DNA of 64,000 nt, taken from contig OX442434.1 in assembly GCA_949361645.1 (NCBI GenBank), positions 6,081,929-6,145,928 on the forward strand, read 5' to 3'. The notes below the pieces were generated by a model. The model did not search any database and was not told the DNA's origin. It worked only from the letters and a program-made list of their open reading frames with translations. A program made the position numbers and the translations under genes. Source of the DNA: Spongilla lacustris (taxonomy: Eukaryota; Porifera; Demospongiae; Spongillida; Spongillidae). Below are positions 1 to 64,000 of this stretch, one piece after another; the first letter of the stretch is position 1, and every line of letters begins with the position of its first letter.

Positions 1-117
1 CTTAATGGTTATGGCTTCCTATTGTTCAATATAATGGTCCATTTGTTAGTATTGCCTTATTTGGGCTCTGGGCAGTGATGAGGCACGTGCACCAGCATGT
101 GATGAGCACACCACCAG

Positions 118-330
118 CATGTGATGAGCTCACCCAACCATGTGATGAGTACATCCAACCATGTGATGAGCTCACCCAACCATGTGATGAGTACATCCAA
201 CCATGTGATGAGCATATCACTATCATGTGACCACTTATTGAACTGCTGTTTAAAGTATATTTGTGCACTAAATGTGACACTACTAGGCAGAACAGAAGCT
301 CTTTCAGGGGTAGCTATTGTCAATTTTAAC

Positions 331-361
<31 letters not shown>
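118..361. repeat. 21-bp minisatellite followed by a (CA)n tract
   Basis: From 118 to about 220 a unit of about 21 bp (CATGTGATGAGCTCACCCAAC and a variant with GTACATCC) repeats about five times. A (CA)n microsatellite follows at about 337-361. The long reading frames across it are repeat artefacts. It probably lies in an intron of the gene whose 3' end is at 462-701. Confidence 0.8.
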
Positions 362-363
<2 letters not shown>

Positions 364-461
364 CATTTTGAGTACTTGTGTACGTGTGGTTGCTACACAT
401 AAAAATTTGCCCTAAGTTAGTTGGGAATTGAATTAGAACAGTTCCATTCACTTATTTTCAG

Positions 462-701
462 GAAGTCCTGTCAAAAATGCATTACATGTTTGAATTGGCC
501 ACCACACGACCATCATTCCTCGATCCACCAGGTTCACCTGGTGTTGTCCTTAAAGAACGTACGTTGGCCCATGGACTCCCCTCCTGACTATCATGCCCTC
601 TTTGCTCCGTCCCTCCCACAGCATTTCAGATGGTGGATACGGTGATGGATGATGAGAGCTATGACGCTGATGGCTATGTGATGGTTGATGTACCTAAATA
701 A
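462..701 (+). CDS. 3' end of an unidentified split gene (last two exons)
   Basis: Two exons join in phase: 462-531 (after a TTTTCAG acceptor) and 622-701 (after CCCACAG), ending in TAA at 699-701. Together they encode about 49 C-terminal residues beginning EVLSKMHYMFELATTRPS and ending in an acidic, Tyr- and Asp-rich tail (DDESYDADGYVMVDVPK). The first exon leaves one base over, which the second completes, so the junction is consistent. I do not recognise the family. The upstream exons should lie left of the window; the stretch 1-460 shows only repeats and intron-like sequence. The gene is convergent with the LAMP-like gene that ends at 1027. Confidence 0.5.
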
Positions 702-1026
702 TGCCCACCACTCATGTTGGTGCTTTTAATATATTGTGATGTGTTTTGTGTACTCCAAAATTGTATCAACTTCAGCTGCAGTACATGCACTGTTAAGAAC
801 GAGAAGGATGTGGTGATAGCAACTCACCAGCTGTCAGAACCAATATCACATTAAAATTTAAAAAAAAAATTAAACCCTTTAAATAAGCCATGACCATACA
901 CATGTCCAATTACACTTACAACTATGCTACACATCATCACACATCGCACACACACACTGGACAAAGAAGAGAAAGAACTCCTGGTAACACAGGACAGTAT
1001 ATATTAGCACTAAACAGTCTCCACAT

Positions 1027-2760
1027 CTATAGCTTGTCGTATGCTGCACCACCAGTCTTCTTTGCCTTGTATCTCTCCCATAGCTTGCCTGCAATCCAAA
1101 CAACTATCACAAGAACCACCAGGCCAGCGAGGGCTGCTCCCACAGCTATGGGCACCACAATGCTGGTGAAATCAGGACTGCAAGTGGCATCTTGAAGGAG
1201 AGAGGTGGGAGGGAGGGAGGAGAGGAGGAAGTGAGATGACAAGTACAAAATGTAAAAGGAACTGGGTACAGTCCAGACTTTTGGCAACACACGTTACATG
1301 TACAAGAAAAGAAGGTGGAGTTGGGAAAACTGTTGGTGTTATGTACATAGCATTATCAATCTGCACTGGCCTTCACCAAATGAAGGAGGTACAGTCATGC
1401 TATGAACCCTGGATACATCTTAGTTGTGCCGCAAAATACACATCAATAAACATGTTAATGAACTGTCCTGAAATATCAAAGCTTAATACCTGATTAAGTA
1501 CTGAGACTTGGAAAAAAGAAAAGCATACTTCATAAGCAACACCATGATATTTAACAATGGTGAAGCCTTGGTATGCTGGTACCTTATGAGCAGGTTACTA
1601 TAGTTTGCAGTTCTTACAACTGGGTTTTAGCACACCCATTATCAGTGGTTTTGTGTTAAGATAACCACTAATAATAGCTATCCCATGAAAGAGTGCCATC
1701 ACATGACATAGCTACCCCAGAGGTACCCCACATGACATAGCTACCCCAGAGGTACCCCACATGACATAGCTACCCCAGAGGTACCCCACATGACATAGCT
1801 ACCCAGATGCACTGATATTGATATGCTCCCCCCCCCCCCCCCCCCCCCCCACCTAGTCCTCACAGCACACAACCCCTGAACTGTGCGGGGCATGGCGAGG
1901 TCACATGACTTAACAGCATTGCCACACGGGGGGAGGGGCACGAGAGGAAGGGTTCAAGGTACTTACAGCCTCCAGTAGAAGAGAACGGCTGGACGCTCCA
2001 GTTACTCAAGGTAACGTTTACATTGTTAACATTGCTACAAGACGTTCCATTTGATCCTGCGCTACCCTGGGAGCACTTGAAACCACTCCCTAGTCCAACG
2101 TTTGACCCCAAATAGGTTGTATTTTGAAGTACATAGCCAGTTGCCGGACCTAGAATTTATAACAGCAAGATGAACCAGTAAGAGAGAAGACACATACCCC
2201 AATCACACACCTGTACATATATTTTGGTCGATGTGAGGCAGGTTGTCAATGTCAACACTGAATGTAATGTTGGTAGACCACGTACTCCCATCCTGTGAAC
2301 CCGGAAAATGCTACACTTAACAAGCTTGCCCTACCACACAAGGGTATGTTTTACCTTCGTATAGAGGAACGAGAGTGTGTAAGCGACCCCATTGGTGTCA
2401 TTTCCATTCAGTGTTAGATTACTGGAGAATTCCGAATCACTACAACTTGCTGCGCCGCCAGTGGCGTTAATCCCGTACGTTTTTTGCTGCAAACGCACAC
2501 AAGCATAAGACGATGCATTAAGATACTAACTATAACAAACACCACCCCTTACATCTTCACAGAAGTTCGTGTACGTGATTTTCAACACAACAGAGTCGGT
2601 CGACAGACGAGGGTACGCTGGTTTGCAAAAGTCTACGGCAGCGGACTGCGAGATTATCGCTACCACCACAAGGAATGCTGTACGGGCAAATCAAGCAACG
2701 CAGGAATATAATAGATAGGTACACTGGTACATAAATCCTACCTGTTTCTCTTACGGCCAT
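1027..2760 (-). CDS. LAMP-like lysosomal membrane glycoprotein 1
   Basis: Six exons on the minus strand: 2742-2760, 2553-2677, 2355-2486, 2211-2292, 1967-2149, 1027-1190, total 705 nt (234 aa). A start-proximal hydrophobic stretch (AFLVVVAIISQSAAV) acts as signal peptide. One Cys-rich, N-glycosylation-rich luminal domain follows, with the LAMP-like block LSNWSVQPFSS before the final Cys. The last exon carries the transmembrane segment beginning [20 protein letters not shown] and a short basic tail ending AAYDKL, where YDKL is a YxxPhi lysosomal sorting signal at the very C-terminus. By homology it is a type I lysosome or late-endosome membrane protein. It has more luminal cysteines than its five neighbours. 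The first intron splits codon 7 in phase 1, as in all six paralogues. The family call rests on architecture and motif memory, not on a search. Confidence 0.82.
1684..1852. repeat. 29-bp minisatellite and poly-C run
   Basis: A unit of about 29 bp (core CATGACATAGCTACCCCAGA) repeats about four times at 1702-1805, followed by an uninterrupted C run at about 1828-1850. Both sit in the last intron of LAMP-like gene 1 (1191-1966). Confidence 0.75.
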
Positions 2761-3148
2761 TTTTGACTGTTCATGTGACACAACGAAGTAATAATAAATT
2801 AACTTGGGGCGGATACGTTACCATGAACTGCCGGATTTTCTAAATATCTTGTCGGGTCCAGGAATTTTGAAAAAGGGTACAGTTTTTTATTTATCATTTA
2901 GCGAACTAAATCCCAGATAGTTAAAAAGCGCGCGCAATCTGATAAACACGCGTATCAATCGCAATCTGAACATCTACTTCAGAGTCGCTCAGGAGACCAC
3001 AGTCTGAAGGGGAAAAGACATTATCACTGGCGAGCAAGGTAACTCGTGCTGCACGTCACATCACATGTTTGGGGCCAAAAAACAACAACAAAACAACAAA
3101 AAAGACAGAAGTCTATTCATCTTGCACAATTTAAGCACCTAAGGAGGT
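2761..3148. promoter_or_regulatory. Presumed 5' flank of LAMP-like gene 1
   Basis: This 388-bp gap lies between the start codon of LAMP-like gene 1 and the stop codon of LAMP-like gene 2, both on minus, so it should hold the promoter of the former and the 3' end of the latter. I see no clear TATA box or other recognisable element, only AT-rich sequence with a GCGCGC patch near 2929. Confidence 0.3.
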
Positions 3149-5362
3149 TCAGTTCAAGGCCGCGTATGAACCAGACTTTCTGCGGTGCACGAACCAGCTG
3201 ATGACATACGCCAGCACCACCACAGAGATGAGAACACCAAGTGCAACACCGACCGCAATGGGAATAAAGACAGTCCCTTTGCTGTCCTGTTGGCACTGTT
3301 GGGCTGTGTGCAGAGGGAATCCAAAATAAATGCAACGAATTGGCAATGCCACCTCAGTTGCAAGTACCGTTGTCATAGGTTCCGTTATTATTAAACTGAA
3401 ATGCCTGGACCTGCCAGTTGGACGTTATCAACGTCACTGTAACGTCAGTGGCATTGGACTTCTTCAAGGGGTAATTACTCTGAGCATTGCAGGAGTATGA
3501 TCTGGTAAACTGGGTACTGAACCAGTCCGAGCCATCATCATCATAGGCAACAATATCCTCATCTTTAAATGAGGAGAAATAATTAATACAAACTTCTCAA
3601 TATGCAGAAAACATACCCGTAACATTTGATATTGGCCAGTTATTTAACTTGACTGTTACATTCACCAGTGACCACATCTGGCTACCCTTTTCACAATTCT
3701 GTCCCCATTTGTGGTGGCAGTTTTATACAATATGCACTCCAAACACAATAAAACTGCCTTACCCCTGTGAAAGTGAAATTAAGGAAGCAATCGTAATCCT
3801 CAGTGGCATACAAGATTAATGACGCGCTCAATGAACCAATGCCTTTGCTGCAAGACACATTTTTGCAGCTAGATTCTGATTCGTCGATCTGCCAGTCTAC
3901 AATAGACTCCACGTCTGAGGTGCCCTGTTATAGCCACCACCATCAAATGGGACACCAAACATATTAATAACCACTTTCACTAACCTTGATAATGGCACTA
4001 ATGTTTCCTGACATGTGGATACACACGATGTGCCCAGTGGTAGAATATATCCAGTCAGCCCTGATAACTGGAATGAGGACAGACATAGTTTGTGTAAACA
4101 GTCAGTTAACTGAACATACAATGTAGATGTACATATTTATCAAGGTTTCTCTTGTACCAGTTCAGAATACGGTCTGGTACCCAGCCCAGTGGCTGCCTAT
4201 GTTGCTGAAAAAGATGCCCCCCCCCCCCCCCCCCCTCCCCCCCCAATATCGTATGGGGCTCGGTCCAAAAGCTAGCGGTTTTGGGCAAAACTCATCACCC
4301 TTGTACACTGCAACTTTATGACCTGTGCCAAACAAAACAAGTGCGAGCTAATAAGATATCACACCCACCTCACACTTACACCTGTTTATAATTTGGTAGA
4401 TATTTAAATTCCAACAATTTATTGAAATAAAAGATGGCCAGAGTTCCACTGGACATAAAAATGGTGCTGTCCATTATGAGAGTGACATGGCACTTAGCAC
4501 TGCAGGCGACCATGGGAGGCCAATGCCAGTACCACACCCCAGTCCCCAGCCTAATGAGATCTGCTATCTACTTGTACTTTGCTGGAATGCCCTTCAGTAC
4601 CACAGGTGATGTTATAACATACCAAAACAAGGGCAACACAGACTTTGGCAACACAACATTTGACTTCTAAAGCATACAGGTACAATGCCTTCCAGTACAC
4701 AGTGACAGCATAATGCCTTCCAGTACAGCATAATGCCTTCCAGTACAGCACAATGCCTTCCAGTACAGCATAATGCCTTCCAGTACAGCACAATGCCTTC
4801 CAGTACAGCACAATGCCTTCCAGTACAGCACAATGCCTTCAAGTACAGCACAATGCCTTCAAGCACAAACAAGACAACACAACATTTGTACTAACTGTGG
4901 CACAAACAGTACATCCATGATGTACTATGACAATCATCCCAATTCTTGATCTTATAAATTTTAATGAGCATGCACGCTTAACTAGGGTACTGGTACACAT
5001 GTAATCTATACTTCAGATATCCTTACAATAGCAACCCTGATTTTTAAAAATTTCACAATATGCAACGTTCGTAAAAGAGAGTCGGTCCTCATAGCAATAT
5101 AAGATCGTTATACCATCCACTTAATCGTCATACAGGTCAGAATCAGGCCTTCCATACGAAGGGCTCGCTACAAATTACCCTAAGGACCAAGTACACATTG
5201 GCACCCTTCACCTAACAATGAAGTACTAGTACGTATATATAATGCAGTAAGTCACCCCTTGCTATAGTGGCACCGCTTGGTTATAATAAGTATTAACGTG
5301 CAATAACTGTTACCTCCTGCTATGCTGCTGAGCAGAAACAATATGATCACTGGCGCCGCCAT
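3149..5362 (-). CDS. LAMP-like lysosomal membrane glycoprotein 2
   Basis: Six exons: 5314-5362, 3985-4067, 3763-3924, 3617-3686, 3368-3562, 3149-3303, total 714 nt (237 aa). The first exon encodes a clean signal peptide (MAAPVIILFLLSSIAG). The luminal domain holds the LAMP-type blocks GHIVCIHMSGNIS, SSCKNVSCSKG, NFTFTG, SYSCN and SNWQVQAFQF, and a last Cys in QQCQQD. The final exon encodes the transmembrane segment from FIPIAVGVALGVLISVVVLA and a tail ending GSYAALN, with YAAL as YxxPhi sorting signal. For exon 2 the acceptor TTCCAG at about 4068 was chosen because it restores phase 1. The first intron is 1.25 kb and contains a poly-C run (4217-4245) and a 20-bp minisatellite. Confidence 0.85.
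4683..4870. repeat. 20-bp minisatellite in LAMP-like gene 2 intron 1
   Basis: The 20-bp unit AATGCCTTCCAGTACAGCAC/T repeats about nine times with few changes. It lies in the first intron of LAMP-like gene 2; overlapping long reading frames are repeat artefacts. Confidence 0.85.
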
Positions 5363-6250
5363 TTTCTATTAACGTGCCTCCACCCCCTATAAATCACATG
5401 ATACTATCTACGAAATTATTATCTATTATTCATTTCTGTGGTTTTACGCCGTCACCGTAGATAACCAAGAGATTGGAAAGATTTCATGCGCGTTTCGATT
5501 TCTGTTCGTCTACGTGTTGTAGTGCCATTTATTGCCACCGTTAATTGTACCAGAGATAATAATAGTATTATCTCTGCTTGTACTTGGGCCCCTTCCAGTG
5601 GCGGATCCAGGAATTCGGCGAGGGGGGGGGGGGGGGGTCCGATATGAATAATAGATGGGGCGCGCGCTTCGCGCGCGCAATTTTTTTGTGCATGTTATTC
5701 CATAGAGAGATTGCATGGATCACTTGCACTCAGTTGAACTTAAGTTCTTTTTCCCAGGCTTATGTGGATTTTAAATGGGTGTGTTTAATCTGTCAGTTTC
5801 GTCAGATTTGTACGTGCGCTTAGTTACTTCGATACTTGAGCCACTATCATACGTATATACTGAAATAACCTACATCAAGCAATGAACAGTATTCTATTTC
5901 GTCCCCTGTACATTAGCTGCATAAATCTTAAGCGGACCTATATACCCAGCAGTTTGAAAACCACCTAGCTCTTGGCACGTATATTAAAATGCTGGTCAAG
6001 TGAGTCATAGAAAAAAATCGCGGGAATCACATAGGCGACGCATGCAATTTTACGCGTCACCAGAGATAGTATATCGTCTCTATGTCACTGTCGCGTGTAC
6101 GATGTCATTGTATGAAGTTAAATTAGCTGGCTCCGCGCCCCCCCCCCCCCCCCCCCCAGGTTAAATTTTGTAATTTACCTTCCGACGCCTATATGATATA
6201 TACGAAGAATGCAAAGCGACGATTTCAACGACGCGTCGTCAAGGAACAAT

Positions 6251-6712
6251 CAGGGATATTAAATACATGGATTGGAAACGAGGCTGATATACGGCTGAAT
6301 TACGGTATTCCTAATTTCCATCCGTGTTGCGCTTGAGGGCTATTCTTAAAGTCGCGAAATCGCAGAAACGAAAAGCTACACTTAGTAAGTTGGTTTCTTT
6401 CTAATTAAGAGGCAGGTTTTACTAATGGGATCAGTCAAGCTTTACTTTTGAAAGCAATGTATAAGCCTGTTAAAGCGTTCGGATCGCTTAAGCTTCGAGT
6501 CACGAAATCTCCTGAACAACTTTCCGTACAACAGATCTGAAAACTTTGAACTACACCCCTGAAACCCGTCCACTGGGATCAGCATCCATGTCATATTCGT
6601 CCGAGTCAACAGCAAACTCACCAATTCAGAATCTATGTAGGCGCATCACGGATGGTTTTCCGGTACACGTAGATTACGGAACCGTTTCCAATCCATGTAT
6701 TTAATATCCCTG
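6251..6712. mobile_element. MITE with 30-bp terminal inverted repeats
   Basis: The left end CAGGGATATTAAATACATGG (6251) is repeated inverted at the right end (to 6712), continuing to about 30 bp with the same GGAAACG extension. The flanks carry GGAACAAT before and GAACAATA after, a 7-8 bp target duplication. The interior shows no transposase. Confidence 0.85.
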
Positions 6713-6798
6713 GAACAATACACCGAGCACCTTTATGCGCACGTGACTGGGGTATTAATAGTAATTATATTCATCATGGGGGTCCGGACCCCCATGAC

Positions 6799-7496
6799 CA
6801 GTGGCGAGGTGGCCGGGGGGGCAGGGGGGGCAGTTGCCCCCCCAGCTGGCCTTAAAAAGGGGGCGCCAAAATGACGATAGGGGCGCACCAGCCGCCAAGG
6901 AAATTACACGAAATGTGCTTAATTAAGATGATTATCTATGTAGTACACATGTAGAGTCATAATGCTGGGAACGAGTTTATCAATAGCGAACGTCGGCGAT
7001 CTGAGTAAAGAAGGCGGGATTTCACCCCACGTGATATATATTTATAGCATTTGTTACGTAATAGTACGGTTACGTAGTAAACAATCCAATTCCAAGTACA
7101 TTGCTCTATACATGCAGTTGTAAATAGTTCCGGCCAAAACTTCGGCTTGACTGATGTCATGAGATCTACGTGTTAATTGCTACCAGTTTTTGTTATTGTT
7201 ATCGTGCTGCTCGAACAGAGGGCACTATTGATTGCCTTAGTTTTGTGGAAAACGCACCACAAAAATTTTCGCGCGCTTCGCGCGCGCCCCTCCCTGTCGT
7301 CGACGCGTCAATTATCCATGTGGAACCCACCCCCTCCTCGCCAAAATCCTGTATCCGCCCCTGTAACGATATAAGAAATTCTGACAGAAAGGCAGCATGT
7401 GTGTTTGTGTGTGTGTGCGTGGGGGAGGGGGGGGGGGGGGGGGGCGGCAGTCTGTGTATTTGCCCCCCCAGTGACAGACAAGCCACCTCGCCACTG
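6799..7496. mobile_element. hAT-type non-autonomous element with 8-bp target duplication
   Basis: The ends read CAGTGGCGAGGTGGC at 6799 and its inverse at 7482-7496. The 8 bases CCCATGAC stand immediately before (6791-6798) and after (7497-7504), a perfect 8-bp target duplication as made by hAT transposases. It contains a poly-G tract (about 7429-7444) and an inner copy of another element's end (about 7345-7363). No intact coding sequence was seen. Confidence 0.8.
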
Positions 7497-8020
7497 CCCA
7501 TGACCCCCTCGCTGGATCCGCCCTTGCCTTCCCAATTTGGCGATACCAACAGCTTTTAATTTTTCTCGGCCGTCCGGGACGAAATTTACGCTGCATGACT
7601 GCAATATTGTCTCTGCTATTATGGAAGCAGTACTCAATCAGCTGCTCTATATATATAATATATATATTATATATATATATGTAGTCTGTAGTTAATTAAC
7701 TAATACTATTAAAACCCCGACAATCAAGTTTTAGGGCATTCTTACGGATGTACAAAAGAGGAACGTGAGGTAAGCTGCTGCATCTAGCTCCTCTTGGAAA
7801 GTCAGTCTGTGTCATTTATCCTGATTCCTGTCACCAGATTAATCATAAGCACGTGTGCCTATTTGATATGAAAGTAGTAGCTGTCTAGTTTTTGTGCAAA
7901 AGCTTAAAGATGGATGAGATTAATGTTATGGCCGGCTATCAAAAAATTTGATACGAGCCCTCACACGGGTATTTATAACATACGGTAATAGGTTGTTCTC
8001 AGCGAATATTTGATAACAAG

Positions 8021-10361
8021 ATGGGTCGAGTCGTCTGTGTGTTACTCCTCATCTTGGGCCTGTCTCTCGGTAAGTTGTTATGGAGTCTGTTGATATGTGT
8101 GCAATGCGTATGGTCCGGGCCGTCCTGTTGTTGTGTTAGTTTGAGGATTAGTGGGGGCAAGCGATGCGCTAGTTTATGCCCATGGCCATACAGGAATTTG
8201 CTGCGTGCGTTTGTGTATCTAAGTGATATACATGCACATTAAAGTGATGAACACAATTCGTAAAACTGTGCTGCGAGATGAGTTGTGTGTTAGCTGATCA
8301 TGGCGAGGCAAGTCGTACGTATGTGTTTAAGATAATGTGGTAGCAGATCTTACATAGCTACGGATGCATTCCATCCTTCTTTACTTCCCTTCTGGTTTGC
8401 TGCCCCTTCTCCTCCCATTCATTGCTGGCTTCATCACTTCCTTCCCACTCTCATACCTCCCATTCTGCTCCATATTTTTTTTCATTTCTTTCTCCCCTCC
8501 CATCCTCTCCCCTCCCCTCCCCTCCCATCCTCTCCCTCCCCTCCCCTCCCCTCCCATCCCATCCTCTCCCTCCCCTCCCCTCCCATCCTCTCCCCTCCCA
8601 TCCTCTCCCCTCCCATCCTCTCCCCTCCCCTCCCATCCTCTCCCCTCCCCTCCCATCCTCTTCCCTTCGGAGCCTTCTCTGCATGCTCTGCCACACCTCC
8701 TTCCTCTTCTCCATGTACATAAATGTAAACTGACTTCTCACACACACACACACCACATCATGCACACACAACACATGCACACACACCACATGCATACACA
8801 CACACCACATGCATACACACACACCCATGCACACACCACATGCACGCACACACATGCACACACGCACACACTTGAAGGCATTGAGGCACAGGACACCACG
8901 CAGTGCTCATCTGTAAGTGGTGTTGCCAGGTACAAGCTTAGTGATGACTACGGGACCTGTCTTCTGATGAACGTGTCCATCAATGTCACAATCCAGGTGT
9001 GTGTGTGCTGGAGGGATGTGCGCTGGAGGTGTGTGTGCTGGAGGGGTGTGTGCTGGAGGGGTGTGTGCTGGAGGGATGTGTGCTGGAGGGATGTGTGCTG
9101 GAGGGTGTGTGCTGGAGGTGTATGCTGGAGGGATGTGTGCTGGAGGGGTGTGGGCTGGAGGGGTGTGTGCTGGAGGGATGTGTGCTGGAGGGGTGTGGGC
9201 TGGAGGGGTGTGTGCTGGAGGGGTGTGGGCTGCAGGGGTGTGGGCTGCTTTGGACTGGGTTGTCATGTTGTGCTATGTTCCTCTTACCAGAACTCCAGCC
9301 AGACGCTGCTAACTCTGTCATCAGATCCAGGTGTAGATTGTTCAAATGATTCTAGCTGCACAGATCTTGCTGTGCAGATTGCCTTCAATCTGACAACTCC
9401 TCAATGTGTTTCCTGCAAGCTTGTGTTGAGTTTTAGCCAGGCAAGTGTGTCATGTCGAATACTCTTTGCTCATTATATTTTTGGTATCATTTGTTTTGTG
9501 CAGAACAACAGCAAACAGTGGGGCCTGTCTGCCATGAACTTCTCTGGAGCTGTGAACACTAGTAAGTGTTGAACATTTACAGTGTTACCTCACCTGATCC
9601 CCTGCACACACTGACATCATATCTCCTCACCACCACCACCCCTTAACTATCTCCTCACCACCACCACCACCCCCTTAACTATCCCCTCCTCACCACCACC
9701 TTAACTATCCCCTCCTCACCACCACCACCACCTTAACTATCCCCTCCTCACCCCCTTAACTATCCCCTCCTCACCACCACCACCCCCTTAACTATCCCCT
9801 CCTCACCACCACCACCACCCCCTTAACTATCCCCTCCTCACTACCACCACCACCCCCTTAACTATCCCCTCCTCACTACCACCACCACCTTAACTATCTC
9901 TCCTCACCACAGCATACTTGACGGCATCAAACAGCTCTCTGCGGTTTTCTAATTCAGCAAATCAAACCTTCAGATGTAACAGTCCCCAGACCGTTTCCAT
10001 GACCAGTAACAGTAGTAACATCACTGTGCTGGTGACCACATCGAACCTTAGGGTACAAGCATTCTCCTTCAAAGGGACCGACAGATTTGATGCAGGTAGG
10101 TGTGCCTTCTGTTGCTTGTAGGGAAGTGATATCCAAGTGCACTATTTCTCAAATCACCAATTTTCCTTCCTTGGCTCCACCTATCTTTCCAACCCTCTCT
10201 CTCCCCCAGAGCGGGTCTGTGTGGCAGATCTCCAAGGTCTTCTTATTGTTCCTGTTGCCGTGGGCAGTGCCCTAGCAGCCCTGGTCTTTGTGCTGCTAAT
10301 AGGTTACCTTGCCAGCCGATTTGTTGTCCACCGCCGAAAGCATTACAGCAAGGTATCTTAA
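8021..10361 (+). CDS. LAMP-like lysosomal membrane glycoprotein 3
   Basis: The only LAMP-like gene on plus. Six exons: 8021-8069, 8878-8996, 9291-9440, 9504-9561, 9913-10095, 10210-10361, total 711 nt (236 aa). The signal peptide is MGRVVCVLLLILGLSLG. The luminal domain has the family blocks YGTCLLMNVSINVTI, SSCTDLAV, QTFRCNS and TSNLRVQAFSF, with extra cysteines around CVSC. The last exon gives the transmembrane segment (IVPVAVGSALAALVFVLLIG) and a basic tail ending KHYSKVS, with YSKV as sorting signal. The intron after exon 3 appears to start with GC (CAG then GCAAGT), a known minor splice class; phase 0 on both sides supports it. Introns 1, 2 and 4 are packed with minisatellites. Confidence 0.84.
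8500..8872. repeat. Pyrimidine-rich tract and (CA)n repeats
   Basis: About 8500-8660 is an imperfect CTCCCCTCCCATCCT repeat; about 8740-8872 is a compound CA-rich repeat with CACATGCA units. Both lie in intron 1 of LAMP-like gene 3, the second directly before the exon 2 acceptor at 8877. The 402-residue reading frame that crosses the region is a repeat artefact joined to real exon sequence. Confidence 0.8.
8997..9250. repeat. 18-bp minisatellite in LAMP-like gene 3 intron 2
   Basis: A unit of about 18 bp (GTGTGTGCTGGAGGGGT/AT) repeats about fourteen times. It begins exactly at the intron donor (CAG then GTGTGTG), so each unit resembles the 5' end of the intron. Confidence 0.8.
9605..9912. 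repeat. CCT/CAC-rich minisatellite in LAMP-like gene 3 intron 4
   Basis: A variable unit of 25-35 bp (CTCACCACCACCACC then CCCTTAACTATCCCCTC) repeats about nine times up to the exon 5 acceptor. It supplies an extended pyrimidine-rich stretch before that splice site. Confidence 0.75.
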
Positions 10362-11453
10362 CCCTCAGATATCTTAACCCTCAGGTATCTTAACCCTCAG
10401 GTATCTTAACCCTTAGGTATCTTAACCCTCAGGAGATTACATGTGTGGACATCTGCGTGTGTTTAGCTTGTGTTATAATATTTCTGTGCTCTGTGTTCAC
10501 TTACTATGACAAGTTACTTCTTGTTTTTTTCTACAAGTGTGTTGCTCCACAACCAACAATAACTTACAGCTAGTTTAATGTGCATGGTTTGGACCAGGCA
10601 GCCCAAGGATGTCAATACATGTAACCACCACCATTTTGTAGGTTTCCCCCCCCCCCCCCCCCCCCCCCCCCACTTGCCAAAACTGCATACTACAACATAT
10701 GGATGTTGTTTAATGCATTAATTAACTGAAATAGTTAAATGATTAACTTTTAAACCTATCAACTTCAAATCACAATGCAGTACAAAATCAGCTTAGTATC
10801 TACAGAAGGGATTTTTTGTTTGTAATTTAAATGGATTATTAAAATAATAATTTGTTTTTAAAAAATGAGTCAACAGAAAACGTTTCAAGACAAGCAGTAG
10901 ATCATCCCAAACAAAAGTTAACAGGTGATACTATTACAGCGGCTTTTGTTGAAATAGATCTCTATATGCCTATAAGTGTAACAAGGTTTATACAGGGTTC
11001 GGGTTATGAGAATTTTCCATGTCACAGCCCACCTTGTGACCTCTCAGATAACCTAATGTGTATTTTTAAAAGGAGTTTTGTGATTTATCGAGTCCAATGC
11101 TTCTTGGGAGTGTACAATTGTAGATCCTCACACTTTGTGATACTGAAGAGCTGTTATAACATTTGTGTACACAACAATCAATTTCTATTCAAATTCATGC
11201 CATATATAAGATTATGCAATCAATTGATTTGCCATAGCATTTCATTTGATTGGACAATCCATAGCAACCGTCACATATCGCCAAAATCAGCCATTTTATA
11301 AATAGAGGGCCAAAAATAAAGTAGACTGATATTTGGTTACTATGGTAATGAGGTTTAGTTTGTGTAATAACCTTTTTGCCTTGGTGCACCTTATAAGGTT
11401 TCTCTGGTAATGTACATGTATGCACACAGGGTGAGTGTCCTGAGACTAGGAAG

Positions 11454-11486
<33 letters not shown>

Positions 11487-11644
11487 GCCAGTTGCTTCTG
11501 TGACTGACTGATCACCATCACTGTAATTTGCTGTGGCTGCACATACCACTATTACATGTAATCAAATCATTTTGCAACACAATCACAACAAAATAAAAAA
11601 TAAAATAATTCAGACACACCACCAAGATCACATGAGCAAGGCCG
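10362..11644. other. Intergenic region with small repeats, no supported gene
   Basis: Between the convergent LAMP-like genes 3 and 4. It holds a 16-bp repeat (TATCTTAACCCTCAGG, about five copies, 10353-10434) starting over the stop codon of gene 3, a poly-C run (10648-10671) and a CA tract (11456-11482). A 149-residue frame at 10852-11301 has no recognisable domain and AT-rich composition, so I do not call it a gene. Confidence 0.6.
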
Positions 11645-13208
11645 TCACAACCTTCCATAGGAGCTGTGGGAGGCCCGCTGACTCCTCCAGTTCCTTATCT
11701 GACTGATGACATATGCCACAAGGACCACAAAGATGAGGCCAGCCATTGCTGCACCAACGACAGTCGGGACAACCTTAGATGACTGGTAGTCCTGCACACA
11801 GTGCCGTGCTGGGGTGATAGTATGGGGGTAGATAGGGAAGTAAGGGTGGATAGAAGGGGAGGGAGTAAGTGTGGATAGGGAAGTAAGGGTGGATAGAAGG
11901 GGAGGGAGTAAGTGTGGATAGGGAAGTAAGGGTGGATAGAAGGGGAGGGAGTAAGTGTGGATAGGGAAGTAAGAAAAGGGGAGTGAGTAAGTGTGGATAG
12001 GGAAGTAAGGGTGGATAGGGAAGTAAGGAAGTAAGGGTGGATAGAAGGGGGAGGGAAATAGGTATGGGGTGACTTTGTGTAAGCAGGAGACAGAGAACAC
12101 GTACCTGTATCAAACGTTTGGTTGGTAAAGGAGAATGCCTGCACCTTCCAACCAGATATTGACAGTAAGAGTGTTTTCTTAGGTGTAATAGTATTGTTGA
12201 CAAGGAGGATGTCTGTTTGGCTGTCACACTGAAAAGACTGGTTACGTAAGCAGTAGAATTGGTTTAGAGTGTTAGCTAGAGATCCATCTGTGCCTGTAAG
12301 GAGGGTAGTGTTAGGATCAAGCACACACAATAGCACCATACACCACCACCCTATACACCACACCAGAAGGTGCTCCAATTTCCTAAAAGTGCAAGACACT
12401 TGGAAAGCAAACATTTTTTCAAATCTCAGGGTTCAAAGAACTTCAAGAGATTAGCAGGAGACAAATCATATCCTCTGGAACACACAAACACGTACAAGGC
12501 AAGCCAGTAATTGCAACACCACCATTTATAATGGAGTTAGACCAGGTTACCCAACACACACACAAACACTAAGGCTTACTACTAGTGAAGTTGACATTTT
12601 TCAAAGTCCAGTAAACAGTCGAGCTAGAATTATCCATCCCAAACAAGAACTTCAAAAAGTTGTCCGTATCGCTGAGGACTAATAATATATTGCCTTGCCC
12701 ATTGTCGCAGGAAGACATCGCTGTGTTGACAGTCATATCGTACAGAGGCTGGATGTGATGACATAACATACACATGTGTGATAATGCATTAAACCGTCCT
12801 ACCATAGGGGCATCTGGGGTGGTGATGTTGGTAGCTTCCATCAGCACACATGGTTCCTGTGTAGCATAGTTCAGGCGGTACAAAAATGGAGGTGTGGTCC
12901 CACTGTACCCACCTGCAGTGTGGCAGAGGAGATGAAGACAGCCCACAGGCCATGCCAATGCACAGAGCGTTTCGAATGCGAAAACTAAACTAAATCAAAG
13001 CCCTTGCTGGACCCTTTATATATAAGATTAGTCAATCATGGCTGCCTCTGGACATGCTGTCAAATTCCTCGTTCCTGATGGTAAAAGGTCCATTCTACTT
13101 CATAGGGGGGGTGGGGGTGTCACACCACCCCTCACTAGGGCTGATGGACCTGCTAACCTTCACTCATGCAAATGTAAACTTAATTACTAAAGAAATACTG
13201 TAAATATT

Positions 13209-13273
<65 letters not shown>

Positions 13274-13889
13274 GCTTCACCCAAGAGGTTGCTACTGAAA
13301 CAAAGTGATTATCCTAAGAGGTTGCCCCCATTAAAGAAGAGGTTGCCCCATTAAAGAGGACTGAAGTGGTGACCCCATTTGAAACACAATTGAAGCGGTG
13401 CACAGCAAACAATTAGAAGGACAATGATCATCAGCACGTCATGCATAATGCCACAACGAGCACCCCAGCCACAAGAACTAAGAATACCCCAACACAGGAT
13501 CCTAACACTGACCCACAACGGCAGATCACATGTACATGTAGGGAGACATCTATCAGGCTACCGAAAGTACGATTCGTATCCTTCTCCAATTTTGCACACC
13601 TATAATACTAACACCACTATAGCTACGACATTCAAGTTTCAACTGCTGTTCTTTACCGGGTGAGCGAAAATTAAACTTAGGACTATGGAAAGAGTAAGCA
13701 TTGCCCACGGTGTTACAATGACAGTTCGCCTTCGTACATAAGTATATGCTAAGCATTGGTAATATAAGCAACGTGACCCGTCTGTGTGCCACCATGCGGC
13801 ACGAACAATCTTCCAGATTCGTGTGCTCACCACTTACCACCTGCGATTCCCAGTAGTAAAAGCACAAGACACGCCAGAAATGCAGCCAT
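11645..13889 (-). CDS. LAMP-like lysosomal membrane glycoprotein 4
   Basis: Five exons: 13838-13889, 12803-12912, 12580-12748, 12105-12293, 11645-11808, total 684 nt (227 aa). The signal peptide is MAAFLACLVLLLLGIAG. The luminal domain shows the four-cysteine LAMP pattern: EPCVLMEA, SSCDNGQ, FQCDSQ and RHCVQD, with the block ISGWKVQAFSFTNQTF before the last intron. The transmembrane segment starts VVPTVVGAAMAGLIFVVLVA; the tail ends SSYGRL with YGRL at the very C-terminus. It lacks the separate small exon present in genes 2, 3, 5 and 6, which seems fused to its neighbour. The last intron is a minisatellite of GGGAAGTAAGGGTGGATAGA units (about 11830-12060). Confidence 0.84.
11822..12062. repeat. 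Minisatellite in last intron of LAMP-like gene 4
   Basis: Units of about 43 bp (GGGAAGTAAGGGTGGATAGA plus AGGGGAGGGAGTAAGTGTGGATA) repeat about five times. On the transcribed strand it is pyrimidine-rich and directly precedes the last exon's acceptor. Confidence 0.8.
13212..13271. repeat. (AC)n microsatellite
   Basis: About 29 uninterrupted AC dinucleotides in intron 1 of LAMP-like gene 4. Confidence 0.95.
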
Positions 13890-14057
13890 CTTTTCGAGTC
13901 CCGTGGCTTGATTTTATCAGAATTTATTAACAATAATAATACCACGTGAGCGGGTTATTATTTTTGATGAACTGTTTTTCTATATTATATTAAAAGTCGT
14001 TATGATTATTATTCAACAGAATATAAACATAACTTACTATTCTCCATTCCTGTCAAA

Positions 14058-14817
14058 ATGGGTGGGATGGGCATTCGTAATCCTGTTGAAATGGCCAGCA
14101 TTGCTTATAACACTTCAGTATCAGGCAAAAGGCATATTTCAGATGCCATCAAAGAAAGGAAACCTTTTTCACTAGTGGATCACAATGCAAAGATGGCAGA
14201 GGCAACATCAACTATGCATCATGAACTTCAGCAGCAAGATCAAATCAAATTAGATTCAGTGCTTCTCACCCTCGATACTAAACAGGTACGAGCTATACAA
14301 AGAGCCATCACTTTTAAAACGTCTTCATGGTTAACAGTGCTCCCAACCACATATCATCATTTTGATCTTTCTGCTACTGATTTTTGTGATGCCCTGACAG
14401 TCAGATATCATAGACCCCTTTTGAAGATGCCAGCAATATGTGACGGATGTGGTGCAGCTTTTAGCTATGAACATGCCCTGGATTGCAAGAAAGGAGGTCT
14501 CATTACCAGACGTCAAAGAAGTGTGGCAGCAGTCCTGTCTTCAGCTGAAGCAGAAAAGAAGAAAAAAATACAACAATGCTAGACGATCCTCATTTACACC
14601 ATTTGTGGTGTCAGTTGATGGTGCCTTGGGATGTGAAGCAACCAACTATCTTAAACACCTCTCTGAGCACATCTGTATGAAATGGGGAAAGTCCTATGGT
14701 GAGGTATGGGATGGCTGCGGGCCAGTTTGTCGTTTGCCATCATTAGAGCCACCGATTTGTGTCTCCGGGGCTCTCGTATTAGATGGAGGAGTGCTTTGGA
14801 TATGGCTGATGGGATAG
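14058..14817 (+). pseudogene. Decayed non-LTR retrotransposon, C-terminal part of reverse transcriptase ORF
   Basis: The frame from 14058 contains the zinc-knuckle-like block CDGCGAAFSYEHALDCKKGG, which I recognise as the C-terminal region of non-LTR retrotransposon polyproteins (Cys-x2-Cys, His, Cys followed by KGG). After a frameshift near 14580 a second frame continues with SFTPFVVSVDGALGCEAT, typical of the same protein class. The reverse transcriptase catalytic core itself is missing. The fragment is flanked by copies of an AT-rich motif (ATTATTCAACAGAATA, near 14015 and 15640). It sits upstream of LAMP-like gene 4 and is presumably dead. Confidence 0.65.
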
Positions 14818-14929
14818 GACTTCCCTATATAGTAGAATAGTTAGTCCTTTTATTAATATTTCATATGTATAGAATTTTAATGTTATTACATGTTATACAA
14901 TTATAGCACATAAATACAATATTCAGCTC

Positions 14930-15560
14930 TATGGTGGAAGAGCTATCCTAGAGAGGATAGCTGTAGCATTGGCACAGACAAGGTTAAGATTCAACCGGCC
15001 ATATATCTCGTTCAGTAGAAGGACTTTGGCCGGCACATGGAGGTGGAAAGTCTGGAGGCTACTGGGGAGATGATGGCAGTGGCTTCTTTTCCCCAAGCCC
15101 CATAGGTTTCAGCAACCATGGGGGGACGGGGGGGGGGGGGGGGGGGGGACACACACCCATCCTAGCTCTGAGCATTTGGGGTCATTAGCTTGGTGCTTCC
15201 TAGACTCATGGCCTAGGCAGCAGCTGTGGCCGACACTCCCACTTCCAACAAAGTGACAGGATTTAGCGGTGAGGTGATGGACACATCTAATGCTGCAGTT
15301 CTGCCCAAGACCCAGTTGGGAAGTAAGATGTCAGCTGGACAGGTCTTGCTGTGGTCTCTACTTAAGTTGTTGCCAACCTCCACCTTAACCCCAATGTGCG
15401 CCCGACCCCAGGTCTCCACCAGGATGTCCCTAATCCTATTATGGTGGGAGACCACATCCCCATCATACTTGCAGGTAACTGCATGGTGGCCAAGGTGATC
15501 AAGTGCACTGCCAGGGCACAGTGCACATTGGGAGCCCTCTGATGTATCAATCATATGTAA
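14930..15560 (-). pseudogene. Second decayed non-LTR retrotransposon 3' fragment
   Basis: On minus, the frame to 15213 contains CALCPGSALDHLGHHAVTC, then RDILVETWGRAH, PADILLPNWVLGRTAALDVS. This is the C-terminal zinc-knuckle and downstream region of a non-LTR element related to the fragment at 45700. Downstream (15110-14930) the frames NEIYGRLNLNLV and AILSRIALPP complete the 3' end, interrupted by a poly-G/C tract (15125-15147). No catalytic domain is present. Confidence 0.65.
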
Positions 15561-15639
15561 GTATTTTTTGTGGTATAATCAATTCTATATTTAAAAATAA
15601 AAATAAAAATTATAATATAAACAGCTTAAAAGTCATTAT

Positions 15640-15730
15640 TATTATTATTCAACAGAATAAAAACAGCTCAACAGAATATAAACAGCTGTTTATATTCTGT
15701 TGAATAATAATAATAATGACTTTTAATATC
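15640..15730. repeat. AT-rich inverted repeat
   Basis: Around a centre near 15687, the sequence AACAGAATATAAACAGCTG meets its inverse and continues into ATTATTATT arms. The same motif also occurs near 14015, so it may be the end of a small repetitive element bracketing the retrotransposon fragments. Confidence 0.6.
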
Positions 15731-17600
15731 AAAAAAACACTTCACAGACTGATATGGCTGGAACTCTCTGGCTATGTTACATAGCCATGGAGAAGTTGGT
15801 CCTACTCAGAATAGCTGCTGCATTGGCCCAGACAATCAGCCGGCCATATATGACCTTAGACTTAGGATTGTAGGAGGTGATAGCAAGCCGAGAGGCAACT
15901 GCAGATATGGGAATGCCAAGTTGGACACATTTGAGATTGTTGGCCTTGTGTTTCGTAAAAAATTAAATAAAAAACTAGCCTTCAAATCAAAGTCCTTTCT
16001 GGCCTGAGGTGTTAGCCTCAATATACTGCCGCCTGGACATTACCCTGATACACCAGAATTTGCTAACAAGAAGCAGAATGTACTTAGTCAGCACTAGTTA
16101 ATTAGTTTTCTGTAATGTTAGAGCACGAATGGGGCCGGGGGCTGGGAGTCCCTTGGCCAAATACGTATACACGTACATGCATTGCGCACCACAGAATATT
16201 GTTGGTGCGTCAAATTTAATTCACGATGTTTGAAGTCAACGTAAACAACAATATGCCATTCATGGGGTCATGATGAGGCAAGAGCATTTCTAAGTTTATC
16301 TGACAGGATTGCTAAGTCATGCAGTAAAGATGTGCGTGTGTGTGCCAGAACCCTTCTTCGTGCTACACACCTCTGCATTCGTGGTTCTAGAGTGAAGTGG
16401 GGAAAGACTGAGATAGAGAATGCAGCTGGGCTCCCATGCTTATCAGACTAGTGTGTTGTCCTCAATCATGTGTACAACCATGTGTATAATTCACATGTGT
16501 ACCGTCCACAGCTGTTTGTTTTGCTCAGTAGTATTATGATTTTGCTTTTAAATTAGTACTACATGTACATGTAAATTCAAGTTTTTTTTATTATCTCAAA
16601 TTGAATATGCCTTTTTAAAAATATAAAAACTGAAGGTCATTTTCTCCTCCGTTCTTATCATCGGGATAGGAAGGTTCACAACCAAAAGCTTTTAGAACTG
16701 ATTGGAAGGGTATGCAGAAACTGGTATACATAATCTTAACCTACACGCCATGCCGTGAAGTTGAACATCCATATACTGCGATACTGGTGGACTTGGGCCA
16801 ATGGCTTCAGTTAAATACCAAACAGAGTAAAACCTTACATGTTCACACAAGTACGTTTAAATGATTTTTATTAAGCATTGCCATGGTATTGATGAACTTT
16901 TATTTGAATTGTAGGTGTCCTTTAACCACAATAATTGTATTTTAATGTCTTGTAGTCTACCGCATTTTTTTTTTTTTTTGCAGAGTGTGCATATTTGTTG
17001 AGTTGTCTCCCATATTGGCCTAGTAAACAGCTGCAAAGTCAAAAAAACAACAACATGGTGTTGCTAGGTAGTAACATGTCTCGTGTAACAGCTGTCTTGG
17101 CTGGCTCAAGATGCATTTCTGTGATCGCACACAGCATAACTAGAACAATTCCAAAACTATCCTAAAATAAAAACAACATTATCCCTGAGAAAGTTAGTGG
17201 TATCTAGGATTTGAAAGCAATGGTGGTGTAAAAGTGAAGGAAACAAGGGTTCAACCGGTATAAAACACACACCTAGATCACATAACATTAATGCATCTAA
17301 AATATGATTGCATCTGTCAAAATTCCGGTGGCAGAGAGCGAGTTCAATAGATGATAATTTGTACCGTTATAAAGGAAGTGTGTCATTTTGATTTGCTGGA
17401 GCCAACATTGTTATGACATGACTGGGTGTTATCACATAATCATTCAACAGCAAATCACTGGCCTAGTACAACCAAATTATTGCACACACACACACACAAA
17501 ACAGCTGTTCACAAGGAACACATTGTAACCAATTAATTAAACTTACACACATTAACACATCCATTCTGTATATACATTAACATCAATATGTGTGTTCCCA
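15731..17600. other. Intergenic stretch without recognisable gene
   Basis: About 1.9 kb upstream of the retrotransposon fragments and downstream of LAMP-like gene 5. A short piece at 15775-15960 again resembles the retrotransposon 3' end (NQPAIYDLRLRIVGG region). The rest is AT-rich with no domain-bearing frame and no RNA gene that I can recognise. Confidence 0.5.
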
Positions 17601-20600
17601 CTAAGGAAGCACCTGGTAGGAGGTCTCCCTGCGACTCTTGAATCGACCAATCAAATACACAATGAGCACTATGATGACAAGTCCAGCCAGAGCGGCACCC
17701 ACCGCTATGGGGACCACCTTGTTGTCAGTAGTGGTAGGTGAAGGTGAAGGTGTGGTAGGTGAAGGTGAAGGTGTGGCAGTGGGGGAGGGAGTTGGGGTTG
17801 GATCCAATAAACAATGTTTTGCTACAAGGACGTGGAAGAAGAGAGAAAGAGAAACCGAAAAAGAACCATAATACAAACAAACACACACACACACACACCT
17901 ACCCCCATCGAAGGACCCATTAGTGAAGCTAAATGCTTGAGCCTTCCAATTGGAGACACCCAAGGTAACGTTAACAGATGATGGAGAAAAGGAGACATTC
18001 TGAGAGGTGTCACATTGATAAGACACTTGATTGCTTGTTGCAGTAAACAGTGTGGAGTCATGGACAGTTGCAGTTTCTGATCAGAAGTGCACATTGTAAA
18101 ATGAAATCCAATCACTTTCTACCACATTACCTCCAGAATCCATGTAGCTGATATTTTTCAAACCCCACATTGATGAATTCTGGAAAATGATGTGACTGGG
18201 GTTAAGCCTTGAACCACCATTCCTCCTCTCACTGCTTCATCCCTCCACATTCCCATTCCCACCCTTCCTTTACACCCCCTATATTCCCACCCCTCCCTTA
18301 GCACCCCCTATATTACCCCTCCCTTAGCACCCCCTATATTCCCACCCCTCCCTTAGCACCCCCTATATTCCCACCCCTCCCTTAGCACCCCCTATATTCC
18401 CACCCCTCCCTTAGCACCCCCTATATTCCCACCCCTCCCTTAGCACCCCCTATATTACCCCTCCCTTTACTATATTCCCACCCCTCCACAATTCCACCTT
18501 TCCTCTCTTACTCCTTCAAAAGTGAAGTTCATTTCATAGCCAGCATACGATGCAAAAGCCAGCAGTGCATATTTGGCCGTCAAGTTGCAACTTGATGCAC
18601 TGCTTAGATATGCAGTGTTCAACACATCAGTCTGAGATACAGCAAAGAGAATCACAGAGGTGTGGTATATAGGACCCCCATCACAGAGGTGTGGAAGACT
18701 CACCTCATTAGTAAACACAGTGAGAGTTCCATCTAACAGCAGACACAGTCCACCAGTACTTGAGTCATTCAATCTGAAACTTGCAGCTGGTTCAGCAAAT
18801 AAAAAGGACAGTCACCAGCCCATCCCAACAAAGGACAGTCACCAGCCCACCCCAAAGGACAGTCACCAGCCCATCCCAAAGGACAGTCACCAGCCCATCC
18901 CAAAGGACAGTCACCAGCCCACCCCAAAGGACAGTCACCAGCCCACCCCAAAGGACAGTCACCAGCCCACCCCAAAGGACAGTCACCAGCCCACCCCAAA
19001 GGACAGTCACCAGCCCACCCCAAAGGACAGTCACCAGCCCACCCCAAAGGACAGTCACCAGCCCATCCCAAAGGACAGAAGGTGGTGATTATATTACTGG
19101 CACGAATGAAGCAGGAAAACGTGCACATACTGTATCTCTGTAATGGATGGCATAAAAATTAACAAACAGAATAATCCAATAACTAATGGGCCTACAAATA
19201 GAATTTCAAGCGATTTGATTACTCCTGCCGAAAGTTATGGAGGATTTGAACCCAGTGGGGAATGGGATGTTGCAATACTGGCACGGAGCTAATGTAAGAC
19301 TCCAAATTGTATCCTACCACAGAGAAATGGTGTAGTATAAAATGATGAAAATAGGAGTAGATAGCCTTAACTGTTGGGAAGTTATGGCGATTTAAACATG
19401 ACGCATTATTAAAATTTTATAATATGTGCTAGGTCCTTTTTCGCTGCCTCGACCCCATATAAATTACTAGAATAAAATCTGTAGCTGTGATGTCGGAAAC
19501 CAATTGAGTAAAGGTACAGTTAAAATAAATTTTGTGGTGTAGGATTTAAGGAACCAATTGAGTAAAGTGTAAGGAAACAAGAGATTACATATATTATGCA
19601 AATACGAAAACGATAACTATTACATACCTACATTTAGCATGCACCTAGATAAATCACTAAATAAAAATACTGTAGGTCTGCAATATTTATAACTTTCATA
19701 TGCCGTACTACCTCGTTTCCTTACTGTTTACTCAATTAATTCTTCAAAAATTCTACACCACAAAATTTAATGTCTGTCTACTTTTTACGAACAGTGCGTT
19801 TCAAGTTATATAAACTTCCCGCACATGTGTACAACATGTCAAAATCTGTGCAGTTTTCAATGGCACAGTGCAGAGCAGGGGGGGGGGGGGGGGGGAGATG
19901 CTGTTATAAACAACTACAAACATGTTCTAATTATAGTATACAAAAGTGTATATTAATGATACTGCCTGGGCGGGGGGCATCATCTGCTTTGTAGCGAGCC
20001 TTTTGGTTTTGGCCATGGCGAGCTTACACAAAACGGTCCCTCTCAGCCTCATCAGGCAAGTCATCAGCACAACTAATATAACTGTACGTATAGTAATCAC
20101 AGACTTCTTAGCACGAGTATTTTCTCTTTGTGATCGACATGACGGCATTTTAAACAAACTGGAGATGTTGTAGTGCCCCACAGAGAGGATGCAGTCCCAA
20201 CCAGGGCCGAAAAGCTTCACACTTACGTTGAATCCCTTCGCTGCCATCTTGTACGGTGTTCTAACTATTATTGCAAGCATTTATTATTAATTGTTAACGA
20301 TGATGCTTTACAGCGCTTTGCGATGCATATGAAAAAAGGACGGAGATACAATTATGCCTATTTTGAATCCCACATTCAAATGTTTATTACAAAGGCAGCT
20401 ATGGGGTGATATCTGCTGCATCCAATCTCTGCTATCATATGCACAGTAAAGCTTGTATCATTAAAGAAGTGCATGCAATAATAGTTAGGACACCGTATAA
20501 CATGGCAGCGAGTGATTCAACGTAAGTGTGCACCTCTGGGCCCCTGGATGGGACTGCGTTCCCCTCTAATACACATGTAGAACATTGTCAACCACAAGGG

Positions 20601-21419
20601 TTGACAATGTTCCTGTTTACAGTTTCAGACCGCTTCTATGGTTTCTGGCATTAAAATCAGATTAAGTTCGCTAAAGAATTTGTGTCACCTTAAGAAAATC
20701 AAATCAAATCCATCAATAAGTTTGTGCTTTTGCATAAGCTTTAAGGTTTCAATAGTGACAATGATATAATGCAATAACCTCAAGATTATCCAAGTGAATC
20801 TTATCAGATCTGGAAGGAGGAGTAACGCTTAACCCTGGTACACATTCAAGAAGTTTACGGAAGCCGAAACGTGTATGAAATCCCGTAATCTTTATTTGTT
20901 TCCAGGGGTAGCCCAGTATGGAATAGTCGCCACTCGCTCTTTTAATAGCGTATAAAGACTGAAATAATGCTTGGATCTTTCCGTATGAGTCACCCTAATA
21001 GGCTCCTTTATTAGCATTATACACAGTTTTATGCACGTAACGTTGCTCTGTAGAATAAACAGGGTGGGGGGGGGGGGGCGATCAGCGATCACTATCTACG
21101 CTTACCTATGATCTGCACACGCGTACGGTGACACGTACGGTTCTATTTATATTTGAAATCCCATTCGTATCGACACACGCCAAAGCTGCACCGTTGCCAC
21201 AACCCTTCTAACCACTACTGTGGCAGTACTAGTATGCAGAAATCTTCATCCGCCCACTTTTGATTACTATAATAGTATCCCGGAGCGTCAGCCATCCTTA
21301 ACCGAGTTCATTTTTTTAGGGATAAACTACCACAGTAATTTGTATGCAATACATTTCACTCGAAACTTACCGTTCGATAATCCAAGGAGGGTACACAGCA
21401 AAATTAATCCAGCCACCAT
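17601..21419 (-). CDS. LAMP-like lysosomal membrane glycoprotein 5, with Ser/Thr/Pro stem
   Basis: Six exons: 21371-21419, 18704-18786, 18512-18631, 18131-18179, 17903-18076, 17601-17821, total 696 nt (231 aa). The signal-peptide exon (MVAGLILLCTLLGLSNG) is 2.6 kb upstream of exon 2; it was chosen because it ends in phase 1 with a GTAAGT donor, as in the paralogues. The luminal domain has the four Cys positions GLCLLLDG, SSCNLTAKY, SYQCDTS and KHCLLDP, plus VSNWKAQAFSFTNGSF. Between the last Cys and the membrane lies a stem of about 25 Pro/Ser/Thr residues (PTPSPTATPSPSPTT), absent from the other five. The transmembrane segment begins [20 protein letters not shown]; the tail ends TSYQVLP, with YQVL as sorting signal. 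Confidence 0.82.
18250..18480. repeat. 28-bp minisatellite in LAMP-like gene 5 intron
   Basis: The unit CCCCCTATATTCCCACCCCT plus CCCTTAGCA repeats about eight times, with one deletion variant. It lies in the intron between exons 3 and 4. Confidence 0.8.
18815..19078. repeat. 24-bp minisatellite in LAMP-like gene 5 intron 1
   Basis: The unit AAAGGACAGTCACCAGCCCA plus C/TCCC repeats about eleven times, almost without change. Being 24 bp long, it keeps all six frames open and creates false proteins of about 120 residues on both strands. Confidence 0.9.
19480..19790. repeat. Imperfect palindromic element
   Basis: The motif TTTTGTGGTGTAGGATTT with TTGAGTAAA and GGAAAC near 19530-19580 returns inverted near 19718-19770 (GTTTCC, TTTACTCAATTAA, CTACACCACAAAATTT). 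This suggests a foldback element about 300 bp long inside intron 1 of LAMP-like gene 5. Confidence 0.5.
20175..20575. repeat. Foldback element with 100-bp arms
   Basis: The left arm (about 20175-20280) and right arm (about 20465-20575) are imperfect inverted copies: both read, in opposite directions, CAATAATAGTTAG, ATGGCAGCGA, ATTCAACGTAAGTGTG and GGGACTGC. The arms contain an ATG followed by a good splice donor, which mimics a first exon. The element lies inside intron 1 of LAMP-like gene 5. Confidence 0.7.
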
Positions 21420-21514
21420 CTTGTTGGTTCCAATTTTACTCCGGATACCGTATATGATAATTATCTGTGTACTGTATCCAATATTTTTAAAAATGGCAGG
21501 CCCGAAGGGAAGAC

Positions 21515-21836
21515 CTAGTTGGGCGTAGCCAGGACTTTCGCGTATTGGCGGAAGGTCGGGTACCAATCCCGCACAGTTTTTTTACAAGCTGCAACGGGGA
21601 TTGCAGTCCAATCAGAATGCAGGAGCCCAATAAATACATTCTGCGGCAGCTGGTAGTAAAGCCAATCTGATTTAGACATCCTTTACACAATTATTCGTTG
21701 ATACCGATTGTATAACACGCCACAATTCATTGACGCATTGCATAAATCAGCATAATATGCCTGTACAAAAACTGTGCGGGTTTGGTACCCGACCGACCTT
21801 CCGCCAATACGCGATGGTCGGGCTACGCCCAACTAG
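21515..21836. mobile_element. MITE with long CTAGTTGGGCGTAGCC terminal inverted repeats
   Basis: The left end CTAGTTGGGCGTAGCC followed by CGCGTATTGGCGGAAGGTCGGG returns inverted at the right end (to 21836), giving arms of about 45 bp. The flanks carry GGAAGAC on both sides (21508-21514 and 21837-21843), a 7-bp duplication. No coding sequence. It lies just upstream of LAMP-like gene 5 exon 1. A minimal copy lies at 27535. Confidence 0.85.
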
Positions 21837-21843
21837 GGAAGAC

Positions 21844-23174
21844 CCTGGAATGCCTCTACACCGCCACCACCCAAACCCACTTTTTAAGTAACGAGGACGT
21901 AAAAGCGGATTGTTCTGCGCGCGGAATTTCTCGCACCTCCAATCAGAATGCAGTAGGGTTGAGCGCTAAAGGCCATTTTTGCCCTACCATTCGCGGAGGA
22001 TAATTTTAGATAGCTATTCGGATCAAAATTCTATACAGTTTTTTAATCAATTTCTTTTCGATCACAATAACGTCACAAATCATTTTGTGATGTTTTGTAG
22101 GCTGTATGTGTTGTACAACCTGGTCCTTTTTGAGGTTATTTAACTTGCTAGTAGGACAACACATATAGAACACATGTACATAGGGCTTGTAGCCCTGAAA
22201 GGGCTCATTGGGGAATTCATTTTTGAACCAAGTAATCCTTAGATTGTTTGGCTTTTGGTTGAAGATCAGGGATTAGGTTTGGTAGCTATGATTTTGTTCA
22301 CTTTTGAGGTACATGATACGGACCCTACATTTAATAGGCTGGCGTGCCGCGGCATCCGATAGTGCCTAAGCCTAGAATGCACTCAATGCGTATGATTGCC
22401 CAAATTCTAATCAATCGATTACGCTGGAACCATAACCGCGAGCTTCTGACGAATTCCTGCGTACGCCCCTGATATGATAAGTGCAAGTGGAGAAGATATC
22501 GATGGTGCCTATAACTCACGCTATCATAACGTTACATAATGTGGGTCAGCCATGCCAGCAGCGCGCACGCACGGCATCATTTACGCGCGTTTCATCGCGT
22601 GATCGAGTTTCATTAAAAATGATGTTTATCGTTATACGGACGCCATGATGGTGCACAGCTGGTCTATGAAAAGATGACTGGAAAACTATATAAACAAAGT
22701 GTTTGGAACAAATCCACTGGGATTTCAACGTGGTCATTGTCCCTACGCTTCATGCTCATTTTTAAAAATCTCTGTCCGACCTTTCTTAATCACACATTAC
22801 AAATAATTCGGTGCATTATAATTGCGCCCGGAACGATTGGAACAGCCTATTACTACGCACAATACCATGGCTACCTGTGCACCATCAAGGCGGCTGATAA
22901 TATTCATGGCAACTATAAAGTCACATGAATGGTTGCGATGCCGTCTGTCCTTTTCTCTCCTCCGCTCATCCATCCTATGCATCAGAGGAGCTCGTTCATC
23001 AAAGGGGCGCGTACCTTGCAGTGTCCCTCTCCCAGTAGAGCTAGTGCATAGTGAATCTAGGTTCACTCTGGACTAGAAAGCACCTAGTTGATCAATATCA
23101 TTTAACTTAATCATTTATCTCGTATTGTGCATTTGCTGTACATGTTATAACCGTCACAAGTCACATGAAAGGGG
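21844..23174. other. Intergenic stretch without recognisable gene
   Basis: About 1.3 kb with no frame that carries a recognisable domain, no clear repeat and no RNA gene that I can identify. Confidence 0.5.
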
Positions 23175-23182
23175 TATTTAAG

Positions 23183-24321
23183 CAGGGTTGCCGAAGGCCA
23201 GCCCGGCCTGCCAGGTCGGCCTGCCAGGCCGGACATTTAGCTTGGCCTGGCAGGCCGGACCGTGACCTGACAGGCCGGCAGGCCGGGATCCACCCACTTA
23301 TTATAATAAATTATTAATTCATTTCGCGATGTCTATAGCTATATATGGGACAGTTTCCGAGATAACTTCCTATACAGTTTTATAACATTATAGAATAATC
23401 GTGTTATAACATTTGAATTGCTGTATCTGCCGAACAATAAAGGCTATCAACTTCCTATTTTCAACACTTCATACTACACCATTGCCCTATAGGGTAAAAT
23501 ACATGTACACTTTTGTGTCTTGCACTTGCTCAGTACCATCATTGCAACGTTAGATACCCCACCAAGTTCAAACCCAACATAACTTTCTGTAGGAGTAATC
23601 AAATCGCTTCAAATTCGGTTTGTAGGTAGAGAGGTCCTATATCTATCGATTTGTTCTGTTCGTTAATTTTTATGCCATACGTTACGGAGATATAGTTGAA
23701 CAAACTATACGTGCACTTTTTCCCGCTCGATACGCGGCAATGATATAATCACCACCTCCCATACTTTGAGCGGGACGCGATTTGCCCAAATCATCGGCGC
23801 GAATCGAGCGGGAAAATGTGCACGTACGTAGTTTGTTCAACTACATCTCCGTAATGGATGGCATAAAAATTAACAAACAGAATAAATCGAAAGATATAGG
23901 ACCTCTCTACCTACAAACCGAATTTGAAGCGATTTGATTACTCCTACAGATACAGAAACTGAGTCTGAGATACATAACATGCAGTGATGCAAACAGCGCG
24001 CTTGCTATCTAAAGACTTGTAATTTACCATGCATTGTGCTTCAGCATGACACACGCCTCCAAACGTTGAGGGAGTAGGTTCCATCTCTGGCGCTGTTGAA
24101 TCAGCTTAGCTCGCGAAAACACCCGCTCGGATGGAGCTGAAGATGTATGAATTTTTAATAAATTGTTTAATAATATCATAATGTTTTGTGGTTAGCCATG
24201 AATTTTTAATAAATTGTTTAATAACATCAATTTATCCGACCTGGCAGGCCGGCCTGGCAGGCCGGGGCTGTCAGGCCGGCCGGTCACAGGCCGGACCCCG
24301 GCCTGACTTTCGGCAACCCTG
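23183..24321. mobile_element. hAT transposon relic with 8-bp target duplication and transposase tail
   Basis: The ends are CAGGGTTGCCGAAGG (23183) and its inverse finishing at 24321. TATTTAAG stands on both sides (23175-23182 and 24322-24329), a perfect 8-bp duplication. Just inside both ends are clusters of CCTGGCAGGCCGG-like subterminal repeats, likely transposase-binding sites. On minus at 24023-24150 a short open frame reads SSAPSERVFSRAKLIQQRQR and on to LEACVMLKHNAW then stop. This matches the conserved C-terminal dimerisation region of hAT transposases, so the element derives by deletion from an autonomous one. A separate foldback (23575-23945) is inserted in its middle. Confidence 0.88.
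23575..23945. repeat. Foldback repeat nested in the hAT relic
   Basis: The left arm starting GTAGGAGTAATCAAATCGCT and the right arm ending in its inverse are about 130 bp each and near identical. The right-arm sequence has a further diverged copy near 19140-19235, so this is a dispersed family. Confidence 0.8.
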
Positions 24322-24467
24322 TATTTAAGTACGTACAAACCTCTCTGTTTTTCCATTATTCATGGCGGATGATATGACTCTGGCACAGTTACAATTTGGG
24401 GGGCCATTTCACCACACACCCATACATGGTGCTATTTTTTCTGTAAAGTCCCGGACGCGGAGCATTA

Positions 24468-24841
24468 CTAGTCTCGTACCCAGACCCACACTCGCAGTAG
24501 CGGATGGATTACATCACCGCTACGATGCTGTAAGCGATACAGTTCACCTACCCCTATATCAACCTACCCTCATATCAACCTGCCCTATTCATAGCGATTT
24601 TAAGCTAGGGTTTTGTGTTTCTAGCGATCGCCTAAGCCAACCGCTAATGAGATTTAATTCGTGATAGAATCCTTTCACAAAGTGAATATCTTAGGGGTGG
24701 TCGCTAGGAACACAAAACCCTAGCCTAATATCACTATGAATAGGGCATATTTGCCCATTATTTACTTTACCCTTATATCAACCCCGGGGTTGTAGGGACA
24801 CTGTAATGCTTACGTACGTTTGGGTCTGGGTACGAGACTAG
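24468..24841. mobile_element. MITE with 21-bp inverted ends (CTAGTCTCGTACCCAGACC)
   Basis: The left end CTAGTCTCGTACCCAGACCC (24468) is repeated inverted at 24821-24841. The flanks share AGCAT. Internal near-inverted blocks (AGGGTTTTGTGTTTCTAGCG and its inverse around 24609 and 24703) show that most of the element is a hairpin. A short relative with the same ends lies at 56801-56859. Confidence 0.8.
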
Positions 24842-25069
24842 AGCATAGTCTGCTCGAGCTACTTTTACATGTATATATACGTACATATACGCCCTTACTT
24901 TTGCGCAGCGCAATCATTGACGTTGCATCTTGAAAGTGGTTTCAGTATTAATTAGCTAGTACTGCCTCAAAAGACAGCAGCAACCGCCTCATACTGATCC
25001 TTCAGCACAACTCTGGTAGAACTGATATGTTTCGAACTTTGGGTTTGCATGACTATGTTGACAAGTGCA

Positions 25070-25230
25070 ATTAAAAAAATAACCACGCACACCAACACAT
25101 GCAGGTGCCATAATGCCAGTTTCATAAGATACCAAAAACACACACACGCACGCACACCAACACATGCAGGTGCCATAATGCCAGTTTCATAAGATACCAA
25201 AAACACACACACGCACGCACACACACAAAA
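25070..25230. repeat. Direct duplication of an 80-bp segment
   Basis: Two nearly identical copies of a segment of about 80 bp containing AACACATGCAGGTGCCATAA and CACACACGCACGCACA stand head to tail immediately downstream of LAMP-like gene 6's stop codon. Confidence 0.85.
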
Positions 25231-27284
25231 CTACGACGGTAGTGGCTCATAGCCCCCAGTTGTTACTGACTGAATGCTGCGACGCTTGAAACGACCAACT
25301 AAGTACGCAACGAGAGTGACAATGACTAGTCCCGCAAGGGCCGCTCCCACGGCAATGGGAACGGTGTTGATGGTGTGCCCAGCTGGGTCCAAGCTGCAGT
25401 GCATGGCTGAGTGTATGTTATTGTGTGCATACATGTCAGAGTGCATGTACGTAACATTTCATGGATCATCCTGCATGTTCAACTCACGAGAGTCGAAGTT
25501 GCCTAGGCTACTGAAATTGAATGCCTGCACCTTCCAGTTTGTAATAGTGAGAACCATGTTGCCGAGTGCAACATTCTGTTTGCTGTCACACTGGTACGAC
25601 TGTCCCAGTTTGAGGGTGAAGAGTCTGGTGCTGTTGGATTCAGTGCTATCTAAACAGGAGAAAGGGGAGTAGATTTTTGGAAACAAACTCCTGTACACTC
25701 ACCATCATGTTCGAACATCGTCTCATTTAACCACCATGATGTGGTATTCTGGTAGGAAGGGGGAAGAGGGTTACTAACCACTACACACATTACCAGAGCC
25801 TTACTGCCTCAAAAGTAAAAATAATGCTTCTATTGGCAGTGATGCTCAAAACAATCTCATTACAGGCAGAGGTAGCATTGTCCACTGCAGGTGTGTAGGT
25901 GAAGTTGTATGGCTAGGGGGTGGGCGGGAATAAGGATGAGTTTGTGAGGGTGAGAAAGGGAGATGAGAGGAAGGAAAGAGGAGAGGAAGGGAGAGGAAGG
26001 AAAAGGAGAGAGGGAGAGGGGAGGGGAGAGGAAGGAAAAGAAGAGAGGGAGAGGGGAGGGGAGAGGGGAGGGGAGGGGAGGGGAGGGGAGGGGAGGGGAG
26101 GGGAGGGGAGGGGAGGGGAGGGGAGGGGAGGGGAGGGGAGGGGAGGGGAGGGGAGGGGAGGGGAGGGGAGGGGAGGGGAGGGGAGGGGAGGGGAGGGGAG
26201 GGGAGGGGAGGGGAGGGGAGGGGAGGGGAGGGGAGGGGAGGGGAGGGGAGGGGAGGGGAGGGGAGGGGAGGGGAGGGGAGGGGAGGGGAGGGGAGGGGAG
26301 GGGAGGGGAGGGGAGGGGAGGGGAGGGGAGGGGAGGGGAGGGGAGGGGAGGGGAGGGGAGGGGAGGGGAGGGGAGGGGAGGGGAGGGGAGGGGAGGGGAG
26401 GGGAGGGGAGGGGAGGGGAGGGGAGGGGAGGGGAGGGGAGGGGAGGGGAGGGGAGGGGAGGGGAGGGGAGGGGAGGGGAGGGGAGGGGAGGGGAGGGGGA
26501 GGGGGAGGGGAGAGGGGGGGGGAGGGGAGGGGAGGGGAGAGGAGAGGAGAGGAGAGGAGAGGAGAGGAGAGGAGAGGAGAGGAGAGGAGAGGAGAGGAGA
26601 GGAGAGGAGAGGAGAGGAGAGGAGAGGAGAGGAGAGGAGAGGAGAGGAGAGGAGAGGAGAGGAGAGGAGAGGAGAGGAGAGGAGAGGAGAGGAGAGGAGA
26701 GGAGAGGAGAGGAGAGGAGAGGAGAGGAGAGGAGAGGAGAGGAGAGGAGAGGAGAGGAGAGAGAGGAGAGGAGAGGAGAGGAGAGGAGAGGAGAGAAAGG
26801 AGCATGAGAGAGAGGAGGGTGAGAGGAAGCAAAAAGAAGGAAAGGAGGCAGGACCAGGGAGAGGGGAGGTGAGAGAAAGGAAAGAGACGGGAAAAGGGAG
26901 TGGGTAAAGGAGGTAGAACGAGTAAGTGCGAGAGAGGGGGAAATCATGCGACTCCACAAACTTACATAGCTGAGCTGCAGTTTAGCATCCATCAATATAC
27001 AAGGATGTCCACTACTCTCGTAAACTACAAATGTCGGAAGACTGGACGACATAGCCACTGCAATGAGGGTGGTTGCAGCAAGCCACGCCTGTCTGCGACC
27101 ATCTACATACGGTAAAACCACGTTGACAAGGATACGTAAGGTACCAGTCGCCGCCCCACCCATGCCATACATGCATATAATATACACACAAATTTACAAC
27201 CCCCTACCGAGCACAGCGCAATAGACTCTGTAAAAGTAGCTTTATACCACGCCACTTACCAACAATAACGTTTGTTCGCGGCAT
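25231..27284 (-). CDS. LAMP-like lysosomal membrane glycoprotein 6
   Basis: Six exons: 27260-27284, 26966-27102, 25805-25912, 25703-25748, 25488-25649, 25231-25406, total 654 nt (217 aa). The first exon is short (MPRTNVIV plus one base). The signal anchor comes from exon 2 ([18 protein letters not shown]) if the acceptor at 27103 is used; an acceptor at 27058 keeps the same frame but shortens it, so the N-terminus is uncertain. The luminal blocks are [37 protein letters not shown] and MHCSLDP. The transmembrane segment begins [20 protein letters not shown]; the tail ends GGYEPLPS, a GYxxPhi signal identical in form to that of vertebrate LAMPs. Intron 2 holds the giant GGGGA/GGAGA tract. Confidence 0.82.
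25950..26800. repeat. Giant pentanucleotide tract (GGGGA)n then (GGAGA)n
   Basis: From about 26052 to 26490 the unit GGGGA repeats almost without fault (roughly 88 copies). After a short irregular bridge (26490-26535) the unit becomes GGAGA to about 26795 (roughly 50 copies). Flanks at 25950-26050 and 26800-26910 are degenerate purine-rich sequence. It lies in intron 2 of LAMP-like gene 6, which is transcribed from the other strand, so the RNA would be pyrimidine-rich. Long frames on both strands are artefacts. Confidence 0.95.
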
Positions 27285-27534
27285 GAGCAGACTATTACAA
27301 TGGCAGCAATACGTACCTCGTGACTTAGAATCATGTTGAATGGTGTCACGTGAATTCATGATTGTTGAATGGTGTCACGTAAATTCATGATTTTTATTAT
27401 TTTATTTTATTTTTTTGTACATTAAATACATGAACCCATTAGCGGTACCACCGTCCCTGGATTTGATACAATGCCAAAACATGTATATATAATCCAAAAA
27501 AACTTCATTTAGGGTTGTTAGGTGTTGGTCTGCC

Positions 27535-27606
27535 CTAGTTGGGCGTAGCCCGACCTTCGCGTATTGGCTTCCGCCAATACGCGAAGGTCGGGCTACGCCC
27601 AACTAG
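27535..27606. mobile_element. Minimal hairpin MITE of the CTAGTTGGGCG family
   Basis: A near-perfect hairpin of 72 bp: CTAGTTGGGCGTAGCCCGAC continuing to GTATTGG, a loop of a few bases, then the exact inverse. It has the same ends as the 322-bp element at 21515-21836 but no interior. Confidence 0.85.
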
Positions 27607-28212
27607 GTCTAGCTATCACTGCTCCTTCACCTTTTGTTGACTGTTTTGTATAATGTTTTTGTCACTGTCTTCATCTTTCTCTTCTCGAGTATCCATTGTA
27701 CCTTGTGCCAGCATAGGGATAGTAACTCAAGAAGGTTGAACATGTAGAAGTGTATTTCTTGGACAATGATTCCAGGCAATGTGATTGCCAAAGTCCAAGA
27801 GTCTTCATCAGGAGCAGAGCAAACGTGACAGAGCTGTAACTGTTCCTTCAAACAGGTAAGAAAAGGTAAACCAGGTAGGACATTTGATCTCTTAATCTTA
27901 AAGTGGTACATATTGCCTTGACCACTTCACTCGATCTCAACATTTTCACTGCTCACTTCTAAGCATTGTTTCCCTGCTGGTCCTTTTGGTGTTGCACTTA
28001 GGCCTCAAGCTTTCGGATCCACCATTGGTCTTTGTGCCAACCAAATCATTCATCAAGCACGTGTACACAACAAAATAATCTTTTTCTGCCGGTACCCTGG
28101 GGGTACCGTCAATCGTTTCATCTCTCTTCTTTTTTAAATTTAAATTACATGTATAAAATACGAATTTTGAATGAACGCACACAAACATACAACATTGATA
28201 GGAGCAGAATGG
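27607..28212. other. 3' flank of the WDR44-like gene with an unidentified decayed frame
   Basis: Minus-strand frames at 28188-27946 and 27911-27627 contain protein-like stretches (RSNVLPGLPFLTCLKEQLQL; TPRVPAEKDYFVVYTCLMND) separated by stops. I do not recognise them. They could be remnants of a transposon or of a lost gene, or chance frames in the 3' untranslated region. Confidence 0.3.
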
Positions 28213-31200
28213 TCATAAGACCTCTCCAGTCACATACACCTTAATGCTGCCCTGGTAGTCTGCTGCCACTATGATCTGTCCCACCTCCCTGAGTCCCTCA
28301 TCAACCGTGATGCCAGGAACAGGTGCAAAAATGGCCACGGTGACCGGAGCAGAATGACCTGTGGGCCAAAAAGACACGTTTTGATAGATATGGGTATGGT
28401 ATACCCCTAATATGCCAGACATTTCAGCAGGGAGTGAAATAGGTGCTCGTGTGTGATCATATGTAGGCACTGCTGATATGTACAATGTCATGCACAGCGA
28501 GGCACATCAAGTGAAAATCCTCTAGAAACAAAGATTGATGTTGTGCAATACGAACTGCACTCTGATAATGGTACACAAAGAAGTTTCGATAGTTCACACA
28601 CATCAGAGCCACTCCCAGTATTGTACATCCAGACATACGGTGATGCACTGGTACATCAGGTGACAGCACTTACAGCTGAAACTCTCATATAGCTCGTTAC
28701 GGTCCCGCCGAGTGGAGGGTAGCTTGCTGACATCATTATGAGTCTTCCAAATATAGATGTACTTGTCTTCTGATCCTGAGATAATGTATTGTCCATCTCG
28801 ACTGTAAAACATGGTAGCAAATCAAACAGTGCCTTTGTGACACAACCCAAAAGCAGGACCTGATCACATTACATGTGGCTCAGGTGACCTGATCACATCA
28901 CAAGTGGCTCAGGTGACCTGATCACATTACAAGTGCAATGCATCTTTGTGCACATACTTTTTTTCTTTACTGGTACTATTACTGTGGGGGACTCTAACCT
29001 GAAGGTTGCCTTGATCTGGCTGTTAGTATTGATCCCTCCCTTATATTTGCACGTCAAGGAGTGGTCCTCCAGGTTATAGAGTCGAATACGAGAGTCATTT
29101 GAGGTGACCAGCACCTAAGAGGATGGCATCAATTAGAAACAAGAGTGATGAAATCCCCGGATCACACACATCCCCCCCCCAAAATAAGCTACGTGCCTTG
29201 TTCTCTCCAGGCAAGGGCTCCACCCCACTTATTTTTCGCCCCCTGTTCTTGCCATGGCGCGATCTAACATGGATCTGGGTGTGGTACTTGAGATGCTGAA
29301 GACAGCGGAATGAAAGTAAATACAACGGCATTGCCAACCCTCTCACCTCCGTGTCATAAAAAATGCATCTTCCATCGTAAGTGCCTGCTACAGCAAACTT
29401 GCCATTGGCACAGAAATTTGCAGCAGTGATTAGATGCGAGCCTAGAGACGAAGAGCTCAATAAGCAAGTCAGCAAGGTGTTCACCTTGGTACCAGGTAGT
29501 ATGTGGTACTACTGGTATGTGGTACTACTGGTATGTGGTACTACTGGTATGTGGTACTACTAGTATGTGGTACTACTAGTATGTGGTACTACTAATATGT
29601 GGTACTACTGGTATGTGGTACTACTGGTATGACAGTATGTACTCCCAACCAAATTATTAATAACTAACCAACTCCTTCTATCTCGTTCCACAGGGCAACC
29701 TTCTTGTCCGGTATGTTCCACAACCTTAGCTTTCCATCCAGTGAACCACTAAGGAAGTAACGATCGTCCTGAGGGGTGACAGCCATCACCATGACAACAA
29801 AACAAAGCAGGAAGTGCTCTTACCCTTGGGTGAAAGGCAATAGCTGTGACAAAATCCACATGTTGGAAGCAACACAGGCACTCCTTTCGTGAGATATGCC
29901 AAAGTCTGAGGTGATTACGGTAGTGTGGTATAGTGAAGGTGTAAGGTGTAACGATGTAAGGTGTAACAGTGTAAGGTGTAAGGTGTAACGGTGTAAGGTG
30001 TGAAGCGTATATGTAGTGATGTGTTAGTGAGGTAATGCGATGTACATGTGGTAAGGTGTGGAGTAGTGGTGTGTGTGTGAGGTGTGCTCATTTAAAGGCC
30101 AGCTGAATTAACCCTATACATTCACAAAAGTATGCATGTATTCAGCCTGCAAGTATGGTGGACTCAAACTGACAGGTGTGAGGGTGTGAGAGGGAATGGA
30201 GTACGTGTGAGGTGGGAGAGGTGGGGGGTGTAAAACCACACTTCATCCATGTGTGATTTTGGCATAAAATTCACACAGAATGGGTCAAATGCGTGAGCCA
30301 TATATATTTAAATATGGAAGGGCAAGCTAGACTTCAGGATTCATTTCCCTTTCACTGCACACACCTATCACACACCACTTAGCACTCCCCCTTAGCACTC
30401 CTCCCCTTAGCATCCTCCCTTTAGCACCCATAAGTATGCTCACACACGCACACACACCAAATTAAACAAACCTTACTGTCTTGTCCATGGATGAGGATAA
30501 AATGAAGAAATTCTAAAGATGGAATATGAGGTCACATAATCAAATACCTCCAATCATGCCAACTCTACAGCCCTAAATGTATGTACAGTAGCGGCTCACT
30601 AATAAGACCACCCCGGGACAATCGGATCTTGTGGTAAAACTCGCCAATACGACCGTTTCGGTCTTACTGGCGAGTTTCCCGCCTTTCGAAATGCGCTTTG
30701 ATTAGAATACCAGTAGCAGATAAACAAACGAATCATAACAAAATAACAGTTGGAAGGATGAACAATTATGCCAAGGATTGTAAAGCAAGCTTAGAGCTGG
30801 CTCATGTGTGCATAGGCATTGCTAACTCCATTAGTACGGGATCGTCGATTTTCCCCGCAATCGAATGCATGGTGGGTACCAACTGTATTAGGAAACCACT
30901 TCATTGATCGCCTGTTCAGAGAAAGAAAGCACACAAAAACGCCCCACCAATATTTATACATTAGTGGTCTTATTAGACGGTGGTCGGATTGGCGAAGTGG
31001 TCTTATAATCGGGCGGTTAAGTGGTCTTATTACCGCGTGGTCTGATTAGTGAGCCGCTACTGTACACTTAACCACACCACAATACATGAACTTGATATTG
31101 ACATATTATTTGCCATGAGTAAACTTGCTCAAGCATTTGTAGGCTCCCCCCTTTAAAAGGGTGCGGCTACATTGGCCTCCTCTCCCCCTTTTAAGAGGGT

Positions 31201-34200
31201 GTGGCTACCCCGCCTCCTCACCTTGGACCAGGACATGCCCAGCACATCAGCCGTGTGTCCATAGTAGCTGCAAAGTGGATGGTCCAAGAACGGCTTAGTG
31301 TTGTTTGGGTCATCCTCCTGGGGAGGGGGGAGGGGCTTTGATGCAGGGAAAGAACAACAGTACAAACCTCTGAACTCTTGCTACTGTTTGTACTTGCAAC
31401 ACTTCCCTTCTCACTTATGCTGTCCCCACTGGAGTGAACACCTTGAGATGGGAGGAGAAAAGGGGACAAATTGGATAAGGTGAGAACAATGTGAATTCCC
31501 CCCCCCCCCCCCCCCCCCCCCAAATTAATTGTATATGTACTGGTAGGCAGCTTACCCATGCGCTGATACTTTGCTTGAAGCTCATGGAAGAAGGAGTATG
31601 CTGTACGTAACACCCAAACCCTCTGAACACACACACACACATACATGTACATACACACACACATACACATACATGTACATACACACACACATACACATAC
31701 ATGTACATACACACACACATACACATACATGTACATACACACACATACACATACATGTGGATGCACACAAACCCATACATTGAACACACACACACAGAGC
31801 GACAGTAAACATTGCCATGGCAACTGAAGAGTTTGTAGCTCACCACTACACTGTCCTGTCCTGCTGTGGCCTGGGGAGGAGATGTCACATGACATTATGT
31901 CACCCACCTTTCATTACTACCCAATAATTCTTATGATCGTATGGGCTTAATTAAAATGGCTCACCAGTAGCTTTCCACACACAGAGAACTCCATCACCCA
32001 GACTGCTCCCTAGGGGACAACGGAAACAGCCACATCAGCAACAAAGGACCATACATACATAAATTTTACGATCTAAACTTTTACGATTCTTGTGAAATTG
32101 ATTACAAACATGAAAATAATTGTCCAGGTGCCTGATAAACACATGACTGTGATGGTCAATTTGCAAAATGTAAAATTGCAATAAAAGGCTTGTCCCATGC
32201 CCACATTCCATTCACAATTATAAGGTCCAAACGAGTGAAGTAGGGCCACTAACCAAGTGTTGTCCAGACAAGTCCTGCTTTAGTCTGACTTTATCAAATT
32301 CATAAGGTCCTTTGTGGTGTGAGAAGGATTTGTACTATGTGGAACAAAGACGTGTTGAAACGAGGGAGGGAGGGAGGGAGGAGGGAGGAGGGAGAGGGGA
32401 GGGAGATGGGAGAGAGAGAGGAGGGAGAGAAGAGAGAGGAGGGAGAGGAGAGAGAGGAGGGAGAGGGGAGGGAGAGAGGAGGGAGACGCAGCACCTTGAG
32501 CTGTTCTTCATTCTCATCTTCTGACAATCCTTGCTGATCTTCTGAAATAGTAAGAGAGGGGAGCGGGGGAGCAAAAGGCTTCACCTGCCTCTGGATAGTA
32601 ACCCCTAGCATATCTTTAACCCCCAGCATACTCTAACCCCCAGCATACCTTACCTTTAACCCCAGATATACCTCTAACCCCCAGATATACTTCTAACCTC
32701 CAGCATACCTCTAACCTCCAGCATAACTTTAACCCCCACCATACCTGTACCTACAAACTCTCATTAGTGGCATTAAAAATTGTATCCCCACCTTCCTTCC
32801 ATTTGAATATCTTCTTCAGCTTTTTCCTGTTAGGAGAAACTAATTATCACACTCATACACCCACACCCCCACACCCATACAACACACACACACAACACAC
32901 ACTACACACAGCAAGTACTTTGACCTTTGGTGTTAGTGTGCCAATACCACAATATCAACAAGTTGACAGGTTACATCAGGGGGGAAATAAGTTTTGGGGT
33001 TTAACAAATTGATGCAGTGCGGGTGATGAAAAAACTCTAAAAAAAAACTCTATACAGGACTTGGCCACCTTTTAAAAAATAACGCACCAGTATTTTTATT
33101 GCTGCGACGTCACATCGCAATGCATCGCATGCTCTTGCGTCATATTGTGAACCTAGGGTTGTGTGCATACAAAGTGCACTCCTGACCCCCACTGTCCACC
33201 CCTACTCCTGACCCCCACTGTCCCCCCCCTACTCCTGACCCCCACTGTCCACCCCTACTCCTGACCCCCACTGTCCACCCCTACTCCTGACCCCCACTGT
33301 CCCCCCCTACTCCTGACCCCCACTGTCCACCCCTACTCCTGACCCCCACTGTCCACTCCTACTCCTGACCCCCACTGTCCACCCCTACTCCTGACCCCCA
33401 CTGTCCCCCCTACTCCTGACCCCCACTGTCCACCCCTACTCCTGACCCCCACTGTCCACCCCTACTCCTGACCCCCACTGTCCACCCCTACTCCTGACCC
33501 CCACTGTCCACCCCTACTCCTGACCCCCACTGTCCACCCCTACTCCTGACCCCCACTGTCCACCCCTACTCCTGACCCCCACTGTCCACCCCTACTCCTG
33601 ACCCCCACTGTCCCCCCCTACTCCTGACCCCCACTGTCCACCCCTACTCCTGACCCCCACTGTCCACCCCTACTCCTGACCCCACTGTCCACCCTACTCC
33701 TGACCCCACTGTCCACCCCTACTCCTGACCCCCACTGTCCACCCCTACTCCTGACCCCCACTGTCCACCCCTACTCCTGACCCCCCCTGTCCACCCCTAC
33801 TCCTGACCCCCACTGCCCACCCCTACTCCTGACCCCCACTGCCCACCCCTACTTCCCACTTATGGTGTCAAAATTTGCACCGGGGAAGCAATCTCTAGTG
33901 CAAAAATTAAAATTGCACAAGTGCACTGCTAGTCCCCATTCCACTTTGGCACCACATTAAAAATCCCTACAGCTCCGTAAGCATATAGCTTCAGAATCCC
34001 ACAGACAACATAAAACAGTGACCCTCACGTGATTGGTGGCTTTCTCTTTCCCGATGCATCTCCCCCCTCATCAGGCAGTCCGATGTTACTGTGTGAGACA
34101 ATGACATACACACACTATCCACGGCTCATTCAAAACATCAGACTGTCCATATATAATGGGGTGATGGTATGGAGTCATAGTTGGGATAATGGTTCATCTC

Positions 34201-36420
34201 TAATGCCCAACACTTCCCCACCTCATTACAGCTATACGCTAACGTTACAGCACGACCTTACGCTAACGTTACAGCATGACTTTATGCTAATGTTACAGCA
34301 CAACCTTACACTAACGTTACAGCACGACCTTACGCTAACGTTACAGCACGACCTTACGCTAATGTTACAGCACGACCTTATGCTAACGTTACAGCACAAC
34401 CTTACACTAACGTACAGCACAACCTTACGCTAACGTTACAGCACGACCTTATGCTAACGTTACAGCACAACCTTACACTAACATTACAGCACGACCTTAT
34501 GCTAACGTTACAGCACGACCTTATGCTAACGTTACAGCATGACCTTACACTAATGTTACAGTGCTCATTTGACAAGCAATGCACATGTGTCCATACCTTC
34601 CTTCCAAATCATTGGTCCTTTGCTTGAGGTGCTCGGCAAGGGGGTTGGTCCACCCACGAGGAATGCGTTCCTCGGCAGCACTTAGGGGTATCACCTCACC
34701 CGTATCCAAGTTCTTCACCATAGTCATCTGGAGGATTTGCTGGGGGGAAGAGGGGAGTCAGAATAGAGAGGTTTGCAAGATAAAGTAGTTAGCTCTATTT
34801 CTTCATCCACCCTCTATGGCTCCCCTCAGCGTGGCCCCCTCACCACCCTCTATGGTCCCCAGCCCTTTATGGCCCCCTCGCCACCCTCAATGGTCTCCAG
34901 CCCTTTATGGCCCCCTCGCCACCCTCTATAGCCACCCCCACCTATCCCACGCCCCACCTCCCCCCACAAAGCTCAACCCAATCAGCTCACAGTATCACTA
35001 GGTGATGACAACCTTGCGTCATCTGATGCCACCACAGTGCTAGTGCTTCCCACACTATCCCTGATGGAGGCGTGGCCACTTCTCCCCACGCCCCCTTCGG
35101 CAACAGTACTGGTGCTGGTCTCGGCCGCAATCAGAGATTCTCCATCTATGCTCTCATCATCAGACAGGGCAAATACGATGGCGTTAGGGTCCACATCTCC
35201 CCCCGAGGCCTTGGCCAGCAATGTGTCCACCGTAATCACCTCGCTGCCGCACATCATGTCCGCGGTCAGTTCCAACTGGATGTCGTGTTCAATAGAAATG
35301 CCGGTCTGGGGCTGGTGTCTCCTCGGAGGCTTGGGAGGCCTCGTTGGGCTGGTGTTGGTGGTCACGGTGATGACAGGTACGGAATTTGAGGTGACAGACG
35401 CAGAGGTAATGGCAGTAGAATTGGAGGTGATGGATGCAGAGGTAATGGCAGTAGAATTGGCTGTTGTGTTGATACTTGTGGAAGTCAGAAGAGTGACCGG
35501 CTGTGCATGTGACAGATCCACCTTCCCATCCGCCTTGATGGTTTCAAAACGATTTGTCTCCAAGCCAACCGCGATAGGGAGTGCAATGTCCCGTGCATGA
35601 GTTGGGCCCAGGCTACCTAATGACGCACCCTTCTCATCATCCTGGTCCCTCTTCCTCTTCTTCTTCCTCGGTGGTGGCTTCGGCGGGGTCTCTTCGGACT
35701 GGAACAGTGAAGTGTATCCTTCCTCGAGGCCCGGTGACGTCACAAAGGTGCCCGCTACAACGCCCGTCGACTGTTGCGTGGTCTTTGAATCAGTCGCACT
35801 TGGTGTGGATTCTTGACCTCCGAAGTGCGCGGCAGCTACACGCGTAACGATAACTGGGGTTGGGAAATTCCGCGACTCCTGAGCCCGCTCGTGGTGAGGC
35901 GCTTCCTCGCTCACTGAATCTACCGTGGTACGGTCGCGGTCGTCAGCAGGCAAACATAAAGCATTTTCTCGATCTGCTTGTCTTCCTTTCCCGCCTCCCT
36001 GTAGAGATCGCCTACTTGTTCCTTTGCTGGGCCTAAGGCATGAATGGTCATTAATTAGAAATACAGTTTTTATTTTTTATTTTTTTTTGGTTGTGAAACT
36101 AGAGTACAAGGTGTGCGCAATTAGAAACGCTATGGAGACAAGCAGTATTCAACCCACCAGCACGTCTGATAAAACACACTGTCTCAAGCTTAGAACTCGT
36201 AAAAGTAGTTTATTCCAATGACAAGGACAACAAACTGTTAAACAGCATAACTAACTTATTAGTACCGCTTAGCAATCCTTACAAACATGCGTGTCGCTTG
36301 GTGTGTTAAACTTTATCGAAGTCAAACCACACTAGCTTGCTCTCACCTGATGTTCTCTTCGTCATCCGCACTGAAGTATTCCTCGCTCGAATCGCTGTTA
36401 TTCATTCCAACAGTTTCCAT
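28213..36420 (-). CDS. WDR44: WDR44-like Rab11 effector (rabphilin-11 family)
   Basis: Nineteen exons give 2508 nt (835 aa; vertebrate WDR44 is about 910): 36347-36420, 34991-36032, 34597-34727, 32792-32826, 32488-32541, 32254-32309, 31965-32009, 31844-31870, 31556-31622, 31368-31441, 31222-31317, 30472-30512, 29824-29905, 29669-29768, 29347-29441, 29197-29295, 28999-29114, 28674-28801, 28213-28358. Residues about 465-835 form the WD40 propeller, with family blocks GAVWVMEFSVCGKLL, NFFILSSSMDKTVRLWHIS, DDRYFLSGSLDGKLRLWNIP and LVTSNDSRIRLYNL. The N-terminus has an acidic SSEEYFSADDEEN stretch and a Pro-rich region (PPKPPPRKKKRKR, RPPKPPRRHQP). Known relatives bind Rab11 and act in endosome recycling and tubulation. 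The intron after 29197 starts with GC by phase and homology; the donor after 32488 is weak. Exon 31844-31870 is a 27-bp microexon. Confidence 0.92.
29505..29635. repeat. 16-bp minisatellite in a WDR44-like intron
   Basis: The unit ATGTGGTACTACTGGT (variants with AGT, AAT) repeats about eight times between exons 15 and 14. Confidence 0.85.
30586..31062. mobile_element. Tc1/mariner-pogo-like MITE with TA duplication
   Basis: The left end CAGTAGCGGCTCACTAATAA plus GACCA (30586) returns inverted at the right end (TGGTCTGATTAGTGAGCCGC to 31062). The dinucleotide TA flanks both sides (30584-30585 and 31063-31064). TA duplication and this style of end are typical of the pogo/Tigger branch. It lies inside the intron between WDR44-like exons 11 and 12, and holds no intact transposase. 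Confidence 0.85.
31500..31790. repeat. Poly-C run and ACACATACATGTACAT repeats in WDR44-like introns
   Basis: A C run lies at about 31498-31520. At 31625-31760 a unit of 26-28 bp (ACACACACATACACATACATGTACAT) repeats about four times, each containing the palindrome ATGTACAT. Confidence 0.8.
32360..32485. repeat. GGGAGGA-rich tract next to WDR44-like exon 5
   Basis: Imperfect GGGAGGGAGAGAGGA repeats run right up to the donor side of exon 5 (32488), which may explain why the donor chosen there is weak. Confidence 0.7.
33175..33855. repeat. 25-bp minisatellite, about 27 copies
   Basis: The unit CTACTCCTGACCCCCACTGT plus CCACCC repeats about 27 times with small length changes, in the 1.8-kb intron between WDR44-like exons 3 and 4. 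Confidence 0.92.
34228..34562. repeat. 24-bp minisatellite with TAACGTTA palindrome
   Basis: The unit TAACGTTACAGCACGACCTT plus A/TCGC repeats about fourteen times, ending just before the donor of WDR44-like exon 3 (34597). Each unit carries the 8-bp palindrome TAACGTTA or a variant. Confidence 0.9.
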
Positions 36421-36602
36421 CAAACGTGGCACACTCTGTATCCAGCCGGGTTACTACTACCCAAGCAGCCTGCGTTTCGACACGCTCCGCCCACCGCAAA
36501 CACTTGCTCTGCGCACATGTAATGAATTTACAATTATAGTAAAAGGTGTTAAAATCAAGGCCGTAGATAAGGGGGAGCTTGGGGGGGGGGGGGGGGGGGC
36601 AC

Positions 36603-36639
<37 letters not shown>

Positions 36640-37264
36640 ATTTGTGTAACATACACGTGCATGTTTCAAGAATATCTTCAAAGAAGGCGACATATGTACA
36701 GCTCAGCTATATGTCACTCAAGTGCTAGTACATGTAGCCAGCCTGCAAGCCGCAATTTAACGAGTGTATGGGCCGCGTAATATGGTTCAAATCAAGTTGA
36801 GAAGAACTGTGACTATATGTAAGCTTATACGTACAGGGCAAATTAATTAGACCACAATTACATAAAGAAGTATTGTGCCCCCCCCCCCCCCCCCCCCCCC
36901 CCAAACTATAAAAGTTATCTACGGCCCTGTAAAACATATCCCATTACTAAGAGTACCTGAGCTATCTGGTAGAAACCGTAATCGTTTCTAATGCTGTGAT
37001 GCCTGGAGTGAACTACAAGATGGTAAAGTTGTATTTTAAATATGATGATTACGGATCCACCCGCCCACATAGGCATTGTGGCGTCTTCAAATAGCGATCT
37101 AGATCGGGCCCTTGCAGCAATCATTGATTGAATTTTGTAGAGAATTGCTCGTTTGCCACGTTTTAAATGTATCATAGTGAATATTCATACAAGCCGCCAA
37201 AAACTCCGAAAAAGGGTCTATTCGTACTTTGGGTGGCCAATTACATGTATTTGGCGGTATGAAT

Positions 37265-37535
37265 AGCATTTTGACGGGCAAATTTTTTGTGTTGCACGAG
37301 AACCCATGTGTTAAGGTCTTAAGGATGCCAGAATCGTGTTGTTTCGTAGGATGTACTAATGGAAGGTGTAAAGGATCTGGGAAAAGGTTCTTTAGAGTTC
37401 CAGTGTGCGGGTTCGACAATGAACCTAACGATACCTTTTTCCAGATCCTTTACTTTATACTTTATTAGTGCACATTAAAACACATGGGTTCTCGTACAAC
37501 AGTTACACAATGAAAACTTGCCCGTCAAAATGGGG
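37265..37535 (+). mobile_element. Foldback element carrying a THAP zinc-finger fragment
   Basis: Two inverted arms share TTTTGACGGGCAA and ACGAGAACCCATGTGTT (about 37268-37316 and 37480-37535). Between them, from ATG at 37325 to about 37468, an open frame begins MPESCCFVGCTNGRCKGSGK then RFFRVP. That is the start of a THAP zinc finger (C-x2-4-C with the downstream FxRFP-like block). THAP domains are the DNA-binding domains of P-element-type transposases, so this is probably a P-like or THAP-bearing transposon remnant; a truncated host THAP gene is the alternative. Confidence 0.6.
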
Positions 37536-37710
37536 GGTAGCAACGGTCAACGGAATAAGTGTATTCATAGTGAATGCCAAAAGTAGATGTATTTATATTA
37601 TTGGCTATATCTCTATGAATTGAATTCATAGAGATTATTGCTTGCATACAAGTCACGTTACATATAAGATGATATTGGCTAAAAATACAAATACATATAT
37701 CTCACTCATC

Positions 37711-37714
<4 letters not shown>

Positions 37715-37771
<57 letters not shown>
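37715..37771. repeat. (CA)n microsatellite
   Basis: About 28 uninterrupted CA units, 170 bp upstream of the start of guanylate cyclase gene A. Confidence 0.95.
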
Positions 37772-37773
<2 letters not shown>

Positions 37774-37940
37774 TCAACACATTTCATACAGAAACAATTG
37801 CGCGTGACAACCATGATTTAAACGTAATTCACAGCTGACCATAACGCGAGAGCACAACTCTCCTATTTATAGATCACTACAGTGAAAAAAAAAACAAACT
37901 CGTGCATGTGTAAGCGCTGGGTGATGCAAAGCCTCTCAAA

Positions 37941-40900
37941 ATGGTAGGCGTGGTGCATTTAGCTCGGAATGACGCTGCTTTTCATATTTAACAGTACGGA
38001 TTTATCTACAACACGCTAAGGTCACTAGTGGTGGACAACTATGGCGAAGAAGCGTGGAATGACGTTTGGTAAGTGAATGCCAAAAAACCACACTACACGT
38101 AGCTGACGTGGGTGGACCGCTATAGTTGAGGTACCTTTTCCCCGCTTGAAAACTTTATATTAAGAAAAGGAAGGAAAAACAAAAAAAAGCGTGCAGTGGC
38201 ATTGGTATTCGTGCACCTACACTGACATGCATTAAGATAGCCTAGCTGGCCTACCGGCACGTACATGTATATCTATTTGTGTTACTGTGTGCAACGTTTT
38301 TATTTCACGTGCTATTTTATATCTGCATTCCTGTGACGACTGCAGTTCAAAAGCGGGTGTTACCACTACTCTTTACCTCGACCATCACTACTACGACGAG
38401 GCCATACTGGCTGCAGTTGGAGCGGCAGCTTCGGAGCTCCTAGGTTAGCCTGCTTTGGGGGCGGGGGGGCGGGGGGGCGGGACAGCACTGCAAGCAAATT
38501 ATGTGCGTAGTTATACGTAGTTATACGTAATTATACGTAGTTTTGTAGTTAGCCTGCTTGCAGTGAGCTTATACTACATGTACGTTCTCCACTTAATTAC
38601 CGATAAAGGCCAGAAAGAAAAAAAAAGGACTTTGACTGCATATGCTTGTTACTTACATCAGTTACATGTAAAGGTATATGAAATTATAATGTATATTTAA
38701 ATCAGGGCCGGTGAGAGCCATAGTGAGGCCCGGGGTAACATATCGTTTTGGGGCCCCGTAGGCCCTGGAAATACGAGCAGGGGGGGTCCCCCTTGAGATT
38801 GGCCAAATACGAGTTTTTATACATCCGTAGTACATGTACGTTTAAACTGCATACCTTGGGGCCCCTTTTATACCTTGGGGCCCCTATTATACCTTGGGGC
38901 CCGGGGTAGGTAACCCCGCTTACCCCCCCCCCCCCCCCCCCTCTCACCAGCCCTGATTTAAATGCCTTGAGCAGTAAACATACAAGAAGTACATATCCGT
39001 ATCTACTTAATCATACATTATCGTTCAAGCCAATGCACTGCCACATTAATACCTTAATATCCATATATGTATATGCCCTAGAATTCCTTATGCCCTGAGG
39101 CACGTGCTTTAAATATTCCCAGGCAAGGGTGCCTGGTACCTAAGGCATCAAACACTCTAGGGTGTGTGTTACTTAAGGCATCAAACACTCTAGGGTGTGT
39201 GTTACCTAAGGCATCAAACAGTGTGCAGAGGCGTAGGAAGGACTTATGAAGTGTAGCGGCTTAGGTTACGTAATAGAAATGGGAGGGGCACAGAGGGGGT
39301 GGGTGCGGGAGGGGGCCGTGTAAGCTCCCCCAGAAGCTTTGCAATTTGTGCAACTTTTATGTTCAAAAGCCATACCAAATTGTTATTTGATCACTTTTCA
39401 TGAACAGCTACACACTGTAGACTTGAATCTTTTATGAAAGAATGCAATTATGTGATCAAACTGTGATATTTCAATGGGTTGACAGAAACTTTCTAAAATT
39501 AGCTTCTCTGCCACTATTTCAATCAAACTGAGCTGATCTGTATAAGATGGTTGTAAATATGCCGAAACAAAAATGCTCGTGGTTAGTGAGGATTAGTGGC
39601 AGGTAAGCTCTCTGATGCTGTAACCCTAACCCTCTCTGATGCTGTAATTTCGGTAGCTGAGCCTGAACAGAATTTGCTCATCGCAGCTATTTAACATGGC
39701 AGCTGCAAAACGTGGTCCGAGCTAGCACGTCGATTGATTTGCTAGCGTGCAATATAGCAACTTTTCAACTGATATCAATCAAAGCTAGTTCCTGCAAAAA
39801 TGTATGCTCTTACATGTATAAGATATACCCCGGACCCTCGAGCGGCTGTTGTACATCAGTACATGTATGCATAGTAACATGAGCTGTTAATACTACATGG
39901 CAATCATTGGAAAAGATAAAAAAGAAAAGATCCACAGAAAAGTGTAGTGGCCATGGCCGCTACGGCCGCCACAGTTCCTACGCCACTGAGGGTGTGTGAT
40001 ACCTGAGGCATCTAACACTCTAGGGTGTGCAGTAAGGATTGAGGCAGTGCTCAGGAATGAAATCAGGTGCAATACAGCATGTGAAAGGTGGACCAGGTGG
40101 CTTTATAATTTAATTGCCCATACCATGGTGATGACCACATTTAGTTAATTAATCGTTAATTCAGGCTATGAAAATGTGTGTTCAATATGGCTTTAGTGTT
40201 CAATGTTATACATCAATTCCTTTAATGTTTCCCATATTTTGAGTGCAATGCATGTTCTCTTGCAAATCAAAGCAAGTCTACTCATTTATGGTTCAAACTT
40301 GTGTGATTATATGCATCCAGGGAAGTAAGTGCTATATAGCATAATTCAGTTTGGTCAATCAGTATGTAAATTGCATCAAATGTAACTATAGCAACGCTGC
40401 TATAGCCTTCACTCAAATATAGATCCTCTTAACCCTTTGTGCTGTTGCCTTCCCTCAAGTACAGATTAACCCTTTGTGATGGTAGCCTTCCCTCAAGTAC
40501 ATATCCTCTTAACCCTTTGTAACCGTACCCTTCCCTCAAGTACAGATTCTAGCCTTTAACCAGCTTTCTATACTTGAAATCCTCTTATCCATCTCCTCCC
40601 CTTACCTGTGATTTTAACATATACCGTTTATACCTACCTGGTAACTGTAAGGCACCCTCTTTAATGTTGCACATTACATGTGCCATACAGGAGTACCCTT
40701 GGAAGATATTCTGGAAAAGTTTGGTGCTCATTTCTTCGAGACTATTAAGAAGTCGGGCCACAGCAGCCTTTTACGGACCCTTGGTCACAACCTCTATGGC
40801 TTCCTCGTTAACCTCGACTCTCTACATGACCACCTGTCATTCACCTACACCCAGATGCAGGCTCCATCTTTCCGGTGTGAGAAGACTCCAAGCAGCCTCC

Positions 40901-43900
40901 GGCTGCACTACTATTCCCAAAGGAAGGGACTGGAGGCCATTGTGATAGGGATTGTGAAGGCCGTGGCCAGAAGCTTCTTTGACCTCGAGGTGGACATTAG
41001 GATGGTGAAGTGTGAGGAGCTGAATGAGGAACTTTCCTACCACTGTGTCTTTGATATTGAGACCAGAGAGAGGTGTAGGACTGAGAAGTGCATGGAACGT
41101 AAGTGATACAATAAAGATGGAGGGACCAGAAGTGGAGCATAGAAGAAATAATCAGATGCTGTGGGATGGGGTGGGATGGGGTGGGATGGGGTGGGATGGG
41201 GTGGTATGGTGGGATGGGGTGGGATGGGGTGGGATGGTGGGATGGTATGGTGTGGGATGGGGTGGTATGCTGTGGGATGGGGTGGGATGGGGTGGGATGG
41301 TGGGATGGTATGGTGTGGGATGGGGTGGTATGGTGTGGGATGGGGTGGGATGGTGTGGGATGGTGGGATGGTATGGTGTGGGATGGGGTGGTATGGTGTG
41401 GGATGGGGTGGGATGGGGTGGGATGGTGGGATGGTATGGTGTGGGATGGGGTGGGATGGTGTGGGATGGGGTGGGATGGTGTGGGATGGGGTGGGATGGT
41501 GTGGGATGGGGTGGGATGGTTGACGATGGTAGGCTGTTGTGAATCCAGGATTCATAAAAGAAGGTTTCTGATCACTCTGCTTGGGGTGAGAGGGTAATCT
41601 TGTGCTCTTCATATAGTACATCATTGCTAATTCAGTTGACAGTGTGAGTGCAGCAAAATAAAACAGTATTCAACCAAGGGCATGATATATTTTTGCAGGT
41701 CTGAGGGGATGTCGGATTGAGATGATGGCCGATGAAGCCACTCCCACTGTTCCCGAGGAGCCTTACATAATTGAAATGGATGACCAGCAATTTGAAGATG
41801 AAGCCTCTGCCCTGCCACCTCTCCCCACTATCTCCAGGAGGGGCAGCTGCATGCTTGGTGCACACCCTTCAGATTGGCCCGTGACTGCACAAATCTTCCA
41901 GAGCTGCTTTCCCTTCCACATCATCTTCGACAAGGACCTCGTGGTCAGGCACATGGGGATCTCCCTGATGAGGCTCTTCCCACAGGCCATAGCAACTGAG
42001 GCACGTATCAATGACTACTTTGAGTTGGCCAGGCCCCCTGTTGACCTGACATATGCCAACATTCGCAGCTATGTCCACAACGTGTTCCTACTGAATATAA
42101 AGGGGAGATACTTAAGGAGAAAGAAAACACTCCAGTTCAGGGGGGAGATGGTGCCACTGTCTGTGCACGACCCAAACTCCTCCATCCTCTTCCTCTCCTC
42201 TCCACGTATTAGCAGTGTGGAGGAGCTGGAGCTTCAAGGCCTCTACATCAGTGACATACCCATCCATGATGTGACCCGTGACCTCATCCTGCTCAATCGG
42301 CACTTCCGTGTTGAGATGAACATTGCAGAGCAGCTTGAGAAGACCAAACACGACCTGGAGATTCAGAAGGCCATCGTGCAGGAGGAGAAGGCACGTGCGG
42401 ACAGATTGCTGCATGCCATGCTGCCCCCCTCCATCGCCAGGGAGCTGACCTCGGGGGCCCAGGCCAGTGCCACGGAATACTCCAGTGTGACCATACTTTT
42501 CAGCGACATTAAAGGCTTCACTACCATCTGCAGCGAATGTGCTCCAATGTGTGTGGTGGGGATGTTGAATAACCTGTACACACGCTTTGACAGCCTCATT
42601 GAGAAGCACAGTGTTTATAAGGTGGGTGCGTCAACTCCAGAGCTTTCCTTGTGGGTTAACACTCTTCTCGTCTCCACCCCCAGGTGGAAACCATAGGGGA
42701 TGCATACATGGTGGCAGCTGGGTTGTTGGACACTTCGGTGAACCATGCAGAGGCTGTAGCCAACATGGCCTTTGGCATGAGGGATGCAGCCAAGTATGTG
42801 GTTAAACCTGCCACTGAGGAACCACTGCAGGTGGGTGATGTGGGGTGTGAGGGGGTGGGTCATGTCGGGTATAAGGCATATCTGGGGGCATATTGGCATG
42901 ATGGGGGGCATATCTGGGGGCATATTGGCATGATGGGGGGCATATCTGGGGGCATATTGGCATGATGGGGGGGCATATCTGGGGGCATATTGGCATGATG
43001 GGGGCATATTGGCATGATGGGGGGGGGCATATCTGGGGGCATATTGGCATGATGGGGGGGCATATCTGGGGGCATATTGGCATGATGGGGGCATATTGGC
43101 ATGATGGGGGGCATATCTGGGGGCATATTGGCATGATGGGGGCATATTGGCATGATGGGGGCATATTGGCATGATGGGGGCATATTGGCATGATGGGGGG
43201 CATATCTGGGGGCATATCGGGGGCATATTGGCATGATATGCCCTGTGAACACTTAGCCTTGCACATACTGCCCCCATATTTCATGTACATGTATAGTTAA
43301 TCAGAGCGGGTCAAGCGGGACCCTGATCCTGAACAAAGCTATTTCACATGATACATGCACACACACATGCACACACACATACATACACACATGTATACTA
43401 CATCCTGCACATATGAAAACACACACACAAACACACACACATATGCACATATCTCACATGCATGCATGTGTATCTGCACACCTACACATACTCCCTCTCA
43501 CAGATAAGGATTGGCATTCATTCAGGACCAGTGGTAGCTGGAGTGGTTGGTCTGAAGATGCCTCGATACTGCCTGTTTGGTGACACAGTCAACACTGCCT
43601 CCAGAATGGAGTCCCACGGAGAGGCAGATAGAGTACACATCAGTGACATCACTTACCAGTGAGCAGACAAATATGTAATGTAGTACGCATTGAAACCAGT
43701 TTAGGACTAGTAATTAACAGCTCCAACTTTTGCCTCTGATCAATCATTCTTGTTCCCTCACTTTTTGAGCCCTAATTTTTTTACTCAAAATATTTTTTAG
43801 CTCTTAAGAGAATGCAAAATTCTGCTAAAGCTTGATGAAACTTGCATTGCTGTAAATTTGACCTAGTTACTATCAATGATGTATCTCTCCACTGGTTAAG

Positions 43901-44559
43901 CCCTTGCCATCAAGTTTACTCCTTCCCTGATGCTATGAAGCCCCCTCATATAGATTAAAGCCCCCCCCCCCCTTGAGTTTAATGTTGTTTTCTGGTCCTC
44001 TAGAATGCTAAGGGGGAAGCCATTTGTATTTTCTGGCCGTGGCAAGATTGGAATCAAAGGTCTGGGAATGAGGGAAACATACTTTATGGAGCCTGCCAGC
44101 AGTTGTGGTGGTGACATGTTGGTTGAAAGTGTAGACCAAAGCTTGCAGCGGGGCTTATATATTGATCATCAAACTGGTGTCAGCCATAGCACCTCATTTT
44201 TAATATGTAGCCAGAACCTCCCACACAATGAAGAATCTTTAAGCAACATTGATGAAGAGAAGATCTTGAAATTCGAACTTGCAAAAACAGATCAATCGAC
44301 ATGCTTGGCACAACCTGCGATATCAACTGAAGAGGACAATATTGTCATCAGGGTGCCTACTGTAGATGAGCCAAAGAGACGTGAGGAGGAGGAAGATGTG
44401 TTCGTCAGCAGCTCTGTTCCCTCGGCTAAGGATACCACTAAGGAATCGTGGACCCAGTCCCCTAAGGGAGTGCAGCTTATGTCACAAGTCTTTGGTTTCC
44501 TCCTCTTGTGCTTTCCTTTAGCTCTGGGCCTGCTCTTAACTGTTCCTAAAGGCTCTTAG
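37941..44559 (+). CDS. Soluble-type guanylate cyclase A with C-terminal tail anchor
   Basis: Eight exons: 37941-37943 (only the ATG), 37995-38068, 38346-38443, 40691-41098, 41699-42621, 42684-42830, 43504-43658, 44004-44559; 2364 nt, 787 aa. Residues 1-185 are an H-NOX haem domain: proximal His104 in SLHDHL, haem-propionate motif Y132-x-S134-x-R136, and Ile142 rather than the Tyr of oxygen-binding bacterial H-NOX. An HNOBA/PAS-like region follows ([13 protein letters not shown]), then a coiled coil (about 420-450) and the cyclase domain. Metal Asp464 and Asp508, guanine-recognising Glu504 and Cys574, and Asn581/Arg585 are all present in one chain. The protein should convert GTP to cGMP, possibly as a homodimer. 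The tail after 603 is unrelated to vertebrate subunits and ends in a hydrophobic segment (about 765-783) four residues from the end. It is paired with an inverted paralogue at 49227-53604. Confidence 0.93.
38703..38955. mobile_element. hAT-type MITE in guanylate cyclase A intron 3
   Basis: The ends are CAGGGCCGGTGAGAG (38703) and CTCTCACCAGCCCTG (to 38955), inverted with one difference. ATTTAAAT flanks both sides (38695-38702, 38956-38963), a perfect 8-bp duplication. The interior contains three copies of TATACCTTGGGGCCCC-like sequence and a poly-C run. Confidence 0.88.
39228..39988. mobile_element. Probable transposon remnant in guanylate cyclase A intron 3
   Basis: The left end CAGAGGCGTAGGAAG at about 39228 is matched by the inverse TTCCTACGCCACTG ending at about 39988. 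The element interrupts a short tandem repeat (GGCATCAAACACTCTAGGGT, 39140-40030). No target duplication is certain and no transposase frame is visible. Confidence 0.55.
41160..41521. repeat. GGGATGGGGT minisatellite in guanylate cyclase A intron 4
   Basis: GTGGGATGGG and GTGGTATG units repeat through 360 bp. G-rich on the transcript strand, open in several frames, and just downstream of the exon 4 donor at 41099. Confidence 0.9.
42845..43240. repeat. Minisatellite in guanylate cyclase A intron 6
   Basis: Units of 18-32 bp built of GCATATCTGGGGGCATATTG and GCATGATGGGG repeat about sixteen times directly after the exon 6 donor (42831). The paralogue carries a different minisatellite at the same place. 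Confidence 0.9.
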
Positions 44560-45169
44560 CACTCTTACATTTGACCAGTATTTTGTTTTTAAACCAATAT
44601 ATTTAATATTTATTATAATTGCATTGTTGTGATGTTTGTGCATAGTTTCACTCACACAAGATTTGTGCTAACTACTTTCTTTTGTTTTAACCTGCACTGT
44701 ATTAGAAGTTGTTTTTACCAATATTTCAAAGTAGTGACCAAATATTTTTGTTACGGACTGTTACAGCTACATGTACTAAATGCTGTCATATTTATGGAAA
44801 CTAATGGGCATTTCCAATCTCGCTTCTTAGTATGGTTCACTGGTACAGCACTAATAAACAACAGCTGGGTATCAATTGCATCGTACATTATTATACATCC
44901 ACATGAATTGTACATTTAGTACTACATATACTGTAATTACAACACTGTGCCTTTAATACTGTTTCATGAAATAAAAAAAACACATCTGGCCAAAATTGCC
45001 CTGGCATTCTGCCTCATGAGGATGAGGCAACTGTACATGGTTGACATAACCTCATTTAGAGGTTGACACAGCTGGGTGGCTGCTTTTTTTTTGACAGGGT
45101 TTAAAATACATGTACTTCGAAAGCTTCATTGCCCCATCCCCCAAACACTTCCATAACCAAAGGGATGCA

Positions 45170-45382
45170 TGACCTTCCTCTAAGGGCACATGACCATCCT
45201 CTAAGGGCACATGACCATCCTCTAAGGGCACATGACCATCCTCTAAGGGCACATGACCATCCTCTAAGGGCACATGACCATCCTCTAAGGGCACATGACC
45301 ATCCTCTAAGGGCACATGACCATCCTCTAAGGGCACATGACCATCCTCTAAGGGCACATGACCATCTTCTAAGGGCACATGC
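45170..45382. repeat. 21-bp minisatellite, ten copies
   Basis: The unit CATGACCATCCTCTAAGGGCA repeats about ten times almost perfectly, 600 bp downstream of guanylate cyclase A. A length divisible by three keeps all frames open. Confidence 0.93.
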
Positions 45383-45689
45383 CTCATCATTTCCTCTTCT
45401 CCCACAATAATACAATAATTATTTTCATATTTAACACTTTGTGAGAACAGCATTGCATTTATTTTGCTAAATATAGGAATAATTATTGTATCTCCATTCA
45501 CTTGTCACTATTGCCTTCAAATCTATATATATACCACTAACTTTCTCAGTGAGAATGTTTTTATATCTTGTTTCATTATTTATTATTTATTTATTAGTGA
45601 CTATATTGCACAGCAGTTCAACTCTCTCCTTAATAGCTGTTCCGTTACTGATAAGGCATACATCAGTGTGGGTTTCTGTTGTTCCTTCC

Positions 45690-46330
45690 CTCAGCTTTGA
45701 CCCGAATGAGCCCCCAAACTGCAGTGAAATGGTGGTTGGGAGTCAATCCCTGGATGGAAATCAAATGGTTTGTCCTCTATGCCCAACTGTGCATTTGACC
45801 CTCTGGGTTACCACTGTGTCACATGCAAAAGAGGAGGTGATGGAACAACCAGGCATAACACTCTTCGCAATGTGGTGTACAACACCTTTCAGCGAGCTGG
45901 TTTGTCTGCACACCTAGAAGTTGGCTGTGGATGGGGACAAGATCATTCCATAACACTCCCAGCAGACATCCTAGCTACCAATTGGGATCAGCTGCCTTTG
46001 ACATTACTGTTGCATCCCTGCTTAATTCTATGTTGGAAGCAGGCATGTACCAGGGTGTTTCAGCTAAGGCAGCTGAGCAGAGGAAACATTCAGAAAATGA
46101 TCCAAGGTGTGCTGAGATGGGCTGGTGATGTATACCGCTAGCAGTGGAGAACTATGGAGCCTGGGGACCAGAGGCACTGAGGGCATTTCAAGGTGGCTTC
46201 TCTGTTAGCCATTTATGATAACACCCCCAAATCAAAAGGGGTAGCACAGTTATATGGCCTCCTTAGCTTGTCATTGATTAGAGCTAAGGCGCGATCGATC
46301 AATCCTGGTCTGCTCCTTTCCTAAAACACT
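45690..46330 (+). pseudogene. Decayed non-LTR retrotransposon 3' fragment
   Basis: Frames joined by shifts contain MVCPLCP, then GYHCVTCKRGGDGTTRHNTL, PADILATNWD and a terminal KMIQGVLRWAGDVYR and PLAVENYGAWG-like region. This is the same zinc-knuckle C-terminal region as the minus-strand fragment at 14930-15560. It has several frameshifts and no catalytic domain. Confidence 0.65.
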
Positions 46331-46589
46331 GCAACAAGAATCTGAACATTCCACTGTACATGTAGTTATTTAATTTATGTGTACAATCATCTCTGTATGC
46401 TTGCAATGTTATGGCATGTTAGTAATATCACAATAAAAGTGATATTGCAACCCATGCATAATCGGTTTGTATGACAAAATCCACCTGTTGCATAGCTATG
46501 GGGAGCTGTTTGTTTCAAAATCCCAAAATATCACCGGCTCTATCTTTATTGGTCTATGAATAACTGCCCGAAACATCGAACGATACTCA

Positions 46590-46910
46590 AACATCGAATG
46601 CATTATTCCGGATTCTCGAGTATCCGGAAGAATTCATTTGATCTTTGTAACCGTCATATACAATAAAGTCGTACGAATATTCCGGATACTCGAGTATCCC
46701 GAATATTTCGTTCGTTGTATACGGAGACCGACATTCATAGCCCAAAGATGTAATGAATTATTCCGGATTCGCGAGTACAGAAGAATTCGTTCGATCTTTT
46801 AAGCCGTTATTCATGGCAGCAAAAGTCGAACGAAATATTCCGGATACTCGAGTATCCCGAATAATGTGTTCGATCTCTCCAGTATATGGAAACCGTCATT
46901 CATACAGTAA
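46590..46910. repeat. Array of about 80-bp units with a palindromic CTCGAG core
   Basis: Four copies of a palindrome close to ATTCCGGATACTCGAGTATC plus CCGAAT occur near 46607, 46680, 46767 and 46843, separated by sequence containing TTCGTTCGATCTTT and AACCGTCATTCATA. The units are thus tandem repeats of roughly 80 bp, each with an internal hairpin. Confidence 0.7.
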
Positions 46911-47021
46911 CGTCCGGATACCGAATTATTGGTCTGGTTCCCAGACCAACATACGGGTAGCGGGTGGAGTATCGTTGTCTTGTCCCCAGACCTATATAGC
47001 GTAACAAGCTGTGTACTGTCA

Positions 47022-47138
47022 CTGCAAGCAGACTATGGTTATACAGTTCGTATAACCATAGTCTGTGGTTATACAGTTCGTATACATGTAACCATAGTCT
47101 GTGGTTATACAGTTCGTATAACCATAGTCTGCTTGCAT
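47022..47138. repeat. Triple hairpin array
   Basis: GACTATGGTTATACAGTTCG followed by its inverse occurs three times head to tail, and the outer flanks (TGCAAGCAG and CTGCTTGCA) are inverted too, so the whole 117 bp is one compound palindrome. Confidence 0.8.
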
Positions 47139-48939
47139 GTTACGTCATGCGGGTCTGGGGATGTGATTAATTTAGAACATGAACTACCTACGATACATTA
47201 TTCTAATTATACGGGAAGTAATATATTCACACACACCCATAGAAATCAGGAGTTTTTGGGCCAGAGACTTAAAAATTTCTGAAGGAGCTTGGCCATCGCC
47301 TTAAACAGACATCAGGAGAGTGCAATTTATATGCTACAAAGGCTATCAGTTGCAGTACAACGAGGGCCAGGATGCAGTGGAAGACTTTTTTTTTCTGTAA
47401 CTTCTTTACATGTATATTGTATGGGTTGCCTCATTTACACTTAATTTCCTTCTAATTAAAACCGCACCCCTTTATGTAAAATATTGCCATGGGAACGCTT
47501 TTAATATAGCTCCTCCATAATACGTGATGATTACGTATATCAGTTACATGCTTGCTTTGTTTGCATACTGATACCTACACGGTGTTCTTCAAGGAAATTC
47601 GGTGTATTTGGCTCTCTTTAAAACCGCTCTAATCCTACTCAGGAAAAAAACTGTCGGAGGTGAAAAAAGGGTTTGTGAACGAGAACAATTATTTGTTCTC
47701 TTAGAGCAAACGGTCTGGAGCAAAACTTGAAAATGACTTCTGGTTCGATAGCAACAAAGAGCTAAACTATCCGTTTCTCGTTACGCGAGTTATACGCGGG
47801 TTACTTTTAAAAATGACTTCACGATACGGTACGGATCCTAGAGTTACTAACGTAACTTGTTACTTAAGTGAGTCTGGGCTACAATGCAGGGAACATAAAA
47901 CATGGAACAAAAGAATACAGATTTGCCAAATAATTAATTTTAACATTACAAATACACAGCATACAGACACAATTGTACACACAAATAACTACGCAGATTC
48001 TTGTTGCAGTGTTTGGGGATAGAAGCGGACTAGAATTGATTGCGCGTCATAAGAGAAGAACTAAGTATATTAGGGAAGTCCTATCCATTAGCCATATCCA
48101 ATGCACTCCTCCATTTAATGCGAGAGCCTCGGAGATATAATTTGGTGGCTCTGATGATGGCAGATAATAAACTAGCCCGCAGCCATCCATCATTCTCCAT
48201 AAGACTTTCCTCCATTTCATGCTATGTGCTCAGAAAATATAATGAATTCACCATTAGTCCCGTACCCAGGCCTATGACATAGAGTTGTAAGAAGCCATGC
48301 TATCACATTCTATCTTATGGCGGTAGTATAAATTCGTCACAGCTGCGGACGATTACATCATCGCAGTTGGGTTCGTAAAACAATGACGAATTTTTACTAT
48401 AACAGTTACAGTAAGCTCTGAATCACAATGTAACATTTTAGTATTACACCATAATTTGAGGTTATATACCTTGTATTTTTATACATATATACAAATGTTC
48501 AAGCTAAAGCTGTTCACACACCAAGACCCCTAACTAGGATGGCTCAAGCAATGGACCGAGTCAGTTAGATCCAGTATAAAGGAGAAGACAAAACATTCTC
48601 TGACTTCAGCATCAAAGGCTGTCAAAGGGTCAAAAGGCCAGGCTTGGGAGTGTACTCCTTGCAAGATGTACCAGCTTGCAAAAGGCACCACACATACGAA
48701 GCATATTAAAAGCCACCTGAGGGTCAATGGCTGCAATCATAATAATATATACGCACTGAGCCATCTGACTTCAGTAACACTTCGACGTGTACCTAAGCAT
48801 GCGTTTGCATATTTTTATCACATTTGTTGTCTCGTTGCATTGTGTACATATTTTATTAGTGACGTATTGCCACCTCAGCACGGTTCTGATGCGTTAAAAT
48901 TCACGAGCCCTCCTGGCTCAATTGGCCTCCTCTTGACTT

Positions 48940-48943
<4 letters not shown>

Positions 48944-48983
<40 letters not shown>
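48944..48983. repeat. (GT)n microsatellite
   Basis: About 19 GT units, 240 bp downstream of the stop codon of guanylate cyclase B. Confidence 0.9.
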
Positions 48984-48991
<8 letters not shown>

Positions 48992-49226
48992 GGTTTCTGT
49001 TTGGATGTGTGTGTGCATTTTGTAAAATGATTTCGATCATCGTGATTCATAACTGCTGTGACACAGAAGTCGAGAGGATATCTGTATTCAAAAAATAATA
49101 ACCATTCTGAGTTGCACTTATTAAGAAAATTGCAATGCACGTGACATACACACACATACCACAACACACATTGGTTTTTAAAAACATATTTTGATAGAGC
49201 AACACTTCAATAGAAGAGTTGGAGGT

Positions 49227-52200
49227 TCAACTGATGATACACTTGTTATGTTTCCTCTTCTTCTTCCCCTTCGCACCAGAGTGGCTCTCCGCCTCTTCAC
49301 CCTCACTTGGGAATGTACCCTCAGTCTCCACACCATTTTGGGCCCCCGCTGAGACACACAAGGGAACAGCACTCCCTGTCAGAACGACACCCTTCTTAGC
49401 CCACTGCTCCTCCTCCTCCTCACGCCTCTTCAGCTCATCTGAGGTGGGCACCCTGATGACAATGCTGTCCTCTTCTGTCGTCACTTGTGACAGTGGCATT
49501 GTTGTGGCAGATTGGCAACTCAAAAGGTTAACTTTCCCTTCTGAAACACTGCCTAATGTTGTTGCATTGTGAGAAACAATTGAAGCACTTGGCTTCAACT
49601 GGACAATCTGGTTGTATCTGACAAAAGAACTACTACGAATGAATTCCATTTGTCGTTCGACAGGTAAGCTTGACTGCAGGCTACTGTCAGCTCTTTCAAC
49701 CATAATTGTTTTAACGCCATCGAATCCATTGGCTGGCTCTATAAAGTAGGTTTCCCTCAGCCCCAGACCTTTCACTTCGATTTTGCCACGGCTGTAAAAT
49801 ACAAATGGCTTCTTTCTCAGCATCCTAGAGGACCAAAAATACTATAATCTTCATGGGAAGAGTAACAGACATCATTAGTTGTAGGGGCCAGGCCTCACTA
49901 ATGATAGGGGCCAGGCCTCACTAATGATAGGGGCCAGGCCTTACTAATGATGGGGGCCAGGCCTCACTAATGATGGGGGCCAGGGCTCACTAATGATGGG
50001 GGCCAGGCTCATTAATGGTGGGGGCCAGGCCTCACTAATAATGGGGGCCAGGCCTCACTAATGATAGGGGCCAGGGCTCACTAATGATGGGAGCCAGGCT
50101 CATTAATGGTGGGGGTCAGGCTTCACTAATGATGGGGGCCAGGCCTCATTAATGATGGGGGCCAGGCCTCATTAATGGTGGGGGCCAGGCCTCATTAATG
50201 TGGTGGGTGTGTTTTCCAACATCCCAGATATGGGCAATGCATCCTAGCAATGCATGTACATCTTAACAGGCTCCATTAACAAGGCCACGCCTCCACCATT
50301 AGTGAGGCCTGACCCCCACCATGGCAGTCCCCAGACTCAAAGAGCATATATGCTCTGGGACAGTACACCTTATTGGAACTGCCCCCCCCCCCCCCCCCCC
50401 CCATCTCCTACATTAGTGGGTCCTGCCCTTAAAGTGAGTCTTAATAACGTCTGCTCACTGGTAAGTGATGTCACTGATGTGTACTCTATCTGCCTCTCCG
50501 TGGGACTCCATTCTGGAGGCAGTGTTGACTGTGTCACCAAACAGGCAGTATCGAGGCATCTTCAGACCAACCACTCCAGCTACCACTGGTCCTGAATGAA
50601 TGCCAATCCTTATCTGTGAGAGGGAGTATGTGTAGGTGTGCAGATACACATGCATGCATGTGAGATATGTGCATGTGGTGTGTGTGTGAATGGTATGTGT
50701 GTGTGAATGTGGTGTTCTACTGCGCCAAACCAGAGTCACCAGGTGTAGGGGATGTGGCTTGTGTATAGCCATGTGCCACTACACCATCACCTGGTGACCA
50801 CATCATCCCACAATACTACAACCAGATGAACCACAAGGGGCTGTGTGATGCAGCCAACCAAATGAAGGCTAGCCTGCATTAGAAGCCATCTCACACCACA
50901 ATCAAGTCACTGTCACACCACACATGACCCACCCTACACTCACCCTCACACCACACATGACCCACCCTACAGTCACCCTCACACCACACATGACCCCCTA
51001 CAGTCACCCTCACACCACACATCACCCACCTACAGTCACCCTCACACCACACATGACCACCTACAGTCACCCTCACACCACACATTACCCACCTACAGTC
51101 ACCCTCACTCCCCACATCACTCACCTGCAGTGGTTCCTCAGTGGCAGGTTTAACCACATACTTGGCTGCATCCCTCATGCCAAAGGCCATGTTGGCTACA
51201 GCCTCTGCATGGTTCACTGAAGTGTCCAACAACCCAGCTGCCACCATGTATGCATCCCCTATGGTTTCCACCTGGGGGCGAAGACGAGAAGAGTGTTAAC
51301 CCACGAGGAAAGCTCTGGAGTTGACACACCCACCTTATAAACATTGTGCTTCTCAATGAGGCTGTCAAAGCGTGTGTACAGGTTATTCAACATCCCCACC
51401 ACACACATTGGAGCACATTCACTGCAGATGGTAGTGAAGCCTTTGATGTCGCTGAAAAGTATGGTCACACCGGAGTATTCCGTGGCACTGGCCTGGGCCC
51501 CCGAGGTCAGCTCCCTGGCGATGGAGGGGGGCAGCATGGCATGCAGCAATCTGTCTGCACGTGCCTTCTCCTCCTGCACGATGGCCTTCTGAATCTCCAG
51601 GTCGTGTTTGGTCTTCTCAAGCTGCTCTGCAATGTTCATCTCAACACGGAAGTGCCGATTGAGCAGGATGAGGTCACGGGTCACATCATGGATGGGTATG
51701 TCACTGATATAGAGGCCTTGAAGCTCCAGCTCCTCCACACTGCTAATACGTGGAGAGGAGAGAAAGAGGATGGAGGAGTTTGGGTCGTGCACAGACAGTG
51801 GCACCATCTGTCCCCTAAAATGGAGTGTTTCATCTCCCCTGCTGTTCCTCGAGTGAGCCTCCTTCATATTTAGTATGAACACGTTATGGACATAGCTTCG
51901 AATGTTGGCATATGTCAGGTCAACAGGGGGCCTGGCCAACTCAAAGTAGTCATTGATAAGTGCCTCAGTTGCTATGGCCCGTGGGAAGAGCCTCATCAGG
52001 GAGATCCCCATGTGCCTGACCACAAGGTCCTTGTCGAAGATGATGTGGAAGGGAAAGCAGCTCTGGAAGATTTGTGCAGTCACGGGCCAATCTGAAGGGT
52101 GCGCCCCAAGCATGCAGCTGCCCCTCCTGGAGGCACCCCTTGACATCCCTGGGAGGGTAGGAAGGAGGGAAGGGGGGAGGCGCAATGGTGGACGGAGCCT

Positions 52201-53604
52201 AGTATTGAGGGCTGTTCTCAGCTGCTCAACAGCTTCGCTCTCAGGCTGGGGAACGTTCACTACTATGGGCATGGGGGTACATTCGGGTTCCTCTCTCAAA
52301 GTGGAAGGGAAATCAGGGTTAATCCCATCAGTGACGATCTGTCCAGTGCTGGATGACCTCAACCCGCCAGGAAACTGAGCCGACATGAGGTCAGCCTCAC
52401 TGCCTACCCTCTCCATGTCTCCCTCCAACTGGTCCTCTACTTTAACTCCAAGACCTGAGAATAAAACAGAACTCATGCCATCTAATACCTAATCTCTCCC
52501 TCACCTCCTGCATCTCCAGTACCTAACCTCTCCCTTAACCTCCTCTATCCTTTCTCTCATTCCTTCCCATCCAATCTCCCCTTTGGCTCTTGGCTCCCCC
52601 TTCCTACTCCTATCCCCAGATCCTCACTTCTCTCCTCTCCTATTCCCCCTTCCCCCCCCCCCCCCCCCCCACCTTATTGTATCACTTACGTTCCATGCAC
52701 TTCTCATTCCTACACATCTCTCTGGTCTCAATATCAAAGACACAGTGGTAGGAAAGTTTCTCATTCAGCTCCTCACACTTCACCATCCTAATGTCCACCT
52801 CGAGGTCAAAGAAGCTTCTGGCCACGGCCTTCACAATCCCTATCACAATGGCCTCCAGTCCCTTCCTTTGGGAATAGTAGTGCAGCCGGAGGCTGCTTGG
52901 AGTCTTCTCACACCGGAAAGATGGAGCCTGCATCTGGGTGTAGGTGAATGACAGGTGGTCATGTAGAGAGTCGAGGTTAACGAGGAAGCCATAGAGGTTG
53001 TGACCAAGGGTCCGTAAAAGGCTGCTGTGGCCCGACTTCTTAATAGTCTCGAAGAAATGAGCACCAAACTTTTCCAGAATATCTTCCAAGGGTACTCCTG
53101 TATGGCACATGTAATGTGCAACATTTAAGAGGGTGCCTTACAGTTACCAGGCAACGCAGTACATATAAGTGTGTTATGGTAAGAAAAATATACAAAACTG
53201 GGGACTTGCATAGTAATTAGAGAACGAATAAAATGAATAAATCCTACAGCTCCGCACCAGCACCGCGGGCTAACCTAGGAGCTCCGAAGCTGCCGCTCCA
53301 ACTGCAGCCAGTATGGCCTCGTCGTAGTAGTGATGGTCGAGGTAAAGAGTAGTGGTAACACCCGCTTTTGAACTGCAGTGCAGTCGAATTTTTTGAGTAA
53401 AATTAAAGCAAAAAGTAAATAAAAATGAATTACATAACACTCTGTATCCACATTCACTTACCAAACGTCATTCCACGCTTCTTCGCCATACTTGTCCACC
53501 ACTAGTGACCTTAGCGTGTTGTAGATAAATCCGTACTGGAGGAGAGAGGGATGACACCGCGTGTACGTACAATGACAAAAGTACTGTGTCTGTGTCCTCA
53601 CCAT
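49227..53604 (-). CDS. Soluble-type guanylate cyclase B with polybasic CaaX tail
   Basis: Eight exons: 53602-53604 (only the ATG), 53462-53535, 53275-53372, 52690-53097, 51334-52454, 51125-51271, 50459-50613, 49227-49824; 2604 nt, 867 aa. All internal exons except the fifth have exactly the same lengths as in copy A, and the H-NOX and cyclase exons are nearly identical at DNA level. Haem motifs and catalytic residues match (Asp530, Glu570, Asp574, Cys640, Asn647, Arg651). The fifth exon has about 66 more linker residues before [10 protein letters not shown]. The last exon keeps only its start (GKI-VKGLG-RETYF-EPA) and then diverges, ending in a Lys/Arg-rich run and C-I-I-S, a CaaX prenylation box at residues 864-867. 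Vertebrate beta-2 subunits are known to end in a CaaX box as well, so this copy may resemble the ancestral state. Confidence 0.93.
49875..50200. repeat. 23-bp minisatellite in guanylate cyclase B intron 7
   Basis: The unit GGGGGCCAGGCCTCACTAATGAT repeats about fourteen times with single-base variants, adjacent to the last exon. A poly-C run follows at 50383-50402. Confidence 0.9.
50920..51124. repeat. About 31-bp minisatellite in guanylate cyclase B intron 6
   Basis: Read on minus, the unit GTGGGTCATGTGTGGTGTGA plus GGGTGACTGTAG repeats about six times starting exactly at the exon 6 donor. Each unit begins with a donor-like TAG/GTGGGT, so the splice donor region itself has been tandemly duplicated. 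Confidence 0.85.
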
Positions 53605-54139
53605 TTTGAGTGGCTTTACTGCGCAGCGAGGTTCGTGACATCAACCCAAAGCTCACCGATAAATTAATATCTGTGAGGTCGAGGTAATATCGTTTCCTCT
53701 CTTAATTGCAATGCATACGCTCAAAATATGTGGGAAGGTAATTAGATTGTGCACGTGATGCATCTGCCTTGCATAGCCATGACATATTGAATTCCGTCTT
53801 ATTCTTGTGTTATAACCTGCACTGTATAATCAACCTAATTGAATAGATAACACACATATTCATGCATATGTAAGAAATAACAACAAAAACAGTGTAAGGA
53901 GGGAAAAGCATGAATATATTAGCTAGCTCCCATGAGGGTTAGGCTAAGTCTTTTGGTAGATGGTGGTGGTGGTGGTAGGTGGCGGCTCTGGACATGCTGC
54001 ACCCCAACTACGGGAAAGAAAGGCCTGGGCTTATTATTATTTTTTATTATAACAGTCAATTACACAAAACCACAAATTAATATGAATACATGCACATGTA
54101 ATGATCAGCGCAGCACTGGAGCACAACACAAAGCTTAAC

Positions 54140-55400
54140 TTATTTAAAACAGTTCTAAAAGCAAGTCTTCAAACTCCCCCCACATGAAGGCCTTTGCCAC
54201 TGATCTCACCAATGACAAGTTGAGGCGGCCATAAATTTCCACAACCATTTTGGGTTTGGGACTACACTGGCTAACAGCAATCAGGGATGCTAAGCTGGAA
54301 AATACACTCTGAGCTCCTCTTCCCCCAGTTGCCATAAGTTTCCACCGCCAGGGGGATGCATGTCCACCCCAACTCCTGGCATCTTACATCATTAGCAGCA
54401 TGCTTTGAGGCATGCCTGGAGTTGGCTACTAGCTGGAAACAGTTGGGACAAATAATGCAGACCATGGTCCTGTAGCTACTCTGATGGGACTCCCCCAGGG
54501 AGAGCTCCTTTGGCATGGTGGCTAGGTGGTGTACAATGCCAGTCCAAGCCAGCTGTTGTCCACATTACCGTCATTGCCCCTATCTTCCACAGTCACCACC
54601 CACACCTCTATGACAGCTTCCCTTCCTCCAATTATATATCCATCCCTGCGGCAGGCCCCAACACAGTACCAATCACGAGCGTTCCCTTTCCCTCTACTTC
54701 ACTCCAGTCAATCTTCAGGACCCTCTATTAGGAAGCGATGTACCATTGAGAGTTGCTCTGCGCAGATTGCCCCATCCATGTGGCACAACCATATGTCCAT
54801 CAGGGTAAATGAGCATGCACAACATTATTAAGACACGCTATTATTAACAGTACAAAGCACAACACAAACAATGATGTATGCAAGGCCATTTAATTAAAGT
54901 CAGTAGGGACCACATTCCTAGAATCCTAGCTGGTTTGGCTCTTGCTATATGGCTCTCACCATGCAGGGTTGGTGATATTTAGCCTCCCAAACATGTCACT
55001 GATCACCCTGGCTTTGCAGAAAGAGGAAGAATCCCTGGCTAGGAGTGTGGCCAGTAGAGTGAAGGTTCTTCTTGCCTCCTCACCCCAGTATTTTCCTACT
55101 GCTAGAGGCTCACACACCCAGCCTAGGATTTTTAATGTACATCTATAATTAATCAAATTAGTATCAATAACAAAGCTATAACTATGCAGGGTCTGCAGAT
55201 GGCACCAGGTGGGATAGAATGGCCCTAGCTGCAGATGATACAAGGGAGATGTTCAGGTGGCCATAAAGATTGGCCAGCTCAATAGTGTTATGATCACCTA
55301 ATCTTGTAGCAAGCTGCGTAGCCAACCTTAAGGTGTTCTGTTCTTCCTTGCCCCAGCAACAGTAAGTCTAACTTTATCTGCAAAATTCTAACAGTCTACC
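54140..55400 (-). pseudogene. Cluster of decayed non-LTR retrotransposon 3' fragments
   Basis: Three minus-strand pieces share the same C-terminal motif. One reads CQELGWTCIPLAVETYGNWG followed, after a shift, by EIYGRLNLSLVRSVAKAF (54140-54420). One reads KILGWVCEPLAVGKYWGEEA and MFGRLNI (54956-55150). One near 55200-55370 has a similar NLYGHLNI ending. Repeated loss of the 5' part is typical of non-LTR elements truncated on insertion. Confidence 0.6.
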
Positions 55401-56373
55401 TCAGATGGTATCCTTGACCCATTCCAGATAATGCACATCTTCGAGGATGATGCATCAGCAATATTATGGAATGTTTGACATCCTCCCACCTTACTCTGGT
55501 ATGTCCGAATACACTAAAAGACATATCAACCTGCCTGAAAGCATTTCTGTAGTGCAATGGTTTCAATCCCATACATGGCTACATGTAGTGACCATCCTGG
55601 CAAGCCACATAACAAGCATGACCAGCATTATAGCAACACATTCTTCTGGGACATTGGCCTTCCGCATAGGGGAATTCCTCACAGCGGATTGATTACATGT
55701 ACCATGTACCAGTACATCACCGCAAACGTAGCGGCGAGGTAAAGGGCGCGCGCACGTGCATTGTGTTAATAAATTAAAAGTTAACATACACACGTAAACA
55801 GGTGCCCGACACACCTAACAGAGTGAGACACACTCTCGAGCGTAAACAGGTGCCCGACACACTGTACATTAGTCAGTGGCTAGCTCCACCAGGCCCTATC
55901 TCTATGTTATCAGGTAATTAAAATAAAGCCTTATAAAGGATTTGATTGAAAAAGGAAACACATCCATTCGGGGGGCAAAAAAATAGTTATAGCAGAGATC
56001 AGATATGATCTCAGGTTATAGATACCATCCAATCCCCCCACCTTCGAACTCGCCCATTTTACGACCACGCCCCTTAATTTTTTACATTGCGTAATCGACA
56101 ATTGACCACACCTACAATAAAGATGTTGTCACTTATACCCCAGCCTCTCGTGCCATGAGTAATGTACAGGCTGTAGGCCTATAAAATATTACTTCCATCC
56201 CTGCGCCCCATCTATAAAAAAGGTTTGTGGTACTCCAACAAGACGTTCATGACTCGGGGAAGTACTCGTCGAGTCGGTACTCGTTTAAACAAGAGCAGGC
56301 GGGGCTTGCTTGCGTGACTGTGACGTGAGCTCTTCATTAACAGCATAGTATTTTTGAATAACGTGTATTATCA

Positions 56374-56429
56374 CGGGGGCCATGACGTAATAAATTAGTA
56401 ATTTCTTATTTATTACGTCATGGCCCCCG
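56374..56429. repeat. Perfect 22-bp inverted repeat
   Basis: CGGGGGCCATGACGTAATAA plus AT is followed, after a 12-base spacer, by its exact inverse. Each arm contains TGACGTAA, close to a CRE/ATF binding site. It could be a minimal MITE or a structured element. Confidence 0.8.
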
Positions 56430-56800
56430 AGACTACACTACCGGTCAGAGGTATTTGAAGGCAACGCCCACGAATCCACGAAGAAATAATGTAGAATCGC
56501 ACTAGATAGGCAGTTAAGCCCTATCTTTGCACGAATTGGACACTCGTGAACACTACAAACAATATGATTACATTATTACGTTGCTGTAGTGCGAGCTAAA
56601 GTGCATAATAAAAAAATTCAGAAAAGTGACGAATCTTTTCAAAAATTCCTTTTTGGCACCCCCCCCCCCCCCCCCCCCCCCCCCCCAGAACATCATAACT
56701 TTTTTAATCTAGACCCCCTGAACTAAATATTGTGATGCTCTCAATGAGCTAGGGGATGGTGTCTTCCACTTTGTTTTTTTGCCCCGCATCCTATTTTTTA

Positions 56801-56859
56801 AGTCTCGTGCCCAGACCAATGCAAATAGCATGCAATATATTGGTCTGGACACGAGACTA
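56801..56859. mobile_element. Short hairpin MITE with AGTCTCGTGCCCAGACCA ends
   Basis: AGTCTCGTGCCCAGACCAAT and its near-perfect inverse enclose about 18 bases. The ends match those of the 374-bp element at 24468-24841 at most positions, so this is likely an internally deleted member of the same family. Confidence 0.75.
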
Positions 56860-57173
56860 ATGTGGCATGCATGTGCAATACTAAAATTTTATTACTGCTG
56901 CACATGAAAATATATTTGTGAGTACCACTAGGTACTATGAATCAGTGAAATACATGTACTATTTTTGTACAGAAAGCCAATGAAAAAGGTGCTAGCTCTT
57001 GGTGGCATCTCATTCGCTTTATCCCTCTCCCAACGAGATGACAACGCTCTGTGTTCTGTGGTGAGTAAATATAATTCTAAAAATTCAAATAAGTACACAA
57101 TACAAAAATGTGTATAACACCTTTCTATTTTATAAAAATCTAGATCAAAAGCTACAGTCATTAATAACAAAGT

Positions 57174-60100
57174 TTAAACTTCCACCCTGAGCTCAGGTGC
57201 TTTGTATTTGTGTGCTGTGCTCCATACACCTAGAACAGCAGACAGTAGCAGCAACAGCAGCAGTGTAGCAGACAGTGCAGTTGGCCACCAGTTAATTGCT
57301 GGAGCAAGTGACTCCTGACCATTGTCTACTGATGCTGTCTCAGAATCCCTTTTGCTTTTCACATCCACAAGAGGGGAATTCCCCCCCGCAACTCCAGTGA
57401 TGGGCACATTCACCTCACGCCTCTTGCGCATGGATGGGAGCACGTTTACAAGGACAGTTGCATTTGCTGTATTTATTCCATTGCTCAGAAGCAACGTCAC
57501 TGAACGGACATTGGGTATCGTAGCATTGTCAATGTAAGAGACAGTCCTTAGAACGTTCTGGTAATTAAGGGGAGTGTCAGGCGATGCCAGCACTAACTCC
57601 CGTGTGGATACATCATATGCCTCAGCTGATACAGCAGAGCTGTAGGTATTTGCACTTGCCTGGTCGAGGCACTGGGGTACACAGTATGAAAAGTAAGGTT
57701 GTGAGTTGGAGGTTGATATTGCAATGCTTGACAATGTTCCACCAATGTTTCGGTCGTGCATGTTGTGTGCGATGGAACGGGCACCCAAGGTTGTGACAGC
57801 CTGAGTGCTGGGGCCAGGACCCTCAATGTCAGTTATCAGAGGAAAACCTGAGTTGGTGGAATACAGTGGTAATATATTGAAAACTAAGCTGCAATGCTTG
57901 CACTTATATACATTTTACAGTTCTGTGTCAATTTTTTTCTTTTTAATTACTGTTGTTTTATATTATATATACATATAAGTACTTTGAATGCCAATACATA
58001 TCTCCACCTACCCACATATGACCCTTCAATGCACGGAAATTGTTGAATCAATTATTGAAGGCAGAATTAATTGATAGTACTTTTAAATGTGCATATTGTG
58101 CTTATCAAAATACTAGTGTGATTTTCATTATGAAATCTTACCTGAGTAAGATCCACCACTGGGAGGGACTACATAGTGTACTGTGGAGCCAGTAAGGAGC
58201 ACACCATCCATGACGCACGTCAATGTTCGTGCAGAGTACAGGAATGATACAAAGTGGTAATTTCCATCCGCAGCATTGCTGAACAGCTTGTATAAAACAA
58301 TCACCTGGGCCTGGAGACCTGAGTACCCTACTCTTTTCAAGATTGTATGCAACTCATTCTTTGCTGCATCATAGTACACAGCTAAGTATCTCTCAGTGCT
58401 GTCAGGCTTGGAGTAAAAGAATATAAAACCTGACTGGCCCGGGTTGACTTTGAACCAAAATGCAAGCGTGAAACTGGAAATGAGGCCCTCGAAATTACTC
58501 AAGTTGCTAGGCACAGATGCGTAACCCACGCCATATTGGTTGTTAAGGAAGAGGTTTCCAAATGTGTCGTTGGTGACAGAGGCACCTGACACGGATATAC
58601 TCTGGAGAAGTTCCGTGTAGCTGCTGAGATGGCAGACGGCCGACATTTTCTTGATAACATTTGGCTCATCCTCACATGTTTGGCCTGTAAATGGTGATGT
58701 GAGAAGAGGTGTGGCACTATTGATTGTTACTACAGCTGTCAGGATAGGTGTAACTGTGTTTGGCTCTGAAATTGTGATATTTGGGAACAATGAAGTAAGG
58801 ACCCCAGACTTGAGTGAAATTGTGGACAGGCCTTGGATTACAGGAATGTCAGAGCCCTGGGTCAAAACATGGATATTTACAATGGCAGTTCCTGTTCGGC
58901 TTGTTGGTAGAGACTCAACTGCATACACACTTAGCATGATGAGGGTGGCAGTGTCAGTGTCAAGCGGGTGTATCAGCGAGAGGTAGCCGGTGTTGCTATC
59001 AATAGTAATCGATGGGTTTGGGTCCACAGAATATACCAAGACAGCAGTGAAAGGACCACCAGACACAGTTGCACTGACTTGAAGGAACTTTGGAACAGTG
59101 ATGTACTCTGTTAAGCTCACACTGTAGACAGGTTGACTGAACACCGGAGATGAGATCAGGGTAATGGCAACTACCGATGCATTGCTGGTCAAATTTTTGT
59201 GGTCGTACACCTGTACTGACACATACCTTGGAAGATTGATGTTAGTTTCGCTGTTGTTTGTAACAAAGTAGATGCTGTTCAGGGCCTGACTCAGTGGTAC
59301 TGCATTGCTTTCCCCTATGAGCACGTAGGTGTCTGTTGCCGTGGAGTAGAAATTATACCCATAAAGACCAGGGAAAGTGAGCATTGCAGTAGATCCAGAA
59401 GGCAAATTCAGAACAAGACGTGCTTTAAGCACTTGGTCTCCTGCATCAGGGTCACTGATGCTTATGGCGATATTGCCAAACAGGAGAGCCGGGACTCCTA
59501 CAACAGCTAGGGTGGATGCTGGCTGAGAGAATTCCACTGACGGTGGATGGTTGGTGCTTATTACAATCACAGTGATGACAGAGCTAGTGTTGAACACCCC
59601 ATCAGTGACATAGATATTAAATGTGTATGACGCCTGCAGGTAGTAGTCAAGCACGCTTGTGGTGACAAGGTTGAACATCCCATTCTGTGATGAGACCACT
59701 GCAAATGGTACCGCGGCCTGTATGAAAGCAGTAAATATCGTTGGAGCAGAGTCTGCATCAGTTGCACTTAGTAGGCCAAAGGTGTAGCCAACAGTGACAT
59801 TGTCTGTCACTGCAAAGGTGTAGGCTGGTTGGCCAAAATACGGCGGTTGATCATTGATATCTTTTATGATAATAAACAAGTTAGTTACATTGCAAAATTT
59901 GAAGTCGCATACAGTTATTATGACGATACGCGTAGTTAGCTGTGGCTCAATCTTCCTGTTTATGTACATGATACTTTTCAGTGTGGTCACATAATTGACA
60001 AGGTAGTCATTGCCATACGTTAGTAGGGTACCATTTTGTGACCCATCTGAAAGGACGTCGCCATCCACTGCACCGACTAATGCTAAGGTCATTTGGTGCA

Positions 60101-63100
60101 AGACCGTGTTATCAACGTCTGTAATGGAGGCAGTGGGAGCTATCTGAAGCATGCCCTCACCTTCTGTGAACACCAAAGATGTGTTTCCAATCACGACAGA
60201 GGGTGGGTGGTCGACAGGGATGAATGTCACACTTGCAGACACCTGGTTGCTGTTGAGGATGCCATCATTGACGGTGATAACCAGGGAACAAGACAGATTG
60301 AGTGTAGGCATGCCATTGTTATCAAGCAGAGGGATGTCAGTGGATACAAACTGCAGTGAATTCAGTGTGGTCTGATAGGCGCTTAGAGTGGCAACACCAT
60401 TAAGACTGAGCACACCATTACCAATGTTGTAGACTGCAACAATCCCAGCAGAAACTGTGACACTGATTGCGTCTGCTGCAAGGTTTGGACTGGAGAGGAT
60501 TACCTGGGCACTGGCGAGAGTTGTGTTGTCAATGTCACTGATGCTGACTGATGTCAACACAGGTATAGCCAGGCCTCCCTCTAAAAACGTCAAGGCATTG
60601 AAAGTAGCAGTAAGCACAGGTGCGTTATCAACTGGATACACTGTGACTGATGCATACGAGAGTGGAGCGTTGCTGAGCCCATTGGTACTGAACACTGCAA
60701 AGCTCACAGTGCGTACAAATGGATACACATAGGTCAGGTTATTGTTGTTGTAGGTCACTGCTGCCAAGATGGGTTCAAAGTCTGTATAGATGCCTGGACC
60801 CACAATGTTGAGGGTTCCTGTTTTATTACCAGAAATTGTTATAAATGTACTGCTGGTCCAGGCTGTCAAGTACTCTAACGGATCTATGGTGTTCACCAAA
60901 GAGATTGTGATATTACTAAAAGTGCCATTGAGTCCAGAGGGGAGGGTCCGAAGGACACGCACCGCACTGGATGTTATCGGTACAGCTCCAAGTCTCTCTG
61001 TAAACTGAGTTTGGTAGTTGATGCCTGGAGTGGAGAGCCCATTCAAGTCAATAGAGGGAAGGCCTGTGTCGCTGGACACCAGACGGATTGAGCCAGTGGT
61101 CGTGGCTATGAGGTTAGTGATTCCTCCTATCTCTGTTACCGTGAATGTCAGCACACGGTCAGGCAAGAAGGTGGGCGAGTAGTACGTGTTGAGGTACGTG
61201 GTCTGCTGGAGGACCTGCATCACATCAGGAACAGGGATGATACTCTGGGTGGGGAGCAGCTTGAAGGAGAGTGAGGATACTCCAGTTGAGCTCATGGTGG
61301 ATGGTAGCAAGGTGGGCAGTTGTATTCTCTCCGCTCCACAGCTGCAGAAACTGGTTATTTCTGTAGTTAAGAGTGCTCGATTGTAGTAGTACATGCCACC
61401 AAGGATGCCTCCCAATCGTCCTCCAGACTGTGGTCTGGGAAGAGGCTGACCAAGGAACAGACCATACTGCAAGTTTGGCTTCAACAACGTTCCAGCGAGT
61501 GGCACAGAGAAATACAACCCACAGTCCACATAAAATTCAAGGGTTGTAGAGCGCACTATGACGATTACATGCCTGAGCACACTACCAAAGAACTTGTCAG
61601 TAGGGGTAACTGCGGGGGTAGCACTAGCACTGCTTACAGAAGTATACACTGAATTGCCATATTTGTACCAAAAGGTAATATCTGTTCGCCTTACCCACAG
61701 GCCTAGTTCCAGTTGTACTGCAGCATTATTAGTTAAAGTTGCACTGTACATGTTGGGAACAGCAAAGACATATCCTTCATTTGTTATATTCAAGAGAAAT
61801 GACATTGAGAAGTCTCCATAGCCAAAGTTAGATGGTAGGCTCGTTTGAGGAACACTTCCATAACCATCCGATGCAGCCACAGAAGCCTTCACCAGGTTCA
61901 CAGCAGAGCAGTTTGCTGTACCCAGTGTAACATAGTTGTACGTTCCGAAGAATGTAGCCAGTGAAAATATGTTGGTCGAGATGCTGGTCAGGCCGGCCTG
62001 CTGAACACGCACGTTCTGACATATGTAGAGGCACTGATAGTACGATGTGATGGTGTCGGCACTGTTTGGAGTCAAGGTGACTGTGACTGAGGAGATGGAG
62101 GAATCGGAGTTGTCACGGTCTGTTATGCGCAAGGCAGGGCCTATGGATTGTGCAGTTCGATTCGACTGCACAATATACAGTGCTGGAGTGAGCTGGTTTG
62201 CCATTGCTGGGTAGTCATTGAGATCAATAAGTTGGAAGAACACGATTGTTGACGAGGAGAGAGGAGGTGTGCCCTGATCGGTGGCTGTCACATTGAGGTA
62301 ATAGGACAGCTGGTCTGTAGCCATCAGTTGAACTATGGAGGTGATCACTCCACTCATAGGATCTATTGCAAACTTTGACTGATAGTTCTGCAGTGCAAAG
62401 GTGGAGATGTTGTTAGGGGCAATGACATCACTGTCAGTCACAGTTACTTTGAAGATCTCTCTTGGTGGCGACAGTAACTCGTCCTGGGGAGGGGCTATGT
62501 AAGGCAATGAGCCAGTGAAAGTTGGGGCATTGCTATTGGTATCGTTCACTGTGACATTGACGACCACCTGAGCTGACATCGAAGGGTTCCCCATGTCCAT
62601 AGCCTGGACCACAATCCTGAAGAACACTGCTTGCTCTGCACTCACCCCATTGGGTGCAGTGAGCAGGCCAGTGTTCGGGTCGATAGAGAAGGGGTTGTAA
62701 CCAATGACTGCAGCACCAATATATGAAACTGCAGTCACAGAAGGAATGGAATAAGTGACCTGACCTGCCGCACCAGTGTCGCTATCGGTTGCTACCAGTT
62801 TTCCAATAGTAACCGGCAAGGTGCCTTCATTAAAATTGAACCTCAAGGAGCTGGACACATTTAAAAACACAGGAGAGTAGTAATTTGGAGGGGCTATGTA
62901 CACCTGAACGCAAGAGGGAGCACTAAATAGAAGAAATTGGTCTGCCACTTCAATGCAGACCACACGAGGCGGTAAGATAGTTGGATTGGGTGCTATATTG
63001 TAGTAGCGTAGAGCTGCAATGGTGGACAAGACTAAAGTGGAATTGGTCCCTGGGTATTGAAATGAAATGTTATAATACACTTGTCCAGCACTATTGATAA

Positions 63101-64000
63101 ATGGTCCAATTGAAAAGGTTCCCACGGGAGGATTAGCTAACTGTATTAGTTCATTGCTTTGGCCATCTTGGATGTTGCTAATGGTGACCAGAAGCTGCTT
63201 GAAGATGGTGCTGTCCACATCAGTTAAAGACACTGGCTGAACAAAGCTGGTCGGAACACCACGCACGGCTGTGTTGTTGATAGCGGCTACAACCAGCACT
63301 GGTGGATCATTGACAAGTTGGATCGTGACATTGGAGTAGGCCAGAATGGATTTTGCACTATTGAGACTCAAGCCTGCTGGACTTACATGCCCGAATGAGT
63401 CAGCCTCAATGGATATGGAACGTGACAGCACAGTGGGCACACCAAAGTTACAGTACTGTACCTTGAGTAGCTCTTGCAGGACATTGCTGATGGTCTGTGC
63501 TTGGGTGAAGGAGAGGATTACAAGGTTACCCTGGGCATAGAAGGTATTGAAGCCAGTGTATACAATACGTTCAAGGGATGTTAGTGCAGAGCCTAGTCCT
63601 ATGGCCGTGATGGTTGCAGTCTGCACTCCAGGAGTTCCTCCAACCAGAACGATCTGAGCATCCTGGCTCACCACTTGCACACAGCTACCTTTCTCAAAGA
63701 AGGTTACACTGTTGTTTTGTACTCCTGGACCTCCCAGGTACACAATGGGGGGATAGCTGTACTGCTGAATAGAAATGATGACGTAAGCAGGTTTACTTCT
63801 AGCTCCGCCTTCATCCACCACTGTCACCTGCACTAACCTGACATAAAGGTCTGAAGGATTGTCAGCAGTGTTGCTGTAGCTCACCTGACGAAGGGTAACC
63901 AATGCATCGCTCTTGCTGAGCAAGCCGGAGATGTTGAGACTAGTGCCATCAGAACTGGACACTACAGATACGTTACTGGATAGGGTGCCAGTCACAATCA
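57174..64000 (-). CDS. Giant cadherin/LamG-repeat type I membrane protein, 3' part
   Basis: A huge exon (58142 to beyond 64000, at least 1950 residues) joins in phase to the last exon 57174-57847 (223 residues plus stop). The start is outside the window. Cadherin-type repeats are seen from calcium-binding blocks: ATDSDTGAAGQVTYS, NDTNSNAPTF, ATDQGTPPLSSS, DLNDYP and IKDINDQPPYF. Many other segments are beta-rich repeats of about 120 residues with D-V-D-N or D-I-D-N turns. Two LamG/concanavalin-like domains lie at about 61820-61340 (FSMSFLLNITNEGYVFAVPN) and 58530-58190 (SFTLAFWFKVNPGQSGFIFF). The last exon has a dibasic RKRRE site, a transmembrane segment (about 57300-57230) and a 15-residue cytoplasmic tail ending RVEV. 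It is an adhesion or matrix receptor by architecture; the exact family is not recognised. Confidence 0.85.
57848..58141. other. Intron of the cadherin/LamG gene
   Basis: The only intron visible in this gene: donor CAG then GTAAGA at 58141 and acceptor CTCAG at 57848 on minus. Nothing else is seen in it. Confidence 0.8.

Follow-up and report, generated by a model that had tools for sequence, protein, structure and literature searches.

In sections of two reviews, the soluble forms of guanylate cyclase are described as heterodimers, the two possible homodimers being inactive in vitro (PMC8200204, PMC11432225). The beta-2 subunit is described in part of the first of these as having an extra C-terminal stretch for isoprenylation (PMC8200204). 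The deuterostome beta-2 subunit GUCY1B2 resembles the two sponge proteins considered below in its H-NOX, HNOBA and cyclase domains and in its long C-terminal extension. Soluble cyclases are usually treated as cytosolic, and the site at which cGMP is synthesised decides its effect. No tail-anchored haem-type guanylate cyclase appears by title among the literature matches listed, a scope that leaves out most subscription papers and all bioRxiv preprints.

A convergent pair of haem-type cyclase genes

The DNA analysed here is a window of 64,000 nucleotides from Spongilla lacustris (contig OX442434.1, positions 6,081,929 to 6,145,928 of the forward strand); coordinates below are those of the window. 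It contains two adjoining, convergent genes for beta-2-like haem guanylate cyclases. Gene A (37941..44559, forward strand) encodes 787 amino acids in an open frame of 8 exons (37941-37943, 37995-38068, 38346-38443, 40691-41098, 41699-42621, 42684-42830, 43504-43658 and 44004-44559). Gene B (49227..53604, reverse strand) encodes 867 amino acids, likewise in 8 exons (53604-53602, 53535-53462, 53372-53275, 53097-52690, 52454-51334, 51271-51125, 50613-50459 and 49824-49227). Both gene models are complete, with GT-AG at every intron, and they confirm the initial annotation in its view that two haem-type cyclases with different ends are encoded here. The start codons have their first bases at 37941 (A) and 53604 (B), and in both genes the first coding exon supplies M alone, YGFIYNTL... 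coming next. Intron 3 of A is long. AATAAA signals lie downstream of A at 44853 and 44970.

Pfam profiles match both proteins above cut-off throughout: HNOB at residues 2-162 of each, HNOBA at 255-444 of A and 318-510 of B, and Guanylate_cyc at 452-632 of A and 518-698 of B. This order of H-NOX, HNOBA and class III cyclase domains matches that of haem-type (soluble) guanylate cyclase, and A is called a beta-2-like paralogue on the sequence of its core, without regard to its tail. Motifs place the proximal haem ligand at His104 and the YxSxR residues at Y132, S134 and R136 in both proteins, and the catalytic-site residues at D464, E504, D508, C574, N581 and R585 in A and at D530, E570, D574, C640, N647 and R651 in B, which was aligned to solved beta-1 subunits. 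We take these residues to have the haem-, guanine- and metal-binding roles assigned to them. In A and in B alike the complete guanine- and metal-binding set lies on one chain, which by residues would make each capable of forming a homodimer.

Exon-wise profile searches of the genome, whose counts are lower bounds, found HNOBA matches in three genes only and HNOB matches in the same three; searches of this kind found no alpha subunit. Two NO synthase loci are present. Given the full guanine- and metal-binding set and the lack of any alpha subunit among these matches, A alone and B alone should each work as a homodimer. The heterodimer rule, as given in the review sections cited above, argues against homodimers, unless the complete catalytic set found here alters this. 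As their dimerisation surfaces are nearly identical, A and B should be able to pair with each other, and A/B pairs are possible wherever both proteins are made.

The CaaX end of B

Exon 8 of B (49227..49824, reverse strand) encodes the end of the catalytic domain, a linker, a polybasic run and a CaaX box. The run, the box (CIIS) and the stop codon occupy 49227..49271 on the same strand, so that the Lys/Arg-rich run followed by CIIS that had been reported for B is borne out. B-like ends occur also in P0121 and P0123, the latter finishing in KRRRSKKCLIT. A C-terminal CaaX followed by a stop is conserved in these two proteins and in P0001 (KRQKCVIS) and P0002 (RQKCTVS). Within the final 45 residues of B, no 19-residue segment exceeds a mean Kyte-Doolittle (KD) value of 0.07, and tail means are at or below 0.07 in B and in all four relatives. 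Farnesylation in the manner of K-Ras is the best reading of this tail, one that would apply to B by its sequence.

Among the 120 beta-2-like relatives listed of 433 found, which are mostly vertebrate and hence not independent, 96 end in Cxxx. The last residue of these is L in 77, F in 8, S in 4, V in 3, I in 3 and T in 1; P0001 and P0002 are two of the four ending in S. The other 24 of the 120 have no Cxxx, and some of them, judged by eye, are perhaps truncated or odd gene models. No anchor as strong as that of A was found among the 120 listed. The 96 Cxxx ends, together with the CVLM that closes the third haem-type cyclase of the genome, make it likely that CaaX is the older state and the anchor the derived one.

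The hydrophobic end of A

Exon 8 of A (44004..44559, forward strand) encodes the end of the catalytic domain, a probably disordered linker and a candidate tail anchor. The initial annotation had noted some 19 hydrophobic residues followed by PKGS, and this holds: the anchor segment (44488..44544, forward strand) covers residues 765-783, after which come PKGS and the stop. Of all 19-residue segments in the C-terminal 45 residues it ranks highest, with a mean KD of 2.55 and four residues after it. In a hydropathy scan, the 12 most hydrophobic windows of A all start at residues 758-769, and the same scan, used alone, showed neither an N-terminal signal peptide nor another transmembrane segment. 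A has thus the layout of a tail-anchored protein, with a single hydrophobic segment by the C terminus and few residues beyond it. A proline sits centrally in the anchor, which counts against this reading.

Shuffling the residues of exon 8 reached the observed hydropathy in 10 of 100,000 trials. Among the stop-to-stop open reading frames of at least 60 codons in the window, however, 11 of 367 are as hydrophobic at their ends as A, so the segment is by itself weak evidence. An AlphaFold2 model of exon 8, built from a four-row alignment, has a mean pLDDT of 50, with residues 33-151 of the exon nearly all below 50; it contains a helix at 154-178, where block means are 58 (151-160), 82 (161-170) and 78 (171-180).

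The case for the anchor is decided by its recurrence. The initial annotation had tied its reading to the conservation of the tails, and both are kept in relatives: tail-specific searches returned A's own exon (P0122) and five further proteins, three of A-type and two of B-type. The A-type proteins P0124, P0125 and P0126, which are known from the last exon and would have a full cyclase upstream, carry a hydrophobic anchor as in A and stop at the same place. Their anchors have mean KD values of 2.42, 2.31 and 2.41, respectively. Across the four A-type proteins, 11 of the 27 gap-free columns of the anchor block are invariant. A and P0124 are identical at 20/27 positions in this block and at 57/149 in the rest of the exon; P0125 and P0126 each share only 13/27 anchor residues with A, hardly more than in the rest of the exon (46/113 and 49/124). 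These recurring tails, and the CaaX ends of the 96 relatives, support the proposal of a derived tail-anchored paralogue next to a CaaX paralogue.

The destination of A is a further question. Tail-anchored proteins are found on mitochondria, peroxisomes and the plasma membrane, and the sequence of A is compatible with several membranes, so that a genuine anchor directed to mitochondria, to peroxisomes or through the secretory pathway to the plasma membrane, and not to the ER as such, is possible if doubtful. Anchors for mitochondria and peroxisomes are usually of moderate hydrophobicity and followed by basic residues. The A-type proteins are unlike them, with PKGS, SEGS, TFSKVS and TFSSKAS after the anchor and mean KD values of 2.31-2.55. 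Of the ER and mitochondria, the two sites that the initial annotation had suggested for A, the ER or secretory system is the more likely, given the strong hydrophobicity of the segment and the scarcity of positive charge on its C-terminal side.

The anchor-bearing sequences do not form a single clade in a tree of exon 8 without tails (18% of 200 bootstrap trees), and this tree therefore does not demonstrate one origin of the anchor. For an origin from a repeat or another locus, a DNA search of the genome with 44360-44620 matched only itself, and a protein search with exon 8 of A found only A and B at E values up to 10, the best candidates being scored in both. A frameshift from an older CaaX frame, considered on account of an out-of-frame CAFL-stop at 44507-44521, is unsupported, since ahead of the anchor the alignment of A with P0124 runs in the frame now used.

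Near-identical cores and diverged tails

Across exons 1-4, A and B differ at none of 137 synonymous sites; in the codons of exon 8 that can be aligned they differ at about 67 of 111 (Fisher test on rounded counts, p 4.6e-31). A near-identical tract round exon 4 (40637..41124, forward strand) is 98.6% identical to 53151-52665 of B and reaches 54 and 26 bases into the introns, while a second (41832..42853, forward strand), which takes in the greater part of exon 5 together with intron 5 and exon 6, is 95.5% identical to 52132-51102 of B (both by BLASTN). Just before the latter, exon 5 opens with a linker specific to A (41699..41831, forward strand) that joins the H-NOX and HNOBA domains; its dS is 1.65 over 62 aligned codons, the BLASTN match beginning at 41832. 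The description of the cores as nearly identical was thus too modest for the H-NOX exons, with their 0 synonymous differences; the linker that opens exon 5 differs as well and appears to have escaped homogenisation.

The two tails had been assigned to the same last exon with some 25 residues still alignable. Exon 8 is indeed homologous in A and B; the shared part is longer, with 25/32 identical residues at 603-634 and a second alignable block later in the exon (TEED.IVIRVPT.DE.KRREEEE).

The absence of synonymous differences in the H-NOX exons, against a dS in exon 8 of 0.62 to about 2, indicates gene conversion; neither this nor the pairing of A with B had been proposed in the initial annotation. 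The near-identical cores could instead mean that A was recently copied from B and acquired a foreign last exon, with no conversion at all, which is rather improbable. A recent copy should share its introns, yet six of the seven are alignable only in short stretches adjoining exons (BLASTN), and the divergence at the start of exon 5 matches that of exon 8. Nor does exon 8 of A look foreign, being homologous to exon 8 of B with no other match among the best candidates scored in the genome. The best reading of these sequences is that the duplication is old, and that the cores have stayed alike through conversion, which has spared the linker and the tail exon.

Possible splicing within the last exon of A

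It is quite improbable that the end of A is an artefact of non-coding pyrimidine-rich DNA or of a missed exon, the main product ending otherwise. The DNA beneath the segment is pyrimidine-rich and offers a would-be 3' splice site, TTTAG, at 44517-44521. In a donor scan of 44004-44700, a GT at 44381 scores 1.9, like the weaker real donors of A (1.7, 1.7 and 2.6), the other four scoring 4.1-5.9 and a further GT at 44060 scoring 0.3. Splicing 44381 to 44521 would delete 141 bases, keep the frame and take out most of the anchor. The chance level of the hydropathy (11/367) and the out-of-frame CAFL-stop agree with an artefact too. Against it, P0124, P0125 and P0126 encode a like peptide at the same place, across the would-be splice site and with the same stop, and a GTGAGG identical to that of the candidate donor occurs within the coding sequence of B. 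As for a missed exon, four CaaX-like matches exist in the three frames of 43659-49226, none of them, by eye, after a B-like Lys/Arg run. An isoform of A without the anchor may nevertheless be made, given the score of the GT at 44381 within the range of the weaker donors and its in-frame TTTAG partner.

That the helix of A stays out of the membrane, packing on the enzyme, forming oligomers or acting as a degradation signal, is highly improbable, given a charge-free stretch of at least 19 residues in 4/4 A-type sequences, summed values of -1.23 to -1.77 for the four anchors on a Hessa-type scale, and its position at the extreme C terminus behind a probably disordered linker.

A probable placing of one enzyme on two membranes

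The account favoured here, of old twins with conversion-kept cores, of which B is farnesylated and A tail-anchored, is as a whole fairly probable. The convergent genes A and B would have arisen by an old duplication of a beta-2-like haem guanylate cyclase. The ancestral end would survive in B, whose farnesylated polybasic-CIIS tail would attach the enzyme to the plasma membrane as in K-Ras4B, whereas A would have exchanged it for a transmembrane helix, about 19-21 residues long, that finishes four residues short of the stop. Insertion of A would follow translation, as in other tail-anchored proteins, and the ER would most likely be reached through GET/TRC40; a probably disordered tether, some 120 residues long, would then hold the enzyme on the cytosolic side. 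Conversion of the sensing and catalytic cores, with the tails spared, would leave a pair that probably places the same enzyme on two distinct membranes. The splicing, expression and activity of A and B, their NO sensing, cGMP output and dimer state, and their prenylation, insertion and organelle are all predicted properties in this account. A wider proposal is more tentative and falls somewhat short of an even chance: that there is a class of tail-anchored haem-type cyclases, of an age to be shared by diverged relatives, with a farnesylated twin, repeated conversion maintaining a common gas-sensing core and selection preserving the two tails, by which NO is read as cGMP on two membranes. Any A/B dimers would on that view combine a transmembrane anchor with a lipid in a single enzyme.

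Comparison with known systems

Two enzymes with nearly the same core and predicted to differ in membrane address amount to a clean experiment of nature; the genome that carries them has two NO synthase loci, and no alpha subunit was detected in it. With this pair, the effect of location by itself on NO-cGMP signalling can be addressed directly. The pair would also be a naturally occurring instance of paralogues in which a membrane helix stands in for a lipid tail, and its mosaic of converted core and spared tail is a good test of selection against conversion.

The same choice between lipid and anchor is seen in other families, in the contrasts of Ykt6 with VAMP and of Ras with Miro. A resembles tail-anchored proteins such as VAMP-type SNAREs and Miro GTPases in having a single hydrophobic segment that lies in the last 25 residues and is equalled in hydropathy by no other, with the cytosolic domain first. 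Like K-Ras4B, B has a polybasic run and then a CaaX box, CIIS; the tail is here on a cyclase and not on a GTPase, and prenylation of B is predicted. Receptor guanylate cyclases share with A a membrane-tethered cyclase and catalytic residues compatible with a homodimer. Their span precedes the kinase-like and cyclase domains, whereas A would be anchored behind the cyclase and has a haem domain. Compared with GUCY1B2, B ends in CxxS after a polybasic run, whereas 77 of the 96 listed Cxxx ends finish in L, and A has lost the CaaX and carries a putative transmembrane segment instead.

Gene organisation and a shared core

Two beta-2-like haem guanylate cyclase genes lie convergently within the 37941 to 53604 interval: A (37941..44559, + strand, 787 aa) and B (49227..53604, - strand, 867 aa). 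Both have an identical layout of eight exons, with GT-AG at all introns, and their stop codons are separated by a spacer of ~4.7 kb in a genome of 248.6 Mb. Each encodes HNOB, HNOBA and guanylate cyclase domains, and retains the haem histidine and YxSxR motif along with every one of the expected guanine-, metal- and transition-state residues, whose roles in A and B are assumed here. The top match of B among solved structures is soluble guanylate cyclase beta-1 (6jt0_B). With B as query, the best matches from a named organism come from starfish, amphioxus, acorn worms and fish and are beta-2-like subunits; they are outscored by two other proteins, P0001 and P0002, each 50% identical to B (query coverage 82% and 81%, respectively). 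By eye, introns 4 and 6 of A (41150-41530 and 42885-43230) hold minisatellite-like arrays of GGGATGGGGT-type and GGGGGCATATTGGCATGAT-type; the matching introns of B contain different sequence.

The initial annotation described the cores of A and B as nearly identical, which is borne out at synonymous sites. None of 137 differs in exons 1-4 (with 4 nonsynonymous differences), compared with about 67 of 111 in the aligned codons of exon 8 (Fisher p 4.6e-31). Exon 7 has no differences, exon 6 has one in 36 synonymous sites, and dS is 0.08 in the HNOBA-to-cyclase part of exon 5. At the start of exon 5, dS is 1.65, and in the aligned codons of exon 8 it ranges from 0.62 to about 2, the top value coming from an uncertain alignment. 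The near-identical tracts end 3 to 85 bases from the exons, except that one tract also takes in intron 5, which is short. A recent duplication does not fit, because the introns would then be alignable. Instead, the pattern fits an old duplication in which exons were homogenised by gene conversion, with linker and tail spared. We infer that selection may actively protect the tails from conversion.

Two tails and their recurrence

The last exon, exon 8 (A, 44004-44559; B, 49824-49227), ends in A with a 19-residue hydrophobic segment followed by PKGS, and in B with a polybasic run followed by CIIS. Shuffling the exon-8 residues of A gave an equally hydrophobic end in only 10 of 100,000 cases. Hydropathy alone is nevertheless insufficient evidence for an anchor, since 11 of 367 ORFs in the window (read from stop to stop, 60 codons or longer) equal A in this respect.

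Searches with both last exons returned five proteins, and searches with three A-type exons also five, together six different ones (P0121-P0126), for which the comparison covers last exons alone. P0122 is A's own exon 8. B-like ends occur in P0121 (CIIS) and P0123 (CLIT), and A-like ends in P0124 (SQVFGFILLCFPFTLGLLLTISEGS), P0125 (GLTFALFLLCLPITLGLFLTFSKVS) and P0126 (GLIFGLFLLCFPITLGLFLTFSSKAS), so that both tails, whose conservation had been left to be checked, recur in relatives. With just 5 differences from B in 198 residues, P0121 may come from the same species. As A and B are the only two exon-8 matches found in the window's genome, P0123-P0126 most likely belong to other genomes.

In the last block, A shares 20/27 residues with P0124, against 57/149 in the remainder of the exon. 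The corresponding values are 13/27 and 46/113 for P0125, and 13/27 and 49/124 for P0126; in these two, therefore, the anchor block is barely better kept than the rest. Across all four A-type sequences, 11 of 27 gap-free block columns are invariant, compared with 13 of 107 upstream, and the stop position is the same. AlphaFold2, run on this four-row alignment (mean pLDDT 50), predicted the middle of A exon 8 with low confidence, and placed a helix towards the C terminus at residues 154-178 (block means 58, 82 and 78).

An isoform of A lacking the anchor might arise by splicing inside exon 8. Joining a donor-like GT at 44381 (score 1.9; A's seven real donors range from 1.7 to 5.9) to TTTAG at 44517-44521, within the anchor DNA, would remove 141 bases in frame, taking most of the anchor. 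However, the relatives' coding sequence runs across the would-be splice site, and the donor-like sequence itself, GTGAGG, also occurs within coding sequence of B; on these grounds we take unspliced exon 8 as the main form of A. Separately, the +1 frame of the anchor DNA (44507-44521, +) reads SSSCAFL-stop, one of four CaaX-like pattern matches in three frames of 43659-49226, and possibly due to chance.

Which tail is older

A Cxxx end is present in 96 of 120 listed beta-2-like relatives, mostly vertebrate, out of 433. Among these 120, none carries an anchor as strong as A's in its last 60 residues, and one relative alone, P0100, has a 19-residue window there with KD >1.6 (1.69). P0001 ends in KRQKCVIS and P0002 in RQKCTVS. 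Besides A and B, the genome has a third haem-type cyclase (L016, G000:C18:356500-366000), with a long last exon ending at ~L016:7110 in AAAGQSCVLM, a CVLM CaaX box with no basic run beside it. Collectively, these ends suggest that the CaaX box is likely ancestral and the anchor newer, in keeping with the earlier proposal that an anchor replaced it in A. A tree of exon 8 with the tails removed neither supports nor opposes a single origin of the anchor.

Predicted membrane attachment and pairing

A CaaX box with X = S is a signal for farnesylation, and a highly hydrophobic anchor with a near-neutral C-terminal flank usually directs proteins to the ER rather than to mitochondria. B would thus be farnesylated and held at the plasma membrane through lipid plus charge. 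A would be a tail-anchored protein, the ER/secretory route being favoured over mitochondria because of its high hydrophobicity and near-neutral C-terminal flank. NO synthase is represented by two loci in the genome, both on contig C18 (~5.205 Mb and 7.991 Mb) and matching each other in their series of exons.

The HNOBA domain is common to alpha subunits as well, and was detected in just three genes of the genome: A, B and the C18 cyclase. An alpha subunit therefore seems to be missing; if it is, A and B would act as homodimers, as an A/B pair or with the C18 subunit. Passages of two reviews describe soluble cyclases as heterodimers, with the two possible homodimers inactive in vitro (PMC8200204, PMC11432225); A and B may depart from this, given that each has the full catalytic set. 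Because the dimer surfaces of A and B are almost identical, the suggested split of one cGMP source between compartments would require that the two be expressed separately or that each pair mainly with itself. Any A/B dimer would probably sit on the membrane of A.

Comparison with known systems

Passages of a ctenophore paper count three soluble cyclases in sponges and three in humans, and make no mention of anchors on them (PMC10073611). A literature search for tail anchors on haem-type guanylate cyclases gave nothing on the subject by title. Another locus of the sponge genome (L017, G000:C24:3568500-3576000) is a candidate receptor-type guanylate cyclase: it gave cyclase matches in a search and, by eye, its cyclase exons follow a stretch resembling a kinase.

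Comparison supports both tails. The CIIS end of B resembles the C-terminal stretch for isoprenylation noted for beta-2 subunits in part of a review (PMC8200204), whereas A ends in a hydrophobic anchor instead. Other membrane cyclases, described in passages of a placozoan paper, carry NIT domains between two transmembrane segments (PMC7400543).
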